This document shows positions 1-64,000 of a stretch of DNA of 64,000 bases, in pieces. The notes beneath the pieces are model-generated. The model saw nothing but the letters and a program-made list of their open reading frames with translations. It was not told where the DNA came from and made no database searches. The stretch covers positions 1 through 64,000 of the forward strand of contig JACRIK010000035.1 in the NCBI GenBank assembly GCA_016235865.1. The letters run 5' to 3'. This DNA is from Planctomycetota bacterium. GTDB lineage: Bacteria > Planctomycetota > MHYJ01 > JACQXL01. Positions within the stretch are counted from its first letter, which is position 1. Each line of letters begins with the position of its first letter. The position numbers and the translations under genes are program-made.

Positions 1-762
1 AAATGCGCTTTTCGGGCCTGATATCTGTATCCAGACATTCTCGCCCTCCTGATGCGTTGACTGATGATTTACACGAGCTGTAACAGGTAAGGCGGCAACA
101 TCCCATACCGTAAATTTCTCAGGGCTCCAGTTAAGTTCATACAGGTCGTGGTTATAGATAGTAAGCGTAACGCCATTGGGATTCTTTATCTTGAGCCCTA
201 ATCTGATACCAGGCCTTTCCTTGGAGTGGTTGCCTAAATATCCGCTGTAATAGAATCTGGCTTCTGAAGTAACGGTTCCGGTAACCAGACTCCCGGCCGG
301 GCCTTGTGGATAGCCATAATATTCCCCATCGGCTTCCCAAGCCACCGCCCAGGATGAGCCGTAAGACTTATAGGTATCGTTATCAGTTGAATGACCATGT
401 TTATAGTAATACAGGTTGCCTGCGCCCCCATATAATGGGTTGGCTGAGGCAGAGCTCCACCATAAACTTATACCGTTATACCAACGGTCATAACTTTCTT
501 CTATGGATATAATATCAGCATCTTCGGTCGTTACTTTTATCGCGCCCCAGTAATAACCGGGTAACACATCGCCCTGGAGTTCCACATAAACTATATCGTC
601 CTGGTTTGCCCGCAAGGTGTCGGTCACCTGGCCGAATTCATCCAACGCCACCGCGGTAAAATTAGGCGCTTGGGCATAAAGACCCGAAGCGGATAAAAAT
701 AGCAGCGATAAAACTAACCCGGCTTGTATTAAGAGGGACGAACCTGAAATGCGCTTTGTCAT
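1..762 (-). CDS. Secreted protein, C-terminus cut by the left edge
   Basis: An open frame of 254 codons runs from an ATG at 762 to the first base of the window without a stop, so the gene continues outside. AAAGG lies about 9 nt before the ATG. The N-terminus is a signal peptide: basic MTKR, a hydrophobic stretch at about residues 9-27, then a likely cleavage after LYAQA. The mature part is rich in Tyr, Trp, Gly and Asn and reads like a beta-rich extracellular domain, with no catalytic motif recognised. It probably acts in the periplasm, outer membrane or outside the cell. Family unknown. Confidence 0.7.
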   Translation of the reverse strand, partial: MTKRISGSSLLIQAGLVLSLLFLSASGLYAQAPNFTAVALDEFGQVTDTLRANQDDIVYVELQGDVLPGYYWGAIKVTTEDADIISIEESYDRWYNGISLWWSSASANPLYGGAGNLYYYKHGHSTDNDTYKSYGSSWAVAWEADGEYYGYPQGPAGSLVTGTVTSEARFYYSGYLGNHSKERPGIRLGLKIKNPNGVTLTIYNHDLYELNWSPEKFTVWDVAALPVTARVNHQSTHQEGENVWIQISGPKSAF

Positions 763-952
763 AGATTGAACCTTTCAGATTCTGCGGCTAATAATCTAAC
801 GGATGCTCAATCAATGAATGCAGAATCAAATTAATAACTAATTTAATTTAATTGGCGGTTATTATATTCTTTAATCGAGAGCTGTCAAGTGTTTTCTATC
901 TTTTCTGATTTATTCTGGGTTTTCTACCAATGGCCCATCCAACAACCCCCAA

Positions 953-970
953 CCCCCTTTATTAAGGGGG
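953..970. repeat. C5TT/AAG5 hairpin repeat
   Basis: Arms CCCCCTT and AAGGGGG around a 4-nt centre. A second copy of the same type is at 2320-2337. Typical small dispersed intergenic palindrome. Confidence 0.6.
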
Positions 971-1044
971 GATATAAAAACACACACCCCTGAACCCTCA
1001 CACCTATGCATAGGTGTGAAGGGTTTACCTCCCCCGCCCCCGGC

Positions 1045-1064
1045 TCCCGCAATGAGTTGCGGGA
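1045..1064. repeat. TCCCGCAA inverted repeat
   Basis: Perfect 8-bp arms TCCCGCAA and TTGCGGGA separated by TGAG, followed by CTCC. Belongs to the group of palindromes in this window whose right arm ends CGGGA(C)T. Confidence 0.6.
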
Positions 1065-1214
1065 CTCCGTCGCCGCTGCGCCGGCCCGGATTACCCTTTT
1101 ACCGCAGAGGCACAGAGTAAATCACACACCCCTACCCCTCTTTTTAGAGGGGACATAATAATCGGTTCAAGTACCCGGTGCGCTTTAGCCACCGGATAAA
1201 TGCTGGGCTGACCA

Positions 1215-1234
1215 GTCCCGACACCTGTCGGGAC
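1215..1234. repeat. GTCCCG...CGGGAC inverted repeat
   Basis: Perfect 9-bp arms GTCCCGACA and TGTCGGGAC separated by CC. Related copies are at 2361-2375, 29645-29660, 50986-51005 and, inside a gene, 63017-63036. Confidence 0.7.
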
Positions 1235-1271
1235 AGGGCCCGTTGTTAAAATTCTGCCCCATCTGCATAGC

Positions 1272-1466
1272 CTAAAACAATACCAACTTCAGAATAATCA
1301 TGACCAGCAGGACAAACGGCAGTATCATCCAGAGGATATGGTATTTCCGCTCCTGTTCCTTCCCAATCTCAGCGCTGCTTCTGACCTTAATCAGTTCCAG
1401 GATGCAGACGATAAAAATCAGCGCCAGAATGGCGGGCTCAATGTATTTGGCCAGTTTCACAAGCAT
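1272..1466 (-). CDS. Small two-helix membrane protein
   Basis: A 64-residue protein with a hydrophobic helix at about residues 8-26, a short basic/acidic loop (KVRSSAEIGKEQERK) and a second helix at about 43-63. No family recognised. It begins 13 nt after the stop of the zinc-ribbon membrane protein on the same strand, so the two are probably co-transcribed and may act together in the inner membrane. Confidence 0.55.
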   Translation of the reverse strand: MLVKLAKYIEPAILALIFIVCILELIKVRSSAEIGKEQERKYHILWMILPFVLLVMIILKLVLF

Positions 1467-1479
1467 TCTTTAATTATCC

Positions 1480-2199
1480 TTATTCCTTCTCCCCCGTGAC
1501 GGCCAGTTTCTTTGACGCCTTAAAGAGCAGGATTATTTCCACCACGGTCATGACAATCAGTCCGATAAACCCGATGGGCGAACAGATAACGGTTATAAAA
1601 CAGGCTCCGGTGGCAATATTGACTATTGCGACGGCGGTGGCTATCCCCCCAAACCACCGTTTTAGGGGCAGGACGCTGATGCCGAATATCAGCATCTGTA
1701 TCCCCATAATAAACGCTATGCCTAATCCCCGGATTAATTCCACGTTCGGGTCGGCCAGCAATCTGAGCAACTCTGCCGGAATAAGAAGAACACAGGTAAC
1801 TATGCCAATATAAGACATTACGGTCAGGAAACCCAATTTGGTCAGTCGCCCGATCCTAAGCCAGCCAAAGATAATCACCAGCATTCCGACGATATAATTA
1901 AGGCTGTTTACAATCATGCCTATAATATCAATGTCGGTTACCGCAAATGGCGTGATTTCCCCCGCTTTTGAAACTTGAGCGATAGTGCTTATAACCACTA
2001 TTACTAAACCCACCACGCTGAGAGCAACCAAAACGAAAGAGAGCAACGCGGCCAGGTATATCCTCTTGTCGTATAGGGATTGACCTTTGGTTCCAGCCTC
2101 TGTTAATGAAAGGGGTTTGACCGGAGCTCCGCATTTCAAACAGGCCGTTGCCGTATCGGGTATTTCCTGCCCGCATCCAGTGCATTTTATCAGCGCCAT
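1480..2199 (-). CDS. Zinc-ribbon multi-pass membrane protein
   Basis: The 239-residue protein starts with a zinc-ribbon of the type CTGCGQEI...CLKCGAP (two CxxC pairs, residues 6-24), followed by five or six hydrophobic segments from about residue 48. This 'zinc ribbon then membrane helices' layout is common in uncharacterised bacterial inner-membrane proteins. A strong AAGGAGG lies about 7 nt before the ATG. It is first in a two-gene operon with the small membrane protein downstream. Substrate and role unknown. Confidence 0.75.
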   Translation of the reverse strand: MALIKCTGCGQEIPDTATACLKCGAPVKPLSLTEAGTKGQSLYDKRIYLAALLSFVLVALSVVGLVIVVISTIAQVSKAGEITPFAVTDIDIIGMIVNSLNYIVGMLVIIFGWLRIGRLTKLGFLTVMSYIGIVTCVLLIPAELLRLLADPNVELIRGLGIAFIMGIQMLIFGISVLPLKRWFGGIATAVAIVNIATGACFITVICSPIGFIGLIVMTVVEIILLFKASKKLAVTGEKE

Positions 2200-2463
2200 A
2201 CCGCACCTCCTTTTTTATTATTTTAATTACTGGGACACCATGTCAGACACGGTTCCTTCGGATTCTAACAGCATCTAAGAGACACGAAGCATTCAATCCC
2301 GGGAACAACCCCCTGCCCCCCCCCTTTCATAAGGGGGAGTAAAACACACCCCAACCCCTCCCCGAAATAATCGGGACTCCATTGCGACTCCGCTTTTTAG
2401 AGGGGATTAATTAATCCATGTTAATCGACCGCGCTGCCGCTGCGTCTGCGGTTTTCTTGTTCC
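2200..2463. other. Intergenic region with two hairpin repeats
   Basis: No gene seen. Holds the CCCCCTT/AAGGGGG palindrome at 2320-2337 and a CCCGA/TCGGG palindrome at 2361-2375 followed by ACTCC, the same tail as other members of that repeat type. Confidence 0.5.
2320..2337. repeat. C5TT/AAG5 hairpin repeat, second copy
   Basis: Arms CCCCCTT and AAGGGGG around TCAT; same type as 953-970. Confidence 0.6.
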
Positions 2464-4122
2464 TTATTCCTTCTCCTCCGGCGGGGTTTCTTCCTCCGGT
2501 TCCGGCGCCGGCTCCAGTTTCATTATGTAATCAACCCACTGCTTTTCCAGCACCTCGCATTTGACCTTGAAGGCCTCCTCGAACATCTTAAGGTGGGTCT
2601 TGTTGTCGGCCATGGCGTTCAGGCCCTTTTTCTTTATCGACCCGAAATAGGTGTCGAACAGCTTGGCATACTGGCCGTCGTTGTAGTTGATGAAGAAATA
2701 GACCAGGCTCCAGGCCTGGGCATACTGGTCCAGTTCAAATTCTTCCTGCTTGATGTTGATGAAGTCCTCGAGGCGCTGGGCCTTTTTCCCGGAAATGAGT
2801 TGCTTGATGTTGCCCAGCCGGGCGTTGTTGACCAGATTGGTGCGCAGGACGGCGCCGTCGTATTTGCTGCATTCGAAATAGGTGGCCAGACCCTCGCTGA
2901 TCCAGATGGGCGTCTCCGCGCTGTAAGAGCCGCAGGCCAGGTGGACAAACCGGTGTGTTCCTTCGTGCATCAGAACCATGACATTGTCCGGCGGGTCGTA
3001 ATAGCCCTTTATCTGGGGGCCGAATTCGTCAACGCCATAACAGCCGCCCGCGTCACCGGGCCCGCCGTTGGCAACGTATTCTTCCTTGGTCCGGTAGTAA
3101 TTGATGTTGAAGGGCGCAGTCTTGAGAGTGAGCTTGAATATCTGCTGGGCCTTGTAGTCCAAGCATTCCATCAGGAAACAGATATCCTCCAGAGCGTCGG
3201 CTGAAAGGTTGGTCTTGACCAGGTAATGGTCGGTCTTTTTGGTCCGGGCCTTGGCCCAGGCCAGCGGTTCCGAATCCGCGCCGGGCTTGTCAATCACTCC
3301 CTTGGGCGCGAATTTCTTTCGGACCTGCTCCAGCGCCTTGATTTCCTGCTCCAGTTTGGACTTTTCAGCCAGCGTCACCCAGCTGTCCATGAATTTTATC
3401 AGGCCCCGGGCCTTCATCACTTCTTCAAAGGTCAGCCACTTACCTTTGTATTTAATCAGGCCCTTTTCCAGGTGAGGTTTGTCTTCGGACAGCACCAACC
3501 GGCCTTTGCACTCGGTAAATCCGCCGGCCGGCAGGGATATGTTTTTATAACGGCACAGGAACCGGTCCAGGCGAGGTTTTTCCTCGGGGTTGGCCTCGAG
3601 CCAGGCAATCAGAGTCTTGTCGCCCTCGGCTGAAAGATAGTGGTTATAGCACCAGACGCCCAGATAGAAACGCTCCAGACCTTCCAGGTCGCCTGGGAAT
3701 AAATCGAATACGAATGCGGTAGAGATATCAGGCCATTTTTTATTATAGTCGCCGCCTTCGGACTTGCCTTCCAGCCCAATAGCGTCGGCCTTGGTGATAG
3801 TCACCTTACGCTTGCCTAAAGAAAACTCGACTGACCTGGCATCGTCGCCCTTGAAACTGTTTATCAGCTTCTGGAACACGGCCTGCTCACCCTTGAGATC
3901 TTCCAGGTATTCGTTGGCCTCCCTTTGGCTTTTTTCGTTCTTTCCGGTCCTGAGGAAATCCTCGAGCAACGTGACGGCCTCGGCGTAGCGATAACCGGCT
4001 ATTTCCTCTGACACCTTGGTTTTACAGTCGGCCCAGGGTTTGGTATCGTCCTGGGGCGCGGCATGGACGCGGCCGGACAGGATGGCCAGAAGGGCAATAA
4101 TAACATAACCGAAATATCGCAT
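2464..4122 (-). CDS. Secreted peptidase-MA-like metalloprotease
   Basis: A 552-residue protein with a clear signal peptide (MRYFGYVIIALLAILSG, cleavage after VHA). Near residues 385-425 it has MHEGTH, a match to the HExxH zinc site, and about 20 residues later WISEGLATYFE, whose glutamate fits the third zinc ligand of gluzincin-type peptidases (peptidase MA / DUF1570 group). The N-terminal half is helical and charged, and the C-terminus is an acidic Pro/Glu tail. It likely acts in the periplasm or at the surface; substrate unknown. It is transcribed divergently from dnaE. Confidence 0.75.
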   Translation of the reverse strand: MRYFGYVIIALLAILSGRVHAAPQDDTKPWADCKTKVSEEIAGYRYAEAVTLLEDFLRTGKNEKSQREANEYLEDLKGEQAVFQKLINSFKGDDARSVEFSLGKRKVTITKADAIGLEGKSEGGDYNKKWPDISTAFVFDLFPGDLEGLERFYLGVWCYNHYLSAEGDKTLIAWLEANPEEKPRLDRFLCRYKNISLPAGGFTECKGRLVLSEDKPHLEKGLIKYKGKWLTFEEVMKARGLIKFMDSWVTLAEKSKLEQEIKALEQVRKKFAPKGVIDKPGADSEPLAWAKARTKKTDHYLVKTNLSADALEDICFLMECLDYKAQQIFKLTLKTAPFNINYYRTKEEYVANGGPGDAGGCYGVDEFGPQIKGYYDPPDNVMVLMHEGTHRFVHLACGSYSAETPIWISEGLATYFECSKYDGAVLRTNLVNNARLGNIKQLISGKKAQRLEDFINIKQEEFELDQYAQAWSLVYFFINYNDGQYAKLFDTYFGSIKKKGLNAMADNKTHLKMFEEAFKVKCEVLEKQWVDYIMKLEPAPEPEEETPPEEKE

Positions 4123-4378
4123 ATTGCCGACCTTTTGTTTTAATCCTAAACCCGCATTAATATTATTCTGGAGAAAGTTCTTATCAACAATGCTGCTACT
4201 CTTGAAGTGTCTGTAATATAAAAAACACCAACCGGAATGTCTATTAAAATAAGAATTATAGATTCGTTGAGTTTGCCCTGTCCGATGGACTCCGAAGAGT
4301 CATACGAACTCATTCGGAGAAGGATGAAGGGCTTAAATTTCTTTACTTAAACCCGCGCGTCAGGTATATTCATTTTCT
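4123..4378. other. Divergent intergenic region before dnaE
   Basis: 256 bp between two divergently transcribed genes. It must hold promoters for both, but no well-spaced -35/-10 pair stands out, and no further gene or clear repeat array is visible. Confidence 0.4.
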
Positions 4379-7300
4379 ATGACCACGAAGAGCGAATTTG
4401 TCCATCTACATACGCACAGCCACTACAGCCTGCTGGACGGCGCCTGCACGGTGGATACCCTGATTGACGAGGCCAAACGCCAGGGCATGCCGGCCCTGGC
4501 CCTGACCGACCACGGGAATCTCTTCGGCGCCATTGAGTTCTACCAGACCGCCCTCAAAAACGGCCTCAATCCCATCGTGGGCTATGAGGCCTATGTCGCC
4601 CCGGGCTCACGCAAGGATAAGAAAATAACCGGTAATACCACCGAGTCGGCCTACCATCTCACCCTGCTGGCCAAGAACGACGCCGGTTACCATAACCTGA
4701 TTAAGCTGGCCTCCAGCGCCTATCTGGAAGGGTTCTACCGCAAGCCCAGGATTGACAAGGAAATCCTGGCCCAATATAAGAACGGGCTGATTGCCTTAAG
4801 CGGCTGCCTGCATTCCGAGATTAACCACCTGGTGCTGGAGGACAAGGCCGAGTCGGCGCTCAAGGCGGCCATGCAATACAAGGATATCTTTGGCGAAGAT
4901 TTTTACCTGGAGGTCCAACAGCATCGCATCTCCGAACAGCTCAAGGCCATCAACGGGCTGATGGAAATCAACCAGAAGACCGGCATACCGCTGGTGGCCA
5001 CCAACGACATCCATTACCTGCGCCGGGAAGACCGGCCGGCTCACGATATCCTGCTGTGCATCTCGACCAACAAGAAGATAACCGATCCGACCCGGATGCG
5101 CTTTTCCACCGATGAGTTCTATTTTAAGTCCGTCGAGGAGATGAAGCAGCTCTTTTCCGAGATACCCGAATCCATCAAGAATACCGTGGCCATTGCCGGC
5201 AAGTGCAATCTCTATCTCAACCTGAAGGATAAGCATATGCCCAGCTTTAAGCCGCCGGATAACAAGACCAGTATCAATTATATCAAAGAATTGTGCGCTA
5301 AGGGAATCCAAATGCGCTATCCGGCCCTGGGCGCAATCAACATAGATACGGCTGATGCCAAACTGCCGGTGATTCACCGGCTCAGGGAAGAACTGAACAT
5401 CATTGAGAAGAAAGGGCTGATAGATTATTTCCTGGTGGTCTGGGATTTCGTCCGGTTCGGCAAGGAGCATAAGGTGTCCATCGGCCCGGGCCGGGGTTCG
5501 TCAGCCGGGAGTCTGCTGGCCTATGTCCTGGGCATCACCGATATTGACCCGCTGAAATACGACCTGCTCTTCGAGCGGTTCCTGAATCCGGGACGGTATG
5601 ACCCGCCGGATATCGATATTGATTTCAGTCAGGCCGGCCGGGAGAGCGTGATAAATTACGTCAAGGATAAATACGGCCGGGAAAATGTCTCCCAGATAAT
5701 TACTTTCGGAACCATGAAGGCCCGGGCCGCGGTGCGCGACGTCGGCCGGGTCATGGATATCCCGCTGTTCGAGGTGGACCGGATTGCCAAGAAACTGGGT
5801 AACTTCATGTCGCTCAAGGAATCCATCAAGGCCGATGCGGAGCTGAAAGAAGCGGCCGAGAAGCAGAAGCGCATCAAGGAGTTGTTTGATATTTCCATGC
5901 GGCTGGAAGGACTGTCCCGGCACGCGTCAACCCACGCAGCCGGCGTGGTCATTGCCGACAAGCCGCTGGATAATTACGTGCCGCTCTATTCCTCAGGCGG
6001 TGTGGAAACCACCCAATACACCATGGAATCCTTACAGGCCATCGGCCTCTTGAAGGTCGACCTGCTGGGAATTGTGACGCTGGATATCATTGACCGGTGC
6101 CTGGAACTGGTGGAACAGAACCTGGCCGTAAAAATAAACATCAATTCCCTGCCCACGGATGACAAGAAGACCTACGAGCTGCTGGCCCAGTCAGAAACCA
6201 AGGGCGTGTTCCAGCTGGAATCGGCCGGCATGCGTGACATCCTGCAGAAACTCAAGCCGACCAAGTTCGAGGACATCATTGCCATCCTGGCGCTCTACCG
6301 GCCCGGCCCGCTGCAGAGCGGACTGGTGGATAACTATATCCGCACCCGGCACCATCCGTCCGAGATAGGTTACGTGGACAAGTCGCTCGAGCCGCTGCTG
6401 AAGGAGACCAACGGCATCATCCTGTACCAGGAACAGGTGATGAGGATTGCCAACCGCATCGGCGGATTCACGCCGTCCGAAAGCGACGACCTGCGCAAGG
6501 CCATGGGCAAAAAGATTCCCGCGATTATGCAGGAATACCGCGATAAATTCGTCAGCGGCGCAGTCAAGAATACCATCTCCAAGACCACGGCCGAGAAGAT
6601 ATTCGAGATGATGGAGTATTTCGGCGGCTACGGATTCAACAAGTCGCATTCCACGGCCTATGCCATGACTTCTTACCGAACCGCTTATCTCAAGGCCAAT
6701 TACCCGGTGGAATTCCTGGCCGCGGTCATGACCTATAACAAGGACGATACGGACAAGCTCCTGGAATATCTTGAAGAATGCAAGCGGCTGGATATCAAGG
6801 TGATTCCGCCGGACATCAACCGGAGTTTTTCGGATTTCACGGTTCAGGGCAATGATATTATTTTCGGCCTGAGCGCGGTCAAGAACGTGGGCGCCAAGGC
6901 CGTCGGCTTCATTGTCGAAACACGGACCAAGGCCGGCCCTTTCAAGCACATCTATGACTTCTGCGAGCGGGTTGACCTGCGGCACGTGGATAAATCAGTC
7001 ATTGAAGCCCTGATTAAATGCGGGGCCATGGACGAACTACTGAAAATACCATCAGAGAAAAAAACCAACCGCAACCGATTGCTCAAGGGGATGGAGCAGG
7101 TTATTAGCATCACCAACCAGCACCAGCTGGACCGGCGCCAAGGGCAGATGAATCTCCTGCAGGCCAATAACAAAGATGCCTCATACCAGTATCCGCCTTT
7201 ACCGGACGAGCCGGAACTGCCGGAAGAGGAAATCCTGCGTTATGAGAAGGAAAGCCTGGGATTCTACGTCAGCGGCCATCCGCTGGTGAAATATGCGAAC

Positions 7301-7873
7301 ATGCTCCAGGAATTATCGTCGCTGACTATCAGCCATTTGCTTACCAAAACCCCGCCCATAGAAGAGGTCAAACTCTGCGGGATTATCTCGCAACTCCAGA
7401 CCAAGATAGCCAAAGGACAGAAAGACGGCCAGAAAATGGTTTTCTTCAAATTGAGAGACCTCTCGGGCGTGGTTGACGCGGTCATCTATTCGCAGGAACT
7501 CCAAACCTACCGCCATCTGATTCAGGAGAACAAGATTATCTGCCTCAAGGGCAAATTTGATTCCCGCAAAGGCGAACCGATTATCAAGGTCAAAGAAGCG
7601 GCGGCCATTGAAAACGCCTATGACCTGATGCCTAATTTCGTGGTGATTGATATTTCCTTGACCGGGCTGGATGACGATGTTATTTATGGCTTAAGAGATA
7701 TCCTGCTGGCCCATCCGGGCAATTGCCAGGTGATATTGCGCATGAAAACCACGGAGAACGATATCGCCATGACTAAGGCATCCAATAATTATTCCGTTTC
7801 CATCTCGCCCAGGTTCCGGGAGGATGTGATTGAATTATTGGGGCAGGATGTGATTAAATTCAGTATAGATTAG
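4379..7873 (+). CDS. dnaE: DNA polymerase III alpha subunit
   Basis: At 1164 residues it has the usual length for DnaE, the replicative polymerase subunit. The N-terminal PHP domain shows HLHTHSHYSLLDG and LTDHGNLFG. The polymerase core carries the PDIDIDF aspartates near residue 405, preceded by GPGRGSSAGSL. A helix-hairpin-helix region lies near 830-870 (IFGLSAVKNVG), and an OB-fold near 995-1060 (VKLCGIISQLQTK). The chain is intact with no insertion. It is the first gene of a plus-strand pair with the hydrolase downstream. Confidence 0.97.
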   Translation: MTTKSEFVHLHTHSHYSLLDGACTVDTLIDEAKRQGMPALALTDHGNLFGAIEFYQTALKNGLNPIVGYEAYVAPGSRKDKKITGNTTESAYHLTLLAKNDAGYHNLIKLASSAYLEGFYRKPRIDKEILAQYKNGLIALSGCLHSEINHLVLEDKAESALKAAMQYKDIFGEDFYLEVQQHRISEQLKAINGLMEINQKTGIPLVATNDIHYLRREDRPAHDILLCISTNKKITDPTRMRFSTDEFYFKSVEEMKQLFSEIPESIKNTVAIAGKCNLYLNLKDKHMPSFKPPDNKTSINYIKELCAKGIQMRYPALGAINIDTADAKLPVIHRLREELNIIEKKGLIDYFLVVWDFVRFGKEHKVSIGPGRGSSAGSLLAYVLGITDIDPLKYDLLFERFLNPGRYDPPDIDIDFSQAGRESVINYVKDKYGRENVSQIITFGTMKARAAVRDVGRVMDIPLFEVDRIAKKLGNFMSLKESIKADAELKEAAEKQKRIKELFDISMRLEGLSRHASTHAAGVVIADKPLDNYVPLYSSGGVETTQYTMESLQAIGLLKVDLLGIVTLDIIDRCLELVEQNLAVKININSLPTDDKKTYELLAQSETKGVFQLESAGMRDILQKLKPTKFEDIIAILALYRPGPLQSGLVDNYIRTRHHPSEIGYVDKSLEPLLKETNGIILYQEQVMRIANRIGGFTPSESDDLRKAMGKKIPAIMQEYRDKFVSGAVKNTISKTTAEKIFEMMEYFGGYGFNKSHSTAYAMTSYRTAYLKANYPVEFLAAVMTYNKDDTDKLLEYLEECKRLDIKVIPPDINRSFSDFTVQGNDIIFGLSAVKNVGAKAVGFIVETRTKAGPFKHIYDFCERVDLRHVDKSVIEALIKCGAMDELLKIPSEKKTNRNRLLKGMEQVISITNQHQLDRRQGQMNLLQANNKDASYQYPPLPDEPELPEEEILRYEKESLGFYVSGHPLVKYANMLQELSSLTISHLLTKTPPIEEVKLCGIISQLQTKIAKGQKDGQKMVFFKLRDLSGVVDAVIYSQELQTYRHLIQENKIICLKGKFDSRKGEPIIKVKEAAAIENAYDLMPNFVVIDISLTGLDDDVIYGLRDILLAHPGNCQVILRMKTTENDIAMTKASNNYSVSISPRFREDVIELLGQDVIKFSID

Positions 7874-7879
7874 AACCCG

Positions 7880-7961
7880 TGTCATGCTGAATACTGAAGA
7901 TAAAATCTCTACTCGTTTCAGCATCTCCGTTGTGAGATCCTGAACCAAGTTCAGAGTGACA
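7880..7961. repeat. TGTCATGCTGAA-type intergenic repeat
   Basis: Starts TGTCATGCTGAA and ends GTTCAGAGTGACA, with internal near-inverted segments (TTTCAGCATCT, GAGATCCTGAA). This is the layout of a dispersed palindromic repeat seen in many environmental genomes. It fills the dnaE-hydrolase gap. Confidence 0.55.
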
Positions 7962-7990
7962 ACTAAGGATTTGCGAAAAAGTATTTAATT

Positions 7991-8635
7991 ATGCAAGTTA
8001 AGACCTTTATTCTCGGGCCGATTCAGACCTCCTGTTATGTGGCTTATAATAACGATGGCAATAATGCGCTGATAATTGATGCAGGCGGCGACCCGGCCGA
8101 GATGGTCAGATTTATCAAACAGCACGACTTGGAGCCGGTTTACCTGGTCAATACCCACGGCCACGTGGATCATATCCTGGGCAATCCGCAATTGAAGAAG
8201 ACATTTCCGAAACTGCAGATTTGCATCCATCCGGCCGATGCGCGGATGTTAGGGGAATCGAAGTCCAATCTGGCCACGGAACTGGGTTTTGAATTCTCGT
8301 CGCCGGAGCCGGACAAACTCCTGAACGAAGGAGACACGCTAGCATTAGAAGATAAAAAAGCATCCGGTTTTAAGGTGATTCATCTGCCCGGCCATACCAA
8401 AGGCGGTATCGGGTTATTCTATCAGCCGCGCACCGGGGCGCCCCTGCTGTTCAGTGGTGATGCCCTGTTTGCCGGAAGCATCGGGCGGACTGATTTTCCG
8501 GGCGGGTCGCTGGCCGAATTGGTCAACAACATCAGGGAAAAGGTTTTCGCCCTACCGGATGATACGGTGGTCTATCCCGGACACGGGCCGTCAACTACGG
8601 TCGGCGATGAGAAGCATTCCAATCCGTTCCTTTAG
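7991..8635 (+). CDS. Metallo-beta-lactamase-fold hydrolase (glyoxalase II-like)
   Basis: A 214-residue single-domain hydrolase. The zinc-binding signature THGHVDH is at about residues 55-61, HLPGHTKGG at about 133-141, FSGDALF near 155 and the C-terminal PGHGPST near 195. This set matches the glyoxalase II / YcbL branch, which hydrolyses thioesters such as S-lactoylglutathione, but the true substrate cannot be told. It appears complete and cytoplasmic (no signal peptide). It ends convergent with the PpiD-like gene. Confidence 0.88.
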   Translation: MQVKTFILGPIQTSCYVAYNNDGNNALIIDAGGDPAEMVRFIKQHDLEPVYLVNTHGHVDHILGNPQLKKTFPKLQICIHPADARMLGESKSNLATELGFEFSSPEPDKLLNEGDTLALEDKKASGFKVIHLPGHTKGGIGLFYQPRTGAPLLFSGDALFAGSIGRTDFPGGSLAELVNNIREKVFALPDDTVVYPGHGPSTTVGDEKHSNPFL

Positions 8636-8642
8636 AGCCAGT

Positions 8643-8670
8643 TAAGAGCATCGCGTCTTACTAGCTCTTA
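8643..8670. terminator. Weak inverted repeat between convergent genes
   Basis: TAAGAGC (8643-8649) and GCTCTTA (8664-8670) form a 7-bp stem with a 14-nt loop between two converging genes. No T-tract follows, so termination is only a guess. Confidence 0.25.
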
Positions 8671-8712
8671 CCCACCATCCATTCGGAGAACAGATGCTAA
8701 GCTAGCACCAAT

Positions 8713-10488
8713 TTAATAATCCAGCGGGACAGGCGCATCCTGAACCGGCTTGGCTTTTTTATCGGTGTATTTTTTCCAGTTAGTCTGCTTTTTCATCTCA
8801 TCAAGCCATTTCTTGTTGAATTCGTCCTTCTTCTTGCTGCTAATACTTTTCAGGATTCTCTCTTTTTCCGCATCGTAAGTACCAGCCGAGGGAACACGCC
8901 TGTCTAAAATCTGCGCCACATAATAAACATCCCCGTCGCTAACCACATCAATTTTGCCTCTTTTCATCTTGAATATGGCGTCCTTAAAATCACTGCCTGC
9001 GTCTTTAAGCAGGGCCAGCTTGTCATCCTTCTGGAAAAAGGCGGTTCTGGCCACCTTGACTTTAACCATGTCTTCCTTGGTAAATGCGTCAAACCATTTT
9101 CTCCTTGACTCATAGGCCAGTTCGTCGTTTTCCTTGCCCTTAATCTCATCGTTAACCTTATCAGAGATGTTCTGGACCAGTTTATGAGCCGCGGCCTTAG
9201 CCGCCTCGTTGGCTTTGTATCTAAGGAAATCACGAGTGACCTTTTCTTTTATCTGGTCGGTTAATTTCGGAATATAAGTCCCCTGTTTTTTCAGGAGCCG
9301 GAATATGAAATTTCCCTTGTCCGTGGAAATGGCCCGGCTCAGTTCACCCTCCTGAAAGGTGGCTATTTGCCTCTGAAAAAGCGATGAAGCGCCCAGTTCT
9401 TTTTCCAGCTCATCAATATTATCAAGGGCAACAAAACCGGTCAGCTGATAATCAAGATTAAATTTCCGGGCTGTCTCATTAAGACTGACCTCTTTCCCCT
9501 GGAGTTCCAGAAGCGTGATTCTTTCCTCCGCCTTGCTAATCCGCTCCAGCGCCTGTTCTTTGGCTACATTATCCAATAATTTATTATTTATCTCATCGCG
9601 AACTTCTGGAAACGCCTTGCTTTTGTATTCCTTTTCCCGGTTTTTATTATAATAATTCTGCAATGCTTCATCGTTCGGCTGTGGCAGCCCATCCTTAAAT
9701 TTCCTGACATCCGCCATAATATACTCAATCTGAACCTTCTGGGGCACCTCATATTCGGCAGAATGCCCCTGAAAATACTCAACCAGCTCATCCTCGTCAT
9801 TTACTTTAGTCTTTCCCAGATAATTATTCCCGTCAAACGCCAGCCAGGCAATTTTGACATCCTCATTCCGGGACAGGAATTCATCGTAAACCTCTTTGGT
9901 GTTCGGCACAATCGCATCCTCAACCAAATCGCGGTATTTTTGTATCTTGATAAATTCAGCAGCCGTTTCTTCAAATGACACCTCAGAAATACGCCATTGA
10001 CTCAGAATCCACTGGTAGCGCTCTTTGGAAAACACTCCCGGACTATTTTCACTTTCTCTGGGACTGAATATAAACAGGCGGTTTTTTATATAATCCACGA
10101 TCTCATTGGGGCTGACCTGAATACCGGCTTTATCCGCCTGAGCATCGAGCATCAGGACCACCCATGTAAGTTCATCAAAGTATTCATCTTTTTTCTTGTT
10201 GTATAATTCCGCGTCGACCATGTCAAAAGGCGGTATAAAAGAGAGAATTTTATAACTATATCTCTCATAATGAGTCAGCCAGCACTGAACCCATATCGCG
10301 CACTGGTTGCGGCGGCTCTGGAACTGCTCCTTGCTGACCTTGCGGCCCATTATCTCCCCAGCCATATTCTCCTGATTACCTCCGCTAAAAATGGACAGCA
10401 TCTGGCTGGTGATGCCGAATGCCAGGGCGGTAAAAATCACCAACCCGAACATAATCTTCTTCTCGTATTTCTGGAATTTAATCAGCAT
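8713..10488 (-). CDS. PpiD/SurA-like membrane-anchored foldase
   Basis: A 591-residue protein with one N-terminal membrane helix (about residues 12-32) after a basic start, then a SurA_N-like region (GRKVSKEQFQSRRNQC) and long charged helices. Layout and size match PpiD-type periplasmic chaperones, which help outer-membrane and secreted proteins fold. The parvulin isomerase signature (a GGDLGW-type motif) is not visible in the middle part, so it may be a chaperone without isomerase activity. AAGGAAGG precedes the ATG. It is the last gene of eno-scpB-this gene, with a 15-nt gap from scpB. Confidence 0.7.
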   Translation of the reverse strand: MLIKFQKYEKKIMFGLVIFTALAFGITSQMLSIFSGGNQENMAGEIMGRKVSKEQFQSRRNQCAIWVQCWLTHYERYSYKILSFIPPFDMVDAELYNKKKDEYFDELTWVVLMLDAQADKAGIQVSPNEIVDYIKNRLFIFSPRESENSPGVFSKERYQWILSQWRISEVSFEETAAEFIKIQKYRDLVEDAIVPNTKEVYDEFLSRNEDVKIAWLAFDGNNYLGKTKVNDEDELVEYFQGHSAEYEVPQKVQIEYIMADVRKFKDGLPQPNDEALQNYYNKNREKEYKSKAFPEVRDEINNKLLDNVAKEQALERISKAEERITLLELQGKEVSLNETARKFNLDYQLTGFVALDNIDELEKELGASSLFQRQIATFQEGELSRAISTDKGNFIFRLLKKQGTYIPKLTDQIKEKVTRDFLRYKANEAAKAAAHKLVQNISDKVNDEIKGKENDELAYESRRKWFDAFTKEDMVKVKVARTAFFQKDDKLALLKDAGSDFKDAIFKMKRGKIDVVSDGDVYYVAQILDRRVPSAGTYDAEKERILKSISSKKKDEFNKKWLDEMKKQTNWKKYTDKKAKPVQDAPVPLDY

Positions 10489-10503
10489 AGTTAATCCTTC
10501 CTT

Positions 10504-11019
10504 TTATTTAACCTCTTCTATCTTCGGTAAATCCTTTATGGATGACAGTCCCAATAACTCCAGGAAATTATTACTGGTGCCGTAAAGCAGCGGCCGGCCC
10601 AGGACCTCGGCCCGGCCGGTGATGCGGATGAGTTTCTTTTCCATCAGACCCCGAACAATGGCGCTGGAATCCACGCCCCGGATGGAATCAATCTCCGCTC
10701 TGGTTATCGGCTGCTTATAGGCGATGATGGAAAGCGTCTCCAGCGCCGCATTGGACAGGATGCCTTCATTGCGGCGTTCGTATAATTTCTTTAAGTGCGG
10801 GTGGTATTCCGGCAGGGTCCGCAGTTGGTATCCGCCGGCCACTTCGCTTATGGCAAAGGAATGCCCGTTGGATTTATAGGCGGAGTTCAGTTCGTCCACG
10901 CACTTCTTGACATCGCCCGGGGAAACGCCGTCGCCGATCACATCCTTGATGCGGCTGAAGGCCAGCGGTTTCTCAGAGGCGAATAATAATGCTTCGACAA
11001 CGAACTTAAGATTATCCAT
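10504..11019 (-). CDS. scpB: Segregation and condensation protein B
   Basis: A 171-residue winged-helix protein. It starts LKFVVEALLFASEKPL and contains LETLSIIAYKQPITRAEI and IRGVDSSAIVRGLMEKKLI, hallmarks of ScpB, the kleisin-interacting subunit of the SMC-ScpAB chromosome condensation complex. Length is normal. It lies 5 nt downstream of eno and 15 nt upstream of the PpiD-like gene. No scpA is in the window. Confidence 0.93.
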   Translation of the reverse strand: MDNLKFVVEALLFASEKPLAFSRIKDVIGDGVSPGDVKKCVDELNSAYKSNGHSFAISEVAGGYQLRTLPEYHPHLKKLYERRNEGILSNAALETLSIIAYKQPITRAEIDSIRGVDSSAIVRGLMEKKLIRITGRAEVLGRPLLYGTSNNFLELLGLSSIKDLPKIEEVK

Positions 11020-11024
11020 ACTAT

Positions 11025-12419
<1,395 letters not shown>

Positions 12420-12458
12420 TTACCCTGTCTTTTGATAAGGTAAATATGAGAATTTTGG

Positions 12459-12486
12459 ATTATACCATAACCGAATAACCTGTCAA
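12459..12486 (-). promoter_or_regulatory. Sigma-70-type promoter of eno
   Basis: On the minus strand, TTGACA (12486-12481) and TATAAT (12464-12459) are separated by 16 bp, both matching consensus, about 55 bp before the eno start. It probably drives eno-scpB-PpiD-like. Confidence 0.8.
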
Positions 12487-12519
12487 ATCTTTGGCGTAGA
12501 ATAATACCCTATTGGGGGG

Positions 12520-12864
12520 TCAGGACTTCGGGCCCAATGCCCCTATCAATCCGTCCTGGATCTCCTGCAATTTAAATGGTTTGGGACCTTTGGGCCGGAC
12601 TCCGACAATCAGGTCCAGCCCTTTGGGCAACTGGTGCTTGTTCAGCCGGAAGGCCTCCCGGACCAGGCGTTTGATTCGGTTGCGCATGACAGCGCTGGGA
12701 AATGATTTCTTGCTGGCTGCAATACCCAAGCGGGAATATTCCAGGTTATTCGGCCGGGCCCGGATAATCAGGCATCCGGACTTGCTAATCGCGCCGTTTT
12801 TATAGACGTGTTCGAATTCCCCGGCGTTGGTAATGCGCTCTTTTCTGGATAATCCGAAACTCAT
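12520..12864 (-). CDS. rnpA: Ribonuclease P protein component
   Basis: A 114-residue basic protein that assists the RNase P RNA in removing tRNA 5' leaders. The RNR signature is clear (RNRIKRLVREAFR, about residues 61-73), along with RLGIAASKK. The start overlaps the stop of the upstream PilZ gene by 4 nt, implying translational coupling. It is unusual in not sitting next to rpmH and yidC; here its neighbours are a PilZ protein and eno. Confidence 0.92.
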   Translation of the reverse strand: MSFGLSRKERITNAGEFEHVYKNGAISKSGCLIIRARPNNLEYSRLGIAASKKSFPSAVMRNRIKRLVREAFRLNKHQLPKGLDLIVGVRPKGPKPFKLQEIQDGLIGALGPKS

Positions 12865-13472
12865 TTCTTCGAGTAGTTACCAGTTACGCCGACCACCCGG
12901 GCGCCGCCGTCCTTGAGGTATTCCAGCATATTCTTGACCTCGGCCTTCTCGCCCTCTATCTCCAGGACGAACCAGGTTGAGGTATCGGTCAGCGAACCCT
13001 CCAGGATATTGACCGTAATATTATAATCGCGGGCAATCTGCCACAGGGTCGGCTGCTGGCGCTGCTGCTCGGAGAACAGGACCTTGACGGTCTGCTTGAC
13101 CTTAATCTTATTGCCCAGGAAGGCCACCAGGTTCTTTAAGCGGCCGATTGATTCCTTGGTCATTGCGGTGAACTGGATGCCGACGATATTATTGCCGTCG
13201 TAACGGGGTGAAGGCCTGACCCAGGCCACCCGTCCGTCCGCCCGGAGCGGCTCGCCGCCCAGCATCGGAATACCCACGGTAAAGGTGAGTTTATCATCCT
13301 TGACCAGGGTATCGGCCGTCAGGAATCTCATCCCGCGCATACTGATGTTGAGGATGGGATACTGGTCTGACGAGCCCTTAAAGATGGCGAACAAACCGCC
13401 GCCTGATTCCTTATATTGGACCATCGCGCCCTTGATGGGTATCCGGGTATCTTTTCTGTGTTCATTAGCCAT
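12861..13472 (-). CDS. PilZ domain protein fused to a NIL-like domain
   Basis: A 203-residue cytoplasmic protein. The N-terminal half is a PilZ domain: RKDTR (residues 6-10, the RxxxR c-di-GMP motif) and NISMRG (about 42-47, the D/NxSxxG motif). The C-terminal part (about 128-198: VKVLFSEQQ, ITVNILEGSLTDT, LEYLKDGGARV) resembles the NIL ligand-binding domain of MetN-type ABC ATPases. A PilZ-NIL fusion would join c-di-GMP sensing to small-molecule or ACT-like sensing. It overlaps rnpA by 4 nt. The PilZ call is firm, the NIL call moderate. Confidence 0.75.
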   Translation of the reverse strand: MANEHRKDTRIPIKGAMVQYKESGGGLFAIFKGSSDQYPILNISMRGMRFLTADTLVKDDKLTFTVGIPMLGGEPLRADGRVAWVRPSPRYDGNNIVGIQFTAMTKESIGRLKNLVAFLGNKIKVKQTVKVLFSEQQRQQPTLWQIARDYNITVNILEGSLTDTSTWFVLEIEGEKAEVKNMLEYLKDGGARVVGVTGNYSKK

Positions 13473-13490
13473 AAATTAAACCTTTCTTAT

Positions 13491-13528
13491 CCCGCCGTGG
13501 CGGGATTAGACCCCGCCGCATGGCGGGG
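13491..13528. repeat. Two adjacent CCCGCC/GGCGGG hairpins
   Basis: CCCGCC-GT-GGCGGG at 13491-13504 and CCCCGCC-GCAT-GGCGGGG at 13511-13528, in the gap between obgE and the PilZ gene. Perfect arms; short dispersed palindromes. Confidence 0.6.
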
Positions 13529-13629
13529 CATCCATTTTACACCAAAGACACTCCAGCGTAACAGGAGTAATCTCTTATTTACAGCCCCATTATATATTCC
13601 CGCACTCAAACATCAAGAAAAATATACTA

Positions 13630-14625
13630 TTATGGCTCTCTTTTGCCGGTATTTAGTTTCCTCCAAATGGCCTGCAGGAGTTTATCCAATCCGGAATGGG
13701 TCACGGCTGAAATCGGAACGATGGATTTGGGTAGTTTGGATTTGTATTTCTTCATATTCTCCATGGCCTGGGGCAGGTCCATCTTGGTAGCCACGATAAT
13801 CTCCGGCTTCTTCGCCAGGGTCTTGCTGTAAAGCACCAGTTCCCTGCGAATCCCCCGATATACCGTTGGAATAGGTTCCGCAGTGCTGAAATCAACCAGG
13901 TGCAGAATTATCCGGGTGCGTTCTATATGCTTGAGGAATTTATCGCCCAGTCCCCGGCCCTTATGCGCCCCGGCAATCAGGCCCGGCAGGTCCGCCATTA
14001 CAAACGACTTGTATTCAAAGCCCTTAACCACGCCCAGACAGGGTTCCAGGGTGGTAAACGGGTAATCCGCAATCTTGGGATGGGCATCGGAAACCACATT
14101 AATCAGGGTGGACTTGCCGGCATTGGGCAGCCCGACCAGACCCACGTCGGCAATAAGCTTGAGTTCCAGGTAAAGATGGTGTTCTTCTCCGGGCACGCCC
14201 TTTTCATACTTGAGCGGGGTCTGGTTAATCGGCGTGGCAAAGGTGCTGTTGCCCCTCCCCCCCTTGCCGCCCCTGGCGATAATCACAAAATCATCATTGT
14301 CCTTGAGGTCTTTGATAATACTATTATCCGTTTTATTCCTGATAATCGTGCCGGTCGGAACATTGATAACCAAATCAGCCGCGCTTTTTCCGAAGCACCT
14401 GTTGCCTGCGCCCGGCTGCCCGCCTTTGGCCACGAACCTGGTCTGGTGAATCAGATGATTGAGGGTATTGTAGTGATGGCTGGCCCTGATGATGACATCG
14501 CCGCCCTTGCCGCCGTTGCCGCCGTCCGGCCCGCCCTTGGTAATGAATTTCTCCCGGCGGAAACTGACACAGCCGTCCCCGCCGTCGCCGGCTTTTACAT
14601 ATATTACAGCCTCGTCTTTAAACAT
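13630..14625 (-). CDS. obgE: GTPase Obg (ribosome assembly)
   Basis: A GTP-binding protein acting in 50S ribosome maturation and stress control. The glycine-rich Obg domain (AGDGGDGCVSFRREK...GGPDGGNGGKGGD) covers about residues 1-155, followed by the G domain with GLPNAGKSTL (G1), DLPGL (G3) and ATKMDL (the NKxD-type G4). The start is set at the ATG beginning MFKDEAVIYVKAGDGG; a more upstream ATG would add 12 non-conserved residues. No C-terminal OCT domain is visible, as in other short Obg proteins (331 residues). Confidence 0.95.
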   Translation of the reverse strand: MFKDEAVIYVKAGDGGDGCVSFRREKFITKGGPDGGNGGKGGDVIIRASHHYNTLNHLIHQTRFVAKGGQPGAGNRCFGKSAADLVINVPTGTIIRNKTDNSIIKDLKDNDDFVIIARGGKGGRGNSTFATPINQTPLKYEKGVPGEEHHLYLELKLIADVGLVGLPNAGKSTLINVVSDAHPKIADYPFTTLEPCLGVVKGFEYKSFVMADLPGLIAGAHKGRGLGDKFLKHIERTRIILHLVDFSTAEPIPTVYRGIRRELVLYSKTLAKKPEIIVATKMDLPQAMENMKKYKSKLPKSIVPISAVTHSGLDKLLQAIWRKLNTGKREP

Positions 14626-14763
14626 TGTGCGTATAGTATGATGATTTATGGGTTTGGTCAAGGTTTACCCAGCCCATTTATCCAAAGTATTAAACCATAA
14701 ATAAGTTATTTCCATATAATAACCACGCGGAGCTGAACTCAGGATTAATAAAATGGGCTGGGT

Positions 14764-15483
14764 TTATTTCTTCTGTATGGCGTCGTTGAGTATCTTGGCA
14801 TTTATGAGATTACCCAATACCGGCGAGACATAGTCCCTGAGATACCGCGCCACGTCGGCAATCGGCTTGGCCGAGACATAGATGATGTCGCGCGGGTAGA
14901 CCACAATATTATGGCGCAGGTTGCCGTTAAGAATCTCATTTACATCTAAAAGGATTACCTCTGATTTTTCAGCCCCCTCTTTTAATTCGCCCCTGATAAC
15001 CAGGGCATTACCTTTGCTGGCATCCTTGGTCAGGCCTCCGGCCTCGGCAATCATATCCAGAAAAGACGCCTTGCCGAAGAATTTATAGACGCCGGGTTTG
15101 CCCACTTCCCCCAGGATAATTACTTTCTCTCCGGCAAACTCCTTGACCGTGACCGAGACCTGTGGCGCCACCACGTATTCGGTCAGTTTCTTGGTCACCT
15201 CGTCGTCAATCTCGGTCAGGGTCCGGCCCTGGGCTTCTATGTCGCCGATTAAGGGAAACGAAAGTTTTCCGTCCGGCCGGACAATGATATCACGGGTCAG
15301 GTCGGTATGCTGCCAGACAAATATCTCCAGTTTATCGCCGACGATTACCTTGTAATCAACGGGTTTGAGCTGTTCCGGGTCGAGCGCCGATGGTCTGATG
15401 GTCGGTGGATAGACATTAGGACCGCCTCCACAGCCCACAATAAATAACCCGGCCAATAATAGTAATCCCAGTGTATATTTCAT
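14764..15483 (-). CDS. Polysaccharide export lipoprotein (Wza-like)
   Basis: A 239-residue precursor with a lipoprotein signal (LLLLAGLFIVGCGGG, lipid-modified Cys about residue 18). It has a Poly_export domain at about 43-120 (YKVIVGDKLEIFVWQHTDLTRDIIVRPDG) and an SLBB-like segment (VIILGEVGKPGVYKF). Such proteins form or gate the outer-membrane channel for exopolysaccharide or capsule. It is shorter than Wza. No other polysaccharide genes are adjacent. Divergent from tilS, with its own promoter in the gap. Confidence 0.87.
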   Translation of the reverse strand: MKYTLGLLLLAGLFIVGCGGGPNVYPPTIRPSALDPEQLKPVDYKVIVGDKLEIFVWQHTDLTRDIIVRPDGKLSFPLIGDIEAQGRTLTEIDDEVTKKLTEYVVAPQVSVTVKEFAGEKVIILGEVGKPGVYKFFGKASFLDMIAEAGGLTKDASKGNALVIRGELKEGAEKSEVILLDVNEILNGNLRHNIVVYPRDIIYVSAKPIADVARYLRDYVSPVLGNLINAKILNDAIQKK

Positions 15484-15507
15484 AATTCTTTACTCTAAGC
15501 GGTATTT

Positions 15508-15537
15508 ATTATAGTATCGTCATTTTAAGCGTGTAAA
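15508..15537 (-). promoter_or_regulatory. Promoter of the export lipoprotein gene
   Basis: Minus strand TTTACA (15537-15532), 18-bp spacer, TATAAT (15513-15508), ending 24 bp before the start codon. Confidence 0.5.
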
Positions 15538-15554
15538 TATACCGAAATCACAAT

Positions 15555-16574
15555 ATGGAACTTATCCATCGCGTCTATAACACCATCAGGGAATACGGAT
15601 TATTCCGGCCCGGGCAAACCATCATTATCGGCCTGTCCGGCGGCCCGGACTCCGTTACCCTTGCCCATATCCTCCACCAGATAAACATCCATTTCAAGAC
15701 GGGCTGGCGCCTGGTTATCGCCCACCTCAATCACCAGATGCGGGGCCGGAAATCCGACCGGGACGAAAGATTCGCCCGAAGGATGGCGGCTGATTTAGGA
15801 CTATCCATCCACGTCAACCGCCGTAATATCATCCAACTGAGCAAGAGATACAAGCAATCACTGGAAGAAACCGCCCGTTATGAACGCTACCGCTTCTTTA
15901 CGGAACTGGCTATAAAAATAGCCAAAGGCCGCCGCAAACAGATAATCTCCGTTGCGGTCGGCCATAATCTTGATGACAACGCCGAGACGGTTCTGTTCCG
16001 GATTATCCGGGGCACCGGCCTAAAAGGCCTGCGCAGTATCAGGCCGAAACGGGAACTGTTTGCCGGCTCCAGATTCCATCTGGTCCGGCCATTGGCCTTT
16101 ACATCCAAGCAGGAGGTTCTTGCGTATCTCAAGGCCCAGAAACTCCCCTATTGCATTGACCATACCAATCAGGATAAAAAGATACTCCGCAACCGCATCC
16201 GGCACGAATTATTGCCACTCTTAAAGAAGTATAACCCGGCCATCTGCCGGCACCTGGTCCAGCTATCAGAAACCGCCTCAGCGCATTATGACTATCTGGA
16301 CAAAACCACTAAGGCCAAGATGCCCCGCAAGCAGGGTTCACTGGCTCTCAAGATGCTCAAAAAGGAACACCCAATAATCCAGACAGAAATGCTGACCAAG
16401 ATACTTGAAAATATCGAAGGAACAAAGGCATTGACATACAACCACTACCAGACCCTGCTAAAACTGATTAATTCCCCCAAGCCCGGCGCCGAGGTCCACC
16501 TGCCGGACAACATTATCGCCCGGACCAAGTCCGGCAAACTCATAATTAAGCGTTTTAATAATAGACAAAATTGA
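15555..16574 (+). CDS. tilS: tRNA(Ile)-lysidine synthase
   Basis: Makes lysidine at the wobble C of tRNA-Ile(CAU). The N-terminal PP-loop is evident: IIGLSGGPDSVTLAH (about residues 24-38), VIAHLNHQMRGRKSDRDE (about 53-70) and a GHNLDDNAETVLFRIIRGTGLKGL block (about 136-160). At 339 residues it is a shorter TilS with a reduced C-terminal part. No strong Shine-Dalgarno is seen; the start is chosen because the PP-loop begins soon after it. Confidence 0.92.
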   Translation: MELIHRVYNTIREYGLFRPGQTIIIGLSGGPDSVTLAHILHQINIHFKTGWRLVIAHLNHQMRGRKSDRDERFARRMAADLGLSIHVNRRNIIQLSKRYKQSLEETARYERYRFFTELAIKIAKGRRKQIISVAVGHNLDDNAETVLFRIIRGTGLKGLRSIRPKRELFAGSRFHLVRPLAFTSKQEVLAYLKAQKLPYCIDHTNQDKKILRNRIRHELLPLLKKYNPAICRHLVQLSETASAHYDYLDKTTKAKMPRKQGSLALKMLKKEHPIIQTEMLTKILENIEGTKALTYNHYQTLLKLINSPKPGAEVHLPDNIIARTKSGKLIIKRFNNRQN

Positions 16575-16589
16575 TTTATTCCATATAAT
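16562..16589 (+). promoter_or_regulatory. Putative promoter for malic enzyme
   Basis: TAGACA (16562-16567), 16-bp spacer, TATAAT (16584-16589), overlapping the tilS 3' end and lying 50 bp before the malic enzyme start. Confidence 0.45.
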
Positions 16590-16638
16590 AATTGGCTGAC
16601 AGAGACAGATTAGTGGCTACATAGAAAGGAAGACACCT

Positions 16639-18042
16639 ATGGCAAAGACATCATCCCCGACCAAAAGACCATCGGTAAAATCTAAACCGGCCGGCGCCCC
16701 GACCCCGGAGGCCATCCAGAAAATGCTAAACAAGGCCAAGCAACCATCCGCAGACGCAATGTCCATGCATCCATTCTACAGAGGCAAAATAGAGATAGTC
16801 CCGAAAAGCTGTATCCGCGACTATGATGATTTCGCCATCTGGTACACGCCCGGCGTGGCCGCGCCCTGCAAGGACATCCAGGCCAACCCGGAAAAGGTAT
16901 TTGAACACACCAATAAATGGAATACCGTGGCGGTCATTACGGACGGCACCCGCGTCCTGGGCCTGGGCGACATCGGACCGCACGCGGCCATCCCGGTCAT
17001 GGAAGGCAAAGGCATGCTGTTTAAATACCTGGGCGGCGTGGACGCATTCCCCATCTGCCTGAATACCAAAGACCCGGACGAATTCATCCGAACCGTCAAA
17101 CTATTGGAACCCTGTTTCGGCGGCATCAACCTGGAAGACATCGCCCAGCCCAAATGCTTCAGGATTCTTGACACCCTGCGCAAGGAAATGCCCATCCCGG
17201 TCTGGCACGACGACCAGCAAGGCACCGCGGCCGTAACATTGGCCGGACTAATTAATGCGGTAAAAATCCAGGGCAAAAAACTATCCGAGGTCAAGATAGC
17301 CATGGTCGGCGCCGGCGCGGCCAATATCTGCATCTCCCGGATGATTATCAAGGCCGGGGTTAATCCTAAGAATATCATCATGGTCGATACCAAAGGCACC
17401 CTGCACCGGGACCGCCAGGACCTGGCCACCGGCCATCCGGAAAAGTGGGAGATGTGCCTCAAGAGCAATGCCAATAACGTCAAAGGCAATATTCCGGAGG
17501 CCATGAAAGGCGCCGAGGTCCTGCTGGCGCTATCGCAACCCGGACCTGATACGATTAAGAAGGAATGGATTAAACTGATGGCGCCCAAGCCCATCGTCTT
17601 TGTCTGCGCCAATCCGGTACCGGAAATCTGGCCCTGGGAGGCCAAGGAAGCCGGGGCTGATATCGTGGCCACCGGACGCTCTGATTTCCCCAATCAGGTC
17701 AACAACTCGCTGGGATTCCCGGCTATCTTCCGGGGCGCGCTGGATGTCCGGGCCCGGACCATCACCGACGAGATGTGCATTGCCTCAGCCGAGGCCCTGG
17801 CCGGCTATGCCGAGAAAAAAGGATTGTCCAAGGAACACCTGATTCCGACCATGAGCGACTGGCGGGTCTATCCCGAAGAAGCCGTGGCTGTCGGCATGAA
17901 AGCCATTGAACAAGGCGTGGCTAAATTAATCCTGACCGCGGACCAACTGCGTGACAATGCCACCAAAATGATTCAGCGGTCCATCAAGATAACCAAGATG
18001 ATGATGAAGGAAAAGATTATTCCGCTGCCTAAAGAGAAATAA
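16639..18042 (+). CDS. NAD(P)-dependent malic enzyme
   Basis: Oxidative decarboxylation of malate to pyruvate. The 467-residue chain has the malic N-terminal domain (IWYTPGVAAPCKDI, about residues 70-83; GLGDIG; VWHDDQQGTAAV, about 190) and the NAD-binding domain (VGAGAANICISRMI, about 227; ANPVPEIWPWEAKEAGADIVATGRSD). It is the short form without a phosphotransacetylase domain. An N-terminal Ser/Lys/Pro-rich leader of about 25 residues precedes the domain. GGAAG lies before the ATG. Cofactor preference cannot be read. Confidence 0.93.
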   Translation: MAKTSSPTKRPSVKSKPAGAPTPEAIQKMLNKAKQPSADAMSMHPFYRGKIEIVPKSCIRDYDDFAIWYTPGVAAPCKDIQANPEKVFEHTNKWNTVAVITDGTRVLGLGDIGPHAAIPVMEGKGMLFKYLGGVDAFPICLNTKDPDEFIRTVKLLEPCFGGINLEDIAQPKCFRILDTLRKEMPIPVWHDDQQGTAAVTLAGLINAVKIQGKKLSEVKIAMVGAGAANICISRMIIKAGVNPKNIIMVDTKGTLHRDRQDLATGHPEKWEMCLKSNANNVKGNIPEAMKGAEVLLALSQPGPDTIKKEWIKLMAPKPIVFVCANPVPEIWPWEAKEAGADIVATGRSDFPNQVNNSLGFPAIFRGALDVRARTITDEMCIASAEALAGYAEKKGLSKEHLIPTMSDWRVYPEEAVAVGMKAIEQGVAKLILTADQLRDNATKMIQRSIKITKMMMKEKIIPLPKEK

Positions 18043-18051
18043 ATAAAATTA

Positions 18052-18079
18052 TTGACAATACGGGTTATTTTATTAAAGA
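18052..18079 (+). promoter_or_regulatory. Putative promoter for tRNA-Asn
   Basis: TTGACA (18052-18057), 16-bp spacer, TAAAGA (18074-18079), about 75 bp before the tRNA. The -35 is perfect and the -10 weak. Confidence 0.35.
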
Positions 18080-18151
18080 ATAACTCCTCTCTTCAACAGG
18101 ATTAAACTGATTTGTCCGATTAATCCGTTAAATCCGTTGTTTAGAATATAA

Positions 18152-18226
18152 TCCCCGCTAGCTCAATGGTAGAGTAGCCGGCTGTTAACCGGTTGGTTGT
18201 AGGTTCGAGTCCTACGCGGGGAGCCA
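18152..18226 (+). tRNA. tRNA-Asn (anticodon GTT)
   Basis: Complete cloverleaf: acceptor TCCCCGC pairs with GCGGGGA; D-arm GCTC-AATGGTA-GAGT; anticodon stem GCCGG/CCGGT with loop CTGTTAA, hence anticodon GTT; T-arm GTAGG-TTCGAGT-CCTAC. The discriminator is G and CCA is encoded. Lies 33 bp upstream of rubrerythrin. Confidence 0.97.
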
Positions 18227-18259
18227 CCCTCTCCATTCATTACCAAGAAAGGTAAAACA

Positions 18260-18838
18260 ATGAGCAAGTCACTTAAAGGCACCAAGACCGAAAAGAATCT
18301 GCTGGCCTCTTTTGCCGGAGAGTCCCAGGCCCGGAACCGCTACACCTATTTTGCCAGCGTTGCTAAGAAAGAGGGATTCGAGCAGATTTCCGCCATATTA
18401 CTGGACACGGCTGAGAACGAGAAAGAACACGCCAAGATGTTCTTCAAGCAACTGGAAGGCGGAGACGTGGAAATCACTGCCTCATATCCGGCCGGACAGA
18501 TAAAAGACACTGCGGCAAACCTGGAGGCCGCGGCAGACGGCGAGAATATGGAATGGACCCGCATCTATTCCGACTTTGCCCAGACCGCCCAGACCGAGGG
18601 ATTCCCGGAAATCACCCGGATATTCGAGCAGATTGCCAAAGTGGAAAAGTTCCACGAGGCCCGATACCGCAAACTGATAAATATCCTGCAGAACAAAGAG
18701 ACCTTTAAGAAGCCCGTGCCGGTCAAGTGGCACTGCCGTAACTGCGGGTATGTCAGCGAAGGCAAAGAAGCTCCCAAGGAATGCCCGGCCTGCAAGCATC
18801 CTCAGGCGTATTTTGAGGTCCTAGGCGAGAATTATTAG
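18260..18838 (+). CDS. rbr: Rubrerythrin
   Basis: Non-haem di-iron peroxidase that removes hydrogen peroxide in anaerobes. The 192-residue chain has the ferritin-like four-helix domain with [12 protein letters not shown] (about residues 17-28), [11 protein letters not shown] (about 53-63) and [12 protein letters not shown] (about 123-134), giving the Glu/His iron ligands. The C-terminal rubredoxin-type iron site is CRNCGYV...CPACKH (about 156-180). AAAGG lies 6 nt before the start. Length is normal. Confidence 0.96.
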
Positions 18839-18899
18839 GAGCAGTTCGAGCACAGCGAGTTATCTGCTCCTTATCCCGTAGTCCCACAGGGACGCAGGG

Positions 18900-19060
18900 A
18901 TTAACCACAGATACACACGGATAAACACCGATAATTATATCCAGAGATAATTGACGTGTCGGCAGACAAAAGATAACATACCCCTTTAAAGAAATATAAA
19001 ACACGAATATTATTCGTGTGATTCGCCGTATTCGTGAGATTCGTGTTAGAATTTGGGAAT
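18900..19060. repeat. Intergenic repeats upstream of guaAb
   Basis: Contains a TTAACCACAGATACACACGG unit (also read into the carB 3' end near 56710-56735), a CACGAATA/TATTCGTG inverted repeat at about 19002-19018, and four ATTCG boxes at 9-bp steps (19012, 19021, 19030, 19039). No gene is likely here. Confidence 0.5.
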
Positions 19061-19065
19061 TTATT

Positions 19066-20019
19066 ATGTTTAAACCAGACAAGTTTATCACCGAAAAGAT
19101 AGCCGAGCTGCAGAATAAAATCAAGGGCACGGCCGTGATTGGCATCTCGGGCGGAGTGGATTCCACCACAGCGGCCATCATCGTCCATAAGGCCATCGGC
19201 AAGCAACTCCTGTGCGTACTGGTTGATACCGGCTATATGCGCAAGAACGAGGTCAAGTTCAATGAGCAGATGCTCAAAGACCTGGGACTGAATGTCATGG
19301 TGGCCGACGCCTCGGACCGGTTCTACGCCGGCCTCAAGGACGTGGCTGACCCGGAGCAGAAGCGCAAGGTCATCGGCGAACTCTTTATCCGGGTATTCGA
19401 GGAAATCGCCCTGAAACAAGGCGCCAAATACTTTATCCAGGGCACGATTGCCCCGGACTGGATAGAATCCGGCGGCGGATTGAGGGACAATATCAAATCG
19501 CACCACAATGTCGGCGGACTGCCAGCCAAGATTGCCTTTGAGATAGTCGAACCCCTGCGCGATTTATACAAGGACGAGGTGCGTCTGGTCGGTCAGGCAC
19601 TGGAACTGCCCACCGCGGTCTATGAACGCCAGCCCTTCCCGGGCCCGGGACTGGCCGTTCGGATTATCGGACCGACTGATGCCGCCAAGGCCGCGATTGT
19701 CCGCGAGGCCTGCGCCATCGTGGAAGAGGAACTTGAGGCCGCGGCTAAGACCAAACTCATGGTCATTCCCTGGCAGTATTTCGCGGTGCTGTTGCCGGTC
19801 AAGGCAGTCGGCGTGCACGGCGATGTCCGGGCCTATGGCTATGTGGTAGTGGTCCGGGCGGTCGAGAGCATGGACGGCATGAGCGCCACATACTCCAAGA
19901 TACCGCATCCGGTCCTGGAGAAAATCTCGGTGCGCATTACTAATACCTTAAAAGACAGCGTCAGCCGGGTGGTCTTTGATATCACCCATAAACCACCGGG
20001 GACTATTGAATACGAGTAG
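19066..20019 (+). CDS. guaAb: GMP synthase, ATP-pyrophosphatase subunit (split type)
   Basis: Adenylates XMP for conversion to GMP using ammonia from the partner amidotransferase. The 317 residues have the PP-loop VIGISGGVDSTTAAI (about 24-38), the DWIESGGGLRDNIKSHHNVGG block and the dimerisation domain with ERQPFPGPGLAVRIIG and a C-terminal PPGTIEYE. There is no amidotransferase domain in this chain; that function is the next gene. This is the archaeal arrangement; most bacteria use one fused GuaA. The start at MFKPDKF is chosen because the upstream in-frame extension is repeat-derived. Confidence 0.92.
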   Translation: MFKPDKFITEKIAELQNKIKGTAVIGISGGVDSTTAAIIVHKAIGKQLLCVLVDTGYMRKNEVKFNEQMLKDLGLNVMVADASDRFYAGLKDVADPEQKRKVIGELFIRVFEEIALKQGAKYFIQGTIAPDWIESGGGLRDNIKSHHNVGGLPAKIAFEIVEPLRDLYKDEVRLVGQALELPTAVYERQPFPGPGLAVRIIGPTDAAKAAIVREACAIVEEELEAAAKTKLMVIPWQYFAVLLPVKAVGVHGDVRAYGYVVVVRAVESMDGMSATYSKIPHPVLEKISVRITNTLKDSVSRVVFDITHKPPGTIEYE

Positions 20020-20026
20020 AAAAGAG

Positions 20027-20152
20027 GTTACACGTTCGCTTCGCTCAATGCAAGCAAACGGTTACAAGACGTTACAAAAACGTTACAAGAGGTTACTTAA
20101 GACTGTGCAACTTCCTGTAACATCATGTAACCCTACTGTAACTTCATGTAAC
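20027..20152. repeat. Mirror-symmetric array of GTTAC boxes
   Basis: GTTAC occurs at 20061, 20071, 20082 and 20092 (a further copy is at 20027), and its complement GTAAC at 20117, 20127, 20138 and 20148. The steps are 10-11-10 bp on both sides of a 25-bp step. Sequence between boxes is not conserved. The array fills the gap between the two GMP synthase genes. Confidence 0.8.
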
Positions 20153-20162
20153 ATTATATATC

Positions 20163-20732
20163 ATGCCTAAGATTTATGTAGTTGACAACGGCGGGCAATG
20201 GACCCATCGCATCTGGCGGGTCTTGCGCGAACTGGACTGCGACACCAAAATCATCCTCAATACCACCCTGCTGAAGGATATTGATGCCGATGGATTAGTC
20301 CTGAGCGGCGGCGCGGCCCGAATTGCCTGGGAATCGCTCAAATTAGGCGAATGCACTACTTACTTCAAGGAATTCAAGGGCCCTATCTTAGGCGTCTGCG
20401 TCGGACACCAGTTAATGGCTTCATATTATGGCGGCAATGCCGGCGCTTCTGAAATGCCTGAATTCGGACTCTCCAAGATACGCATCTTAGAACCAGATGA
20501 CCTGTTCAAAGGACTGCCTAAGGAATTCAATGTCTGGCAGTCGCACAACGACGAGGTCAAGTCAGCGCCGGGATTCACGGTCCTGGCTGAATCGGACAAC
20601 TGCAAAATCCAGGCCATCAAGCACCACACCAAACCGCACTACGGCGTCCAATTCCATCCCGAAGTGAACAACACGGAAAATGGCGAAGCTATATACCAAA
20701 ACTTCGTTAATATCGTGGCCGGGATGCGATAA
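20163..20732 (+). CDS. guaAa: GMP synthase, glutamine amidotransferase subunit (split type)
   Basis: Class I glutamine amidotransferase of 189 residues that supplies ammonia to the ATP-pyrophosphatase subunit. The nucleophile elbow is GVCVGHQLMASYYGG (Cys about residue 79), with the His-Glu pair in GVQFHPEVNNTENG (about 163-176). The opening IYVVDNGGQWTHRIWR is typical of archaeal GuaAa. It follows guaAb after the GTTAC box array. Its last codons (NFVNIVAG) are duplicated, degraded, at 22063-22214 beyond the ATPase gene. Confidence 0.92.
   Translation: MPKIYVVDNGGQWTHRIWRVLRELDCDTKIILNTTLLKDIDADGLVLSGGAARIAWESLKLGECTTYFKEFKGPILGVCVGHQLMASYYGGNAGASEMPEFGLSKIRILEPDDLFKGLPKEFNVWQSHNDEVKSAPGFTVLAESDNCKIQAIKHHTKPHYGVQFHPEVNNTENGEAIYQNFVNIVAGMR
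20700..20724 (+). repeat. Direct repeat at the guaAa 3' end (copy 1)
   Basis: 25 bp from AACTTCGT to GTGGCCGGGA match 22081-22090 plus 22192-22206 with one mismatch, once the 97-99 bp element in copy 2 is removed. Similarity extends upstream to GGCGAAG at equal spacing. May be an attachment-site-like junction for the segment between the copies. Confidence 0.6.
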
Positions 20733-20783
20733 TCTTATAGCAGACGGGTATCCACGAGAATTTACGGAATTCCGCTATTTTAC

Positions 20784-20811
20784 TTGACAAATAATATCAT
20801 ATTTGTATATT
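20784..20811 (+). promoter_or_regulatory. Promoter of the ATPase gene
   Basis: TTGACA (20784-20789), 16-bp spacer, TATATT (20806-20811), in a locally AT-rich stretch 37 bp before the start codon. Confidence 0.7.
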
Positions 20812-20828
20812 TGCATTTGAAATGCAAA
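20810..20828. promoter_or_regulatory. Perfect palindrome overlapping the promoter (possible operator)
   Basis: TTTGCATTT-G-AAATGCAAA, 9-bp perfect arms with one central base. It begins in the -10 box and covers the expected transcription start, where a bound protein would block RNA polymerase. No obvious DNA-binding regulator lies next to it. Confidence 0.5.
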
Positions 20829-20847
20829 GTTACAAGGAGGGTGATTT

Positions 20848-22053
20848 ATGCCCGAATCTTACGTCCGGCGCGAGATGGAAGGCGTCTTAAAGGACGCCCT
20901 GGCGCAATTCCCGGCCCTGATATTAACCGGCCCCAGGCAGTCCGGTAAAACCACCCTGCTTAAACATCTCCTGGCGCACGGCTACCGGTATGTTTCCCTG
21001 GACCATCCGGGCACCAGAGCCATGGCGATGAACGAGCCGGACTTGTTTTTCCAGAACTATCCGCCGCCGGTTATCATTGACGAGATACAATACGCGCCCG
21101 GTATTTTCCCGCACATTAAGATAATGATTGACAATGACCGGCGCAAGCGCGGGCAGTTTGTCCTGACCGGCTCTCAGATTTTCCCGCTGATGGCCAGGGT
21201 CAGCGAATCACTGGCCGGCCGGACCGCGGTTTTCACCTTATTGCCTTTCTCGCTCCGGGAGCAAATCAGGCCTCTTAAACCGCTCGGGCTGGAAGGCCTT
21301 AAAGCCAAAATCCTATCCGGCGGGTTCCCGGACGCGGCGCTGGACAGGAAAGTAAACCTTAACCTGTGGTTCTCCGGGTATCTCCAGACCTATCTGGAAC
21401 GGGATGTCCGGCAACTGCGCCAGGTCGGCGATATGGGTGATTTCCAGAGGTTTCTCCAGTTACTGGCGGTCCAGAACGGCCAGGCGCTTAATCTTTCCAA
21501 CCTCTCGCGCGACCTGGGCCTGGCTGTCAACACCATCAAGGCCTGGATTTCCGTGCTGGAAGCCAGCGGCCAGATTTTCCTGCTCAAACCGTTTTACCTG
21601 AACAAAGGCAAGCGCATCATAAAAAGCCCGAAAATATATTTCCTGGATACCGGGCTTTTATGTTACCTGACCGGGATAACCTCAACAGACCAGATATTCA
21701 AAGGGCCGTTATCCGGCCAGTTATTTGAAACACTGGTGCTGGGGGAAACCATAAAATACTTCCATAACCAAGGCCGAATCCCGCTGATTTACTGGTGGCG
21801 CACCTCTTACGGTGAAGAAGTCGATTTCGTCATAGAAAACCAGGGACGGATAATACCGGTGGAGGTAAAAACCAGCGCCAACATCAATGCCAATATGGCC
21901 AAGGGCTTGTTCTCGTTCTGCAAACTCTTCGGTGATAAAATAAACCGGGCATATTTAGTGAACCTGTCCCGCCAGAGAATAATGGTTGGCCAAAAGGTCG
22001 AGGCGTTGCCCTTCGCCGACTTCTTGAATATAGAGAAAATAATTAAACAATAA
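20848..22053 (+). CDS. AAA_14/DUF4143 ATPase
   Basis: A 401-residue protein of the widespread group with an N-terminal AAA-type ATPase and a C-terminal DUF4143 domain. The Walker A is TGPRQSGKTTLLKHL (about residues 26-40), Walker B VIIDEIQYAP (about 76-85), and the sensor-like FVLTGSQ follows. The C-terminal half has YLQTYLERDVRQL, YFLDTGLLCYLTG and EVDFVI...PVEVKTS, resembling a nuclease-like fold remnant. The cellular role is not established; the genes are usually solitary and patchy, as mobile cargo. AAGGAGG 7 nt before the ATG. It lies between two copies of a guaAa 3' end. Confidence 0.85.
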   Translation: MPESYVRREMEGVLKDALAQFPALILTGPRQSGKTTLLKHLLAHGYRYVSLDHPGTRAMAMNEPDLFFQNYPPPVIIDEIQYAPGIFPHIKIMIDNDRRKRGQFVLTGSQIFPLMARVSESLAGRTAVFTLLPFSLREQIRPLKPLGLEGLKAKILSGGFPDAALDRKVNLNLWFSGYLQTYLERDVRQLRQVGDMGDFQRFLQLLAVQNGQALNLSNLSRDLGLAVNTIKAWISVLEASGQIFLLKPFYLNKGKRIIKSPKIYFLDTGLLCYLTGITSTDQIFKGPLSGQLFETLVLGETIKYFHNQGRIPLIYWWRTSYGEEVDFVIENQGRIIPVEVKTSANINANMAKGLFSFCKLFGDKINRAYLVNLSRQRIMVGQKVEALPFADFLNIEKIIKQ

Positions 22054-22062
22054 CCATCACCC

Positions 22063-22214
22063 GGCGAAGAAATATATAGGAACTTCGTCAACCCCGCACA
22101 TAATATTTGTATAAATGTTATAAGATTGAACAATACAATTTATTAGATACCACTATTGACAGATAAATAATAAAGGTTATGTGCGGGGTCAATATCGTGG
22201 CCGGGAAGAAATAG
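22063..22214 (+). pseudogene. Duplicated guaAa 3' end, interrupted by a small element
   Basis: Reading across 22063-22090 and then 22192-22214 gives GEEIYRNFVN IVAGKK and a stop, matching the guaAa C-terminus GEAIYQNFVN IVAGMR. The reading is broken by the 99-bp element at 22091-22189. It has no start and is a fragment only. Confidence 0.7.
22091..22189. mobile_element. 99-bp element with 13-bp terminal inverted repeats (copy 1)
   Basis: Begins ACCCCGCACATAA and ends TTATGTGCGGGGT, perfect inverted repeats, flanked on both sides by CA, fitting a 2-bp target duplication. The guaAa 3' end serves as an approximate empty site. The AT-rich interior has no gene and differs from that of copy 2 (53772-53868). 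It looks like a non-autonomous MITE or REPIN-like element; no transposase is in the window. Confidence 0.7.
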
Positions 22215-22358
22215 CGAACAACACAAGTAAGGTAACACCAATCCAAATCCTTGCTCAACCCCAACGGAAATGGTAGAATTGTAAACAGGTATTGCGTCCA
22301 TAGATTACTAAGGATTACAAAATAGTACTTAATAAGTACACCTAAAAATAAACTGTTT

Positions 22359-23753
22359 ATGCTAATCAATATAACTGTTACAGGTAAGGATGCTAAAGCT
22401 TTGAGCTATATTTTGAGGAAAAATCCTGCTAATCTGTTATCGGAAAATTTCAGTGGCGGAAAGGTTGTCGTTTTCTTCCCTGAATATTCAGAAAACAGAG
22501 CCACTGCATCTTTGCTTACTCTAATTGATACCGTAGGAATGGTGCGTTCAGAATGGCAAAAGGTCGCGGCGAGTTACGTTGATTACCGGCCTTACGCTGC
22601 ATCAAGCTTATCTTCTGTTGCTTTAAAAGATGTGTATTCCAGTGCTTTCTCCGGCAAGTCTGATTTGCCGGAAATTGCTACTGTTATTCAACGTGAATTG
22701 CCTGTTGAAGTGGAGTTATCCAGTGTTTGGATTAGAGGCGGCATTAAGAATATTTATGATTTCTTTGAACCGCTCGGCTACAAAATTGAATATAAGGAAT
22801 TGCCTTTTGAATCTGCTTGGCTCAAGAACGAATCATCTACCGCTTACAATATTACTCTTTTTGGAAATAAAACTATATCAAATTTATTAAAGCACATATA
22901 TGTTATGCTTCCTGTCATTGACAACAGGAAACATTATTTCGTAGAAGAAAAAGAAATAGAAAAACTGCTAAGGCATGGTGAGGGATGGCTGGAAAAGCAT
23001 CCGGCTAAAGAACGAATTGTTTCTCGCTACCTGCTTCGTTATCGCAATCTGGTTGAAGAAGCATTAGAGCAACTTATTGACGACCAGCCTGATGAAATTC
23101 AAGATGAGGGAGCTGAAGAGTCCGATAAGGAAGAGCCTATAAGACTTCAGGAGGAAAGGTTGCAGAGTACCATAGCCATATTAAAAACATTAAATCCGCC
23201 TCCGCTGAGAATCGGCGATTTAGGTTGTGGTTCTGGGGCTCTTATTAAACTACTGGTTTTAGAGCGTTCTTTTGAAGATATAATTGGAATGGATGTATCT
23301 TCTCGGGCCTTGCAAATCGCTGAGAAAAAACTAAGGATAACAAAAAGACAGGTATGGCAAAAACCTAAGGTCTCCTTGTTACATGGCTCGTTAGTATATA
23401 TGGATGCTCGGCTTAAAGAATTGGATACTATCTTGTTGCTGGAAGTAATTGAACATCTAGAGCCGGCAAAAATACCTATTTTGGAGCATAATGTTTTTGA
23501 ATACTTAAGCCCAAGATATATTTTTGTATCAACCCCTAATTTTGAATATAATCAATTATTCCCGAGTTTCCAGGAACGAAAATATAGGCACGCAGACCAT
23601 CGCTTTGAGTGGACCAGGAAAGAATTTAAGCAGTGGGCTGAAAGATTAGGCGAAAAATATTCCTATGCAATTGATTATTATAATATTGGTACGCCTGATG
23701 AAAAACTGGGAGCGCCGACTCAAATGGCAGTTTTCCGCAAGAAAAGTATTTAA
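22359..23753 (+). CDS. hen1: RNA 2'-O-methyltransferase Hen1 (bacterial RNA repair)
   Basis: Methylates the 2'-OH at the 3' end of a broken RNA before sealing, so that the repaired site resists recleavage. The N-terminal half (about residues 1-240) is the Pnkp-interacting domain typical of bacterial Hen1. The C-terminal methyltransferase has GDLGCGSGALIKLL (about 285), LLEVIEHLEP (about 360, with the metal-binding Glu/His of this family) and HADHRFEWTRKEF (about 410). The stop is directly followed by the pnkp start codon. AT-richer than the flanking housekeeping genes, suggesting acquisition. No clear Shine-Dalgarno is seen. Confidence 0.9.
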   Translation: MLINITVTGKDAKALSYILRKNPANLLSENFSGGKVVVFFPEYSENRATASLLTLIDTVGMVRSEWQKVAASYVDYRPYAASSLSSVALKDVYSSAFSGKSDLPEIATVIQRELPVEVELSSVWIRGGIKNIYDFFEPLGYKIEYKELPFESAWLKNESSTAYNITLFGNKTISNLLKHIYVMLPVIDNRKHYFVEEKEIEKLLRHGEGWLEKHPAKERIVSRYLLRYRNLVEEALEQLIDDQPDEIQDEGAEESDKEEPIRLQEERLQSTIAILKTLNPPPLRIGDLGCGSGALIKLLVLERSFEDIIGMDVSSRALQIAEKKLRITKRQVWQKPKVSLLHGSLVYMDARLKELDTILLLEVIEHLEPAKIPILEHNVFEYLSPRYIFVSTPNFEYNQLFPSFQERKYRHADHRFEWTRKEFKQWAERLGEKYSYAIDYYNIGTPDEKLGAPTQMAVFRKKSI

Positions 23754-26324
23754 ATGTTAGATAATAAAATCTCAATTAGAATACCGGAGTTATCTTTAGT
23801 TGTCCTTGTTGGCAGTAGTGGTTCCGGCAAGTCATACTTCTGCCAGAAGCATTTCAAACCGACTCAAATAGTTTCATCTGACTTTTGCCGCGGTATTATT
23901 AGTGATGACATTAATAACCAAGGGGTTACGCCGGAAGCCTTTGAATTACTAAACTTCATTATCAGCAAACGGGCTGATTTGAGAAAGTTAACTGTTGTTG
24001 ATGCCACAAGTTTAAGACATGAAGACCGGGAAAACCTGATAAATTTAGCCCGTAGGCATCATATTTTGCCAGTTGCTATTGTCTTTGACGTTAACGAGAA
24101 AACCTGCTGGGCTAGGACTCAGCAACGGCCGGACCGAGACTTTGGCCGACATGTTGTCAGGACTCACAATTTGCTTCTTAAGAAAACAATAAGGAATATA
24201 AAGCGCGAAGGATTTACCGGCGGACTTTATATTCTTAATGAAGATGAAATTGATAATGCTGAAATTGTTTTCTCCCCGCTTTTCAACAACAAGAGAAATG
24301 AATCAGGGCCATTTGATATTATCGGGGATGTGCATGGTTGTTATGATGAATTAATCGAATTGGTAGAGAAGCTTGGCTATCGTCAGGAAAATGGGCTATA
24401 TAAACATCCTGATAACAGAAAACTGATTTTTGTTGGTGACCTCACCGACCGTGGCCCAAAGATAATCGAGACGGTTAATTTTGTAATAAATCATTCTATC
24501 AATAATCTTGCTTATGTAGTGCGTGGTAATCACGACAAGAAATTCACTAATTATTTACGAGGACAAAATGTTAGGATTGACCATGGATTAGAACAGACCA
24601 TCGCACAGTTGGAATCACTGCCGGAAGCAGAACGCATCAAATTCAAAGAGCAGTATCAGAAATATGAGAGAAACGTAATTTCACATTATATCTTTGACCA
24701 AGGTAATTTAGCTGTTGCTCATGCTGGAATAACCGAATACTTTCAAGGTCGCGGTTCAGCGCAAATCACAGATTTTTGTCTTTATGGGCAAACCACAGGT
24801 GAAATTGACGGCTATGGATTGCCGGTTCGCCTTGATTGGAGTGAAAATTATCGCGGTAAAGCCCTTGTTGTTTATGGCCATATCCCAGTTGAGGAAGCAG
24901 AATTTGCTAACAATACTATCGATATTGACCAAGGGTGTGTATTCGGTGGCAGACTTACCGCCTTACGCTATCCAGAACGCGAGTTGATTTATGTGGAGGC
25001 TAAGGCTCAATACTATACGCCCACTAAAACATTTAGCAAAGAGGCCGATGAAAAAGAGAAATCTAATCTTACTAAGCAACAGCGCTATGACCATTATTTA
25101 GATATTACTGAGTTTATTGGAAAGAAATTTATTTCCGTACATGGCAAAGGTATGATTACGGTATTCCCGGAACAAATTGAAGCCGCGATTGAAGTCGTTT
25201 CCAGATTCTGCGTGGATCATCGTTGGTTAACTTATATCCCACCGACTATGTCGCCATGTGAAACCTCTCAATTGTCTAACTATTTGGAGTATCCAACTGA
25301 GGCTTTTAGTTATTACAAGAAGAGGGGTATTCCGAATGTTATCTGCGAAGAAAAACATATGGGATCGCGTGCGATTTTGATATTATGCAAAGATGAAAAA
25401 GCATGCCTCAATCGTTTTGGCTTAGAAGCTATCGGTCAATGCTATACTAGAACCGGCCGCCAGTTTTTCAAAGATAACGAACTTCAACAAAAGTTCTTGC
25501 GTCGATTAGTAGAGAGTTTGACTGCTAATAATTGGTGGGAGAAATTTGATACGGATTGGGTTATTATTGACGCTGAAGTTATTCCCTGGAACTTAAAAGC
25601 AGGGGAACTTTTGATTAATCAATATGAATTGGTGGCAACCACTGCTAAAAACACGCTTCAAAAAATGTATGAAAACGTATTAAAGGCATCTCAAAGAGGC
25701 GTAGCAATAACCGAATTAAAAGATTCGTTAAGCCAACAACTAAAAGACATAAACGCCTATCAAAAAGCTTATCAGAATTATTGTTGGCAGGTCTCTTCGT
25801 TGGATGATATAAAAATAGCGCCGTTTCATTTACTTGCCACAGAAAACAGGATATACACTGATAAAAATCATACCTGGCACATGGAGACGTTAGGCGAATT
25901 AGCCAGTTTTGACAAGATTTGGAAGAAGACCCCATTCCTGCAAGTAGAAACAATAAATGAATTGTCTTGCCAGCAAGGGATTGATTGGTGGCTCGAAATT
26001 ACTAATAAAGGTGCGGAAGGCATGGTTATCAAACCATCTGATTTTATTGTTTACTCTAAAGGTAGGTTAGTACAGCCTGCTCTGAAATGTCGTGGAAAAG
26101 AATACTTAAGAATAATATATGGCCCAAGTTATGATGCACAAGTTAATTTGGAAAGGTTAAGAAATAGAGGGCTTAGAACCAAGCGCTCCTTAGCAGAAAA
26201 AGAATTCGTGCTTGGTATTGAAGGGTTGACACGATTTGTTAGAAATGAACCATTGCGGAGAGTCCATGAATGCGCATTAGGTGTTTTGGCCATGGAAAGT
26301 GAAACCACCGACCCAAGACTGTAA
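23754..26324 (+). CDS. pnkp: Polynucleotide kinase-phosphatase-ligase (Pnkp, RNA repair)
   Basis: Three-domain RNA end-healing and sealing enzyme of 856 residues. The 5' kinase domain has VGSSGSGKSYF (about residues 18-28). The metallophosphatase domain has GDVHGCYDE (about 188), VGDLTDRGP (about 223) and VRGNHDKK (about 258). The C-terminal ligase/adenylyltransferase domain has EEKHMGSRA (about 530), giving the lysine that accepts AMP. Together with Hen1 it repairs RNAs cut by ribotoxins. It is directly adjacent to hen1 and of normal length. AT-rich composition supports transfer as a cassette. Confidence 0.93.
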   Translation: MLDNKISIRIPELSLVVLVGSSGSGKSYFCQKHFKPTQIVSSDFCRGIISDDINNQGVTPEAFELLNFIISKRADLRKLTVVDATSLRHEDRENLINLARRHHILPVAIVFDVNEKTCWARTQQRPDRDFGRHVVRTHNLLLKKTIRNIKREGFTGGLYILNEDEIDNAEIVFSPLFNNKRNESGPFDIIGDVHGCYDELIELVEKLGYRQENGLYKHPDNRKLIFVGDLTDRGPKIIETVNFVINHSINNLAYVVRGNHDKKFTNYLRGQNVRIDHGLEQTIAQLESLPEAERIKFKEQYQKYERNVISHYIFDQGNLAVAHAGITEYFQGRGSAQITDFCLYGQTTGEIDGYGLPVRLDWSENYRGKALVVYGHIPVEEAEFANNTIDIDQGCVFGGRLTALRYPERELIYVEAKAQYYTPTKTFSKEADEKEKSNLTKQQRYDHYLDITEFIGKKFISVHGKGMITVFPEQIEAAIEVVSRFCVDHRWLTYIPPTMSPCETSQLSNYLEYPTEAFSYYKKRGIPNVICEEKHMGSRAILILCKDEKACLNRFGLEAIGQCYTRTGRQFFKDNELQQKFLRRLVESLTANNWWEKFDTDWVIIDAEVIPWNLKAGELLINQYELVATTAKNTLQKMYENVLKASQRGVAITELKDSLSQQLKDINAYQKAYQNYCWQVSSLDDIKIAPFHLLATENRIYTDKNHTWHMETLGELASFDKIWKKTPFLQVETINELSCQQGIDWWLEITNKGAEGMVIKPSDFIVYSKGRLVQPALKCRGKEYLRIIYGPSYDAQVNLERLRNRGLRTKRSLAEKEFVLGIEGLTRFVRNEPLRRVHECALGVLAMESETTDPRL

Positions 26325-26376
26325 TGACCAACGGAGTACGGTTCTATCAATTCCAAAAACCATTTCAAGGCATACC

Positions 26377-26816
26377 TCCCTATACCCTATAGGTATATAC
26401 CCTACACCTACTAGGGGAATACCCTACTCCCACTAGAGGCATACCCTACTCCCACTATAGGCATACCCTAGACCTACTACCATACTACCCTATACCCCAT
26501 ACTATACCACCCCACACCCTATAGGTTTATATCCTATACCTACTAGGGGACTACCCTAGACCTACTGGGGTATTACCCTATACCTACTGGAGGACTACCC
26601 TAGACCTACTGGGGTATTACCCTATACCTACTAGAGGACTACCCTGGACCTACTGGAGTACTACCCTATACCTACTAGAGGGATACCATAGACCTACTAT
26701 AGTATTACCCTATACCCACTATAGGACTACCCTAGACCTACTAGAGGCATACCCTAGACCTACTACCATATTACCCTACACCGTATAGATATGTATCCTA
26801 TACCCTATAGGGGGCA
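26377..26816. repeat. 22-bp tandem array 1 (20 units)
   Basis: Twenty consecutive diverged units, each exactly 22 bp with no gain or loss over 440 bp. Most contain ACCCTATACC or ACCCTAGACC followed by TACTAGAGG or TACTGGGG. Several units carry a short dyad: TACT-AT-AGTA (unit 15), TACT-GG-AGTA (unit 13), CCTATAGG (units 1, 7 and 20). Stops occur in most frames, so it is not a protein repeat. It begins 53 bp after pnkp. Confidence 0.9.
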
Positions 26817-26881
26817 TAGAGTTATTTGCCCCAAATATCCGTATTTTTCTTAAAGACCCCCTTCATATCGTAAAAGCTACG

Positions 26882-27299
26882 GGAGATTATCGCAAATCCG
26901 GCCGGTCATTATGGCGCATCCGGCCGAGGATTATGGCGCAAACGCACGGAGGTTATGGCGCATCCGCACGGAGATTATGGCAATTCTGGCCGGAGGTTAT
27001 CGTAAATCCGTCCGGTAGTTATGGCGAATCCGCCGGGAGATTATCGTAAATCTGGCCGGGAGTTATGGCAAATCTGCGCGGAGGTTATGGCGCATCCGCC
27101 GGGAGGTTATCGTAAATCCAGCCGGACATTATGGCGCATCCGGCCGGGAGTTATGGCAAATCTGCACGGAGATTATCGTAAATCCGCCGGGAGGTTATGG
27201 CGCATCTGGCCGGGGGTTATGGCGAATCTGGCCGGAGGTTATGGCGCATTGTATGGGTGGTTATGGCGAACAGGATGGGGGGTTATGGTGAGGGGGGTG
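26882..27299. repeat. 22-bp tandem array 2 (19 units)
   Basis: Nineteen diverged units of exactly 22 bp, with a sequence unrelated to array 1. Core GGTTATGGCGCATCC, alternating with a TTATCGTAAATCC version. At most unit junctions there is a dyad TCCGGCCGGA, TCCGCACGGA or TCTGGCCGGA. The period is not a multiple of three; plus-strand open frames across it encode 22-residue repeats but look incidental. Confidence 0.9.
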
Positions 27300-27400
27300 G
27301 GGGGACTATCCCCCCTCTTTGTAAGAGGTTGATTTATAAGGGGATAGGAGAGGCGAAAACACGAAAAACGGGCATTTTGGGTCTAAAAATGGGGGTATTT

Positions 27401-28546
27401 CTAGCTAAATTTCTTCAATGCCAGAGAGATATTTTTCAAGCCCTGTTTCAGGAGATGGGGTTTGGTGCCTGAGGCAATCCGGATATAGCCCGGCGTCCCA
27501 AAATATTCGCCCGGAACTACCGAGGTCTGGTAGCGTTGGAACAGGTGTTTCTGGAATTTGAACGAATCCTTGAACGGTAATTTGATGAAACAAACGATGC
27601 CGCCGGCCGGCTCAACCCATTTCAAACGCGGCTCGGTGGCTATCCAGTCCTTGATTATCTGGCGCTTATTCCCGACTATCTCTTTAGTGCGTTTTATCAG
27701 CGCTCCAATATGACGCATGCAGTATAGCGAAATCATCTGGGCCGGATAGGAGTCAACGGCCGACATATAATCATAGGTCCGGGAGAAGAGATAGGCCAGT
27801 TCCGGCGATGCCATAATCCAGCCGGTGCGCATCAGGCCCAGGCCATAGACCTTGGTTAAGCTGGACAGCGTTATGGCCATCGGGCTGGTCTTGCAGAACG
27901 GCCGACGTGGCTGGTCCCTCCTGAGGCGGGTCTGTGAGCTAAATTTCTGGTCGTCCCTTTCGACAAACAAGAAATCCTTATAGACCTCGTCACAGGCAAT
28001 ATAGACATGGTGTTTTTCGGCCACCTTGACCAATCCCCTGATAACGGCTTCATCCATCTTTACGCCGGAGGGATTATGCAGGTCGGTCAGGAAGATGAGT
28101 TTGGTCTTGCGGGTAATCAGGCGGTCCAACTCAGCCGGGTCCGGTTGCCAGTTATTTTCTATCCGCCTGTGTAAAGGAACTATCTTGGCGCCGAGCGACT
28201 GGGCTGAGCGTCTCATCGGCTCGTAGCACGGCGATTCCAGGATAATCTCATCCCCGCTTTTAAGCAGTCCGGCGCAGAGCAGGTAGATAGCCATATTTGC
28301 TCCGGCACACATGGCAATATTGGCTACCTTAACATTGTAATATTTAGCCAATTCCTGTTTCAAGGCCAGCGGGCCGTAGCTGTCTCTGGCATTATGATGG
28401 CTGTATAGTTCCAGATTCTTCATCTTGAAACCCATCTGGAGCAGTTCCTTGAGTTCCAGAGACGGCATGCCGCTTATCATCAGCGGGTATTTGATTTTTT
28501 CCAGGTCCAGCATCTTGACCCATTCGATGTGGTCGACCTTTAACAT
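27401..28546 (-). CDS. Class I/II PLP-dependent aminotransferase
   Basis: A 381-residue fold-type I aminotransferase. The PLP lysine is in SSLTKVYGLGLMRTGW (about residues 232-247), with the Asn and Asp contacts in LHNPSGVKMDE (about 156-166) and IACDEVYKDF (about 185-194). The substrate cannot be assigned; the sequence is closer to the aspartate/alanine-type group than to histidinol-phosphate enzymes. Between DEVYKDFLF and the PLP lysine a basic segment (SSQTRLRRDQPRRP, about 204-217) coincides with a near-palindromic stretch and may be a repeat insertion. The C-terminus ends about 100 bp from array 2. Confidence 0.88.
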   Translation of the reverse strand: MLKVDHIEWVKMLDLEKIKYPLMISGMPSLELKELLQMGFKMKNLELYSHHNARDSYGPLALKQELAKYYNVKVANIAMCAGANMAIYLLCAGLLKSGDEIILESPCYEPMRRSAQSLGAKIVPLHRRIENNWQPDPAELDRLITRKTKLIFLTDLHNPSGVKMDEAVIRGLVKVAEKHHVYIACDEVYKDFLFVERDDQKFSSQTRLRRDQPRRPFCKTSPMAITLSSLTKVYGLGLMRTGWIMASPELAYLFSRTYDYMSAVDSYPAQMISLYCMRHIGALIKRTKEIVGNKRQIIKDWIATEPRLKWVEPAGGIVCFIKLPFKDSFKFQKHLFQRYQTSVVPGEYFGTPGYIRIASGTKPHLLKQGLKNISLALKKFS

Positions 28547-28690
28547 AGTAAGATAGTAAGTATTCAGTAAACAGTGGTCAGTAGACAGTTAATATAAAAG
28601 GATAATACAAATTACGGGAAGAATATCAATAAAAAGAGGAACACGAATAAGACGAACGGGAACGAATTACACGAATAAGAAATAATATTA

Positions 28691-28759
28691 ACCACAAAGA
28701 GCACTAAGGTCACAAAGAATTCCCCATATTCACTTTGTGGTCTTTGTGTGCTTTGTGGT
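28691..28759. repeat. 27-bp inverted repeat (ACCACAAAG type)
   Basis: Left arm 28691-28717 begins ACCACAAAGAGCAC; right arm 28733-28759 ends TGCTTTGTGGT. The arms are imperfect complements. Together with GTAGACAGT-like and CACGAATAAG-like repeats at 28560-28680, it occupies the 283-bp gap upstream of the aminotransferase gene. Confidence 0.6.
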
Positions 28760-28766
28760 GAACGGA

Positions 28767-28820
28767 GGGGAATTCCTCATTGCGGTCATATCTTTGATGC
28801 TTTATCTTTGAGGAATCCCC
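28767..28820. repeat. Inverted repeat downstream of the metal-binding protein gene
   Basis: GGGGAATTCCTCA (28767-28779) and TGAGGAATCCCC (28809-28820) can form a stem 10 bp after the minus-strand gene stop. It could serve as a terminator or mRNA 3' end, but lacks a T-tract. Confidence 0.4.
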
Positions 28821-28829
28821 CCTGATTAA

Positions 28830-29381
28830 TTATTTCTTCTTTTCCAGGTTCATACCGCACTTGGGGCATCGGCCCGGTTCGGCCTGCGGCTCGATACAGC
28901 CCATCGGGCAGACATAGAGCGTCTGGGTCTCGCCCTTTTCCTCAACCTTTTCCGGCTTGGGCATCAGGGACAGGCATTTGTCAGACAGTTCGGTTGACTT
29001 CTTCATCAGATTGTTTGAGGTCTCAACCATCCCGGCCAGTTTGGCCATATCCGGTTTTTCCCCTTTGAGGGCGCGGTTGCATTCCGCCATCATAGTCAGC
29101 GATTTGGACATCATCTCCTGACAATGCGTCATCAAGGGTTTGACATCCTTGGTCTTATCCACTTCCTTGAGGAGCTTATCGGCTTCCTTAATGAGATTCT
29201 CCGGTGTCTTAGCCGCCTTACCCTTTCCGGCGCCGTGGTCGCATTTATCACCGCTACCGCATGATTTACCGCTGCCGCTGGCTTTATCGTGGCTGCCGCA
29301 CGATTCGGCATAGATATAAATGCCTGCGGCCAGCACAGCAAACACCACCAGCCCTCCGGTTAACATCTTCCAATTTCCCAT
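28830..29381 (-). CDS. Exported protein with C-terminal heavy-metal-binding domain
   Basis: A 183-residue protein. The start at MGNWKML is chosen because AGGAGG sits 7 nt before it; an earlier ATG would read through the GGCGCC repeat. An N-terminal helix (about residues 6-24) is followed by a Gly/Ser/Cys/His-rich linker, a helical Met-rich middle and a C-terminal CPMGCIEPQAEPGRCPKCGM, the heavy-metal-binding motif also found at the CusB N-terminus. It probably binds copper or silver in the periplasm and supports the adjacent efflux pump. Confidence 0.8.
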   Translation of the reverse strand: MGNWKMLTGGLVVFAVLAAGIYIYAESCGSHDKASGSGKSCGSGDKCDHGAGKGKAAKTPENLIKEADKLLKEVDKTKDVKPLMTHCQEMMSKSLTMMAECNRALKGEKPDMAKLAGMVETSNNLMKKSTELSDKCLSLMPKPEKVEEKGETQTLYVCPMGCIEPQAEPGRCPKCGMNLEKKK

Positions 29382-29446
29382 ACAATACCTCCTCTGGCGC
29401 CGAAGCGCCATGGCGCCCTTATGGCGCCACTTTCTTAATAAAGTTA

Positions 29447-29575
29447 TTAATGACATCCTCGCGAACCCGAATGCTTCTGATGGTCTGGTCCATCAGCGCC
29501 GGACGAACTGCTCCGGCAGGATACGCCCAAGAAGACAAATCCGGCCAGCAACACTACCGTCAAGAGTATTCTCAT
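29447..29575 (-). CDS. Small lipoprotein, 42 residues
   Basis: Starts MRILLTVVLLAGFVFLGVSC, a full lipoprotein signal with lipobox LGVSC (Cys 20), followed by a short polar tail with three His and a terminal GCH. AAAGGA lies upstream. It sits between the ECF-type motif at 29709-29742 and the metal-binding protein gene on the same strand, so it may be a metal-responsive envelope lipoprotein. The family is not recognised, and short length limits certainty. Confidence 0.5.
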   Translation of the reverse strand: MRILLTVVLLAGFVFLGVSCRSSSSGADGPDHQKHSGSRGCH

Positions 29576-29615
29576 ATTTAACGCCATTCCTTTCTTCGCA
29601 TACTTTAACAAAATG

Positions 29616-29691
29616 AGATTGCTTCGTCCCTGGCGGGACTACCTCGGGACAGCAGTCCCGTAGGGGCGTCGCTTTGCTCCTCGCAATGACA
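29616..29691. repeat. Partial GAGATTGCTTCGTC / CTCGCAATGACA repeat
   Basis: Ends GAGATTGCTTCGTC and GCTCCTCGCAATGACA match the type at 55083-55198. The middle holds another palindrome, CGGGAC-AGCA-GTCCCG (29645-29660): one repeat nested in another. Confidence 0.6.
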
Positions 29692-29708
29692 CTTTTTAGG
29701 CACCCTCA

Positions 29709-29742
29709 TATATAATGTCACAACGACCTGAAAATATTACAA
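29709..29742 (-). promoter_or_regulatory. ECF-type promoter motif, copy 2
   Basis: On the minus strand it reads TTGTAATATTTTCAGGT, 3 bp, then TGTGACATTATATA. It matches the 34-bp block at 37110-37143 in all but about four positions. It lies upstream of the small lipoprotein and the metal-binding protein, suggesting control by the ECF sigma factor encoded 7 kb away. Confidence 0.65.
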
Positions 29743-29842
29743 GATTCTGTGATTTATTGTGAATTCCGATAAGAATAAATTACCTTGGTGCCTTTTGGCG
29801 CCATAAGGGCGCCATGGCGCTTCGGCGCCAGTGGCTAATATC

Positions 29843-32800
29843 TTAGTGCTCTTTCAATTCCGGAATCTGTAGCTTTGATACATCCACCGTTCCTTCTTTC
29901 ATCTCTCCATACCACTTCCAGAGCAGATAAATAGGCGGATAGACCAGGAGTTCCATAATAAACGAGGTAAACAGCCCGCCCACCATCGGCGCGGCAATAC
30001 GTTTCATCATATCCGCTCCGGTACCGATTGACCACATTATCGGAATCAGGCCGATAAAGGTGGTGCCGACGGTCATCATCTTGGGCCGGATGCGCTTGAC
30101 CGCTCCGTAAATCACGGCCTCGTGTAAATCATTGTAGGTCTTCATCGTGCCTTTGCGCACCCGGTCGTAATACGACAGGTCCAGGAACAGGAGCATAAAG
30201 ACGCCGGTCTCGGCGTCCAGTCCCATCAGGGCTATCATGCCGACCCAGACCGCAATGGAAACGTTGTAATCCAGCAGATACATAAACCAGATTGCGCCGA
30301 TAAGCGAGAACGGCACGGCCATCAGGACTATGAGCGTCTTGAACGTTGATTTGGTATTCAGATAAAGCAGGATAAAGATAATGAACAGGGTCAGCGGGAT
30401 AACTATCTTGAGACGCTCCTTGACCCGGAGCATATTTTCATACTGACCGCTCCAGAGCAGGGAATATCCGGTCGGCATTGGAAGTTGCTCTTTGACTATC
30501 TTTTTGGCCTCGGTGACATAACTGCCCACGTCCCGGTCCTTGATATCCACATAGACATAGCCGGCCAGAAGCCCGTTCTCGTCCCGAATCATGGCCGGTC
30601 CGGTAGTGAATTTGATATCAGCCAGCTCGGCCAGAGGCACCTGCCTGATGACAGGCGGGTTTGCGCCGCCGGACATCTCATCGCCTCCGGAACTAACTGC
30701 GCTGGTTGGCACTAAGACCCGTTGCAAGGCCGGCAGGTCATCGCGCAACTCACGGGCATAGCGGACATTGACCGAGTAACGTTCCCGGCCTTCAACCGTG
30801 GTGGTAATACCCTCGCCGCCGATGGCGGACATTATGACCATCTCAACTTCCTTGACGCTCAGACCGTAGCGGGCCAGTTGCTCGCGCTTGAGGTCAAAGT
30901 CCAGGAAATATCCACCGGTAACCCGTTCGGCATAGACACTGCGCGTGCCCGGGATATCGCGCATAATCGCCTCCAAATGCAGTCCGATTTGCTCTATCTC
31001 TTTCAGGTCGGCGCCGTAGATTTTAATCCCGATGGGCGTCCGGACGCCGGTGGTAAGCATATCTATCCGGGCCTTAATCGGCATGGTCCAGGCATTGACC
31101 ACGCCCGGGAACTGCATCTTGGAGTCCATTTCATTGATGATATCATCCCAGGAAATCCGGTCCGGCCAGATGGACCGGAACGGCCATTGAAGGATGACCG
31201 GCAGTCCGGAATACCAGCGCTCCTTTTTGCGCCACTGTTCGCGCGGTTTCAGGACCACGGTGGTCTCCATCATCGAGAACGGGGCCGGGTCGGTCGAGGT
31301 CTCGGCCCGTCCGGCCTTGCCGAAGACGCTGACCACTTCCGGGATACTCTTGATAATCTTGTCCTGGACCTGGAGCAGGCGCTGGGCCTCGGTGACCGAG
31401 ATACCCGGCAGTGTGGTCGGCATATACAGGATACTGCCCTCGTTTAAAGGCGGCATAAATTCAGAACCCAGTTTGAAGTAAACCGGTATGGTGGTCACTA
31501 TCAATATTAAAGCAGTGGCAATTACGGCCCTGGGATATTTCAGGACGAATTTGCAGAGCGGCTCATAAAACCAGAAGAGCGTTTTGCTGACCGGGTGATT
31601 TTCCTCCTTGTAATACTTGCCGACCAGGACCTGATTGGCCGGCCAGGCAAAGACCTTGCCCAGCGCTGACTTGGGTTTGAAATAATCCATTTTCATAAAG
31701 AGCAGGCGGATGGCCGGGTCTAAGGTGATGGCCAGCAGAGCGGCAATAGCCATGGTCAGGTTCTTGGTATAGGCCAGGGGCTTGAACAACCGGCCTTCCT
31801 GTTCCACCAGGGTGAAGATAGGCATAAAGGCCACGGCAATGACCAGGAGCGAGAAGAATATGGAGGGAGCCACCTCCTGCAATGCCTGGATGCGGATTTT
31901 GTGCGGGTCGCCCTGCCGGCCGCCTTCTATCCAGATTTCCAGTTTCTTATAGGCGTTTTCCACCTCTACTATGGCGCCGTCCACAAGCACACCGATAGAA
32001 ATGGCAATGCCGGAGATGGACATAATATTCGAGGTCAGTCCCATTCCCCACATCGGGATAAAGGCCAGCAAGGCCGCCACCGGGATGGTAATAATAGGCA
32101 CCAGGGCCGAGGGAATGTGCCATAGGAATAGCAGAATCACCAAACTGACCACAATCATTTCAGCTATCAGTTGGTGCTTCAAAGTGTCAATGGCTTCATG
32201 AATCAGTTCCGAGCGGTCGTAGGTAGTGACAATCTCAGCGCCCTTGGGCAGTGATGGTTTGATTTCCTCTATCTTGGCCTTGACGCGTTCTATGACATTC
32301 AGGGCGTTCTCGCCGTGGCGCACCACGACAATCCCGCCGACCGTGTCGCCGATGCCGTCCAAATCCGCCACGCCCCGGCGGATGTCCGGGCCGATGACCA
32401 CATTGGCAACGCTCTTCACCAGGATAGGCGTGCCTTTGTCATCCGCGCCGAGTGAGATATTTTCAATGTCGCTGACTGATTTGATATAACCGCGTCCGCG
32501 GACCATATACTCGGCGCCGGAGAATTCCACCAGCCGGCCGCCCACGTCATTGTTGGCATCGCGGATGGCGTCCACCACTTTCATCAGCGGGATGTTGTAG
32601 CCGACCAGCGCATTTGGATTGATATTGACCTGATACTGTTTCTGGAATCCGCCCAGCGAGGCCACCTCGGCCACGCCCGGAACGCTCTGGATATAATATT
32701 TCAGATACCAGTCCTGGAATGAGCGCAGTTGCGCCAAATCGTTCTGTCCGGTCTTGTCCACTAGGGCATACTGATAGACCCAACCCACGCCGGTGGCATC

Positions 32801-33190
32801 CGGCCCGATTTCGGTCTTGACGCCTTCAGGCAGACGGGGCAGGATTTTGCTCAGGTACTCCACGGTCCGGGACCTGGCCCAGTAAATATCGGTGCCGTCC
32901 TGGAAGATGATATAGACGTAAGAGAATCCGAAGTCCGAGAAACCGCGGATGGCCTTGACCTTGGGCGCGCCGAGCATGGCCGTGACTATCGGATAGGTCA
33001 CCTGGTCTTCTATTATATCCGGACTCCGGTCCCAGCGGGAATAGACAATCACCTGGGTGTCGGACAGGTCCGGGATGGCATCGAGCGGGATATTCTGGAC
33101 CGAATATACGGCAAATACCACGGCAATGGCCACAAATATCAGGACCAGAAACTTGTTATTGGCCGAGAAGGCAACGATACTTTTTAGCAT
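29843..33190 (-). CDS. cusA: CusA-type heavy-metal RND efflux pump
   Basis: Inner-membrane proton-driven transporter of the HME-RND family (copper/silver or divalent metal export), 1115 residues. The N-terminus has one helix then NIPLDAIPDLSDTQVIVYS. Conserved blocks include SISGIAISIGVLVDGAIVEVEN in the transmembrane relay region, a MPIKARIDMLTTGVRTPIG porter segment and WVGMIALMGLDAETGVFMLLFLD near the end. Twelve membrane helices are expected and visible as two clusters. The ATG directly follows the cusB stop. Extra Gly/Ser/Pro residues near 815-835 make it slightly longer than typical. Confidence 0.94.
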   Translation of the reverse strand: MLKSIVAFSANNKFLVLIFVAIAVVFAVYSVQNIPLDAIPDLSDTQVIVYSRWDRSPDIIEDQVTYPIVTAMLGAPKVKAIRGFSDFGFSYVYIIFQDGTDIYWARSRTVEYLSKILPRLPEGVKTEIGPDATGVGWVYQYALVDKTGQNDLAQLRSFQDWYLKYYIQSVPGVAEVASLGGFQKQYQVNINPNALVGYNIPLMKVVDAIRDANNDVGGRLVEFSGAEYMVRGRGYIKSVSDIENISLGADDKGTPILVKSVANVVIGPDIRRGVADLDGIGDTVGGIVVVRHGENALNVIERVKAKIEEIKPSLPKGAEIVTTYDRSELIHEAIDTLKHQLIAEMIVVSLVILLFLWHIPSALVPIITIPVAALLAFIPMWGMGLTSNIMSISGIAISIGVLVDGAIVEVENAYKKLEIWIEGGRQGDPHKIRIQALQEVAPSIFFSLLVIAVAFMPIFTLVEQEGRLFKPLAYTKNLTMAIAALLAITLDPAIRLLFMKMDYFKPKSALGKVFAWPANQVLVGKYYKEENHPVSKTLFWFYEPLCKFVLKYPRAVIATALILIVTTIPVYFKLGSEFMPPLNEGSILYMPTTLPGISVTEAQRLLQVQDKIIKSIPEVVSVFGKAGRAETSTDPAPFSMMETTVVLKPREQWRKKERWYSGLPVILQWPFRSIWPDRISWDDIINEMDSKMQFPGVVNAWTMPIKARIDMLTTGVRTPIGIKIYGADLKEIEQIGLHLEAIMRDIPGTRSVYAERVTGGYFLDFDLKREQLARYGLSVKEVEMVIMSAIGGEGITTTVEGRERYSVNVRYARELRDDLPALQRVLVPTSAVSSGGDEMSGGANPPVIRQVPLAELADIKFTTGPAMIRDENGLLAGYVYVDIKDRDVGSYVTEAKKIVKEQLPMPTGYSLLWSGQYENMLRVKERLKIVIPLTLFIIFILLYLNTKSTFKTLIVLMAVPFSLIGAIWFMYLLDYNVSIAVWVGMIALMGLDAETGVFMLLFLDLSYYDRVRKGTMKTYNDLHEAVIYGAVKRIRPKMMTVGTTFIGLIPIMWSIGTGADMMKRIAAPMVGGLFTSFIMELLVYPPIYLLWKWYGEMKEGTVDVSKLQIPELKEH

Positions 33191-34513
33191 CTACTTTTTC
33201 TCTTCGCCGTGTTTATGCCCTGTGCCCATACCGGACACGGCGGATTTTATCTTTGATTCAGAGTCAATCAGGAAGTTACCAGAGGTAACCACGGTTTCCC
33301 CTTCGGATAACCCATCAATAACTTCGTAGTAATGGTCGAATTTACCGCCCAGTTTTACCTCTCTCGGTTTAAACACCCCATTGCCCTTATCCACGAAGAC
33401 AATCCGGCGCTTGCCGGAATCCATAACCGCCTCAACGGGAACCGCCAGTTTTACGCTGACCTCTTTTTTCAGCAATACTTCGGCATACATATCCGCCTTG
33501 AGTTTATAATCAGGATTAGCCAGTTCAATACGCACCTTGATAGTGCGGGTGGTCGGATTGACATAAGGATAGATATATTTTACCGTACCGGCGAATTTCT
33601 CAGCCGGATAAGAAGAGACCGTTACTTCCACGGCATCATCAACATTAATATACGACAGTTCGTATTCATATATTTCCGCTTCAACCCAGATGGTTGAGGT
33701 ATCAGCAACCTTATAAATCATTTCTCCGGGGGTAATATATTGGCCGAGGTGCAATTCATCGCCGACAATAAAACCCGCGCCGGGTGTGGTAATCCATAGG
33801 GTTCTTGACGGCTTCCCCTCCTCGGCTATTTTGTCAATCTGGTCTTCTGAGATATCCCAGAAAACGAGTTTCTGTTTGGTTGCCTCAACCATCTGCCCGG
33901 CGCTTTTTATCATCTCAGACGATTTGGCCTCTTCCGCCCTCTTCATCATCTCCAGGGCGGACAGATATTCCTGTTGCGCCACCACCAGTTCTGGGCTGTA
34001 GATACTGAATAACGGAGTCCCGACTTCTATAAACTGGCCGGCCAGGGCGCAGCAATCCATTTTATCCACCCAACCGGCAATCTTGGTGTTAATATGATAC
34101 ATCTTTTGCGCATTATACACGATTGTTCCAACGGCCCGAATCGTCCTGGTCAGGGTACGATCGGTAACCTGCTCCTTCCTGACGCCGATGAGTTGTTCCT
34201 GCTGGGGCGTGATGGTCACGCTGGCCTGGCCGCTTAGGCCCGCAGACGATTTATCATCCGTCTCTTTCATCGGCACCAGTTTCATATTGCAAATCGGGCA
34301 ATCGCCCGGTTTATCGGAGATATAGGTCGGATGCATCGGGCAGTGATACATCTGCTTTTTAGCCGCCGGTTCGCTATCGCGGTCACCGCGGTGTTCTGAA
34401 GACGCAGGAGAAGCGTGCCCCTTGTGGCTGTCTTTATTTAATAATAAAAAACCAGCACCCACCAATACTCCAAGTATTAAGATAACCGCCACTACATAAA
34501 TAAAATACCTCAT
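33191..34513 (-). CDS. cusB: CusB-type periplasmic adaptor (membrane fusion protein)
   Basis: Links CusA to the outer-membrane channel and hands over metal. It starts MRYFIYVVAVILILGVLVG (single helix) with AGGAG about 7 nt upstream; an earlier in-frame ATG lies inside the upstream channel gene and is rejected. A heavy-metal-binding motif YHCPMHPTYISDKPGDCPIC follows at about residues 55-80, then barrel-sandwich and helical-hairpin segments (VGTPLFSIYSPELVVAQQEYL). About 440 residues. Confidence 0.93.
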   Translation of the reverse strand: MRYFIYVVAVILILGVLVGAGFLLLNKDSHKGHASPASSEHRGDRDSEPAAKKQMYHCPMHPTYISDKPGDCPICNMKLVPMKETDDKSSAGLSGQASVTITPQQEQLIGVRKEQVTDRTLTRTIRAVGTIVYNAQKMYHINTKIAGWVDKMDCCALAGQFIEVGTPLFSIYSPELVVAQQEYLSALEMMKRAEEAKSSEMIKSAGQMVEATKQKLVFWDISEDQIDKIAEEGKPSRTLWITTPGAGFIVGDELHLGQYITPGEMIYKVADTSTIWVEAEIYEYELSYINVDDAVEVTVSSYPAEKFAGTVKYIYPYVNPTTRTIKVRIELANPDYKLKADMYAEVLLKKEVSVKLAVPVEAVMDSGKRRIVFVDKGNGVFKPREVKLGGKFDHYYEVIDGLSEGETVVTSGNFLIDSESKIKSAVSGMGTGHKHGEEKK

Positions 34514-34523
34514 AACCAATCTC

Positions 34524-35849
34524 CTATTTACTATTAAATAATTTAGATGTTTCCTCAACGCTCTGGCATAGCGCGATAAGCGAGATGTCGGCGAAGACAA
34601 TCTCTCGCTGGGCATTCACCACAGCCAACTGGGTTTTCAACTCCAATAACTCCCGCCGGGCATTAAACCAACCGGTAAATCCGGTTCTACCAGTCTTAAA
34701 AGACGCGTCTATGCTGTTAAGTTTTGTCTCGGCCAGGGGCATCAGATTTTCCCTGATGAGCCGGCTCTGCCTCTGGAGTTCACGCCAGGCGAAAGACTTC
34801 TCAGCCAGCACGACCGCCAGGTTAATCTCTTCAGCCGAAAGCATGGCCTGAGCCTGTTTCTGTCCGGCCTGGGCTGAAGCAATTTCCGCGGCTATCTTCT
34901 GTCGCCAGATCGGTAGGGTCATACTCACTTCAGGCATCCAGTTTAATTTGTCCTTCTTGGCATCGGTTCCTAACCCAACGCTCCAATCGGGATTCTTTTC
35001 CTTATAAGAACGCTCTACCATAACCTGTGCCTGCCTGACTTCGGCAGACAGCGCCTTAAGATGAAGGTTATGTTTCAACAACTCATTTAACAAGTCCGTC
35101 TCAGGCGGCAGGATATGCTCGATCAATGCATCGCTTGGCATCGGCGGCTGAGATTCATTAGAAGCGACACCCAACGCCTTACGCCACCTGGCCATTAACG
35201 GTTTGAGGGAATCCTCTAAATTAACCAGTTCGTTAGACAGGCGGCTCTGCTCCGACTGGACCATGACAAGTTCTTCGGTCATACCAAACCCGGTCTCAAA
35301 GTTCGCCCGGATTGATTTCTCCTGCATCTTAATCAGGAAAACAATCTCTTTAACCAGCCGTATTTTTTCCTGCAGCAAGTAATATTCATAATAAACCTGT
35401 TTTACATTGAAGATTGTTTCAAGCAACTGGTGTTCAAACAAGTATCGTTTCTTCCGCGCCTCGGCAGAGAACGCCTCGGCCTCTAGGGCCAACTTACCCT
35501 TCGCCGGTATTTCCTGCATAAACCCGACCAGGAATTTCTCCACCGAAGACATTATTTCCGCACTAAATGTCAATTTTGGGTCAGGCAGGGATTGTGCGAC
35601 CATTATTTCCTCAACCGCCTTTTTCCAGTCGTAGAAAACGGCTTCGGCTTCTGGATTATTCAGGACGGCATAAGTGATAAAATCCGCCAGCGGAGAATCA
35701 GGTTTAAGGACAGGCAATGGCGGTTTCTTGTCAGCCGGCCGGTATTTAGCTTCAACCGCGGACAGGGATTCGCGGCCTATCGGCGCCGGACCGGAACAGC
35801 CGAATAAAACGATTGAGAGTATAATAAATACGGATATTTTATATATCAT
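34524..35849 (-). CDS. TolC-family outer-membrane efflux channel (CusC-like)
   Basis: A 441-residue outer-membrane factor with a lipoprotein signal (FIILSIVLFGCSG, lipobox LFGC). The rest is long amphipathic helices with the repeated OEP layout (AVLNNPEAEAVFYDWKKAVEE near residue 60; a second repeat near 270-300). It provides the outer-membrane exit for the CusA-CusB pump and lies 10 nt upstream of cusB. Confidence 0.88.
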   Translation of the reverse strand: MIYKISVFIILSIVLFGCSGPAPIGRESLSAVEAKYRPADKKPPLPVLKPDSPLADFITYAVLNNPEAEAVFYDWKKAVEEIMVAQSLPDPKLTFSAEIMSSVEKFLVGFMQEIPAKGKLALEAEAFSAEARKKRYLFEHQLLETIFNVKQVYYEYYLLQEKIRLVKEIVFLIKMQEKSIRANFETGFGMTEELVMVQSEQSRLSNELVNLEDSLKPLMARWRKALGVASNESQPPMPSDALIEHILPPETDLLNELLKHNLHLKALSAEVRQAQVMVERSYKEKNPDWSVGLGTDAKKDKLNWMPEVSMTLPIWRQKIAAEIASAQAGQKQAQAMLSAEEINLAVVLAEKSFAWRELQRQSRLIRENLMPLAETKLNSIDASFKTGRTGFTGWFNARRELLELKTQLAVVNAQREIVFADISLIALCQSVEETSKLFNSK

Positions 35850-35859
35850 AATTTATATG

Positions 35860-36570
35860 CTACTTATGGCCGCATTTGCAGTCACCTCCCATAGTATCTA
35901 TATTCTTCAACAGATTGGCCAGAGTCTGTTTATCCAATTCGGAAATAACGCCAATCAAGCAATTAGGCAACCGTTTCATGGCTACATTAAACTTACCTGT
36001 CTTATCGGTCCAGACAGGACTGGGGTAAGAGCCATAAACAGATTCAGCTCTACTCAAACCGCCTGACGATTCAAATAAAAGAAACGTTACCGGAGTAGTA
36101 TTGTACCTGGCATAAATAGCGGCACAAGGACATCCAGCCATTGACTTACTATTGCCGCCTTCTAACCGGAGTTCTTTATTATTCTTAAGCAATGAGCAGC
36201 AACATTCATTATCGGAGAGCAGATTCTCAATGCGGAATTGGGCGTTCAATGCGCCGGTCAGGTCTGTACCGGTGATTGGTTTAATATCACCCTGTATGAA
36301 TGACTGGTGCTCCTGTTCCATAGCAGAAAGCCAATTGGCAGGAATGCCAGCCGGCGCCAGAAAGATGTAGATAACTACCGCCAAAAGGATAACAGCCGCA
36401 GCGGCGGTAGAGACGAAATATCCAATCCGCTGCCAGACCAGGCGCTTTTCTAATTCGTAGTTTAATAACTCCTGGGTATGCTGCCAGATGGCATCGTCAG
36501 AGGCGCTATTCTTGCTTATAATAGCGGCGACCTTGTAGTCAAGTGCCTCTTCTAGAGCGCTATCAGACAT
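35860..36570 (-). CDS. Putative metal-sensing transmembrane anti-sigma factor
   Basis: One membrane helix at about residues 52-74 (STAAAAVILLAVVIYIFL) separates a short cytoplasmic N-terminal part from a periplasmic domain of about 160 residues rich in Cys (ECCC, GCPC, DCKCGHK). Placement right after the ECF sigma gene with an 8-nt overlap (ATGTCTGA) is the classic sigma/anti-sigma arrangement. Cys clusters suggest metal binding releases the sigma factor. Upstream ATGs at 36588 and 36594 are alternatives. No ZAS motif (HxxxCxxC) is seen, so the call rests on context. Confidence 0.65.
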   Translation of the reverse strand: MSDSALEEALDYKVAAIISKNSASDDAIWQHTQELLNYELEKRLVWQRIGYFVSTAAAAVILLAVVIYIFLAPAGIPANWLSAMEQEHQSFIQGDIKPITGTDLTGALNAQFRIENLLSDNECCCSLLKNNKELRLEGGNSKSMAGCPCAAIYARYNTTPVTFLLFESSGGLSRAESVYGSYPSPVWTDKTGKFNVAMKRLPNCLIGVISELDKQTLANLLKNIDTMGGDCKCGHK

Positions 36571-37108
36571 ATTTGAGTTCTCGGGCATATTCATATAATT
36601 TCTCTTTTAGTTTTGTCCTGGCCCGGGCTAAATAGCCCATCACACTGCCTATAGGCATATCCAAAATCTTGCCAATCTCCTCATAGGAGAATTCACCAAC
36701 TGAACGAAGCAGGAATACCTGGCGTTCATTATCTGGCAGAGCCACCACCGATTCTTTTACCTTATCCTCCATTGTATCAAGCACTTCTACTAAAGAATCA
36801 ACAGATAGTGTCATCTCCGGCGCCACTGTTTTCTCACCTGCCCCGGAGGAGTCTTTTAGTTCCTTGGTTTTCTTATGGGCCCGGTTCAGGTTACGCACCA
36901 CATAATTGGCGATGTGGAACATCCAGACCCGGAACCACTTCTCATCTCCGGAAAACGCTGCAAACTTCTTCCAACCCTCCAGGGCCGTATTCTGGAAGGC
37001 GTCTTCCAATTGCTCCTTATTCCAGAGTATATACCTGATATAATTAAGCAGTGGCTTGCGGCAGCCATTCAGCCGGTCTATAAACTCCCTGTGCTTTTGT
37101 CTATCCAT
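36563..37108 (-). CDS. ECF sigma factor (RpoE-like)
   Basis: A 181-residue sigma-70 family ECF factor. Region 2 spans about residues 15-85 (NKEQLEDAFQNTALEGWKKF, WFRVWMFHIANYVVRNL), a charged linker about 85-110, and region 4 about 118-172 (LPDNERQVFLLRSVGEFSYEEIGKILDMPIGSVMGYLARAR), the helix-turn-helix that reads -35. First gene of the sigma/anti-sigma/cusCBA operon. No Shine-Dalgarno precedes the ATG, which abuts the conserved promoter-like block, so the mRNA may be leaderless or the start may be further in. Confidence 0.9.
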   Translation of the reverse strand: MDRQKHREFIDRLNGCRKPLLNYIRYILWNKEQLEDAFQNTALEGWKKFAAFSGDEKWFRVWMFHIANYVVRNLNRAHKKTKELKDSSGAGEKTVAPEMTLSVDSLVEVLDTMEDKVKESVVALPDNERQVFLLRSVGEFSYEEIGKILDMPIGSVMGYLARARTKLKEKLYEYARELKYV

Positions 37109-37109
37109 G

Positions 37110-37143
37110 TATATAATGTTACAAACACCTGAAAATATTACAA
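37110..37143 (-). promoter_or_regulatory. ECF-type promoter motif, copy 1
   Basis: On the minus strand it reads TTGTAATATTTTCAGGT, 3 bp, then TGTAACATTATATA, ending 1 bp before the sigma gene ATG. It is almost identical to 29709-29742. Probably the autoregulated promoter of the sigma/efflux operon. Confidence 0.7.
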
Positions 37144-37201
37144 CCTTTTAGCAAATCCATTTAATTGTCATAACCGGGAACAGAATAATTGCATTTTTTG
37201 C

Positions 37202-37229
37202 TTGACATTACCGTAAAAGCATCTATAAA
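37202..37229 (+). promoter_or_regulatory. Promoter of acyl-CoA dehydrogenase
   Basis: TTGACA (37202-37207), 16-bp spacer, TATAAA (37224-37229), 35 bp before the start codon. Confidence 0.65.
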
Positions 37230-37263
37230 TATATCAAATATTCAATGGAATAGAGAGGGCTGA

Positions 37264-38406
37264 ATGGATTTTCGCCTGACCGAAGAACAAAAGATGCTCC
37301 AGCAGACTATCAGAGAGTTTGCTGAAAGTGAAATCAAACCACTGGCCGCCGAATCAGACCACACTGGTAAATTCCCCATAGAGACCGTAAAAAAATTAGC
37401 CGAACTTGGATTTATGGGCATTCCCTTTCCGGAAAAATACGGAGGAGCCGGGCTGGATTACGTCTCTTATGCGGTGGCCGTTGAAGAAATCTCAGCCGCC
37501 TGCGCTTCAACCGGAGTAATTGTCTCGGCACATACCTCGCTGGGCTGCGATCCGATATATTCGGCCGGCACCGAAGAGCAGAAACAGAAATTCCTGACTC
37601 CCCTGGCTAAAGGCACCAATATCGGATGCCTGGGCCTGACTGAGCCATCCGCCGGCTCTGATGCGGCCAATATCAAAACCAACGCGGTTTTAGACGGCAA
37701 TAACTGGATTATCAATGGCACGAAATTATTCATCACCAACGCAGCCCAGGCCGATATTGCCGTAATAACCGCCATAACCGATAAATCACAGGGACATAAA
37801 GGCATCTCCACCTTCATCGTGGAAAAAGGCACACCCGGATTCAAGGTCGGCAAGGTGGAAGATAAACTGGGCATTAAGGCATCATCTACGGCTGAACTCA
37901 TCTTTGAAGACTGCCGGATCCCCAAGGAAAATCTGCTGGGGCCATTAGGCGGCGGATTTAAGATTGCCCTGCAGACATTAGACGGTGGCCGGATCGGCAT
38001 TGCGGCCCAGGCCGTGGGCATTGCCCGGGCGGCGCTTGAAGCATCGGTTAAATATTCCAAGGAACGCACCCAGTTTAATCAGCCCATTTCCAATTTCCAG
38101 GCCATCCAGTGGATGCTGGCGGATATGGCCACCCAGACAGATGCGGCGCGGCTCCTAACCCTGCGGGCCGCCTGGCTTAAGGATACCAAGGAACGGTTCT
38201 CACAGCAATCAGCCATGGCCAAACTGTTTGCCTCAGAAGTAGCCACTGACGCGGCGCACAAGGCCATCCAGATTTACGGCGGATACGGATACACCAAGGA
38301 TTACCCGGTGGAGCGCTTCTATCGCGATGCCCGGATTACCGAGATTTACGAAGGAACATCGGAGATACAGAGATTAGTTATTGCCAGTAATTTACTGAAA
38401 AGCTGA
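37264..38406 (+). CDS. Acyl-CoA dehydrogenase (short-chain type)
   Basis: FAD enzyme of 380 residues that introduces the alpha-beta double bond in acyl-CoA. It contains GCLGLTEPSAGSDAA (about residues 121-135), the FAD-contact WIINGTKLFITNA (about 147-159) and the C-terminal YGGYGYTKDYPVERFYRDARITEIYEG, in which the Glu of YEGTSE is the usual catalytic base. It resembles butyryl- or short-chain enzymes. AGAGAGGG lies before the ATG. No ETF or thiolase is adjacent; the next gene is a branched-chain aminotransferase, suggesting a possible role in branched-chain amino acid breakdown (inference). Confidence 0.93.
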   Translation: MDFRLTEEQKMLQQTIREFAESEIKPLAAESDHTGKFPIETVKKLAELGFMGIPFPEKYGGAGLDYVSYAVAVEEISAACASTGVIVSAHTSLGCDPIYSAGTEEQKQKFLTPLAKGTNIGCLGLTEPSAGSDAANIKTNAVLDGNNWIINGTKLFITNAAQADIAVITAITDKSQGHKGISTFIVEKGTPGFKVGKVEDKLGIKASSTAELIFEDCRIPKENLLGPLGGGFKIALQTLDGGRIGIAAQAVGIARAALEASVKYSKERTQFNQPISNFQAIQWMLADMATQTDAARLLTLRAAWLKDTKERFSQQSAMAKLFASEVATDAAHKAIQIYGGYGYTKDYPVERFYRDARITEIYEGTSEIQRLVIASNLLKS

Positions 38407-38489
38407 ACAACTAAAGAACCATAAAACGGATAACTAGTATTTTGTTTTATAGTCCTTTAGTTCTTAAATTATAGAGAGTGAGGGGTAAT

Positions 38490-39371
38490 ATGGGCCTATG
38501 CATTTATCTCAACGGCAAGTTCTATACCAAACGCGAAGAAGCAACGGTCTCGGTCTATGACCACGGATTCCTTTATGGCGACGGCGTATTTGAGGGCATC
38601 CGGGTTTATAACGGCAAGGTCTTCAAACTCCACGATCATATCAAGCGGCTCTACCAATCCGCCATTTCCATAATGCTTAAGATTCCGTTTTCCCAGGAAA
38701 AGATGGAACAACTGGTGATAGAAACCTGCCGCAAGACCGGACTTAAGGACATTTATATCCGACTGGTAGTATCGCGTGGCGCCGGTGATTTAGGGCTTGA
38801 CCCGCGCAAGTGTTCCGAGCCGACTATCGTTATTATGGCGGACAAGATTGCCCTTTATCCGCCCGAGAAATACCAGGCCGGCATTAAGGTCATCTCTTCA
38901 GCCACCAGGCGTAACCGCCCGGATACGCTTAATTCCCAGATTAAATCATTGAACTATCTCAACAATATCCTGGCCAAGTTAGAAACATTTACCTATGGGG
39001 CAGACGAAGCCATTATGCTTAATGACGAAGGCTATGTCTCTGAAGCCACGGCCGATAATGTCTTTATCGTCAAGAACTCCCATAAATTATACACCCCGCC
39101 GGCATATCTGGGCATACTGGAAGGTATTACCAGGGGATGTGTCATTGAGATTGCCAAGAAGATGGATTATCAAGTGATTGAAGAACCCTTCACGGTACAC
39201 GACATTTATACATCCGAGGAATGCTTCCTAACTGGATCCGGAGCAGAACTGATTCCAGTAATAGAAATAGACGATCGTCCGATAGGCGATGGCAAACCCG
39301 GTAAGCACTTTAAGAAATTACTGGATGCCTACCAAAAGTTAACCCATAACGAAGGTGTGCCGATCGGGTAA
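38490..39371 (+). CDS. ilvE: Branched-chain amino acid aminotransferase
   Basis: Fold-type IV PLP transaminase interconverting Leu/Ile/Val and their keto acids. Visible are VYDHGFLYGDGVFEGIR (about residues 19-35), the PLP lysine in NSQIKSLNYLNN (about 154), and EATADNVFIV and LTGSGAELIPV towards the C-terminus. A GTG 12 nt upstream is possible, but GAGGGG is well placed for the ATG chosen here (293 residues). Confidence 0.93.
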   Translation: MGLCIYLNGKFYTKREEATVSVYDHGFLYGDGVFEGIRVYNGKVFKLHDHIKRLYQSAISIMLKIPFSQEKMEQLVIETCRKTGLKDIYIRLVVSRGAGDLGLDPRKCSEPTIVIMADKIALYPPEKYQAGIKVISSATRRNRPDTLNSQIKSLNYLNNILAKLETFTYGADEAIMLNDEGYVSEATADNVFIVKNSHKLYTPPAYLGILEGITRGCVIEIAKKMDYQVIEEPFTVHDIYTSEECFLTGSGAELIPVIEIDDRPIGDGKPGKHFKKLLDAYQKLTHNEGVPIG

Positions 39372-39378
39372 TGATTAA

Positions 39379-40401
39379 TTACTTCTTTAGATTCTTGAGA
39401 ATCTCAGGTAGTTTATTGAGAATTGCCTGTTCCTTAAGATGTTCGCGATAGGGCCGGGCCGGAAACCCGGCTACCATCGTGTTGGACGGAATATCCTTTA
39501 GCACACCGGATTTGGCGCCGACCTTAACATTATCTCCGATAGTCACGTGGCCATCCACCCCGCTGTGACCAGCCAATATCACATTCTTGCCGATTTTAGC
39601 AGATCCACCGATGACCGTGCCGGCAATAATAAGAGTGTTTTCACCGACCTCCACATTATGGGCGATATGAACAAGATTGTCAGTCTTGACATTTTTCCTG
39701 ATGATGGTTGAGCCGAACCTAGCCCGGTCAACCGTACAGTTGGCACCTAATTCCACATCGTCTTCAATTACTACGTTACCTCTTTGCGGTAATTTTACTC
39801 TCTCGCCTTTTTCCAAGGTAAAACCGAATCCATCAGACCCGACAACTGTTCCGCTATGAATTATTATATTATCACCCAGTATACAATTTTCCCTGATTAC
39901 CGCATTGGGATAAATTAGGCAGTTTCTCCCGATTTTAACCGAGTGACCAATATAGACATTAGAATAAACAACAGTTTTTTCTCCGACCACAGCACCATTT
40001 TCAATAACTGTGAATGCACCAACTGAAACACCTTTGCCTAATTTTACGCCTTTAGCAATAACTGATTTAGGATGAACGCCTTTGGGGGCAGTATCCGTGG
40101 GGGGATTGAGACAGTCCACAACCCGGCTGAATGCCAAGTCGGGGTTATCAACCAGAATCACTGCTATGCTTGACGGGGTCTCCTTTAATGCCTGCATCAT
40201 TACAATAGCTGATGCTTTAGTGCTTTTGAGGAGCGGCAGGTATTTCCGGTTGGTCAGGAAGGTGATATCGCCTTCTTTTGCCAGGTCAATGGTAGCGTAA
40301 TTTTTGATGGCAACATCCTTACGGCCAGAGACTATTCGGCCTTTAAGTAATTTAGCAATTGCTTCAGCAGTAGGAAATGAGGATCGTTTCATAATATGCA
40401 T
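39379..40401 (-). CDS. lpxD: UDP-3-O-acylglucosamine N-acyltransferase
   Basis: Third step of lipid A synthesis. It has an N-terminal uridine-binding domain (FLTNRKYLPLLKSTKASAIVM), then a left-handed beta-helix of hexapeptide repeats (about residues 100-310) with catalytic His in AGHSGVDGHVTIG and the family block IIHSGTVVGSDGFGF. The start at MHIMKRSS is chosen for its AAGG; an upstream GTG would add 10 residues. Downstream of ompH and bamA, the usual envelope cluster order. Implies lipopolysaccharide production. Confidence 0.93.
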   Translation of the reverse strand: MHIMKRSSFPTAEAIAKLLKGRIVSGRKDVAIKNYATIDLAKEGDITFLTNRKYLPLLKSTKASAIVMMQALKETPSSIAVILVDNPDLAFSRVVDCLNPPTDTAPKGVHPKSVIAKGVKLGKGVSVGAFTVIENGAVVGEKTVVYSNVYIGHSVKIGRNCLIYPNAVIRENCILGDNIIIHSGTVVGSDGFGFTLEKGERVKLPQRGNVVIEDDVELGANCTVDRARFGSTIIRKNVKTDNLVHIAHNVEVGENTLIIAGTVIGGSAKIGKNVILAGHSGVDGHVTIGDNVKVGAKSGVLKDIPSNTMVAGFPARPYREHLKEQAILNKLPEILKNLKK

Positions 40402-40443
40402 GGAACCTTCGGAGATTTTAGCAAAAGACACCCGTTACCTGTT

Positions 40444-41127
40444 TTATTTATTCAGTATCTTAATAACATCCTCAGTGATGTCGGTTTCCTTGGGCGCATA
40501 AAGAATAGTCCTGATATTTATTTGAACGCTAAAATCTTCCCCTTGAGGTATCGCAGAAAGTGCCGGGTCTGACTTAAAAATAAAAGTATAACCATTATCA
40601 ACAGCATACTTGCTTATAACATCCCGGATATCTTTATACATTTTAACGGCATGCTCATTAAACCTGTTCCTGATATACTCATTCCAGGCTTTCGTTTTAT
40701 ACTCATAACGCGCCTGCTCCTTGGCTAATTCCTCACTTTTTTCTCGATACAATTCGCTACCCAGCGACAATACTTCTATTTCCTCTCGCAACTTCTTTAT
40801 GTTCATTAATATTTCTTTTCTAAGCAAATCCTCTTTCTTCCTCTCGCTCTCCAGAATTTTCTCGAATTCTTTGAACTTACCGTATTTATCAAAAACCTCG
40901 GCTAAATTAACCACACCAACCTTGAACGGAAATGAACCAATATTCGAACTGGGTTTTACTTCAGTCCCTGGTGTATCAGCCGAAGACGGTTTTACGTCAT
41001 TTGGCATAACCTGTTCGGAGTCCACCGGCTTGGGCGGAGGCGTTGTTTCATCCTGCGCGATTATAGCTGAATAACAGCCAATCATACCGATTATGACAAT
41101 TCCGATAATAATACCTGCGATCTTCAT
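40444..41127 (-). CDS. OmpH/Skp-family periplasmic chaperone
   Basis: A protein of about 227 residues with an N-terminal signal/helix (MKIAGIIIGIVIIGMIGC; the Cys could be lipidated), a Pro/Thr/Ser linker and a Skp-type domain: VGVVNLAEVFDKYGKFKEFEKIL, then a long charged coiled coil and a C-terminal FIFKSDPALSAI block. It holds unfolded outer-membrane proteins in the periplasm. Placement between bamA and lpxD supports the call. AAGGAG lies 7 nt before the chosen ATG. Confidence 0.85.
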   Translation of the reverse strand: MKIAGIIIGIVIIGMIGCYSAIIAQDETTPPPKPVDSEQVMPNDVKPSSADTPGTEVKPSSNIGSFPFKVGVVNLAEVFDKYGKFKEFEKILESERKKEDLLRKEILMNIKKLREEIEVLSLGSELYREKSEELAKEQARYEYKTKAWNEYIRNRFNEHAVKMYKDIRDVISKYAVDNGYTFIFKSDPALSAIPQGEDFSVQINIRTILYAPKETDITEDVIKILNK

Positions 41128-41237
41128 AAACATTCTCCTTTTCGAACCTGTTACTCCATACCGATATCTATCGGAATAGAATCTCTCTAAGGTTCTCATT
41201 TGGGCACTCTATAATATCCGTATTATAATTACAAGTT

Positions 41238-43697
41238 TTAGAATCCGAAACCAAGATTCATCTGGACACGCTGAACTTCGTCATCCAGCTGTTGTTTAAT
41301 AGGATAGGCGATATCCAACGAAATCGGTATCATTCCTATCTGGAATCTCAAGCCGTAGCCAAAAGATGTTCTAGTGGTATTCCAGTTAAGTTCACCCCAG
41401 GTATTGACGACGTTAGCCGCATCGTAGAATACGCCAAATCTCATAACTTCCATCGTAGTACCAGCCATTTCCTCGGTATACAAAGGATAAGACAATTCAC
41501 TATTAAATATCCCCATGATTTTACCACCCACCGGCACGCCATCCTGTTTTGGGCTAATCGTCCGGTATCTAAAACCCCGGGCACTCTTAAATCCACCACC
41601 GTAGAATTTTTCAAAGAAAGGCGTAACGTCCGTATCGCCAAATCGCTCCACCTGACCTAACTTAGAATTAATACTAAGGACAATTGGTTTGCCATCCCAA
41701 TCAAATAAAGTATTATATTTATCAGCCGTGAGAATTGTTTTAGTAAAATCAAAATCACCGCCCAGAAAACCACCAGCATATTCTTCTGACAGATGCACTC
41801 TGTAACCGCCACTGGGAAAATACCGACGATTACGGGTATCATTACCGATAAAATAAGTAATGCTTTGCTGGGTATTACTGCCTTCTAAATCCTGAATTGA
41901 CTGCGGCGCATCCGATTCCACATTGCTAATATCTATCTGTTCAGTACGCGGTCCGGCGCCTATCTGCCAGGTTTTCCAAAAACGCCTAGCCAGGGTAAAA
42001 TCAATGCTGTCCCGGTCTTCACTATAATCAATCCAATCACGTTCAAATCCGGAAACGTTAAAATCAAATTCTAGTTGTTTATCAAAAACATAAGGTTCTG
42101 TAAAAGATAGTCCATATTGCGAGGTTGAGATGCCCGGCTGCCAGGTAAGCCTAAGCCGCTGACCTCCCCCAGCAAATGATTTTCCCGTGAAAAATCCTCC
42201 GAAACTTTCGGGAGGATTAGCCAGATCAAAATTTATCTGATCATATTGGATAATACCGCTAAAACCGTAATTGGAGCTGTAGCCACCTCCAAAATTCATC
42301 ATTCCGGTGGTAGTCTCGTCAACTTTAAGTAAAATATTCTTTAACTGCGCTGAACTCCCTTCTTCTATATCAAAATCCATATCCTTAAAATAACGAGTGC
42401 TGCCAACGCGATCCAAACTATCCCTGATTAAACTATAATCCATTAAATCGCCAGGAGCAATTGCCATTTCGCGCCGGATGACTTTGTCCTTGGTTTTATC
42501 ATTGCCCGTAATTTTTATTTTTTCCAAATAACTGGGTTTGCCTTCTATAACTTCATATGTCAGATCTACAATTGCCGTTTTTGCCGGGAAGTGAGTCTTT
42601 ATCTCCACATTGCAATCAATATAACCCAATTTACCATAGAGAGTCTTAATGGCATTACTATCCTTGAGAATAGCTTCCATTTCATATATAGAATTCTCTT
42701 TCACCGTGGTTTTAGTAAGAATATCAGCGGTGTTTATTATCTTATTGTCAGCAATGGTAAACTTACCCACCTTGTAGCGTTCCCCTTCGTCAATATGAAT
42801 GGCTATATTAACCCTATTCTTTTTAGCATTAAAAATAACATCTTCAATAAAGACGTTGACATCCAGCCAACCATTATCACGGTAGAATTTCTTGAGCCGC
42901 TCCACATCTAAAACAAGCTCTTTCTCCTGGTAATAGGTGGCATTATCCTGTTTTATTGCATTATAAAGCGGGTGCTCATAAAATATCTCATAAAAGACGT
43001 TATATGCCTTCCCCCAAAAATATTTAGGTGGTTCGTAAGGAAACGACTTATTCCCGTTAAAAACAATATCGCTTATCTTAACTTTAGGTCCTTCACGAAC
43101 CGTATAAGTAAGTATCTTGCCTTTAATTCCGGTATCCACACGATAGGTTATGTCAACAAAGTAGTAGCCCTTTTCCAAATATTTATCCGTCAGCGCCTTG
43201 ATATCTGCCTTCGCCAAGAAGATATTTAATGCCGAATTATCCTTAATTTTAAGAACTTCTTTTAATAAATTCAGGGAAAATTCATCTACTCCCTCAAATT
43301 TAACTTCCAGAATCATTATAGATTCTTCCACTGTAAGGATAATCTTTACTTTAGTCCCAGAGTCCACATCTTCCACCTTCCAATCAATCTTGATAAAAAG
43401 ATCACTATCATAAAGCCGACGAACATCCTCCTCAAGGACTGCCTGGGAAAAAGCCCCACCCTTTTTGGACTGTAGTTTACTTAATACATTCTGAAGATTA
43501 ACTTGTTGCAATCCAACAATTTCTATAGAGTCAATAACTGACGCTTTTTTAGCTTCTTTAGCTGGAGACTGGAAATCTGTCTTAGGTGCTGAAGTGTTTT
43601 TAGACGATTCAGCAGGATTTTGGGCATATAATATGACGCCACATAATAAAATCAGGCAACCAAACACAATCTTATTATAAACCAGCTTGTTCATCAT
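41238..43697 (-). CDS. bamA: Outer membrane protein assembly factor BamA
   Basis: Inserts beta-barrel proteins into the outer membrane. The 819-residue precursor has a signal peptide (FGCLILLCGVILYAQ), several POTRA domains from about residue 55 to 440 (IDSIEIVGLQQVNLQNVLSK, VKISDIVFNGNKSF, YLEKIKITGNDKTKDKVIRR), then a 16-strand type barrel with NTRNRRYFPSGG and FYGGGFKSARGFRYRTISP and a terminal phenylalanine. The ATG overlaps the dnaB stop by 4 nt. Confidence 0.95.
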   Translation of the reverse strand: MMNKLVYNKIVFGCLILLCGVILYAQNPAESSKNTSAPKTDFQSPAKEAKKASVIDSIEIVGLQQVNLQNVLSKLQSKKGGAFSQAVLEEDVRRLYDSDLFIKIDWKVEDVDSGTKVKIILTVEESIMILEVKFEGVDEFSLNLLKEVLKIKDNSALNIFLAKADIKALTDKYLEKGYYFVDITYRVDTGIKGKILTYTVREGPKVKISDIVFNGNKSFPYEPPKYFWGKAYNVFYEIFYEHPLYNAIKQDNATYYQEKELVLDVERLKKFYRDNGWLDVNVFIEDVIFNAKKNRVNIAIHIDEGERYKVGKFTIADNKIINTADILTKTTVKENSIYEMEAILKDSNAIKTLYGKLGYIDCNVEIKTHFPAKTAIVDLTYEVIEGKPSYLEKIKITGNDKTKDKVIRREMAIAPGDLMDYSLIRDSLDRVGSTRYFKDMDFDIEEGSSAQLKNILLKVDETTTGMMNFGGGYSSNYGFSGIIQYDQINFDLANPPESFGGFFTGKSFAGGGQRLRLTWQPGISTSQYGLSFTEPYVFDKQLEFDFNVSGFERDWIDYSEDRDSIDFTLARRFWKTWQIGAGPRTEQIDISNVESDAPQSIQDLEGSNTQQSITYFIGNDTRNRRYFPSGGYRVHLSEEYAGGFLGGDFDFTKTILTADKYNTLFDWDGKPIVLSINSKLGQVERFGDTDVTPFFEKFYGGGFKSARGFRYRTISPKQDGVPVGGKIMGIFNSELSYPLYTEEMAGTTMEVMRFGVFYDAANVVNTWGELNWNTTRTSFGYGLRFQIGMIPISLDIAYPIKQQLDDEVQRVQMNLGFGF

Positions 43698-45085
43698 AGA
43701 TCTTCTTCCATCATCTGAACTTCTTCTTGAGTGAGGTCCTCAAAGCGATAGAATTCCTTTAAGAATGCAACAGGGACATTCTCGCCGGATGGACCATTTC
43801 TTTGCTTGCCGATATTAATATCACATTTATTTTTAGTTGTTTCATCATCCGGGTTATACATTTCGTCACGGTAAAGAAGGAAAACAACATCCGCATCCTG
43901 TTCAATGGCGCCAGATTCACGTAAGTCTGAAAGTCGAGGTCGGGGGTGTTTAGTAGAAGTAGGCCGCCTCTCTGGTTCCCGGCTTAATTGGGCCATTGCA
44001 ACTACTGGTATTTCAAGTTCTTTGGCTAATCCTTTAAGAGATGATGAAATATAGGCTATCTCTCTTTCACGGTTATCAGCATCTTCCCATCTCATCAATT
44101 GCAAATAATCAACAATAATTAATTGAATGTCATGCTGGCTCTTCAGGCGTCTAGAACGGTTTCTCAACTCGAAGACCGAAAGCCCTGAAGTATCATCAAT
44201 AAAAATTGGTGAATCTTCTAAAACGCCACAGACATCAAGAATGTGACGACGCTCTTCTTCGGAAAGCATTCCACTCCTCAATTTAGTACTGTTAATCCTT
44301 GCCGTGGAACAGAGAAGATTTTTGACTATCTGCTCGGATGTAACCTCAAGGGTATATAGAACCACTGGTTTTTTGCCCCTCATTGCAATATCATCAAGAA
44401 GACGTAGTGCAAAACTGGATTTACCGCTCCCTGGCCTACCGGCCACAATAACAAGTTGAGAAGGATGCAAGCCACCAGTCAAATCATCTAATCTAGTCAA
44501 TCCAGTAGTTAACCCGGTAACTCTTTCAGCCTTATCCCTAATTTGACTGAAAACATTCTTAACAATCTGCTTGATATTAACCACCTCGGATTTGTCTTTT
44601 TCCTGCGCAAGTTCAAAAATGTTTTTCTGGGCATCTTCCAGTAGTTTTTCCGACTCTACTTCTCCACGGCTGCTTCTTTGCAGAATATTATTGGAAAGGT
44701 TTATCAATTCTCTTAGGATGTATTTTTCCCTGATAATCTCGGCATAAAATGTAGCATTACTGGATGTCGGAACCGATTCCAAAATGGTAACAATGTTTTC
44801 AATTCCGCCAGCCCGGTCAAGATTCCCCTTCTTTAGAAGCTCATCCTTAAGAATAACTACATCAAAAGAACGCCTCTGGTCATACAATTCCACCATCGTA
44901 TCAAATATTAACTTGTGAGGCAAGTGGTAAAAATGACTGGATTTGATTATCTCGGACACGTCACCCAACTGATTATTATCAAGAATCAGCGAACCGAGCA
45001 GGGCACTTTCGGCATTTAAATCATATGGATATTGAAAATCACCAACCGTTGTTACTTTGGCACTGTGAATGGTTTCTGTCGCCAT
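43694..45085 (-). CDS. dnaB: Replicative DNA helicase DnaB
   Basis: Hexameric 5'-3' helicase at the replication fork. The N-terminal domain (about residues 10-150) includes NAESALLGSLILDN. The RecA-like domain has Walker A VIVAGRPGSGKSSFALRL (about 215-232) and Walker B IQLIIVDYLQLM, followed by EIAYISSSLKGLAKELEIPVVAMAQLSR. No intein. The start MATETIHS is preferred over an ATG 13 codons earlier that overlaps the rplI-side spacer. Last in the rpsF-ssb-rpsR-rplI-dnaB group. Confidence 0.95.
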   Translation of the reverse strand: MATETIHSAKVTTVGDFQYPYDLNAESALLGSLILDNNQLGDVSEIIKSSHFYHLPHKLIFDTMVELYDQRRSFDVVILKDELLKKGNLDRAGGIENIVTILESVPTSSNATFYAEIIREKYILRELINLSNNILQRSSRGEVESEKLLEDAQKNIFELAQEKDKSEVVNIKQIVKNVFSQIRDKAERVTGLTTGLTRLDDLTGGLHPSQLVIVAGRPGSGKSSFALRLLDDIAMRGKKPVVLYTLEVTSEQIVKNLLCSTARINSTKLRSGMLSEEERRHILDVCGVLEDSPIFIDDTSGLSVFELRNRSRRLKSQHDIQLIIVDYLQLMRWEDADNREREIAYISSSLKGLAKELEIPVVAMAQLSREPERRPTSTKHPRPRLSDLRESGAIEQDADVVFLLYRDEMYNPDDETTKNKCDINIGKQRNGPSGENVPVAFLKEFYRFEDLTQEEVQMMEEDL

Positions 45086-45131
45086 AATTTTATTATTTCT
45101 CTTAGAGCCACCGGCTATAACCATCTATTCT

Positions 45132-45620
45132 CTAAGACTCAGCACGAGGTGTCTTTGCTTCCGCTTCCTCTACGACCCATAAGCGACAGGTGGCTGAAAT
45201 TTCAGGATGAGGCTCTATCTTAATACGGTAAACACCCAATTCTTTTATCGGCGTTTCCATTTTTATCATCTCATCTTTAATGCCAGTGATATTCTCTTTA
45301 GCCAAAGCATCAATAATTACCTGGGGTGAAACAGAACCAAACAGAACGCCCTCTTCATTTGCCTTTACTTCAATTGTACAAGAAGCGTTTTCTATCTTTA
45401 CGGCCAGCTCTTTAAGATTACTCACCATTTCAACCTCGGACCGAACCAGGCGTTTCTTTTCTCTTTCCAATTCTAAAAGGTTTTCTTTGGTCGACAGGAA
45501 CGCCAGTTTTTGAGGAAAAAGATAATTACGGGCATAGCCCTTTCTGACCTTAACTACTTCACCACGATTACCCAGGGTCTTAACATCTTTTCTTAGCAAT
45601 ACTTCTATTACAGCACTCAT
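45132..45620 (-). CDS. rplI: 50S ribosomal protein L9
   Basis: 162 residues. N-terminal domain EVLLRKDVKTLGNRGEVVKVRKGYARNYLFP (the L9 signature), a long connecting helix and a C-terminal RNA-binding domain. A short Glu/Ala-rich tail extends the C-terminus. Confidence 0.96.
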   Translation of the reverse strand: MSAVIEVLLRKDVKTLGNRGEVVKVRKGYARNYLFPQKLAFLSTKENLLELEREKKRLVRSEVEMVSNLKELAVKIENASCTIEVKANEEGVLFGSVSPQVIIDALAKENITGIKDEMIKMETPIKELGVYRIKIEPHPEISATCRLWVVEEAEAKTPRAES

Positions 45621-45631
45621 CTATCTACTCC

Positions 45632-45904
45632 CTATCTCATTCCCGGATATGGTATCAAAGCCATATACCGGGCTAATTTAATGGCATTTTCCACCTTCCG
45701 CTGGTGTTTAATACAGTTACTGTTGCGTCTGCGGGTTGTTATTTTACCCTGCTGATTATGAAACTTTTGCAGGGCTTGCGTGTCCTTGTAATCTATTAAC
45801 TTATTTTTATCCTTACAAAAACGACATTTACCCATTTTCTTAAAACTCTGCTTCGGCCTTCTACTCTTAAACTTCCCTTTTAATTCTTTCTTCATCATTC
45901 TCAT
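45632..45904 (-). CDS. rpsR: 30S ribosomal protein S18
   Basis: 90 residues with CRFCKDKNKLIDYKD and the S18 signature region GKITTRRRNSNCIKHQRKVENAIKLARYMALIPY. It pairs with S6 on the platform. It keeps four cysteines (CRFC and two others), suggesting a zinc-containing form. Confidence 0.96.
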   Translation of the reverse strand: MRMMKKELKGKFKSRRPKQSFKKMGKCRFCKDKNKLIDYKDTQALQKFHNQQGKITTRRRNSNCIKHQRKVENAIKLARYMALIPYPGMR

Positions 45905-45985
45905 CTTTTTTCCTATCTAATATATTTTAACGGTTAGCACGGTATAAATAAGCGTAATTTTGGCGTCTATAAGCGCCGGCTAATA

Positions 45986-46426
45986 TTAAAAAGGGATATC
46001 ATCGTCAGTTCCAGCGTCAGGCAATTCATCCGGAGACGCTTCTTTTGAAGACATTTCTTCCCTTACTGTCTCCTCACCACCCATACCATCGTTCTTTGGC
46101 TTAGCTCCGATAAATTTAACCTGGTTAGCCACCACTTTCATTTTAGAGTGCTTCTGCCCATCTTTTTCCCATCGGTCTAATTGCAATCTGCCCTCAATAA
46201 ATACAGGTCGACCCTTCTTAAGAAAGGTCGCACAATTCTCAGCTTGCTTTTTCCAAACCACGATATCTATAAACAAAGGGTCTTCCTTACGCTCTCCGCT
46301 GGAAGTAAGATACGAATTATTTACGGCCAGCCCTAACTTGCAAACAGCCGCTCCTTGTGGCGTGTAGCTCAATTCTGGGTCACGTGTTAAATTACCCATC
46401 AACAAAACTTTGTTGAAATATGCCAT
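45986..46426 (-). CDS. ssb: Single-stranded DNA-binding protein
   Basis: 146 residues. OB-fold (about 1-105) with NKVLLMGNLTRDPELSYTPQG and FIEGRLQLDRWEKDGQKHSK, then a disordered acidic linker ending in DDDIPF, the tip that recruits replication and repair proteins. Confidence 0.96.
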   Translation of the reverse strand: MAYFNKVLLMGNLTRDPELSYTPQGAAVCKLGLAVNNSYLTSSGERKEDPLFIDIVVWKKQAENCATFLKKGRPVFIEGRLQLDRWEKDGQKHSKMKVVANQVKFIGAKPKNDGMGGEETVREEMSSKEASPDELPDAGTDDDIPF

Positions 46427-46441
46427 CGGTTTCTCCTTATT

Positions 46442-46807
46442 TTATTTCTTGGTTTCGGCGGTTATAGCGCTGGCCGACGCCACTGGCTCTTTACAACTAC
46501 TCAGCATCTTTTCCTTCATTGACGGCTCTATAAATAAAATTAACGACCTGACAATAACGGTTGATAAATCACATTCATTCCTGATTTTTGAGATATTCTC
46601 CGGCTCGGTCTCAAAATATGAAAGATAATAAGTACCGCGCCGGTGTCCTTTTATCTTATAAGCCAGATTCTTATCAGCCCATTTCATCTCTTTAAGTATT
46701 TTTGCGTTATACTTGTCCAACATGTTATGGATATATTCGGGCATTTTGCCGTCCTTGCTAGCTGTTGACGGATCAACAAGAAACATCGCCTCATAGGTTT
46801 TCATCAT
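46442..46807 (-). CDS. rpsF: 30S ribosomal protein S6
   Basis: 121 residues starting MMKTYEAMFLVDPS, with the S6 block WADKNLAYKIKGHRRGTYYLSYFE. GGAG lies just before the ATG pair; an earlier ATG would put that site inside the gene. The C-terminal tail is Ala/Thr-rich. Confidence 0.94.
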   Translation of the reverse strand: MMKTYEAMFLVDPSTASKDGKMPEYIHNMLDKYNAKILKEMKWADKNLAYKIKGHRRGTYYLSYFETEPENISKIRNECDLSTVIVRSLILFIEPSMKEKMLSSCKEPVASASAITAETKK

Positions 46808-46819
46808 AATTCTCTCCAA

Positions 46820-47392
46820 TCAATTATATTTGTTCATACTTTTTTCAATGCCGTTTTGTATATAAAACACTATTGCTTCAACAGCGCTATTTAAAGCCTG
46901 CTTTATTTCCTTTTCCTCTGTCACTGTAAACTTATCCAACACGAAATTCATTGGGTCAACACCATCCGGCAACCCAATACCAACCCGTAGCCGGTGGAAT
47001 TTATTATCGCCCAGTTGCCCGATAATTGACTGCAATCCTTTGTGGCCACCACTGGAACCTTCACGCCTGAACCTAACGGTTCCTATCGGCAGGTTATAGT
47101 CATCTAAAACTACCAATAAACCATCTATCGGCTCTGAAAAATTCTGTGCTATAACAGCCGCAGCCGTCCCAGAATTATTCATATAGGTCTGCGGCTTTAC
47201 CAACAGAACCTTTTCATTTGAGACCGTTCCCTTACTCACCAACGACCGATACTCCTCTTTCAGCCGAAAAGTTTTGGTTATCCCTGCATACCATTCGGAA
47301 CAAGCCAATTTGTCAATAACCATAAACCCGACATTGTGTCGAGTCAATTCATATTTCTTGCCCGGATTACCCAATCCTATAATAATTAACAC
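46820..47392 (-). CDS. pth: Peptidyl-tRNA hydrolase
   Basis: 190 residues. Frees tRNA from prematurely released peptidyl-tRNA. IIGLGNPGKKYELTRHNVGFMVID (catalytic His about residue 19), KPQTYMNNSG and GSSGGHKGLQSI are all present. Directly after rplY, as is common. Confidence 0.95.
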   Translation of the reverse strand: MLIIIGLGNPGKKYELTRHNVGFMVIDKLACSEWYAGITKTFRLKEEYRSLVSKGTVSNEKVLLVKPQTYMNNSGTAAAVIAQNFSEPIDGLLVVLDDYNLPIGTVRFRREGSSGGHKGLQSIIGQLGDNKFHRLRVGIGLPDGVDPMNFVLDKFTVTEEKEIKQALNSAVEAIVFYIQNGIEKSMNKYN

Positions 47393-47395
47393 GAG

Positions 47396-48112
47396 TTATT
47401 TCTTATGTTCCTTAGATTCCTTGGGCGTTGCGGCTTTGGCATCCTGTTTGGCAGCCGGAGCCTTAGCGCCCGCTTCACCTTCAACTTCTTCAACCGGTTT
47501 CTTTGCGGTAATCACTTCCGGTTCTGCTGGAGCGCCTTCAGCCGGTGTCGGCGGTGCAACCTCTTCCACCTTCGGCAGGTGCACACCAGCCACCGCCACC
47601 TCCGGCACAACCGTGGTAGTAACGCCCTTAGGCAATATCAAATCTTTAACCCTAATCAAGCCATTTAATTCAAGATTGCCAACATCCACCTCAATTTTCT
47701 CGGGAATAGCCGTAGGCAGGCATTTAACACTTATTGATTTAAGTGTATGTTCCAGCACACCGCCTTCCTTAACACCTTTAGGAACACCCTTGAGAACAAT
47801 TTCTATCTGAACCGTAATGAATTCGTCCATAGCCACACGGGCAAAATCAATATGCGTAATATACTCTTCGGCTGCATTGTATTTGAGTTCCTTCACCAGA
47901 ACCTTCTCGGTTTTATTCGGCAATACCAAATCAACAAGCCGCGCAGTATGCCCAAGCAGTTTTAACGCTTCTTTTTTATTCACCACTAACGCCTGGTTGA
48001 CATCCTTGCCTCCGTATATAACGGCCGGAACCAAACTCTGAAGACGCATTCTGCGGCATTCCTTGGTGCCCTTCTTTTCTCTTAATTCCGCCTTCACTGA
48101 AATCGTTTCCAT
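47396..48112 (-). CDS. rplY: 50S ribosomal protein L25 (CTC form)
   Basis: A 238-residue L25/general stress protein CTC, binding 5S rRNA. The N-terminal domain (VKAELREKKGTKECRRMRLQSLVPAVIYGG) and the C-terminal beta domain (VEVDVGNLELNGLIRVKDLILPKGV) are present. The last 50 residues are a low-complexity Ala/Pro/Glu/Lys tail. Confidence 0.93.
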   Translation of the reverse strand: METISVKAELREKKGTKECRRMRLQSLVPAVIYGGKDVNQALVVNKKEALKLLGHTARLVDLVLPNKTEKVLVKELKYNAAEEYITHIDFARVAMDEFITVQIEIVLKGVPKGVKEGGVLEHTLKSISVKCLPTAIPEKIEVDVGNLELNGLIRVKDLILPKGVTTTVVPEVAVAGVHLPKVEEVAPPTPAEGAPAEPEVITAKKPVEEVEGEAGAKAPAAKQDAKAATPKESKEHKK

Positions 48113-48135
48113 AGAATCATTTTTCTCCTAATCTA

Positions 48136-49083
48136 TCATATAAATAGCGAGCTCACCGATTCGCTGTTATGGATTCGCCTGATGGTTTCACCCAGCAAGT
48201 CAGACACGGATAACACCTTTATAAACGGTCTTACTTTAGACGGGCTTAAAGGTATCGTATCAGTAATAATCACCTCTTTAAATTTCGCCTTGGCTAATTT
48301 ATCCAAGGCATTGCCGCTCAGAACCGCATGAGAGGCGCAAACATAAGCGTTCTTAGCGCCTTTGGTTCTTAAAACCTCAGCTGCCTCGCTGATGGTCGTG
48401 GCTGTCGATATCATATCATCAACCAGCAGAACATTCTTGCCCGCCACATCGCCGATAATATGCATTACCTCAGTTTGTTTGGAACCGATACGCCTCTTAT
48501 CAACAATAGCCAGTTCGGCATTTAACTTCTTGGCATACGACCGCGCCATCTTGATGCCGCCCACATCAGGCGAAACCACCGTCAGGTTTGGTATATTCAG
48601 CCGTTGAAGATAATCTATCATTACCGGCGCGGCATAAAGATGGTCCAGCTGGATATCAAAAAACGCCTGTATCTGCGCGGCGTGTAAATCTATAGTCAGC
48701 ACCCGGTCAACCCCGGCCTTGGTAATCATATTGGCCACCAACTTGGCGGTAATGGGCACACGGCCTTCGGCCTTGCGGTCCTGCCGGGCATAACCAAAAT
48801 AAGGCAATACCGCAGTCACCCGTTCAGCCGAGGCGCGTTTCAGGCAATCTATGATAATCAGGAGCTCCATCAGATTATCATTACTCGGCGTGCAGGTCGA
48901 CTGAATCACGAACACATCAGCCCCGCGCACGTCGTCATTAACCTTAACCTCTATTTCGCCGTCCGGGAAGGTGCCGATATGGATATCGCCTACCTTGACA
49001 CCTAATTTAGCGCAAACCTTGCGGCTTAAGGCAGCGCTGGCCCTGCCGCTGAAAACCTGTAATCGATTTCTTAAGCCCATCAT
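48136..49083 (-). CDS. prs: Ribose-phosphate pyrophosphokinase
   Basis: Makes PRPP for purine, pyrimidine, His and Trp synthesis. At 315 residues from MMGLRNRLQVFSGRAS it has the normal length; AAGGAG lies 8 nt upstream, and a longer frame would overlap glmU. Signatures: DLHAAQIQAFFDI (about residues 130-142), VVSPDVGGIKMARSYA and the PRPP loop VLLVDDMISTATT (about 217-229). Confidence 0.95.
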   Translation of the reverse strand: MMGLRNRLQVFSGRASAALSRKVCAKLGVKVGDIHIGTFPDGEIEVKVNDDVRGADVFVIQSTCTPSNDNLMELLIIIDCLKRASAERVTAVLPYFGYARQDRKAEGRVPITAKLVANMITKAGVDRVLTIDLHAAQIQAFFDIQLDHLYAAPVMIDYLQRLNIPNLTVVSPDVGGIKMARSYAKKLNAELAIVDKRRIGSKQTEVMHIIGDVAGKNVLLVDDMISTATTISEAAEVLRTKGAKNAYVCASHAVLSGNALDKLAKAKFKEVIITDTIPLSPSKVRPFIKVLSVSDLLGETIRRIHNSESVSSLFI

Positions 49084-49096
49084 TTTAGGTTTCTCC

Positions 49097-50392
49097 TTAT
49101 TTTCCGCCAGAGGCGGATCCGTCTTTGGAGGACAATACTTGAGCCGGTATGCCCACCACGGTCTCATTATTTCCTACGTTCTTGCCTCTGGTCACGACCG
49201 CCCCGGCGCCGGTTTTAGAGTTCTTGCCCATCTTTACCGGGGCCACCAGAATAGTCCCGCTGCCGGTCGAGGCGCCGTCCTCGATAATTGTCTGCTCTTT
49301 GCTAATACCATCATAATTGGCCGTAATGGTACCGGCTCCGATATTGACATTATCACCGATAACGGCATCGCCCAAATAACTCAGGTGTTTGGCTTTAGAA
49401 TGCCGGCCCAGCCGGGTTTTCTTGGCTTCGGTAAAATTACCCACCTCAGCCCGATCCTCCAGAACCGTCCCGCCCCTTAAATGGCTGAACGGTCCGACCT
49501 CGCATCCTGAGCCAATCACCACATTAGAATGTATCACAGTAAAAGGATACACTATTGTATCCCTACCAATCGTTACTCCTTCCTCAATATAGGTATTTTC
49601 CGGAGCAACAACCGTTACGCCTCCTCTGATAAAATCGTTTATTATCCGCCGGCGCATTATGGCACCGGCCGTATTTAATTCCTCAATTGTATTTACGCCC
49701 AAACATTCAGCCGGGTTACTCGCCCGAAACCCATCTATCTTCTTACCTTCCTTGGCCAAGATATCTATTACCTTGGTCAGGTAATACTCGCCGTTGGCTG
49801 TATTGGGCATCACCTTATCCAAAGCCCGAAAAACATCCGGGCTAAAGATATAGGTTCCGGAATTTATCTCCTTTATCCTCTTTTCTTTCTCGCCGGCTTC
49901 TTTTGCCTCTATAATGCCTTTAACATTCCCTTTTTTATCTCGCACCATCCGCCCATAAGCCGCCGGGTTATCTAACTCGCAAGTAAGAATTGTAGCCGCT
50001 GTCTTAGGCGAATCCTGATGTGCCTGAATGAGCTCCCTCAACAATCCGGCACTCAATAATGGTGTATCGCCGCAGAGCACCAGAATCAATCCATCAAACG
50101 ATTCTAAAAAGGACCGTGTCCTGCCTAAAGCATCGCCTGAGCCATTCAATTGATCCTGGTCAACCCACTGGATATTCTCACCCTTAAAGGCATCCTTTAC
50201 CTTATCCCGTTCATGGCCTACAACGACATATGTCTTTTCTACACCGCTTAATTCATTGAGCGTTTTAAGCATGTAATAAAGCAACGGCTGGCCGCATATT
50301 TCCTGAAGCACTTTGGGGCGGTCCGAACCCATCCGCGTCCCCTTGCCAGCGGCCAAGACCACAGCAGCAACCCTAATCTTACCTTTCTTCAT
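49097..50392 (-). CDS. glmU: Bifunctional UDP-GlcNAc pyrophosphorylase/acetyltransferase
   Basis: Makes UDP-GlcNAc for peptidoglycan and lipid A. The N-terminal uridyltransferase has AAVVLAAGKGTRMGSDRPKVL and LCGDTPLL. The C-terminal left-handed beta-helix has YPFTVIHSNVVIGSGCEVGPFSHLRGG, VGNFTEAKKTRLGRHSKAKHLSYLGDA and ANYDG. At 431 residues it is about 25 shorter than E. coli GlmU, mainly at the C-terminus. It ends 13 nt before prs. Confidence 0.93.
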   Translation of the reverse strand: MKKGKIRVAAVVLAAGKGTRMGSDRPKVLQEICGQPLLYYMLKTLNELSGVEKTYVVVGHERDKVKDAFKGENIQWVDQDQLNGSGDALGRTRSFLESFDGLILVLCGDTPLLSAGLLRELIQAHQDSPKTAATILTCELDNPAAYGRMVRDKKGNVKGIIEAKEAGEKEKRIKEINSGTYIFSPDVFRALDKVMPNTANGEYYLTKVIDILAKEGKKIDGFRASNPAECLGVNTIEELNTAGAIMRRRIINDFIRGGVTVVAPENTYIEEGVTIGRDTIVYPFTVIHSNVVIGSGCEVGPFSHLRGGTVLEDRAEVGNFTEAKKTRLGRHSKAKHLSYLGDAVIGDNVNIGAGTITANYDGISKEQTIIEDGASTGSGTILVAPVKMGKNSKTGAGAVVTRGKNVGNNETVVGIPAQVLSSKDGSASGGK

Positions 50393-50423
50393 TTATACCA
50401 TCCCGGGTTATATCCGCAAAATG

Positions 50424-50918
50424 TTATTTGTGATCATCAACCGGAGGCGTATGTTCCGGCGCGGTATTCTCAGCACCAATAAACTTCTCCAGTTCCTCTA
50501 TGGCTACATCCACGCCATCCTTCTGGGCTTTTAACTGCTTCAGGAGGATTCCAACCGATGCCTGAAGATTCTGGCTGAGCTTCACCATCGTCTCTTCCTT
50601 GATGGCGGCCAGGTCTTTAAGGGCGACCTTGATATCTTCCAGCCGCTTCTCTATCTCTTTCATCATCTTCTGTTCCCGGTCATACATCTGGATATCCACG
50701 TAACTCTTCAGAGCATAACTTGATTCTATATTGGCAATGCGTTTGGATGATTCCATCTCAAACTTGCCGATAGAATCCTTCACCTGCTTGGACAATTCCG
50801 CGGTGGTCTCTTCTTTGCTCTTCTTGACTTCCTCAAGAACGAAACCTTTGGAGGCGCAGCCGATAAACATGCTGCCACCCAATAAAAGTGCGCTGCCCAT
50901 TACTAACAACTTCCTCAT
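50424..50918 (-). CDS. Coiled-coil lipoprotein
   Basis: 164 residues with a lipoprotein signal (LLLGGSMFIGCASKG, Cys about 21), then nearly continuous charged heptad-like helix to about residue 150 and a Pro/His/Asp tail. Such proteins are usually anchored in the outer membrane facing the periplasm and act as spacers or trimers. No enzymatic motif. Function unknown; lies upstream of glmU on the same strand. Confidence 0.65.
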   Translation of the reverse strand: MRKLLVMGSALLLGGSMFIGCASKGFVLEEVKKSKEETTAELSKQVKDSIGKFEMESSKRIANIESSYALKSYVDIQMYDREQKMMKEIEKRLEDIKVALKDLAAIKEETMVKLSQNLQASVGILLKQLKAQKDGVDVAIEELEKFIGAENTAPEHTPPVDDHK

Positions 50919-50985
50919 ATCTCCCCCTCCATTAGTGGCTGTTAGTCATCTGCCCGCATGGGCGGATGGCGTTATAGCCACTTAT

Positions 50986-51005
50986 GTCCCGATGAATATC
51001 GGGAC
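50986..51005. repeat. GTCCCGAT/ATCGGGAC inverted repeat
   Basis: Perfect 8-bp arms around GAAT, preceded at about 50951-50966 by another palindrome CTGCCCGCATGGGCGG. They occupy the hisS-lipoprotein gap. A sibling sequence sits inside the gene at 62894-63196. Confidence 0.7.
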
Positions 51006-51016
51006 TACATTATTAT

Positions 51017-52291
51017 CTATTTCTTTTCTCTTATTTCTTCAACAAGAGCGGTTAATTTCACTTCTTTCTCTATTCCGGTCGCCATCTCTTTAAGTTTAAC
51101 TACATCTCTGGACAGTTCGTCCGGTCCGAGCACCGCCACAAACCGCGCCTTAAGTTTATCCGCGTTCCTGAACTGGGCCTTGACGCTCTTGGCCTCGTAA
51201 TCCATATCAGCGCTGATTGATTCATTCCGCAGCTGTCTAACCACCTGAAACGCCTGCGCACCCAAAGTCGGGTCCGTGGTCACGACATACACTGCCAGCG
51301 CCGATTGGCCAATCTCCTTTTTAACAACATTCTTCAGGACTTCAATTACCCGCTCCAAGCCGATGCCAAACCCAACGGCCGGAGTGGCCGGACCGCCCAT
51401 TTCGGCAATCAGGTTGTCGTACCGGCCGCCGCCACAGAGCGTATCCTGGGCGCCCAACCCGGAGTGGGTTATCTCGAAAACCGTCCGGGTATAATAATCA
51501 AACCCCCGGACCAGATGATTGTTCAAGCTATAGCTTATCTTGCTATCATCCAGCCCTTTTCGGACCGCCTCAAAATGCCCCTTGCAACCCGGACAGAGGT
51601 ATTTCTCTAAAGGCTCAATTTGAGACCCAATTTCATAACATTTCCTGTTCTTGCAGTCAAGAATTCTCAGGATATTTTTGCTAAATCTGCGCTGGCAGTC
51701 CCCGCACAAATCAGCCGTTGATTTGGACAAACTATCCCTGAGCGCCTCGCTATATGTCTCGCGGCATTCAGGGCAGCCGATAGAATTTATGCTCAACCGG
51801 TAATCCTTGATGCCCAGCGCCTCAAAGAATCTCAGCGCCAGGTCAATCACCTCAACGTCCAGCAAGGGATGGTCGGAACCCAGCGCCTCAACGCCGACTG
51901 AATGAAACTCACGTAAGCGGCCTTTCTGTGGACGCTCATATCTGAACAAGGACCCCAGATAATAAAACTTTTGGAATTTCTTAATCTTATCCAGATTGTT
52001 TTCCAGGTAAGCCCGAACCACCGGCGCAGTCAATTCCGGTCTGAGCACCATCGCATCCTTATCATCGGGCTCCTCTTTCCGTGATTGTAATAAATACATC
52101 TGCTTTTCCACCACATCGGATGTCTCGCCAGCCGAGCGGTTAAAGACAGAATAAAACTCCATTATGGGCGTGCGGATCTCAGAATAGCCGTATCTGCCGA
52201 AAACATCCTTGACCGTATCTTCAACAAACTTCCAGAGCCCCATCTGCTCCGGCAGAATATCCTCTGTCCCTTGCGGCTTTCTTAATTTCAT
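51017..52291 (-). CDS. hisS: Histidyl-tRNA synthetase
   Basis: Class II synthetase of 424 residues. Motif 2 region LFRYERPQKGRLREFHSVGVEALG (about 112-135), the HisA motif LVRGFDYYTRTVFEI (about 262-276) and motif 3 GFGIGLERVI (about 306-315), then an anticodon-binding domain. Cys-rich segments (CPECRE, CGDC, CPGC) suggest a structural zinc insertion. Confidence 0.95.
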   Translation of the reverse strand: MKLRKPQGTEDILPEQMGLWKFVEDTVKDVFGRYGYSEIRTPIMEFYSVFNRSAGETSDVVEKQMYLLQSRKEEPDDKDAMVLRPELTAPVVRAYLENNLDKIKKFQKFYYLGSLFRYERPQKGRLREFHSVGVEALGSDHPLLDVEVIDLALRFFEALGIKDYRLSINSIGCPECRETYSEALRDSLSKSTADLCGDCQRRFSKNILRILDCKNRKCYEIGSQIEPLEKYLCPGCKGHFEAVRKGLDDSKISYSLNNHLVRGFDYYTRTVFEITHSGLGAQDTLCGGGRYDNLIAEMGGPATPAVGFGIGLERVIEVLKNVVKKEIGQSALAVYVVTTDPTLGAQAFQVVRQLRNESISADMDYEAKSVKAQFRNADKLKARFVAVLGPDELSRDVVKLKEMATGIEKEVKLTALVEEIREKK

Positions 52292-52359
52292 ATCCCAATG
52301 ATATTAAAGCCATTCATCAATATCAAGAAATTCAATATGAATAATAAACCGGACATGCT

Positions 52360-53274
52360 TTATCCCAGGGCTTCTGTAATAATCTTGTAACTCCGTTCCG
52401 TGTCATCTCCGGGTTTGCATTCTATCCATTTTATATCCGGGAAGCGCCGGAACCAGGTCATCTGCTTCCGGGCTAAGTAGCGGGTGCCCTTCTTAACTTC
52501 CTCTTTGGCCACCTCTAATGTGATCTCTCCATTCAGATGCCTGATAACCTCCTTGTAACCGATGGCCTCCCCGGCCTGCTTACCCAATCCTTTGCCAGAA
52601 TTAATTAAACCTTTAACCTCTTCCACCAACCCAGCATTAAACATCCGCTCCACCCGCTCATCAATCCGCAGGTATAATTCCTCCGGCTTCCATTTCAGGC
52701 CAACCATCTTCACCGAATAGCGCAACTCGGTCTTGCTAAAATGGGTTTGTAATGACGAGATGGTTTTGCCGGTCAGGCGATAAACCTCCAACGCCCGGAT
52801 AATCCGCTTGCGGTCATTGGCATGAATCTTATCCGCCTTAGCCGGGTCAACCTTTATTAATTGCTCGTAGAGAAATGCCAGCCCCTTTTCCGAGGCGGCC
52901 TTTTCTAATTCGGCTCTTATTACTGAATCAGTGCCTGAACCGGAAAATATCCCGTAGAGCCACGCCTTGAGATACATCGGCGTGCCGCAGACCAACAAAG
53001 GTTTCCTGTCCCGTTTGTTAATATCCGCAATTGCCTTATCGCAGTCACGGACAAACTTAGCCACATTATATTCTTCATGCGGTTCAACTATATCTATCAG
53101 GTGATATCGTAACTTCTTCTGCTGTTCCGAAAACGGTTTGGACGTGCCGATATCCATACCCCGGTATATCTTCATCGAGTCAGCCGAGATTATTTCGTAA
53201 TCACCCTGATTGGCGATTCGGGAGGCAAGGGCGCTCTTACCGCTGGCGGTCTGGCCAATGATTATCCTGAGCAT
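52360..53274 (-). CDS. miaA: tRNA dimethylallyltransferase
   Basis: Adds the isopentenyl group to A37 of tRNAs reading UNN codons. The P-loop is IIIGQTASGKSALA (about residues 4-17), with ISADSMKIYRGMDIGTSKP (about 31-49), HLIDIVEPHEEYNVA and the C-terminal GTRYLARKQMTWFR. The ATG at 53274 follows AAAGG; a GTG 9 nt upstream is the alternative. Length 304. Confidence 0.95.
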   Translation of the reverse strand: MLRIIIGQTASGKSALASRIANQGDYEIISADSMKIYRGMDIGTSKPFSEQQKKLRYHLIDIVEPHEEYNVAKFVRDCDKAIADINKRDRKPLLVCGTPMYLKAWLYGIFSGSGTDSVIRAELEKAASEKGLAFLYEQLIKVDPAKADKIHANDRKRIIRALEVYRLTGKTISSLQTHFSKTELRYSVKMVGLKWKPEELYLRIDERVERMFNAGLVEEVKGLINSGKGLGKQAGEAIGYKEVIRHLNGEITLEVAKEEVKKGTRYLARKQMTWFRRFPDIKWIECKPGDDTERSYKIITEALG

Positions 53275-53285
53275 ACCTTCCACCT

Positions 53286-53750
53286 TTAGTAATCATGCGG
53301 CGGTTTAGAAGGCAAATCCGGGTCTATGGTATGATCGAACTTGTCCTTGATGTCATCCATGGTCTGCTTGGGGACAAAACGGGTATGCAGCCAGTAACAT
53401 AAATAAAGGAAGAAACCGATAATGATGATGAATTCAAACGGACTGAAGACCTTGGGGGTAATACAGGCATTGATGGTATCGGCAATCCCACTGACCACTC
53501 CCTGCAAAATAGGTATCTTCTTGTAACTGGACAGGAAATCAGCCGCAATCTTGACGCCCTTGACGCCGATTAACACCGCGGCAAACAGCGCGCCGAAGAA
53601 AGCGATATTCCGGCCCAGGAAACCTCTCAGCAAACGTTCGGTCATGCGCCAGACCAGCCAGACCAGTCCGGCCGTGGTCGCGCAGGCAAAAAGAAACGCC
53701 ACTACGCTATCAACTATCTGCCAACTTGTCGGTTCTGTCATACTAAACAT
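53286..53750 (-). CDS. Multi-helix membrane protein of unknown function
   Basis: 154 residues with three hydrophobic segments (about 12-33, 43-63 and 104-122) and a cytoplasmic-type acidic C-terminal tail (DDIKDKFDHTIDPDLPSKPP). It weakly recalls CvpA-like colicin V production proteins in size and layout, but no signature is firm. It ends a few bases before miaA, so probably co-transcribed. Confidence 0.55.
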   Translation of the reverse strand: MFSMTEPTSWQIVDSVVAFLFACATTAGLVWLVWRMTERLLRGFLGRNIAFFGALFAAVLIGVKGVKIAADFLSSYKKIPILQGVVSGIADTINACITPKVFSPFEFIIIIGFFLYLCYWLHTRFVPKQTMDDIKDKFDHTIDPDLPSKPPHDY

Positions 53751-53771
53751 TCCTTTCCTTTAAAGGGGTCA

Positions 53772-53868
53772 ACCCCGCACATAATAAACATTTTAAGTAT
53801 CTCATCATCTATCACCAACGGCTTAACCACTTTCCATCAAGATTGTTACCATCATTTATGTGCGGGGT
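53772..53868. mobile_element. 97-bp element with 13-bp terminal inverted repeats (copy 2)
   Basis: Same ends as copy 1 (ACCCCGCACATAA and TTATGTGCGGGGT), same CA flanks, similar size, but an interior that does not align with copy 1. Lies between a membrane protein gene and the TPR gene promoter. Confidence 0.7.
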
Positions 53869-53890
53869 CAATTAAATACCGCTAAAAAAC

Positions 53891-53919
53891 TTGACTCCAT
53901 AATCCGATACTATTATACT
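53891..53919 (+). promoter_or_regulatory. Promoter of the TPR gene
   Basis: TTGACT (53891-53896), 17-bp spacer, TATACT (53914-53919). The expected transcript starts near 53926, beyond the first in-frame ATGs, so it decides in favour of the start at 53989. Confidence 0.65.
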
Positions 53920-53988
53920 ATGATAAAGAGCCAGAAGATACCCCGGCTTAGCCCGGCGTTGAGCGGATTATTAGAAAGTAAAGCAACA

Positions 53989-54378
53989 ATGAAGAAACCG
54001 CCGCAGACCGAAGAAGTATTCAAGCGGTTTGAGATCGGATTATATGAAGCCGCCCTGCGCTCAAACCCCAATAATGTCGAAGCCCTCCGTTCCCTGGGTT
54101 ATATCTATTCCCGCGAAGGACTGCATGACAAGGCCGTGGAGATAGACAAGCGCCTGGTCCGGCTCCTGCCTGAAGAATCCATTGTCCATTACAACCTGGC
54201 CTGTTCATACTCCCAGCTCAATAATCTTGAGGGCGCCTTGAGCGAACTGGAGATGTCCGTGCTCCTGGGTTATAATGATTGGAAGCATATGGACGGCGAC
54301 AAAGACCTGGACAACCTCAGAAAAGACCCCCGCTACCAGCAAGTGATGTCAGCGCTCAAGAAGAAGTACATTGTCTAA
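53989..54378 (+). CDS. Small TPR-repeat protein
   Basis: About 129 residues from MKKPPQTEEVF. Two to three tetratricopeptide repeats are visible (ALRSNPNNVEALRSLGYIYSREGLHDKAVEI, then VHYNLACSYSQLNNLEGALSELE) plus a final DLDNLRKDPRYQQVM segment typical of TPR proteins. Protein-protein adaptor; partner unknown. An ATG at 53920 is in frame but overlaps the promoter. Its end overlaps the untranslated leader of queC. Confidence 0.75.
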   Translation: MKKPPQTEEVFKRFEIGLYEAALRSNPNNVEALRSLGYIYSREGLHDKAVEIDKRLVRLLPEESIVHYNLACSYSQLNNLEGALSELEMSVLLGYNDWKHMDGDKDLDNLRKDPRYQQVMSALKKKYIV

Positions 54379-54418
54379 AAGTAGACAGTATACAGTAGTC
54401 AGTAGACAGCAAAAAGAA

Positions 54419-55069
54419 ATGAAAAACGCTAACTCTATTGTGCTATTATCCGGCGGACTTGACTCCACGGTTTCCCTGGCCCTGGCTATCAGGAAAGGAC
54501 TCCAAGTAAAATTAGCCCTGACCTTTGATTACGGCCAGAAATCAGCCCAACAGGAAATCCGCTCGGCCCGGTTCCTGTGCCGAAAGTATCACATAAAGCA
54601 CCAGGTATTCAACCTGAAATGGCTGGGCAAACTTTCCCGTAATCCGCTGACTGATAAGAAACAGCCGGTTCCCAAGCGTATGGCGTCTCATCTGGTCTGG
54701 ATTCCCAATCGCAATGCCCTGTTCATAAATATCGCGGCCGCATTTGCCGAGGCGCTGGGCTATAAATACATCATCACTGGATTTAATAAAGAAGAAGCAA
54801 TCAATTTCCCGGACAACTCCATCCCCTTTATCAATGCCGTCAATAAGACACTCAAATACTCCACGCTCAAAGGCAATGTCAAGGTAGTCAGTTTTACCGC
54901 TAAGATGGACAAGAAGCAAATGACCAGCCAAGCCCTGAAGTTAGGGCTACCGCTGAACAAACTCTGGAGTTGTTATACGGGCGGCCTGCCTGCCGGTAGG
55001 CACGGCAAGACTCCCTGCGGGGTCTGCGAATCCTGTTTACACCGAGGCGGCAACGCCACTCCCCCTTAA
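54419..55069 (+). CDS. queC: 7-cyano-7-deazaguanine synthase
   Basis: Converts CDG to preQ0 in queuosine synthesis. The PP-loop is VLLSGGLDSTVSLAL (about residues 7-21), followed by FDYGQKSAQQEI and VWIPNRNALFINIAAAFAEALG. The C-terminal zinc site CYTGG...CGVCESC is intact but its first spacing is about 8 residues longer than usual, because a near-palindrome (54987-55002) has been inserted in frame. No other queuosine genes are nearby. Confidence 0.92.
   Translation: MKNANSIVLLSGGLDSTVSLALAIRKGLQVKLALTFDYGQKSAQQEIRSARFLCRKYHIKHQVFNLKWLGKLSRNPLTDKKQPVPKRMASHLVWIPNRNALFINIAAAFAEALGYKYIITGFNKEEAINFPDNSIPFINAVNKTLKYSTLKGNVKVVSFTAKMDKKQMTSQALKLGLPLNKLWSCYTGGLPAGRHGKTPCGVCESCLHRGGNATPP
54987..55002. 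repeat. Palindrome inside the queC zinc-site loop
   Basis: TGCCTGCCGGTAGGCA, self-complementary apart from one G:T pair. It encodes the extra LPAGRHG-type residues between the zinc cysteines. A related CCTACCGGTAGG core is at 56673-56684. Confidence 0.6.
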
Positions 55070-55070
55070 T

Positions 55071-55224
55071 GAGACTGTGTCATAATGTCATTGCGAGGAG
55101 CGGAGCGACGAAGCAATCTCATGTTTCCCTCATAAAATAGAGATTGCCACGCTCCCGGAGTTTACCCCGTCGTATGACGGGGGTCGCTCGCAATGACAAA
55201 AAAAATGGGTTGCGACACAGTCTC
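55071..55224. repeat. 154-bp composite repeat with 11-bp terminal inverted repeats
   Basis: Bounded by GAGACTGTGTC (55071-55081) and GACACAGTCTC (55214-55224). Inside is the widespread GTCATTGCGAGGAGC...GCTCGCAATGAC palindromic repeat, itself interrupted by CCCCGTCGTATGACGGGGG. No gene is encoded. Confidence 0.7.
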
Positions 55225-55962
55225 AACAAAGGGGGTCAGGGGGTTGTGGGCATTTCTAAGGGGTAATTCTTACCGCAACTTATTAAACTTCATAGAGTTA
55301 GGTTATCTTACCCTTATGTCTGTATTTCTTCCCCGGAGTCCCGGATTTCTTTCCGGGAGTCCCGGATTTCTTTCCGGTAACTACGGATTTCTTCCCTGTA
55401 ACTACAGATTTCGTCCCGGTAGCTACGGATTTCTTCCCCGTAACTACAGATTTCTTCCCCGTAACTACGGATTTCTTCCCTGTAACTACAGATTTCTTCC
55501 CTGTAACTACGGATTTCTTCTCCGTAACTACGGATTTCTTCCCTGTAACTACGGATTTCTTCCCCGATGCATCGGAATCTTTCCGCCCTAAGACGGAATC
55601 TTTCCACCCTAAGACGGAAACCTTCAGCCCCTGGGGATAAATCACTTGTTTATGGCCTGTAGTCAATCGGCTCTGGCTTATAGTCAACTGTCTATGACTT
55701 ATAGCCAATCATCCCTGACTCAGGTATAATCATCCTTGAACCAGGTACAGTCGTCCCTGACTCAGGTACAGTCGTCTCTGACCCAAGGGGATGTCCTTAT
55801 AACCCGTGGCGATGCCGCGAAGCTCATAGAAAGGTGAATAAGGAAGGGTAAAAGGCTGTCTTGGGAAAACGCAGGCCTGGAAGTCAGATATTTAAGGAGT
55901 TACAGAGGCAGGTGGGTGTCACCGGCCCTTGAATTCCCGCTTGCCCGCTTGGAACTTAGGCG
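55225..55962. other. 738-bp gene-free stretch holding the 21-bp array
   Basis: Contains the tandem array (55324-55785), then about 180 bp without recognisable features. Long open frames on both strands over the array (heptapeptide repeats) follow from a 21-bp unit lacking stops; no start signal or export signal supports a real protein. Confidence 0.5.
55324..55785. repeat. 21-bp tandem array (22 units)
   Basis: Twenty-two units of exactly 21 bp that drift in sequence along the array. Early units share ATTTCTTCCC plus a dyad: CCGTA-AC-TACGG (units 7, 10), CTGTA-AC-TACAG (units 4, 8), CCGGGA-G-TCCCGG (unit 2), CCGATGCATCGG (unit 12). Late units (16-22) use TAGTCA...TGACT-type dyads. Paired changes in the two arms suggest the dyad is kept. 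Confidence 0.9.
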
Positions 55963-56568
55963 TTATTTACCATATATGGATTTGTTGGGGACATTATTAT
56001 TCATAGAAGACACAAGTGCAAACTTGCCAAGGAATGAAATATCCATCTCTTTTTTTATTGCATTAGATTTGTCGGACAACCAAGGGTATTCTATTATTTT
56101 TGCTTTAACCTCAACTGTTATTGGCGTTTTAATTACTGTATTATTGAATTTAAAAGATACATTCCCTTTATAACTACGGGGAAAAGTACTTGTTCCATAT
56201 CCCTCCCATGAAATAGGAGAAATCTGTTCTAATTTTTTATGTCCCGCATCATACAAAACCACTGCAACATCCTCCCATTTAACATCTCCTTTATAATGCA
56301 AGATTTCGAACATTACCTTAAAGATGCCATCTTGCCATCTAAGTAAAATCGTATTTCTTGAAACCTCCAAATTATTATCTTTTGTGATAATTGTTATTTC
56401 ATTATCCTTGATTAATTGCCGCGTGTTTTCAGAGTCAGCAACTATAATGGGCACGCAAGTGATTTTACTGTAAGCACTCGTGTTAATCTCATTATTGTCA
56501 AGTGTGCAACAACTAATACAACAGTAAAAAAATATTAGCCTTATTGGAATTAACAAATATCTACACAT
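55963..56568 (-). CDS. AT-rich putative lipoprotein
   Basis: About 201 residues. The start MCRYLLIPIRLIFFYCCISC is chosen because GGAGG lies just upstream; it is a lipoprotein-like signal with CISC/SCC as lipobox. The mature part is beta-rich with no motif recognised. Codon use is markedly more AT-rich than carB next door, so it may be acquired. Function unknown. Confidence 0.55.
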   Translation of the reverse strand: MCRYLLIPIRLIFFYCCISCCTLDNNEINTSAYSKITCVPIIVADSENTRQLIKDNEITIITKDNNLEVSRNTILLRWQDGIFKVMFEILHYKGDVKWEDVAVVLYDAGHKKLEQISPISWEGYGTSTFPRSYKGNVSFKFNNTVIKTPITVEVKAKIIEYPWLSDKSNAIKKEMDISFLGKFALVSSMNNNVPNKSIYGK

Positions 56569-56671
56569 ATTACCTCCATCTAATTTTCCCTGTGACACAC
56601 ACCTCGCCTCCAATTGACTTTTTATGCTCCAAGTATATATAACGCTGCTTTTGATGTCAATTGAAATCCAC

Positions 56672-56685
56672 ACCTACCGGTAGGT
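56672..56685. repeat. ACCTACCGGTAGGT palindrome at the carB stop
   Basis: A perfect 14-bp palindrome that supplies the carB stop codon (TAG on the minus strand). It ends the repeat-derived C-terminal extension of CarB. Confidence 0.65.
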
Positions 56686-59600
56686 AGATTCGCTATGTGC
56701 GGTCCCTTCGGGTTCGTGTGTATCTGTGTGCATCTGTGGTTTCAAATTCCGGTGTTTTGAATTACCAAGATATTCATTAAGCGAGAAGACCTGCATCTGG
56801 CCTTTGCGGACTAGTTCAATGGCATTGGCCGCGGCCCGGGCCGCGGTGATAGTGGTGATAAACGGTATGCCCAGTTCCACAGCCAGACGCCGCATCCGAT
56901 AGCCGTCCCGTTTTGGGCCGCTACCCTCGGTCGGCGTATTAATAATAAGTTTGACCTTACCTTCCCGCATCAGCGAGAGCGCATTGGGCGTCTGCCGTTC
57001 ACTGATGCGCCAGACCGTGGTCACCGGAACTTTATTATTAACTAAATACTGCGCCGTGCCTTTGGTGGCAATAATCGTCAGTCCGTTTTCCGTTAGTTTG
57101 CGGGCAATCGGGGCTATCTTTTCCTTGTCCGAATCGCAGACCGTGATATAGACCTGGCCTTCGGTCGGCAGAGAATTCCCGGCCGCCAGCAACGCCTTGT
57201 AATAGGCCAGGCCGAATGATTTGTCTATGCCCATGACCTCGCCGGTCGATTTCATCTCCGGCCCCAGAATGGCATCCACACCGGGCAGTTTCATAAACGG
57301 GAATACCGGCGCCTTGACCGAGACATAATCCACCTGCACCATTTCAATCAGTCCGAGTTGCTTGAGCGTGGCTCCGAGCATCAGTTTCGTGGCAATCTTA
57401 GCCATGGGCACGCCGATGGTCTTGGAGACATAAGGCACGGTCCGGCTGGCCCGCGGGTTGGCCTCAATCATATAAACCTTGTTGTCCTTGACCGCCAACT
57501 GGATGTTAATCAGCCCGATGGTCTTCAATGCCAGCGTCACCTCTCTGGTGATGCGCTTGATTTCGGCAATAATCTCCGGCTTAAGCGTCTGGGTCGGTAT
57601 GACACAGCCGGCATCGCCGGAATGCACCCCGGCTTCTTCAATATGCTCCATAATCGCGCCGATAAAAACATCCGTGCCGTCCGACAGCGCGTCCACGTCT
57701 ATCTCCACGGCATTGGAGATATATTTATCCACCAGCACCGGATGCTTTTTGGATATCCGGGCCGCCGAGGTGATATAGAATTCCAGGTCCTTTTCGTTAT
57801 GGACGATTTCCATGCCCCGCCCGCCCAGGACATAACTGGGCCGGACCAGGACCGGGTAGCCAATCTTGCCGGCCAGTTCGCGCACCTCGTCAAATGAATA
57901 ACCGGTATGCCCTTCGGGCTGGATAACGCCCATCTTGCGCATGAGCGCCTCAAACCTGCGCCGGTCTTCGGCCATGTCTATGGAATCAGCCGGCGTGCCG
58001 AATATCTTGGTCTTAAGGTCTTTTCTCCGGCTCAACTCGGCCTGCAGCGGCATAGCCAGATTAACCGAGGTCTGGCCGCCGAACTGGACCACCACGCCAT
58101 CCGGATTTTCCAGTTCAATGACATTCATGACATCCTCAAAGGTCAGCGGCTCGAAATAGAGCCGGTCTGAGATGTCGTAGTCCGTGGACACGGTCTCGGG
58201 ATTATTATTTATGATGATGGCCTTGATGCCCTGTTCGCGCAGGGCCATGACGCCGTGCACACAGCAGTAATCAAATTCAATGCCCTGGCCGATGCGGATG
58301 GGCCCGCCGCCCAGGATGAGAACCTTGGTCGGTTGGCCGGTCTGCCGGTCTGCCGGTCTATCGGTTTGACTGGCTGACTGGCTGACTGGCTGACTGGTTA
58401 ACTGGCTTTCGTATGTCGAGTAGAAATACGGTGTCTTGGCCTCAAACTCAGCCGCGCAGGTGTCCACCATCTTATATGAAACGTTTATGCCCAACGCCTG
58501 GCGATGCGCCGTAATCTTCGGCTCGTCCATTCCCAGCACATAACCGATATATTCGTCTGAGAATCCCATCTGTTTCAGGTGATAGAAAAATTCCTTATCC
58601 AGCTTGCCGAAACCACGCAGTTTCAATTCCTGTTCGGCCTTTACTATATTATGAAGCTTATTAATAAAGAAGATGTCCCATTTGGTAATGTCGGCCAGCG
58701 TGGTCGGCTGGTAACCACGGCGCAGTGCCTCGACAATGGCAAAGAGACGCTTGTCAGTCGGCTCAACCAGTTCGCTCAACAGCGTGGACTTGGACCAGGC
58801 CTCGGGCTCAATGGCAATCCGGTCCGTCTCCAGCGACCGCACCGCCTTCATAATGGATTCCTCGACCGTCCGGCCGATGGCCATGACCTCGCCGGTGGAT
58901 TTCATCTGGGTGCCGATGCGCCGGTCCACAGTCCGGAACTTGTCAAACGGCCAGCGCGGGATTTTCATCACTACATAATCCAAAGCCGGCTCAAACGAGG
59001 CAAAGGTCTTGCCGGTAACTGAATTGGGAATCTCATCCAGCGCCAGCCCGACGGCAATCTTGGCCGCCACCCGGGCAATCGGATAGCCGGTGGCCTTGGA
59101 TGCCAGGGCCGAGGAACGCGAGACGCGCGGATTAACCTCTATCACCCGGTATTGTCCGTTGGCCGAATTAAGCGCAAACTGGACATTGCATCCGCCTTCG
59201 ATGCCCAGCGCCCGGATAATCTTCAAGGAAGCATTGCGGAACATCTGGTGGTCGCGATCCGACAGGGTCTGGGACGGCGCTATGACAATACTCTCTCCGG
59301 TATGGACGCCCATCGGGTCCAGGTTTTCCATATTGCAGATGATGATGCAGTTATCGTTCTTGTCGCGCATGACCTCGTATTCATATTCCGCCCAGCCCAG
59401 CACGCATTCCTCAACCAGCACCTGCTTGATACGCGAATAACTCAGGCCCAGGGTAACGATTTCCTCCAGCTGTTCCTTATTCTCGGCAATGCCGCTACCC
59501 GTGCCGCCCAGGGTATAGGCCGCCCGGATAATCACCGGATAGCCGCCCACCTGGTCAATCACGGACAAGACCTCTTCCAGCGTATGGCAGGCCACGCTGC

Positions 59601-60033
59601 GCGGGGTGGGTTCCTTGATATCGTGCATCAACTGGCGGAACAGGTCACGGTCTTCGGAGGCCGCTATGGTTTTGGAAGAACTGCCTAATAATTCCACATT
59701 ATATTTCTTGAGGACGCCTAACTCAGCCAATTCACTGCAGAGATTAAGGGCCGTCTGCCCGCCCATGCCGGACAGGATACCCTGGGGCCGTTCCTTCTCG
59801 ATAATCCGGGTAAGCATCTCGGCCGTCAATGGCTCGACATAGGTTACATCGGCCGTCTCGATATCGGTCTGGATGGTGGCCGGGTTGGAATTTACCAGCA
59901 CCACCTGATAGCCCTCTTCACGGAGCGAGCGGCAGGCCTGGGTGCCGGAGAAATCAAACTCCGCCGCCTGGCCGATAACAATCGGGCCGGAGCCGATTAT
60001 CATTAACTTCTTAAGGTCAGTTCTTTTTGGCAT
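56674..60033 (-). CDS. carB: Carbamoyl-phosphate synthase large subunit
   Basis: Makes carbamoyl phosphate for arginine and pyrimidines. Two homologous halves, each with an ATP-grasp domain: N-half GSGPIVIGQAAEFDFSGTQA, SGMGGQTALNL and EVNPRVSRSSALASKATGYP; C-half GGGPIRIGQGIEFDYC, QFGGQTSVNLA and EANPRASRTVPYVSKTIGVP; then an MGS-like regulatory domain near 950-1070. At 1119 residues it is about 45 too long: some 24 residues (PVSQSASQTDRPADRQ and flanks) come from an 8-bp tandem repeat at the junction of the halves, and about 19 C-terminal residues come from intergenic repeats. Confidence 0.97.
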   Translation of the reverse strand: MPKRTDLKKLMIIGSGPIVIGQAAEFDFSGTQACRSLREEGYQVVLVNSNPATIQTDIETADVTYVEPLTAEMLTRIIEKERPQGILSGMGGQTALNLCSELAELGVLKKYNVELLGSSSKTIAASEDRDLFRQLMHDIKEPTPRSVACHTLEEVLSVIDQVGGYPVIIRAAYTLGGTGSGIAENKEQLEEIVTLGLSYSRIKQVLVEECVLGWAEYEYEVMRDKNDNCIIICNMENLDPMGVHTGESIVIAPSQTLSDRDHQMFRNASLKIIRALGIEGGCNVQFALNSANGQYRVIEVNPRVSRSSALASKATGYPIARVAAKIAVGLALDEIPNSVTGKTFASFEPALDYVVMKIPRWPFDKFRTVDRRIGTQMKSTGEVMAIGRTVEESIMKAVRSLETDRIAIEPEAWSKSTLLSELVEPTDKRLFAIVEALRRGYQPTTLADITKWDIFFINKLHNIVKAEQELKLRGFGKLDKEFFYHLKQMGFSDEYIGYVLGMDEPKITAHRQALGINVSYKMVDTCAAEFEAKTPYFYSTYESQLTSQPVSQSASQTDRPADRQTGQPTKVLILGGGPIRIGQGIEFDYCCVHGVMALREQGIKAIIINNNPETVSTDYDISDRLYFEPLTFEDVMNVIELENPDGVVVQFGGQTSVNLAMPLQAELSRRKDLKTKIFGTPADSIDMAEDRRRFEALMRKMGVIQPEGHTGYSFDEVRELAGKIGYPVLVRPSYVLGGRGMEIVHNEKDLEFYITSAARISKKHPVLVDKYISNAVEIDVDALSDGTDVFIGAIMEHIEEAGVHSGDAGCVIPTQTLKPEIIAEIKRITREVTLALKTIGLINIQLAVKDNKVYMIEANPRASRTVPYVSKTIGVPMAKIATKLMLGATLKQLGLIEMVQVDYVSVKAPVFPFMKLPGVDAILGPEMKSTGEVMGIDKSFGLAYYKALLAAGNSLPTEGQVYITVCDSDKEKIAPIARKLTENGLTIIATKGTAQYLVNNKVPVTTVWRISERQTPNALSLMREGKVKLIINTPTEGSGPKRDGYRMRRLAVELGIPFITTITAARAAANAIELVRKGQMQVFSLNEYLGNSKHRNLKPQMHTDTHEPEGTAHSESTYR
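58329..58408. repeat. 8-bp tandem repeat inside carB
   Basis: Ten 8-bp units in a row (versions of CCGGTCTG grading into ACTGGCTG). It lies exactly at the linker between the two halves of CarB and is read in frame as a Ser/Gln/Thr/Asp-rich segment. Copy number must change by three units to keep frame. Confidence 0.8.
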
Positions 60034-60042
60034 AGACTAAAA

Positions 60043-60690
60043 TTAAATTAATTGATAACTCAACAACCAATAATATTGCAACTTCCGGAATTTAACGCCT
60101 GTAGCAATCCCGGCTAATCGGTTGTGTATAAACTCTTCATCAGGGAAATTCTTTAAAACCATATGTTCAGTCCCGTCAGCCAGCTTCCCGACCTGATAAG
60201 TATTGCCTTCATTATCCTGTTTGGCAATCGGCGTGCTGCTGCCGGGCGCATAAAGATTATCAACAAAAACCACCTTACCATTTGGCCTGATTTTCTGATT
60301 GGACACTCGCAAGAACTCCGCTAATCGCTGTATTGGAACATGAGACCAGATAAAACATCCGCACCCGGCATCAAACTCATCCTTGACATTATCCAACTTG
60401 TATATATCCGCGATTTCAACCCTGACATTATTTTTGGGATAGTCCTTCCGTTCGGCTAATTCCAAAACCTCTTTGTTAATATCAGTAGCTAAAATAGACC
60501 TGGCGGATTGGGCAATATATTGCGTCCAGTATCCGGTACCGCAGGCAATTTCCAGCACATTCAATTCTGACAGTTCGTTTCGCAGATAATCAATTATCAC
60601 AGGGATATCCTGTTGCCGTTCCGGCTTCTGGTATATTTTCTCATATTCCAGTGCCCGCCGGGCGTAATATTCAATTAAATCATCACTCAT
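60043..60690 (-). CDS. Class I SAM-dependent methyltransferase
   Basis: 215 residues with the SAM-binding motif I VLEIACGTGYWTQYIA (about 41-56), the acidic ILATDINKEVLELAE (about 64-78) and a FDAGCGCFIWSHVP post-II region. Methyltransf_25-type small-molecule methylase; substrate unknown. It sits between carA and carB with 9- and 12-bp gaps, so it is in their operon, an unusual place. Confidence 0.8.
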   Translation of the reverse strand: MSDDLIEYYARRALEYEKIYQKPERQQDIPVIIDYLRNELSELNVLEIACGTGYWTQYIAQSARSILATDINKEVLELAERKDYPKNNVRVEIADIYKLDNVKDEFDAGCGCFIWSHVPIQRLAEFLRVSNQKIRPNGKVVFVDNLYAPGSSTPIAKQDNEGNTYQVGKLADGTEHMVLKNFPDEEFIHNRLAGIATGVKFRKLQYYWLLSYQLI

Positions 60691-60702
60691 AACTTATACG
60701 AA

Positions 60703-61830
60703 CTACCGACTACTGTTTACTTGTTCGATGAATTTATCGAACAAGTATTTACTGTCCCATGGGCCGGGCGAGGCCTCGGGATGATACTGAACCGAGAATA
60801 TCGGCAGTTTCTTATGCCTCATCGCCTCAACCGTTCCGTCATTGACATTCAACGCGGTGATTTCTATATCCGCCGGAATAGAATTCTGGTCCACGGCAAA
60901 CCCGTGGTTCTGAGAGGTGATATAAACCCGGTGGTCGGATGCGAATTTCACCGGCTGATTAGCGCCCCGATGCCCGAACTTGAGTTTATAGGTCTTGGCC
61001 CCGAAGGCCAGGGACAGAATCTGGTGCCCCAGGCAGATGCCCATTATCGGGTATTTTTCATATACAGCCCGGATGGTCTGGACCACGGTAGCTATAATCT
61101 CAGGATGTGCCGGGTCGCCCGGCCCGTTGGAAACCAGAATCCCGTTTGGCGCGATATTATTTATCTCGTCAGGCAAGGTATTATATGGCGCCCGGATAAC
61201 CGTGCAGCCCCGCTGGGTCAGCTCGCGAATGATATTCATCTTGGTTCCGCAATCAATCAGCAGAATCTTCGGACCCTCTTTGCCAGAGTGATTCTCAGGA
61301 TGCAGGGTCACCGATGCCGAACAGGACACCTCAGACACCAGATTATATTTATCAGGCGACGGCATCATCTTGGCCTCGTAACGCAGGATATCCAGTTCGG
61401 AAGCCGAGATATTTCCGGCGCTGGTCTTGAGAATAGCCCGCAGGGTTCCGCTCTGGCGGGTCTTGATAGTCAGTTGCCGGGTATCTATGCCGGAGATACC
61501 GGGAATTCGGTGGCCTTTCAGGAAACTATCCACTGTCATTCCGGAAAATCTGTGAGAGGGTTGCTCGCAGAGTTCCCGGACCACAAACCCCTCGGCCTGA
61601 ATCTTCTCTGATTCCGAACATTCGGGACTGATGCCGTAGTTGCCGATTAACGGATAGGTCATCATCAGGATTTGGCCGTTGTATGACGGGTCGGTCAGTG
61701 CTTCCTGGTAGCCGGTCATACCGGTATTAAAAACGAGTTCGCCCTTGATGGTCTTTTCGCTGCCGAATCCGTTGCCGTGAATAATTGAACCGTCCTCTAA
61801 CACGAGGACCGCCTTAAGAGGTGCTGTCAT
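60703..61830 (-). CDS. carA: Carbamoyl-phosphate synthase small subunit
   Basis: Glutaminase subunit supplying ammonia to CarB. The N-terminal domain (LVLEDGSIIHGNGFG, FNTGMTGYQEALTDPSY) is followed by the class I amidotransferase domain with nucleophile MGICLGHQILSLAFG (Cys about residue 266) and FSVQYHPEASPGPWD (His about 351). Normal length, 375. First gene of carA-methyltransferase-carB. Confidence 0.96.
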   Translation of the reverse strand: MTAPLKAVLVLEDGSIIHGNGFGSEKTIKGELVFNTGMTGYQEALTDPSYNGQILMMTYPLIGNYGISPECSESEKIQAEGFVVRELCEQPSHRFSGMTVDSFLKGHRIPGISGIDTRQLTIKTRQSGTLRAILKTSAGNISASELDILRYEAKMMPSPDKYNLVSEVSCSASVTLHPENHSGKEGPKILLIDCGTKMNIIRELTQRGCTVIRAPYNTLPDEINNIAPNGILVSNGPGDPAHPEIIATVVQTIRAVYEKYPIMGICLGHQILSLAFGAKTYKLKFGHRGANQPVKFASDHRVYITSQNHGFAVDQNSIPADIEITALNVNDGTVEAMRHKKLPIFSVQYHPEASPGPWDSKYLFDKFIEQVNSSR

Positions 61831-61849
61831 TTAGTGATTTTTAGAACCT

Positions 61850-61879
61850 TATTTACTATTAAAAAAGCCAGCCTGTCAA
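61850..61879 (-). promoter_or_regulatory. Putative promoter of the carA operon
   Basis: Minus strand TTGACA (61879-61874), 18-bp spacer, TAAATA (61855-61850), 20 bp before the carA start. The -35 is perfect, the -10 fair. Confidence 0.5.
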
Positions 61880-61917
61880 CAAATTATGGAATATTTTTGA
61901 CAACTGGATTGAACAGA

Positions 61918-62886
61918 TTAGATTTTCCGCCGGGATAATTCGTTGCTATAGCGTATACCCAGAGTGGCAGCGTTTTCCTTGAGCCAGTCGGTCAGTTTAG
62001 TTGTGCATATCGGAGGCGAATGTGTGCATAGTAAACCAGCCATCAATCCTTTTATCTCATCCCTCGTGATAATTACATCTCCCATCATCTTGCCCATCAG
62101 CCAGCCGGACAGATATCCGATTATCGGCGGAATCGGAATAATCGGCCTGGTTACTCCGATGGCATCCCTGATTTGCCTGACCAATTCCCGATAAGTAAAT
62201 GTCTCAGGGCCAATGGCATCAATGATACAATTCTCTTTTCTCTGCCCTTGTTCAACAGCCAATCTGGCCAGGTCAACGGCATAGATGGGCTGAAGCCGGT
62301 AATTGCCACTACCGAATACGCCGAATATCGGGAAGTTTCTCAGGAACCAGGCGATATTATTTATCAGAATATCCTCTTTACCAAATATAATCGCCGGTCT
62401 GAGAATTGTATACGATAAACCTGATTCTATCAGGACGCGTTCCACCTTTGCCTTGCCGCTGAAATATTCCAATGGCGAATCCATTGAAGGATTAGTTACG
62501 CTGATATGAACCACCCTTTTTACCCCGGCCTGCTTAGCCGCAGCAAATAGTTTGGCGGAATTATCAACTGCATGAGCGAACGAGAAGTTCTTATGATTAA
62601 ATCTGACCCAGTAAGTGTTATAGAGAACCGCAGTCCCGCGCAGGGAATTAATAAGTCCCTCTGTGTTATCAAAATCCAGCGGATGAACTTTTATCTGACT
62701 TGTTGTATGGGATTTCAACTCCGGTTCCCCCTCACCTATCCTCTCCCCATTGGGGAGAGGGAAGGGTGAGGGGGCTAATTTATTCGTCAGCGTGTGGGTT
62801 TCATAACCCGCATCAATGAGTTGCCGGGCGATGTATCTGCCGGTATATCCGAACGCGCCGGTTACTGTATGAATCTCGGAGGGCAT
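61918..62886 (-). CDS. NAD(P)-binding epimerase-like protein (atypical SDR)
   Basis: 322 residues, NDUFA9/NmrA-like extended SDR. Nucleotide-binding TVTGAFGYTGRYIARQL (about 8-24), VLYNTYWVRFNH, VVHISVTNPSMDSPLEYFSGKAKVE and LRPAIIFGKEDILINNIAWFLR match a conserved group often seen in environmental bacteria. After the first strand pair (about residue 37) a segment APSPFPLPNGERIGEG is inserted; it is the translation of the palindrome at 62727-62774. The biochemical role is not known; a quinone- or respiratory-complex-linked role is possible from NDUFA9 similarity. Confidence 0.82.
   Translation of the reverse strand: MPSEIHTVTGAFGYTGRYIARQLIDAGYETHTLTNKLAPSPFPLPNGERIGEGEPELKSHTTSQIKVHPLDFDNTEGLINSLRGTAVLYNTYWVRFNHKNFSFAHAVDNSAKLFAAAKQAGVKRVVHISVTNPSMDSPLEYFSGKAKVERVLIESGLSYTILRPAIIFGKEDILINNIAWFLRNFPIFGVFGSGNYRLQPIYAVDLARLAVEQGQRKENCIIDAIGPETFTYRELVRQIRDAIGVTRPIIPIPPIIGYLSGWLMGKMMGDVIITRDEIKGLMAGLLCTHSPPICTTKLTDWLKENAATLGIRYSNELSRRKI
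62727..62774. repeat. Palindromic repeat inside the epimerase gene
   Basis: Outer arms CCCCCTCACC and GGGTGAGGGG, inner arms CTCTCCCCA and TGGGGAGAG. 48 bp = 16 codons, so the frame is kept. This 'PFPLPNGERIGEG'-coding palindrome is a familiar dispersed repeat in environmental genomes. Confidence 0.8.
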
Positions 62887-62893
62887 AATCTAA

Positions 62894-63196
62894 TTAGAAC
62901 ACATCCCCGTTTTCCTTGATTTTCTTATTCTCGTAAGGCGCGACCAGACGGCGATAGAGTTCCTGCTGAACGCAGGCCACCACACCCATCATCCGGTTGT
63001 AGTTGAAATACCCGCCCCCCGATATATTCATCGGGGTTCGGGCAGGCGACGGAGAATAAAGTTCTTTCATCATCGTGCTGATGCAGTAATTGATATGGCC
63101 ATCCACCTTCTCCATCGGAATGGATTTTAGTTTCTTGATAAGGGCCTTGAGTTCGGGTTCAATGGCTTTACGGCTGGTTTTGTCTATATAGGGCAT
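62894..63196 (-). CDS. Small conserved protein of unknown function
   Basis: 100 residues, helical, starting MPYIDKTSRKAIEPELKALI with AAGGAG upstream. Conserved-looking parts: KVDGHINYCISTMMKEL and YFNYNRMMGVVACVQQELYRR. It recalls small proteins often filed as DUF6899 (from memory, unverified). A SPSPARTPMNISGGG stretch in the middle is encoded by the palindrome at 63017-63036 and looks inserted. Function unknown. Confidence 0.65.
   Translation of the reverse strand: MPYIDKTSRKAIEPELKALIKKLKSIPMEKVDGHINYCISTMMKELYSPSPARTPMNISGGGYFNYNRMMGVVACVQQELYRRLVAPYENKKIKENGDVF
63017..63036. repeat. CCCCGAT/ATCGGGG palindrome within a gene
   Basis: 7-bp perfect arms around ATATTC. Reverse complement resembles the intergenic GTCCCGAT-GAAT-ATCGGGAC at 50986-51005. 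Read in frame in the small conserved protein gene. Confidence 0.6.
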
Positions 63197-63220
63197 ATTG
63201 TTCTCCTTGTTCGCACAAGA

Positions 63221-63312
63221 TTGTCAAGAATTGTCATAAATGGTCAGATATAGTCAAGTATAGTAATTTAACCATACTTGACAATTCTTAGCCACATTTG
63301 ACTATACTTGAC
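63221..63312. repeat. 10-bp-phased GTCA box array with inverted second half
   Basis: GTCA at 63223, 63233, 63243 and 63253 (then GTAA at 63263), followed by the complement TGAC at 63279, 63299 and 63309. All steps on the left are exactly 10 bp; on the right 20 and 10. It fills the gap between the aldolase and the small protein gene and runs into the aldolase C-terminus (LISQV, stop at 63302). Confidence 0.75.
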
Positions 63313-64000
63313 TTATAAGGTTTTTAGTGTTGACCACATTGAGCTTCTGGAACAGGAACACGAATTTGTCTTCCAGCGCTTTGGTGATGGGATTGAGTTT
63401 ATCCTGCGGCAGGTCCCACATCTGTTTCTTGAACGGGCCGAATGCCTTTTTCCGGGTGTTGTACAGGAACTGCTCATCCGTGTCCTTGGGCTTGCGTTCG
63501 TCCGAATGGTTTTTGACCAGATGCTCGTTAATGGCCTTAAGCATATCCTTGGGAAACTGCGGATGCTCATAGATAATGTTCTGGAACCCGGTGGCCAGGT
63601 GCACCTCAGCCGTGCCGGTCTTGGGGAACTGGTCAAAGGCGTTATCCGGCAAGGTGGATGCGCCGTGCTGGACCGCGCCGGCCATCTTGAATTCCTTGCG
63701 GGCAATGTCGGACAGCGTCTTGAGCGTGTCAAAGTCAATCTTCACCTCTGCAATCGAGCCGTCCGGCAGGACTACCCCGCCGTGCTTGGTGCCGGTCTGG
63801 ACGCTAATCTTGGAAATACCTTTCAAGCCCGGCTTCAGGAAAGAATTATACTGCTTCATAAATGCCCGGAGTTCTTCAGGATTGCTGTTCTGCTTGCCCA
63901 CCTCGCCGATTTCACCGCCTACGGAAATGGTCACACCTTTGGGCTGGAGTTCCCGGATATAAGCGGTCAGTTCAGCCGTGATTCTGGCGTTCTCCTTCTG
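63302..64000 (-). CDS. Class II fructose-bisphosphate aldolase-like, N-terminus cut by the right edge
   Basis: 233 codons open to the window end. VSVGGEIGEVGKQNS-type block (about 25 residues in), VQTGTKHGG, QHGASTLPDNAFDQFP and AEVHLATGFQNIIYEHP fit the C-terminal half of a zinc-dependent class II aldolase, in which His of HGG and HGAS bind the metal. It could be a fructose- or tagatose-bisphosphate aldolase or a relative. The last five residues are encoded by the GTCA box array. Confidence 0.8.
   Translation of the reverse strand, partial: QKENARITAELTAYIRELQPKGVTISVGGEIGEVGKQNSNPEELRAFMKQYNSFLKPGLKGISKISVQTGTKHGGVVLPDGSIAEVKIDFDTLKTLSDIARKEFKMAGAVQHGASTLPDNAFDQFPKTGTAEVHLATGFQNIIYEHPQFPKDMLKAINEHLVKNHSDERKPKDTDEQFLYNTRKKAFGPFKKQMWDLPQDKLNPITKALEDKFVFLFQKLNVVNTKNLISQV

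Follow-up and report, generated by a model that had tools for sequence, protein, structure and literature searches.

The GMP synthase intergenic region

The window, by which we mean the whole stretch of 64,000 nucleotides that was analyzed, encodes GMP synthase as two adjacent genes (19066-20732), of which the ATPase part comes first. The intergenic gap, from the upstream stop codon ending at 20019 to the downstream ATG at 20163, is taken up by an array of short boxes, GTTAC in the left half and its complement GTAAC in the right half (Table 1). A sequence-only reading had described four plus four boxes in mirrored spacing. The steps it gave, of 10, 11 and 10 bp in GTTAC 20061-20092, of 25 bp between the GTTAC at 20092 and the GTAAC at 20117, and of 10, 11 and 10 bp in GTAAC 20117-20148, are correct, but the true count is five plus five, the two boxes left uncounted being a displaced plus-strand box at 20027 and an innermost variant, GCAAC, at 20107. 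No gene lies between the halves, which are separated by 10 bp from the box at 20092-20096 to the box at 20107.

Table 1. Features in and around the GMP synthase intergenic gap (window coordinates)
Feature	Position	Strand	Basis	Remark
GMP synthase ATP-pyrophosphatase subunit gene (upstream)	19066-20019	+	sequence	stop codon 7 bp ahead of box 1
Left half, box 1, GTTAC	20027-20031	+	sequence	shifted outward by 24 extra bases
Widened spacer that contains the dispersed hairpin GCTTYGCTCARTGCAAGC (20038-20055)	20032-20060	+		
Left half, boxes 2-5, GTTAC at 20061, 20071, 20082, 20092	20061-20096	+	sequence	
Right half, innermost box, variant GTTGC (GCAAC on + strand)	20107-20111	-	sequence	
Right half, boxes 1-4, GTAAC on + strand at 20117, 20127, 20138, 20148	20117-20152	-	sequence	
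GMP synthase amidotransferase subunit gene, 189 aa (downstream)	20163-20732	+		10 bp beyond last box

The hairpin in the enlarged spacer has nine copies in the source genome, and five of the nine lie inside GTTAC arrays. Apart from the window copy they are found in contigs C1, C18 (two copies), C21, C26 (two copies), C27 and C30, and the hairpin is usually preceded by ACAC. A search of the gap for promoters and terminators gave nothing above chance, and Rfam matched nothing in the window except a tRNA. The array does not qualify as a 23S rRNA intervening sequence, since it sits between two protein genes.

A dispersed family of inverted arrays

The source genome (G000, 2.67 Mb) was read by pattern searches and in stretches. 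The triple-box pattern with 10-11-bp steps matched 49 times and the reversed control pattern not once, which rules out chance as the source of the arrays; for box pairs there were 90 matches against 10 for the reversed pattern. The search for further arrays that the sequence-only reading had called for thus revealed about 20 inverted GTTAC arrays, every one of them convergent, with GTTAC first and GTAAC second. The step is exactly 10 bp in 137 of 160 cases, and the mirrored 10-11-10 spacing is unique to the window copy; in other copies an 11-bp step is either confined to one side or absent altogether. Most arrays begin 2-10 bp past a stop codon and end shortly before the next start codon. The genes downstream of them, as read from their translations, include ffh, pilT, gpsA, hutU and an amidase and are functionally unrelated. 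GTTAC arrays are also present in genomes of the same order and in many Omnitrophota contigs.

The full form encloses a gene for an intervening-sequence protein

At a locus in contig C21 of the source genome (L019), and at one locus each in two genomes of the same order (L157 in G006, L163 in G007), the space between the five-box halves is occupied by an open reading frame of 133-140 aa. The encoded proteins are 23S rRNA intervening-sequence proteins (IVP, PF05635; Pfam E 2e-18 to 1e-19) and also match TIGR02436, "four helix bundle protein". An IVP gene within five-box halves is likewise found in the family genome G002 and at the Omnitrophota loci L062 and L108. The L019 gene occupies 173962-174363 of C21, encodes 133 aa and lies within GTTRC halves of five boxes at 10-bp steps, the first right-hand box containing the IVP stop codon. 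In the protein tree the five GTTAC IVPs form one clade with 100/100 support and a long stem, although its members come from two phyla. A structure model of the IVP (mean pLDDT 67.8, of low confidence) can be taken for four helices and the IVP fold only. The full element encodes only the IVP, in which no recognized catalytic part was found, and the source genome has no RVT_1 match to a reverse transcriptase; a role as helper of a reverse transcriptase was for this reason discarded.

The ends of the window copy match those of the full element L019 of the same genome in unit and period. The window array thus combines the inverted ends, the lack of a gene and the many copies that mark a miniature inverted-repeat element (MITE). 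No target-site duplication was found, the relatives being too distant to fix the exact site of the window copy.

Insertion history and the period of the gene-less arrays

The gap was compared across relatives, as the sequence-only reading had proposed, and the window copy is absent from the same site in all three other genomes of the family. The two GMP synthase genes overlap in G001 and G002 and are separated by a short gap in G003, in each case with no GTTAC boxes. The split amidotransferase is present in all four family genomes (G000-G003; 74-78% identity to the G000 version), and GMP synthase is fused in the order-mates G004-G008. The split is therefore older than the array, and the suggestion that the array marks the junction at which a fused guaA was split is refuted. 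Among the GTTAC arrays, the copy in the window lacks the gene and is specific to its lineage. Another site displays the full series: the full element in G000 and G002, a remnant in G008 consisting of a partial IVP gene between GTTAC boxes, and an empty site in G001 and G003.

Around the GTTAC IVP gene of G002 the boxes follow one another at 9-bp steps. On the premise that a gene-less array belongs to the IVP lineage resident in its genome, 9-bp arrays are predicted in G002 and not in G000, and this was borne out. Among the nine genomes G000-G008, triples with 9-bp steps occur only in G002 (nine) and G003 (five), and triples with 10-11-bp steps only in G000, G006, G007 and G008. Gene-less arrays agree in period with the IVP element resident in the genome (9 bp in G002; 10 bp in G000, G006 and G007), and the 9-bp halves have five boxes where they are complete. 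G003 has 9-bp arrays and no GTTAC IVP was found in its assembly, which is 83% complete.

IVP genes have their own array dialects

Inverted arrays of short units likewise surround other IVP genes, both in the source genome and in its relatives, but with different sequences and periods (7-10 bp), which we call dialects. In a test for inverted 6-mers common to both flanks, with significance assessed against shuffles, 36 of 51 IVP genes had inverted arrays, compared with 1 of 36 neighboring control genes, and a short period was detected at 45 of the 51. Arrays were not detectable at 15 of the 51 by the inverted test or at 6 of the 51 by the periodicity test. Phylum-wide, the arrays were inverted at 18 and periodic at 23 of 27 IVP genes. 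Among IVP genes of cyanobacterial plasmids, inverted arrays were found at five of seven (p < 0.01) and a 7-bp period at all seven. Dialect follows IVP protein similarity (Mantel r = 0.38, 0/2000 permutations), and the correlation holds when pairs from the same chromosomal place are omitted. At three places (L186/L203, L176/L212 and L189/L208) the same gap holds different IVP lineages, with 32-36% identity, in different genomes; judged from these sequences, some gene gaps may act as if they were hot spots for IVP elements.

A probable gene-less copy of a mobile element

We conclude that the window array is very probably (about 0.82) a gene-less, MITE-like copy of a dispersed IVP mobile element. 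It resembles MITEs in being short, gene-less and multicopy and in having inverted ends matched by those of a full element of its own genome. It differs from them in that its full element has no recognized transposase, its ends are arrays of short boxes, and no target duplication was found. Another likeness is to the intervening sequences of 23S rRNA genes that carry an S23p/IVP gene, such as that of Coxiella burnetii, with which the GTTAC element shares the protein family, the short length and the inverted ends (PMC4990558). The Coxiella IVP gene is preceded by tandem heptamers, GACAGAT, and the intervening sequence has been called a selfish element of unknown mobility (PMC4990558). In contrast, the GTTAC element lies between protein genes, has about 20 copies that mostly lack the gene, and has ends composed of five 10-bp units each.

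As a rule, the halves of GTTAC arrays have five boxes. Exact GTTRC boxes number five in 33 of 43 halves and six in none of the 43, and five is also the mode in independently fetched loci. Both of the nearest solved structures, 2gsc and 2rld, contain five chains, and the X. campestris IVP structure (2gsc) is a homopentamer ring (PMC4990558). The box count alone is suggestive. By analogy with these structures, one IVP pentamer might read one half, with one box per subunit, a proposal that we offer tentatively and to which we give slightly less than an even chance. We do not extend the count of exactly five to a law covering every dialect: the upstream unit count of other dialects has its mode at five and a range to eight or nine, and heptamer arrays vary, exceeding five units with up to eight or nine or more. 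The sequence-only reading had suggested a protein that binds repeated boxes along one face of the DNA, from boxes spaced at about one helical turn. A protein that reads repeated boxes is still the best reading; the reasons given for it, phasing and a single face, are not supported. Five boxes are kept whether the step is 10 bp or 9 bp, and in other dialects the step is 7-8 bp, so that with a step that varies and a count that stays at five, helical phasing is rejected.

In the mechanism that we envisage, the IVP would be pentameric here as well and one pentamer would occupy each five-box half, one box to a subunit; the two ends of the element would be drawn to each other, and both gene-bearing and gene-less copies would spread in trans, helped by some enzyme. 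The window copy would be tolerated between the two genes.

The most serious alternative is that the element acts as RNA, the two halves pairing in the transcript to form a hairpin that is bound or cut, with the IVP acting on RNA. The folds of the arrays are strong (z from -2.2 to -8.7), the boxes of the window copy are able to pair (z = -4.0), and RNase III is known to excise the Coxiella intervening sequence (PMC4990558). The spacers, however, do not co-vary, and a stem kept by compensatory change is not supported. As the sequence-only reading had noted, the bases between the boxes are not complementary: opposed spacers match at 0.468 of positions, compared with 0.516 between different elements, and 73 of 5000 shuffles were as low. 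A first test had hinted at active avoidance of spacer pairing, an effect that disappeared in the comparison with out-of-register pairs within one element, from which opposed spacers do not differ. When positions are counted from outside to inside in each half, the variant GTTGC occupies the innermost box in 11 of 33 halves, compared with 10 of 170 for the outer four boxes. From outside to inside, the two halves have their box variants in one and the same order. Equivalent DNA ends would show this, and it fits two DNA ends that are read alike. We regard action at the RNA level as unlikely. It would nevertheless be compatible with a mobile element if the IVP binds RNA, the rivalry being only over the level of action.

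A second alternative is that the boxes are operators through which a host regulator controls the adjacent genes, the IVP gene being one target of many. The arrays lie just ahead of start codons, the boxes resemble repeated binding sites, and related intergenic heptamers have been proposed to be regulatory (PMC4679880). Against this, the neighboring genes are unrelated, and the presence of an array differs at the same gene between close relatives, and on these grounds a regulon is rejected. Every IVP lineage uses a dialect of its own; in relatives, the same gaps are occupied by other dialects; and the window gap has no detected promoter or terminator. The idea that the window array controls the amidotransferase gene is likewise not supported: the same arrays precede unrelated genes, and in relatives the amidotransferase gene occurs with no such array. 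An operator function is on this evidence improbable. Tandem-repeat slippage or other sequence drift with no protein involved can be dismissed almost entirely: there are long heptamer arrays with almost no imperfections, for example that of Pseudanabaena (L298), but the GTTAC spacers are diverse, the halves are always inverted with a count that stops at five, and the arrays track one IVP clade across phyla.

IVP elements and unexplained intergenic repeats

The mobile-element reading of the GTTAC arrays could be extended to IVP genes in general. They would represent a widespread class of tiny mobile elements with no enzyme of their own, in which a pentameric four-helix protein recognizes the ends of its own element by their arrays of short boxes, ideally five in number. 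The boxes would diverge together with the protein into many mutually distinct dialects within one genome, and a large part of the short intergenic repeats of Planctomycetota, Omnitrophota, Cyanobacteria and others, so far without explanation, would be gene-less arrays. We consider this generalization possible, with the odds a little against it. Short-unit arrays between genes, resembling the GTTAC arrays in this respect, are known from several bacteria, and the cyanobacterial STRR sequences are among them. Heptamer arrays of unexplained origin have been described in Xanthomonas (GGGAATC) and Nostoc (GGGGA(C/T)T), and X. campestris, the species of the 2gsc structure, has 70 convergent heptamer-array pairs (PMC4692102). 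The Beggiatoaceae have intergenic TAACTGA arrays, for which it was suggested that a repeat-binding protein might itself be a mobile element (PMC4679880). These papers draw no link with IVP; the link is proposed here and was tested for the cyanobacterial plasmid IVPs only.

IVP/S23 proteins have been described as lacking a known function (PMC4990558, PMC11270868). Avd, the accessory protein of diversity-generating retroelements, is related to IVP (PMC10053308); it has a four-helix fold (4dwl) that is a weak structural match to the IVP model, and its systems differ in that no reverse transcriptase was found in the source genome. In open-access journal papers we found nothing that ties IVP genes to inverted box arrays, dialects or the count of five, and nothing pertinent on GTTAC repeats, Omnitrophota palindromic repeats, or a four-helix-bundle protein with inverted repeats. 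If each IVP reads its own box arrays, then the family gains a job, dozens of natural protein-array pairs become available for studying the evolution of specificity, and a single source may lie behind several intergenic repeat families that were published with no explanation of their origin. It would also be a reason for caution, such arrays being the ends of elements rather than operators.

Other arrays in the window and at CRISPR loci

The window contains further short-unit arrays. An inverted period-8 array at 58325-58408, with CGGTCTGC units and then GACTGGCT, is an in-frame insertion that adds about 28 residues to a carB-like open reading frame of 1119 aa (56674-60033, minus strand); its dialect is of the type of the IVP element L187. 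At 63215-63310 there is a gene-less array of GTCAAGNATA units at 10-bp steps, with about five units per half, in the dialect of the IVP elements L169 and L177 of relatives. More short-unit arrays of the kind seen around IVP genes (CACNGATAA; ATTCGTGNG; ACGAAT; CACAAAG) lie at 18900-19050 and 28640-28760, and the ATTCGTGNG array directly precedes the GMP synthase ATPase gene. At 55360-55560 there are about nine tandem repeats of 21 bp (GTAACTACGGATTTCTTCCCT), and the GTAAC found there is unrelated to the arrays.

Two cyanobacterial plasmids (L298 and L304) each carry an IVP gene, together with its arrays, in the interval from cas6 to cas4. IVP has been listed as an association of CRISPR adaptation (PMC10910872), and this listing may reflect insertions like these two.

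Follow-up and report, generated by a model that had tools for sequence, protein, structure and literature searches.

Correia elements, the MITEs of Neisseria, lie mostly upstream of genes and carry sigma70-like promoters, as described in the accessible part of the review PMC10969869. The repeat family analysed here resembles them in layout only, being short, bounded by inverted repeats, present in many copies, mostly situated just upstream of genes and associated with sigma70-like promoters, whereas its ends, its TTGAC target with TG duplication, its taxon and the existence of a GIY-YIG-bearing version are different; neither "GIY-YIG" nor "nuclease" occurs (0 hits each) in the accessible part of that review, which mentions no nuclease partner. 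REP/REPIN sequences with their RAYTs share with the family hairpin ends that are scattered over intergenic sites and recur around a nuclease gene; on the other hand, the enzyme is here GIY-YIG and not Y1, there is no GTAG head and the Y1 genes of the genome have other ends.

A further parallel is offered by free-standing GIY-YIG genes and by the rRNA genes of CPR bacteria, whose GIY-YIG insertions are, according to the accessible text of PMC11270868, neither group I nor group II introns and are found beside many short ORF-less insertions. A small GIY-YIG gene in a non-intron insertion and short ORF-less versions are also seen here but, unlike in the CPR rRNA genes, inverted ends bracket the gene, many unrelated sites with only a short target are occupied and MITE derivatives exist; "inverted repeat" has 0 occurrences in the main text of PMC11270868 as far as accessible. 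The insertions of the CPR rRNA genes may be of the same kind as the elements described here. As to the protein, the closest solved relatives by sequence of the nuclease at locus L105, discussed below, are UPF0213/small GIY-YIG proteins (PDB 1zg2 and 1ywl), hypothetical proteins to which the search matches attach no mobile-element role. No description of a bacterial element made of inverted ends and a lone GIY-YIG gene was recognised in a literature search of partial coverage, outside which lay most subscription papers and bioRxiv.

The explanation preferred here, to which a probability of about 0.6 is assigned, is that the family represents the MITEs of a minimal GIY-YIG element, of which the nuclease would be the mover.

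Ends and interiors of the repeat family

The window, i.e., the whole 64,000-nucleotide stretch of Planctomycetota DNA that was analysed, contains two copies of the element. Copy 1 (99 bp, 22091-22189, minus strand in the TTG..TGAC reading) begins with the left terminal inverted repeat ACCCCGCACATAA at 22091-22103 on the plus strand, preceded by CA at 22089-22090, and ends with the right repeat at 22177-22189 on the minus strand, followed by CA at 22190-22191. Copy 2 (97 bp, 53772-53868, minus strand) lies between a minus-strand gene (53286-53750) and a plus-strand gene, its repeats being at 53772-53784 (plus) and 53856-53868 (minus) and its CA dinucleotides at 53770-53771 and 53869-53870. Coordinates, perfect 13-bp inverted ends and CA on each side of both copies are thus as given in the initial annotation, made from the sequence of the window. 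Exact matches to the ends occur in the window at four places, namely the ends of copies 1 and 2, and matches with up to three mismatches (20 against 17.7 expected) are at chance level.

In the whole genome the exact 13-bp ends are found 38 times and their backwards control 0 times, the corresponding numbers with up to one mismatch being 73 and 4. The search for inverse end pairs that the initial annotation had recommended yielded 39 paired elements of 27-168 bp, 24 of them long (82-168 bp) and 15 shorter hairpins (27-69 bp), after removal of a chance long match at L053, of pairs >170 bp and, at L020, L035 and L047, of nested alternative pairs; the catalogue also excludes seven solo ends. A length of 95-99 bp is shared by 17 of the 39, all among the long elements, and both ends are perfect in 13/24 long elements; three long copies (154, 155 and 168 bp) seem to have further repeats within them. 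The orientation of L012, L015, L026, L029 and L051 was set by default, not fixed by TG/CA flanks.

Read on one strand, with slashes at the element borders, the long form is TTG/ACCCCGCACATAA-(ATRATGTTAATAA)-variable-TTATGTGCGGGGT/TGAC. Among the 24 long elements (at least 80 bp) TTG stands on the left in 20 and TGAC on the right in 15; TG is present on both sides in 17/24, one of which could be the element's own, and in just 1/15 of the short hairpins. The 2-bp target duplication proposed earlier holds as far as CA/TG on both sides is concerned, a pattern equally fitting an element that carries one CA/TG itself. Departures from the end consensus that affect both sides are complementary in nine cases out of ten (~0.6 expected if independent), so that the two ends change as a pair, and for each of six copies at most one of 200 shuffles folds as well as the single-strand DNA of the copy itself. 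Short, without a coding gene, with terminal inverted repeats, in many copies and with a short direct repeat of the target, the elements have the make-up of MITEs.

The interiors diverge fast beyond ~30 bp, as illustrated by L013 and L018, which are identical over 31 bp and then unrelated. The unlike interiors noted earlier are confirmed for copies 1 and 2 and do not extend to the whole family, in which the first ~15-30 bases after one end constitute a shared, diverged motif; the two window copies are not alike in this motif, copy 1 resembling L020/L028. When 19 interiors were searched against the genome each found only itself and weak matches (best non-self E 0.037, to the family member L018), a result that disfavours their capture from elsewhere in the genome. 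Identity with a known RNA family was likewise rejected, Rfam having given, for 12 loci at E up to 1, four matches, of which none reached its family cut-off or could be placed inside an element. A subfamily of 55-56-bp hairpins (L025, L033, L041, L047 and a copy upstream of a gene in L182 of G002) combines the same ends with a loop that is better conserved, lacks the TG flanks and is present in two genera.

Insertion sites and promoter-like content

Copy 1 interrupts a duplicated guaAa 3' end, whose left part (22056-22090, plus strand, outer limit approximate) and right part with the stop codon (22190-22213, plus strand) flank the element, the latter being a direct repeat with 20706-20731. The intact guaAa-like glutamine amidotransferase gene (20163-20732, plus strand; Pfam GATase) provides the empty-site reference: removal of copy 1 and of one CA yields a tail reading GEEIYRNFVNIVAGKK-stop, to be compared with GEAIYQNFVNIVAGMR-stop in the intact gene, i.e., the near-empty site that had been claimed. 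At the second locus, an orthologue of the downstream gene was found in six of the eight other genomes searched; in all six a TTGACA/TTGACT-type promoter is located upstream and in 6/6 the 97-bp element is absent, contrary to the constant presence in relatives that would have spoken against insertion. In G002, a sister genus, a 55-bp hairpin bounded by CCCCGCACATAA lies further down at this locus, and G006 has upstream a different element, GTCA/ACCCCGTTAGAG..CTCTAACGGGGT/CAAC, with the same flank pattern and other ends. Exact long end pairs were found in 0/39 other genomes searched, G002 having the 55-bp version. To judge from these sequence comparisons, insertion at the two loci is well supported, and the MITE-like mobilisation in trans suggested by the initial annotation agrees with the many dispersed copies, the near-empty site of copy 1 and the absence of copy 2 from relatives.

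A same-strand gene is present near the right end of 22 of the 24 long copies, the exceptions being window copy 1, whose orientation relative to TTGAC is reversed, and L013. Relative to the right end, the called starts of these 22 genes lie between −98 and +109 bp, distances that are rough because gene starts are mechanical calls. Where the neighbours form a tandem gene pair, the element is codirectional in 11/12 cases (P ~0.003), or in 8/9 without the three tandem copies of unfixed orientation. Behind the right TTGAC of 15 elements the mean −10 score is 3.15 against 1.20, a level reached by 1/1000 shuffled flanks. Furthermore, a −10-like motif occurs inside the element, about 17 bp in: in 14/20 the left TTGACC is followed, at the extended −10 position, by TGnTA (shuffle mean 0.4, maximum 4), an excess that, the copies being related, shows conservation. 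The two observations together indicate that the TTGAC target is usually a promoter −35 box and that the element brings its own −10.

In copy 2 the insertion has created a promoter-like pair (53842-53871, minus strand; 9/12 matches), consisting of TTGACC, with TTG from the target and ACC from the element, and of the −10-like TAACAA/AACAAT, the spacing found being TTGACC-18-AACAAT. Only a short stretch, with no evident −10, separates the right-hand TTGAC from the gene at 53286-53750; the element may now serve as the promoter of this gene, whose orthologues in the six relatives lie behind a TTGAC promoter. Elsewhere in the window, direct repeats with units of 22 bp and 21 bp form long arrays at 26356-27310 and 55285-55785, and a 39-bp inverted repeat (29391-29429 / 29796-29834) is 97% complementary with its arms 366 bp apart.

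GIY-YIG genes between inverted ends

The genome of the window contains 11 GIY-YIG matches, two of which, L105 and L104, lie within inverted ends. At L105 (C12:23495-23787) a GIY-YIG gene is enclosed by 20-bp perfect inverted ends, ACCCCGCACACACTTTGCAT, and the unit splits the frr/thiC junction (names assigned by eye from translations), which reads here ATATG/ACCCC..GGGGT/GATACAG, so that both genes keep their stop or start; the ATGA overlap is intact in G002 (ATATGA) and G003 (GTATGA). L104, with ACCCAGCCCCTCCT ends, also sits between two genes, the start of its nuclease ORF being within an ATGA overlap. Between the ends of L105 and those of the commonest short form, the match extends over 10 of the 13 bp. 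A closer link is provided by the short element L048, located in TTG/TGG, which has the 20-bp ends of L105 save two positions, each changed in both arms, and an exact one by the Colwellbacteria genome G042, in which the end type ACCC[AC]GCACATAA is found on seven short copies and on one nuclease copy. In G002 a nuclease 57% identical to that of L105 lies in the related ends CCCCGCACACAGTTTGCCTAT.

Tight inverted repeats surround the gene at 29/70 GIY-YIG loci of several genomes, against 11/255 shifted control positions, the same test finding no such repeats at the other 41/70. Both end-flanked proteins scanned match PF01541 (GIY-YIG; E 1.1e-14), and Y3, Y5, Y16, G18, R26, H30 and E50 are invariant in eight aligned end-flanked proteins, which places the protein of the unit in the GIY-YIG nuclease superfamily. 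Hardly any two of the copies seen have the same insertion site, a finding that speaks against simple homing; where identical copies were found at two places (L161 and L162 in G148), their flanks were identical too, so that they are probably part of a larger repeat.

The recurring inverted end CCCGTTAGAGA is found around GIY-YIG genes at L169, L171, L163 and L124 (G005, G002 and G043), i.e., in several genera and one Patescibacteria-type genome. G043 also has GIY-YIG genes in ACCCCGCCCTTTC and ATCCCGTTAGAGAA ends, as well as 30-bp, 99-bp and 163-bp versions of an element with the variant end ACCCCTCACATAA (L091-L094). A scan of GTDB contigs with the exact pair gave four loci, three of them in Patescibacteria-type genomes and one in a "bacterium", and these genomes hold further copies with paired variants such as ACCCAG..CTGGGT. 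Spread in viruses was discarded after 0 matches for three patterns in viral_contigs, and a tmRNA/tRNA identity of the Patescibacteria loci after none was found in eight loci. At L089, L090 and L065-L068 (Patescibacteria-type) the element is framed by two hairpins, one adjoining the gene before it and the other (GCTC...) ahead of the following ATG; in several of these copies a small ORF with a shared MC[GW]VL stretch was seen by eye to end near the next start codon, a position that suggests translational coupling. Five other small GIY-YIG genes of G000, the genome of the window (L098, L099, L101, L102 and L106; C12, C19, C26 and C30) adjoin tRNA genes (Pro/Gly, Lys, Arg, Ala), with tRNA sequence pieces repeated beside the gene at L102 and L106; these look like a second, tRNA-targeting group.

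Origin of the family and its significance

According to the preferred reading, the short hairpin-ended elements would be non-autonomous, their target would be TTGAC, in most cases a promoter −35 box, and insertion would leave TG on either side (CA when read on the opposite strand). The TTG of the target and the first bases of the element would rebuild the −35 (TTGACC) and, with the −10-like motif ~17 bp inside, the element would serve as a promoter directed at the gene. A unit of 0.26-0.31 kb, in which one small GIY-YIG gene lies between ends of the same type, is probably the autonomous form; its nuclease would cut the ends, their hairpins or the target, thereby mobilising the short forms. Against this reading count the match of the L105 ends over 10 and not 13 bp, the 41/70 GIY-YIG loci without tight repeats, the identical flanks of the identical copies, the TG flanks missing from most short hairpins and the far greater divergence of the interiors than of the ends, unlike in a recently active MITE; use of the promoter by the host may help to keep the ends. 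The GIY-YIG gene could also have come into a pre-existing hairpin as a passenger.

The latter thought leads to a rival explanation in which the short elements are MITEs of another transposase, unseen since it was lost or unassembled, and GIY-YIG homing genes settled in the hairpin loops as harmless sites. Free-standing homing genes are known from neutral sites, and the assembly, a draft of 38 contigs, is 96% complete; yet among the 73 ends no two otherwise unpaired ones face each other with transposase-sized room between them, different end families each have their own GIY-YIG gene and the nuclease unit has itself been inserted cleanly at TG, so that this explanation seems rather unlikely. As for the transposase expected within the same ends, the initial annotation had proposed, as a guess, REPIN-type elements moved by a RAYT. 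The genome does have two Y1_Tnp genes, RAYT-like and near contig ends (L159 and L160; C27 and C33 of G000), with truncated tandem pieces at L160. Their borders, however, carry GGGGACAGACCACATATTT, ACCCCGCACATAA is present in neither fetched locus and neither gene is flanked by the hairpin of the family, whereas according to the accessible text of PMC2817692 a RAYT gene invariably lies between two REPs that are in inverted orientation and have a GT(A/G)G head. The RAYT was therefore rejected as mobiliser, this origin being very improbable; what lies between ends of the same type is the small GIY-YIG nuclease gene.

That ends are conserved and interiors are not, that 17/39 elements measure 95-99 bp and that nearly all long elements lie upstream of genes would also be understandable if the end pairs were binding sites of a regulator, with a half-site between −35 and −10 and an inverted one ~84 bp downstream, selected on ~20 promoters and immobile now. 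Plain operators would not be expected to have TTG and TGAC outside both ends, and the insertion of copy 1 into a coding fragment, the relatives without the element, the complementary changes in the two ends and the nuclease-bearing versions all make this improbable. Mobility and regulator use may also have come in sequence, with insertion first and use later.

A more general proposal, tentative and with odds slightly below even, is that such units constitute a class of minimal autonomous mobile elements of 260-306 bp, with inverted hairpin ends (mostly CCC..GGG) and a lone nuclease of ~75-90 residues, which would occur in this lineage and in Patescibacteria, insert at stop/start overlaps and −35 boxes, breaking neither, and shed promoter-carrying MITEs. 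The idea that the GIY-YIG gene is the mover is directly testable with one gene of ~90 codons and a 97-bp substrate. If true, few self-moving DNA elements of bacteria would be as small as these, and a transposition-like role would be added to homing and repair, for which this nuclease family is mainly known. The elements also illustrate how an insertion can hit a −35 box or an ATGA gene overlap, leave both neighbours functional and in this way rewire promoters.

What the first reader, a model, noticed from the sequence alone, without database searches (positions are those of the whole stretch)
26377..27299. Two adjacent, unrelated tandem arrays with exactly the same 22-bp period beside an RNA-repair cassette
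Seen directly: 20 units (26377-26816) and 19 units (26882-27299), 440 and 418 bp, each unit exactly 22 bp with no indel despite heavy point divergence. The two consensus sequences do not resemble each other. Length is conserved far better than sequence, which suggests selection on spacing (two helical turns, a 22-nt RNA unit, or an iteron-like array). Units or unit junctions contain small dyads (TACTATAGTA in array 1; TCCGGCCGGA and variants in array 2). They start 53 bp after pnkp. Known 22-bp iterons occur at plasmid origins, but no rep gene is present. A role with Pnkp/Hen1 is only a possibility from proximity.
Basis: partly seen in the sequence, partly recalled or inferred. Interest (0 to 1): 0.82.

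Follow-up and report, generated by a model that had tools for sequence, protein, structure and literature searches.

The report
Genome-wide 22-bp satellite elements, Planctomycetota
The two repeat arrays are real, but they are two of at least thirty scattered intergenic elements in this uncultured planctomycete, in which the repeat sequence changes freely while the repeat length stays at 22 (or 21) base pairs, a pattern shared by its order and not tied to the RNA-repair genes.

Summary
Observation confirmed: two adjacent arrays (26373-26804 and 26882-27291), strict 22-bp register, unrelated units, no net indel. The proposed RNA-repair link fails. In 0.82 Mb of this genome all 32 non-coding arrays have period 22/44 (27) or 21 (5). 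An order-level relative (G005) and a same-family genus (G003) show the same periods with unrelated units; about 0.6 Mb of more distant Planctomycetota shows none. Both finding arrays have a sister copy elsewhere in the genome. Most 22-bp arrays adjoin a G-rich box (29/33, against 22/132 array-free intergenic windows). The best-sampled family has the same 25-bp G box at all seven copies here and at three in G003; 390 other planctomycete genomes have none. The spacing between element ends changes by whole units: array 2 and its sister differ by exactly 66 bp. Indels are at least 16-fold rarer per substitution than in other dispersed intergenic repeats of this genome. I read these as dispersed, probably non-autonomous BOX-like elements carrying an in-register satellite. 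Curvature, universal hairpins, coding and a shared motif were tested and not supported. The force that fixes 22 bp (selection on spacing, or a generating ruler) remains open.

The parts
26373..26804 (.). Array 1: 19.6 units of 22 bp, consensus TACCCTATACCTACTAGAGTAC; sister copy inverted at G000 C18:55593-56157
26844..26881 (+). 5' end module of array 2 (TTTTTCTTAAAGACCC...ACGG), shared with the sister element at C35:73906
   Evidence: alignment; position
26882..27291 (.). Array 2: 18.6 units of 22 bp, consensus GGAGGTTATGGCGAATCCGGCC; sister array at C35:73944-74265 with 14.6 units
27292..27315 (+). G-rich box with palindrome, GGGGGGTGGGGGGACTATCCCCCC; the same kind of box adjoins most 22-bp arrays of unrelated sequence
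27316..27410 (+). 3' tail with spaced A/T runs, weakly conserved with the sister element
   Evidence: alignment; read by eye
55301..55785 (.). Second array locus in the window: period 21, with several unit types that drift into each other while keeping the 21-bp register
22359..23753 (+). hen1 (context; shown not to be linked to the arrays)
   Evidence: Pfam Hen1_L E 7.7e-70
23754..26324 (+). pnkp (context; its 3' end faces the arrays)
   Evidence: Pfam PNKP_ligase E 5e-159; arrays absent at other pnkp loci
27401..28546 (-). Class I/II aminotransferase, convergent with pnkp (context)
   Evidence: Pfam Aminotran_1_2

Best explanation
Arrays 1 and 2 are two neighbouring copies of a lineage-specific class of dispersed intergenic elements, roughly 250-550 bp long. 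An element consists of a G-rich palindromic end box, an array of 6-21 head-to-tail units and a short second end. Shown: copies are scattered; ends are conserved within a family and, for one family, between two genera; the unit sequence is replaced between families and genera; array size changes by whole 22-bp units; single-base indels are nearly absent. Inferred: copies spread as non-autonomous mobile or gene-conversion-copied elements that are tolerated near gene 3' ends, and arrays grow and shrink by unequal exchange or slippage in register, which also homogenises units in blocks of 2-6. Inferred and least certain: the register is kept because something reads the spacing (two helical turns), such as a DNA-bound protein lattice, rather than because of a purely mutational ruler.
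For: Genome-wide census with all 32 non-coding arrays at 22/44 or 21. Dispersed families with collinear copies. A 25-bp G box with 7 copies in this genome, all at 22-bp arrays, and 3 in another genus, none in 390 further planctomycete genomes. Same ends but unrelated units between genera: best circular match 9, shuffled mean 10.6. End-to-end spacing conserved modulo 22 in families B, C, D, array 2 and among G003 copies. One uncompensated indel per 2,050 mismatches; same-aligner control 0.153 gap events per mismatch in other dispersed intergenic repeats against 13 one-base events per 1,381 mismatches in arrays. Convergent gene pairs enriched (11 of 30 loci, odds ratio 3.9, P 0.002) and divergent pairs avoided (0 of 30, P 0.001) in G000.
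Against: No transposase, target-site duplication or empty site was found, so mobility is inferred from dispersed copies only. Terminal inverted repeats are at best short and imperfect (GGTATGGTG / CACCATACC in family B). One family-B copy (C33) has an out-of-register deletion, so the register is not absolute. For array 1 only the array itself, not clear end modules, aligns with its sister copy. The orientation bias is not significant in G005, where two array loci are divergent. The gene caller was home-made and missed pnkp.
Confidence: 0.62

Rival explanations
1. Ordinary minisatellites: arrays born locally by replication slippage and homogenised by unequal exchange, with a lineage-specific polymerase or repair quirk that favours 21-22 bp duplications and no function.
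For: Arrays have higher-order periods 44, 66, 88 and 132, typical of block exchange. Copy number differs between sister copies by whole units. A mutational ruler would explain 22 bp without a reader.
Against: Shared end boxes at unrelated arrays and dispersed families. Indel depletion and mod-22 end spacing are not expected of drifting sequence with the indel rate seen in other repeats of this genome.
Confidence: 0.2
2. Sequence-independent spacing element: a nucleoid, topological or transcription-end protein binds the array as a lattice every two helical turns, and selection keeps only the spacing. (Compatible with the best explanation; it would be the reason for its fixed length.)
For: Length is the only property common to all units. 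Indels are depleted and registers kept end to end. Arrays lie mostly at gene 3' ends and between convergent genes in G000.
Against: No 11-bp component in base composition or in column conservation beyond weak trends. Predicted curvature no higher than in column-permuted arrays. No binding protein known. Period 21 and period 22 both occur.
Confidence: 0.25
3. RNA element: the array is transcribed and acts as a repeated 22-nt RNA unit or hairpin chain.
For: Some arrays fold better than column-permuted controls (array 1 z -3.9, C18:55667 z -3.5).
Against: Many arrays show no excess and some fold worse than permuted controls (array 2 z -0.1 and -0.6). No Rfam family matches in the window other than a tRNA.
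Confidence: 0.07
4. Part of, or regulated by, the Pnkp/Hen1 RNA-repair cassette.
For: Proximity only.
Against: Arrays at 30 or more other sites. No pnkp in the order relatives that have arrays, and no arrays near pnkp in other planctomycetes.
Confidence: 0.01

Closest known systems
BOX elements of Streptococcus pneumoniae (boxA - boxB repeats - boxC; PMC3049150)
   Same: Dispersed small intergenic elements with end modules around a variable number of tandem internal units; over-represented between convergent genes; read there as probable non-autonomous mobile elements.
   Different: Internal unit is exactly 22 (or 21) bp, 6-21 copies, with sequence replaced between families while length stays; G-rich palindromic end; another phylum. 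Sequence homology to BOX was not tested.
Non-coding prokaryotic satellites, e.g. Leptospira interrogans and Methanocella conradii families (PMC6749651)
   Same: Non-coding tandem arrays forming dispersed families in one genome, suggesting satellite transposition.
   Different: Here a single unit length governs unrelated families and is kept across an order. That survey reports varied repeat lengths and mostly multiples of 3.
Tandem repeats of Borg extrachromosomal elements (PMC9879509)
   Same: Many arrays of unrelated units scattered through one replicon.
   Different: Borg units are perfect, of varied length, A-rich and about half in genes. These are diverged, fixed at 21-22 bp and intergenic, and lie in a bacterial genome.
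REP/BIME and GTAG repeats with RAYT transposases (PMC3733652)
   Same: Intergenic, convergent or codirectional location, dispersed, palindromic component. This genome has two Y1 transposases.
   Different: Units are not general palindromes; the Y1 transposase genes are not flanked by the G box or arrays.
Plasmid iterons
   Same: About 22-bp direct repeats in tandem.
   Different: More than 30 chromosomal sites with unrelated sequence; no match in the plasmid collection.

Membership tests
BOX-like composite repeat | Conserved end modules flanking tandem internal units | tested here: met
   Family B in two genera, array-2 family, families C and D. Not clear for array 1.
BOX-like composite repeat | Internal unit number varies between copies | tested here: met
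   Array 2 end-to-end 448 vs 382 bp; family D 211 vs 387 bp
BOX-like composite repeat | Sequence homology to pneumococcal boxA, boxB or boxC | not tested
   No sequence comparison made
MITE | Terminal inverted repeats | tested here: inconclusive
   Only a short imperfect pair read by eye in family B
MITE | Target-site duplication | not testable with these tools
   No empty sites: no strain-level relatives were available
MITE | Related autonomous transposon in the genome | tested here: inconclusive
   Two Y1 transposases found, not flanked by these ends; other transposase families not searched
Plasmid iteron array | Located at a replication origin beside a rep gene | tested here: not met
   At least 30 dispersed chromosomal loci; the two neighbouring genes of these arrays are pnkp and an aminotransferase
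CRISPR array | Near-identical repeats separated by unique spacers | tested here: not met
   Continuous 22-bp tandem units, no spacers
REP/BIME | Units are palindromes able to form a stem-loop | tested here: not met
   Fold excess over column-permuted controls absent in many arrays
Ordinary minisatellite (VNTR) | Local tandem repeat without shared flanks, unit length free to vary | tested here: not met
   Unit length 22/44 or 21 in all 32 arrays; G box near 29 of 33 22-bp arrays

The most novel reading that the evidence does not exclude
A bacterial satellite system whose only selected property is its repeat length: sequence turns over completely between families and genera while a 22-bp (or 21-bp) register is held, because a host or element protein reads two-turn spacing on DNA irrespective of sequence.
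Probability: 0.22. Interest if true: 0.85.

Novelty: new variant of a known kind. Interest (0 to 1): 0.58.

Why it matters
Bacterial genomes usually carry few non-coding satellites, with mixed unit lengths (PMC6749651). Here one order of Planctomycetota carries roughly one array every 25-45 kb, nearly all of one length class, many with shared end boxes. That gives a natural experiment on whether repeat length can be conserved without sequence, and on how satellites spread in a prokaryote. These arrays probably also break assemblies (two sampled contigs end inside them), so they matter for reconstructing such genomes.

Tried and rejected
RNA structure as a general property: column-permutation fold test on 40 arrays, mean z about -1.0 and -0.7, many near zero or positive. 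DNA curvature with a dinucleotide wedge model (parameters from memory): mean z -0.19, no excess. 11-bp phasing of composition or conservation: z 1.2 to 1.6 at most, not convincing. Coding: 22 is not a multiple of 3, array 1 has no ORF of 60 aa or more, and the ORF 27021-27332 over array 2 has no Pfam hit. RAYT transposase link: not supported. Pnkp link: rejected. Positional conservation of 22-bp arrays between genera: one or two cases, mostly not shared, so weak. A sequence relative in plasmid or phage records: none. Literature searches on 22-bp tandem repeats and on planctomycete repeats found no description of this; the library is open-access only.

Full report
WHAT IS THERE. Array 1 spans 26373-26804 (19.6 units) and array 2 spans 26882-27291 (18.6 units). 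Both are strictly 22 bp per unit, about 80% identical to their consensus, and without net indels. Their units are no more alike than shuffled sequence.

THEY ARE NOT SPECIAL TO PNKP. The window lies in a 2.67 Mb planctomycete assembly (a relative's record title names the phylum). A DNA search found sister copies: array 1 at C18 (inverted, about 75% identity) and array 2 at C35:73906. I sampled 822,878 bases of the genome. Every one of the 32 non-coding tandem arrays found there had a fundamental period of 22/44 (27 arrays) or 21 (5 arrays). Pnkp homologues in other planctomycetes have no such array within about 1.5 kb, and none of the eight order relatives has a Pnkp match.

RELATIVES. G005 (same order, other family; 552 kb sampled) has the same pattern: 11 of 13 non-coding arrays at 21/42 or 22/44, with units unlike those of this genome and G-rich boxes near several. 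G003 (same family, other genus) has it too. About 599 kb from ten class- and phylum-level relatives has none. The sampled contigs are limited, so absence there is a statement about density.

ELEMENTS, NOT ISOLATED ARRAYS. Seven families of dispersed copies were found. G-rich boxes adjoin 29 of 33 22-bp arrays, against 22 of 132 array-free intergenic windows (the detector is lenient). Half of all G or C runs of 6 or more lie in the 2.7% of sequence in and around arrays. The box of family B, GGGGGAGGGGGNANGGTGGGGGGTA, occurs seven times in this genome, each time at a 22-bp array, three times in G003 and nowhere in 390 other planctomycete genomes (arrays at these places). Family B in G000 and G003 shares the box and a tail (CAAGTATTTGTTGA), yet the units are unrelated. 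This is the clearest sign that the unit sequence was replaced while its length was kept.

THE REGISTER. Over 40 arrays there are 2,050 mismatches to consensus and one uncompensated indel. The distance between end modules is conserved modulo 22: array-2 family 448 and 382 (remainder 8), family C 325 and 325 (17), family D 211 and 387 (13), family B 311, 311, 289, 311 (3) and 312, 290 (4), and G003 copies 17, 17, 17, then 19, 19, then 18. One family-B copy, C33 at 258, breaks the rule through an out-of-register deletion. As an internal control, other dispersed intergenic repeats of this genome show 88 gap events per 576 mismatches. The same aligner on array blocks gives 13 one-base events per 1,381 mismatches, plus 17 events of exactly 22.

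POSITION. With a simple gene caller, 11 of 30 array loci in G000 lie between convergent genes, 19 between codirectional genes and none between divergent genes; array-free intergenic regions are 29, 144 and 53. G005 does not show this significantly. Pneumococcal BOX elements show the same convergent excess and are read as tolerated mobile elements (PMC3049150).

WHAT DOES NOT EXPLAIN THE 22 BP. General RNA hairpins, predicted curvature, 11-bp phasing, coding and a shared unit motif were each tested and found wanting. Two possibilities remain: selection for two-turn spacing by a bound protein, or a duplication mechanism with a fixed step.

VERDICT. These are dispersed BOX-like intergenic elements carrying a length-fixed satellite, a new variant of a known kind, shared by an order of uncultured Planctomycetota.

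Noticed in passing
G000 C3:293254(-), L061:14780(+) in G003, G005 C5:1056(-) and C5:24611(+): All four members found of an unnamed gene family (no Pfam match; N-terminus like M..DYIP..D) have a 21-bp array directly upstream of the start codon, with unit sequences unrelated between genera. This suggests a second, 5'-leader class of array.
   Followed up: partly
window 55301-55785: Composite 21-bp array in which unit types drift into one another without losing register.
   Followed up: partly
G003 loci L186, L188, L192, L194, L196: The element's right end (AAAAACCAAGTATTTGTTGATTT) is followed after 16 bp by a TATAAT-like hexamer and, in most of them, soon by a start codon: possible outward promoter (read by eye).
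   Followed up: partly
window 19018-20732: GMP synthase appears split into separate ATPase and glutaminase ORFs with short direct repeats (GTTACAAGAC) between them.
   Followed up: no
window 55081-55195: Inverted intergenic repeat of the CATTGCGAGGAGCGGAGCGACGAAGCAATCTC type; part of it recurs near C3:61902.
   Followed up: no
G000 C27:246341 and C33:268 (L151, L152): Two Y1 transposase genes flanked by repeats of GACGGGGACAGACCACATATTTT; partial gene copies are stacked beside the one at C33.
   Followed up: partly
G000 C3:1-352 and C35:94271-94478: Two contigs of the assembly end inside 22-bp arrays, so the arrays probably break the assembly and their number is likely underestimated.
   Followed up: no
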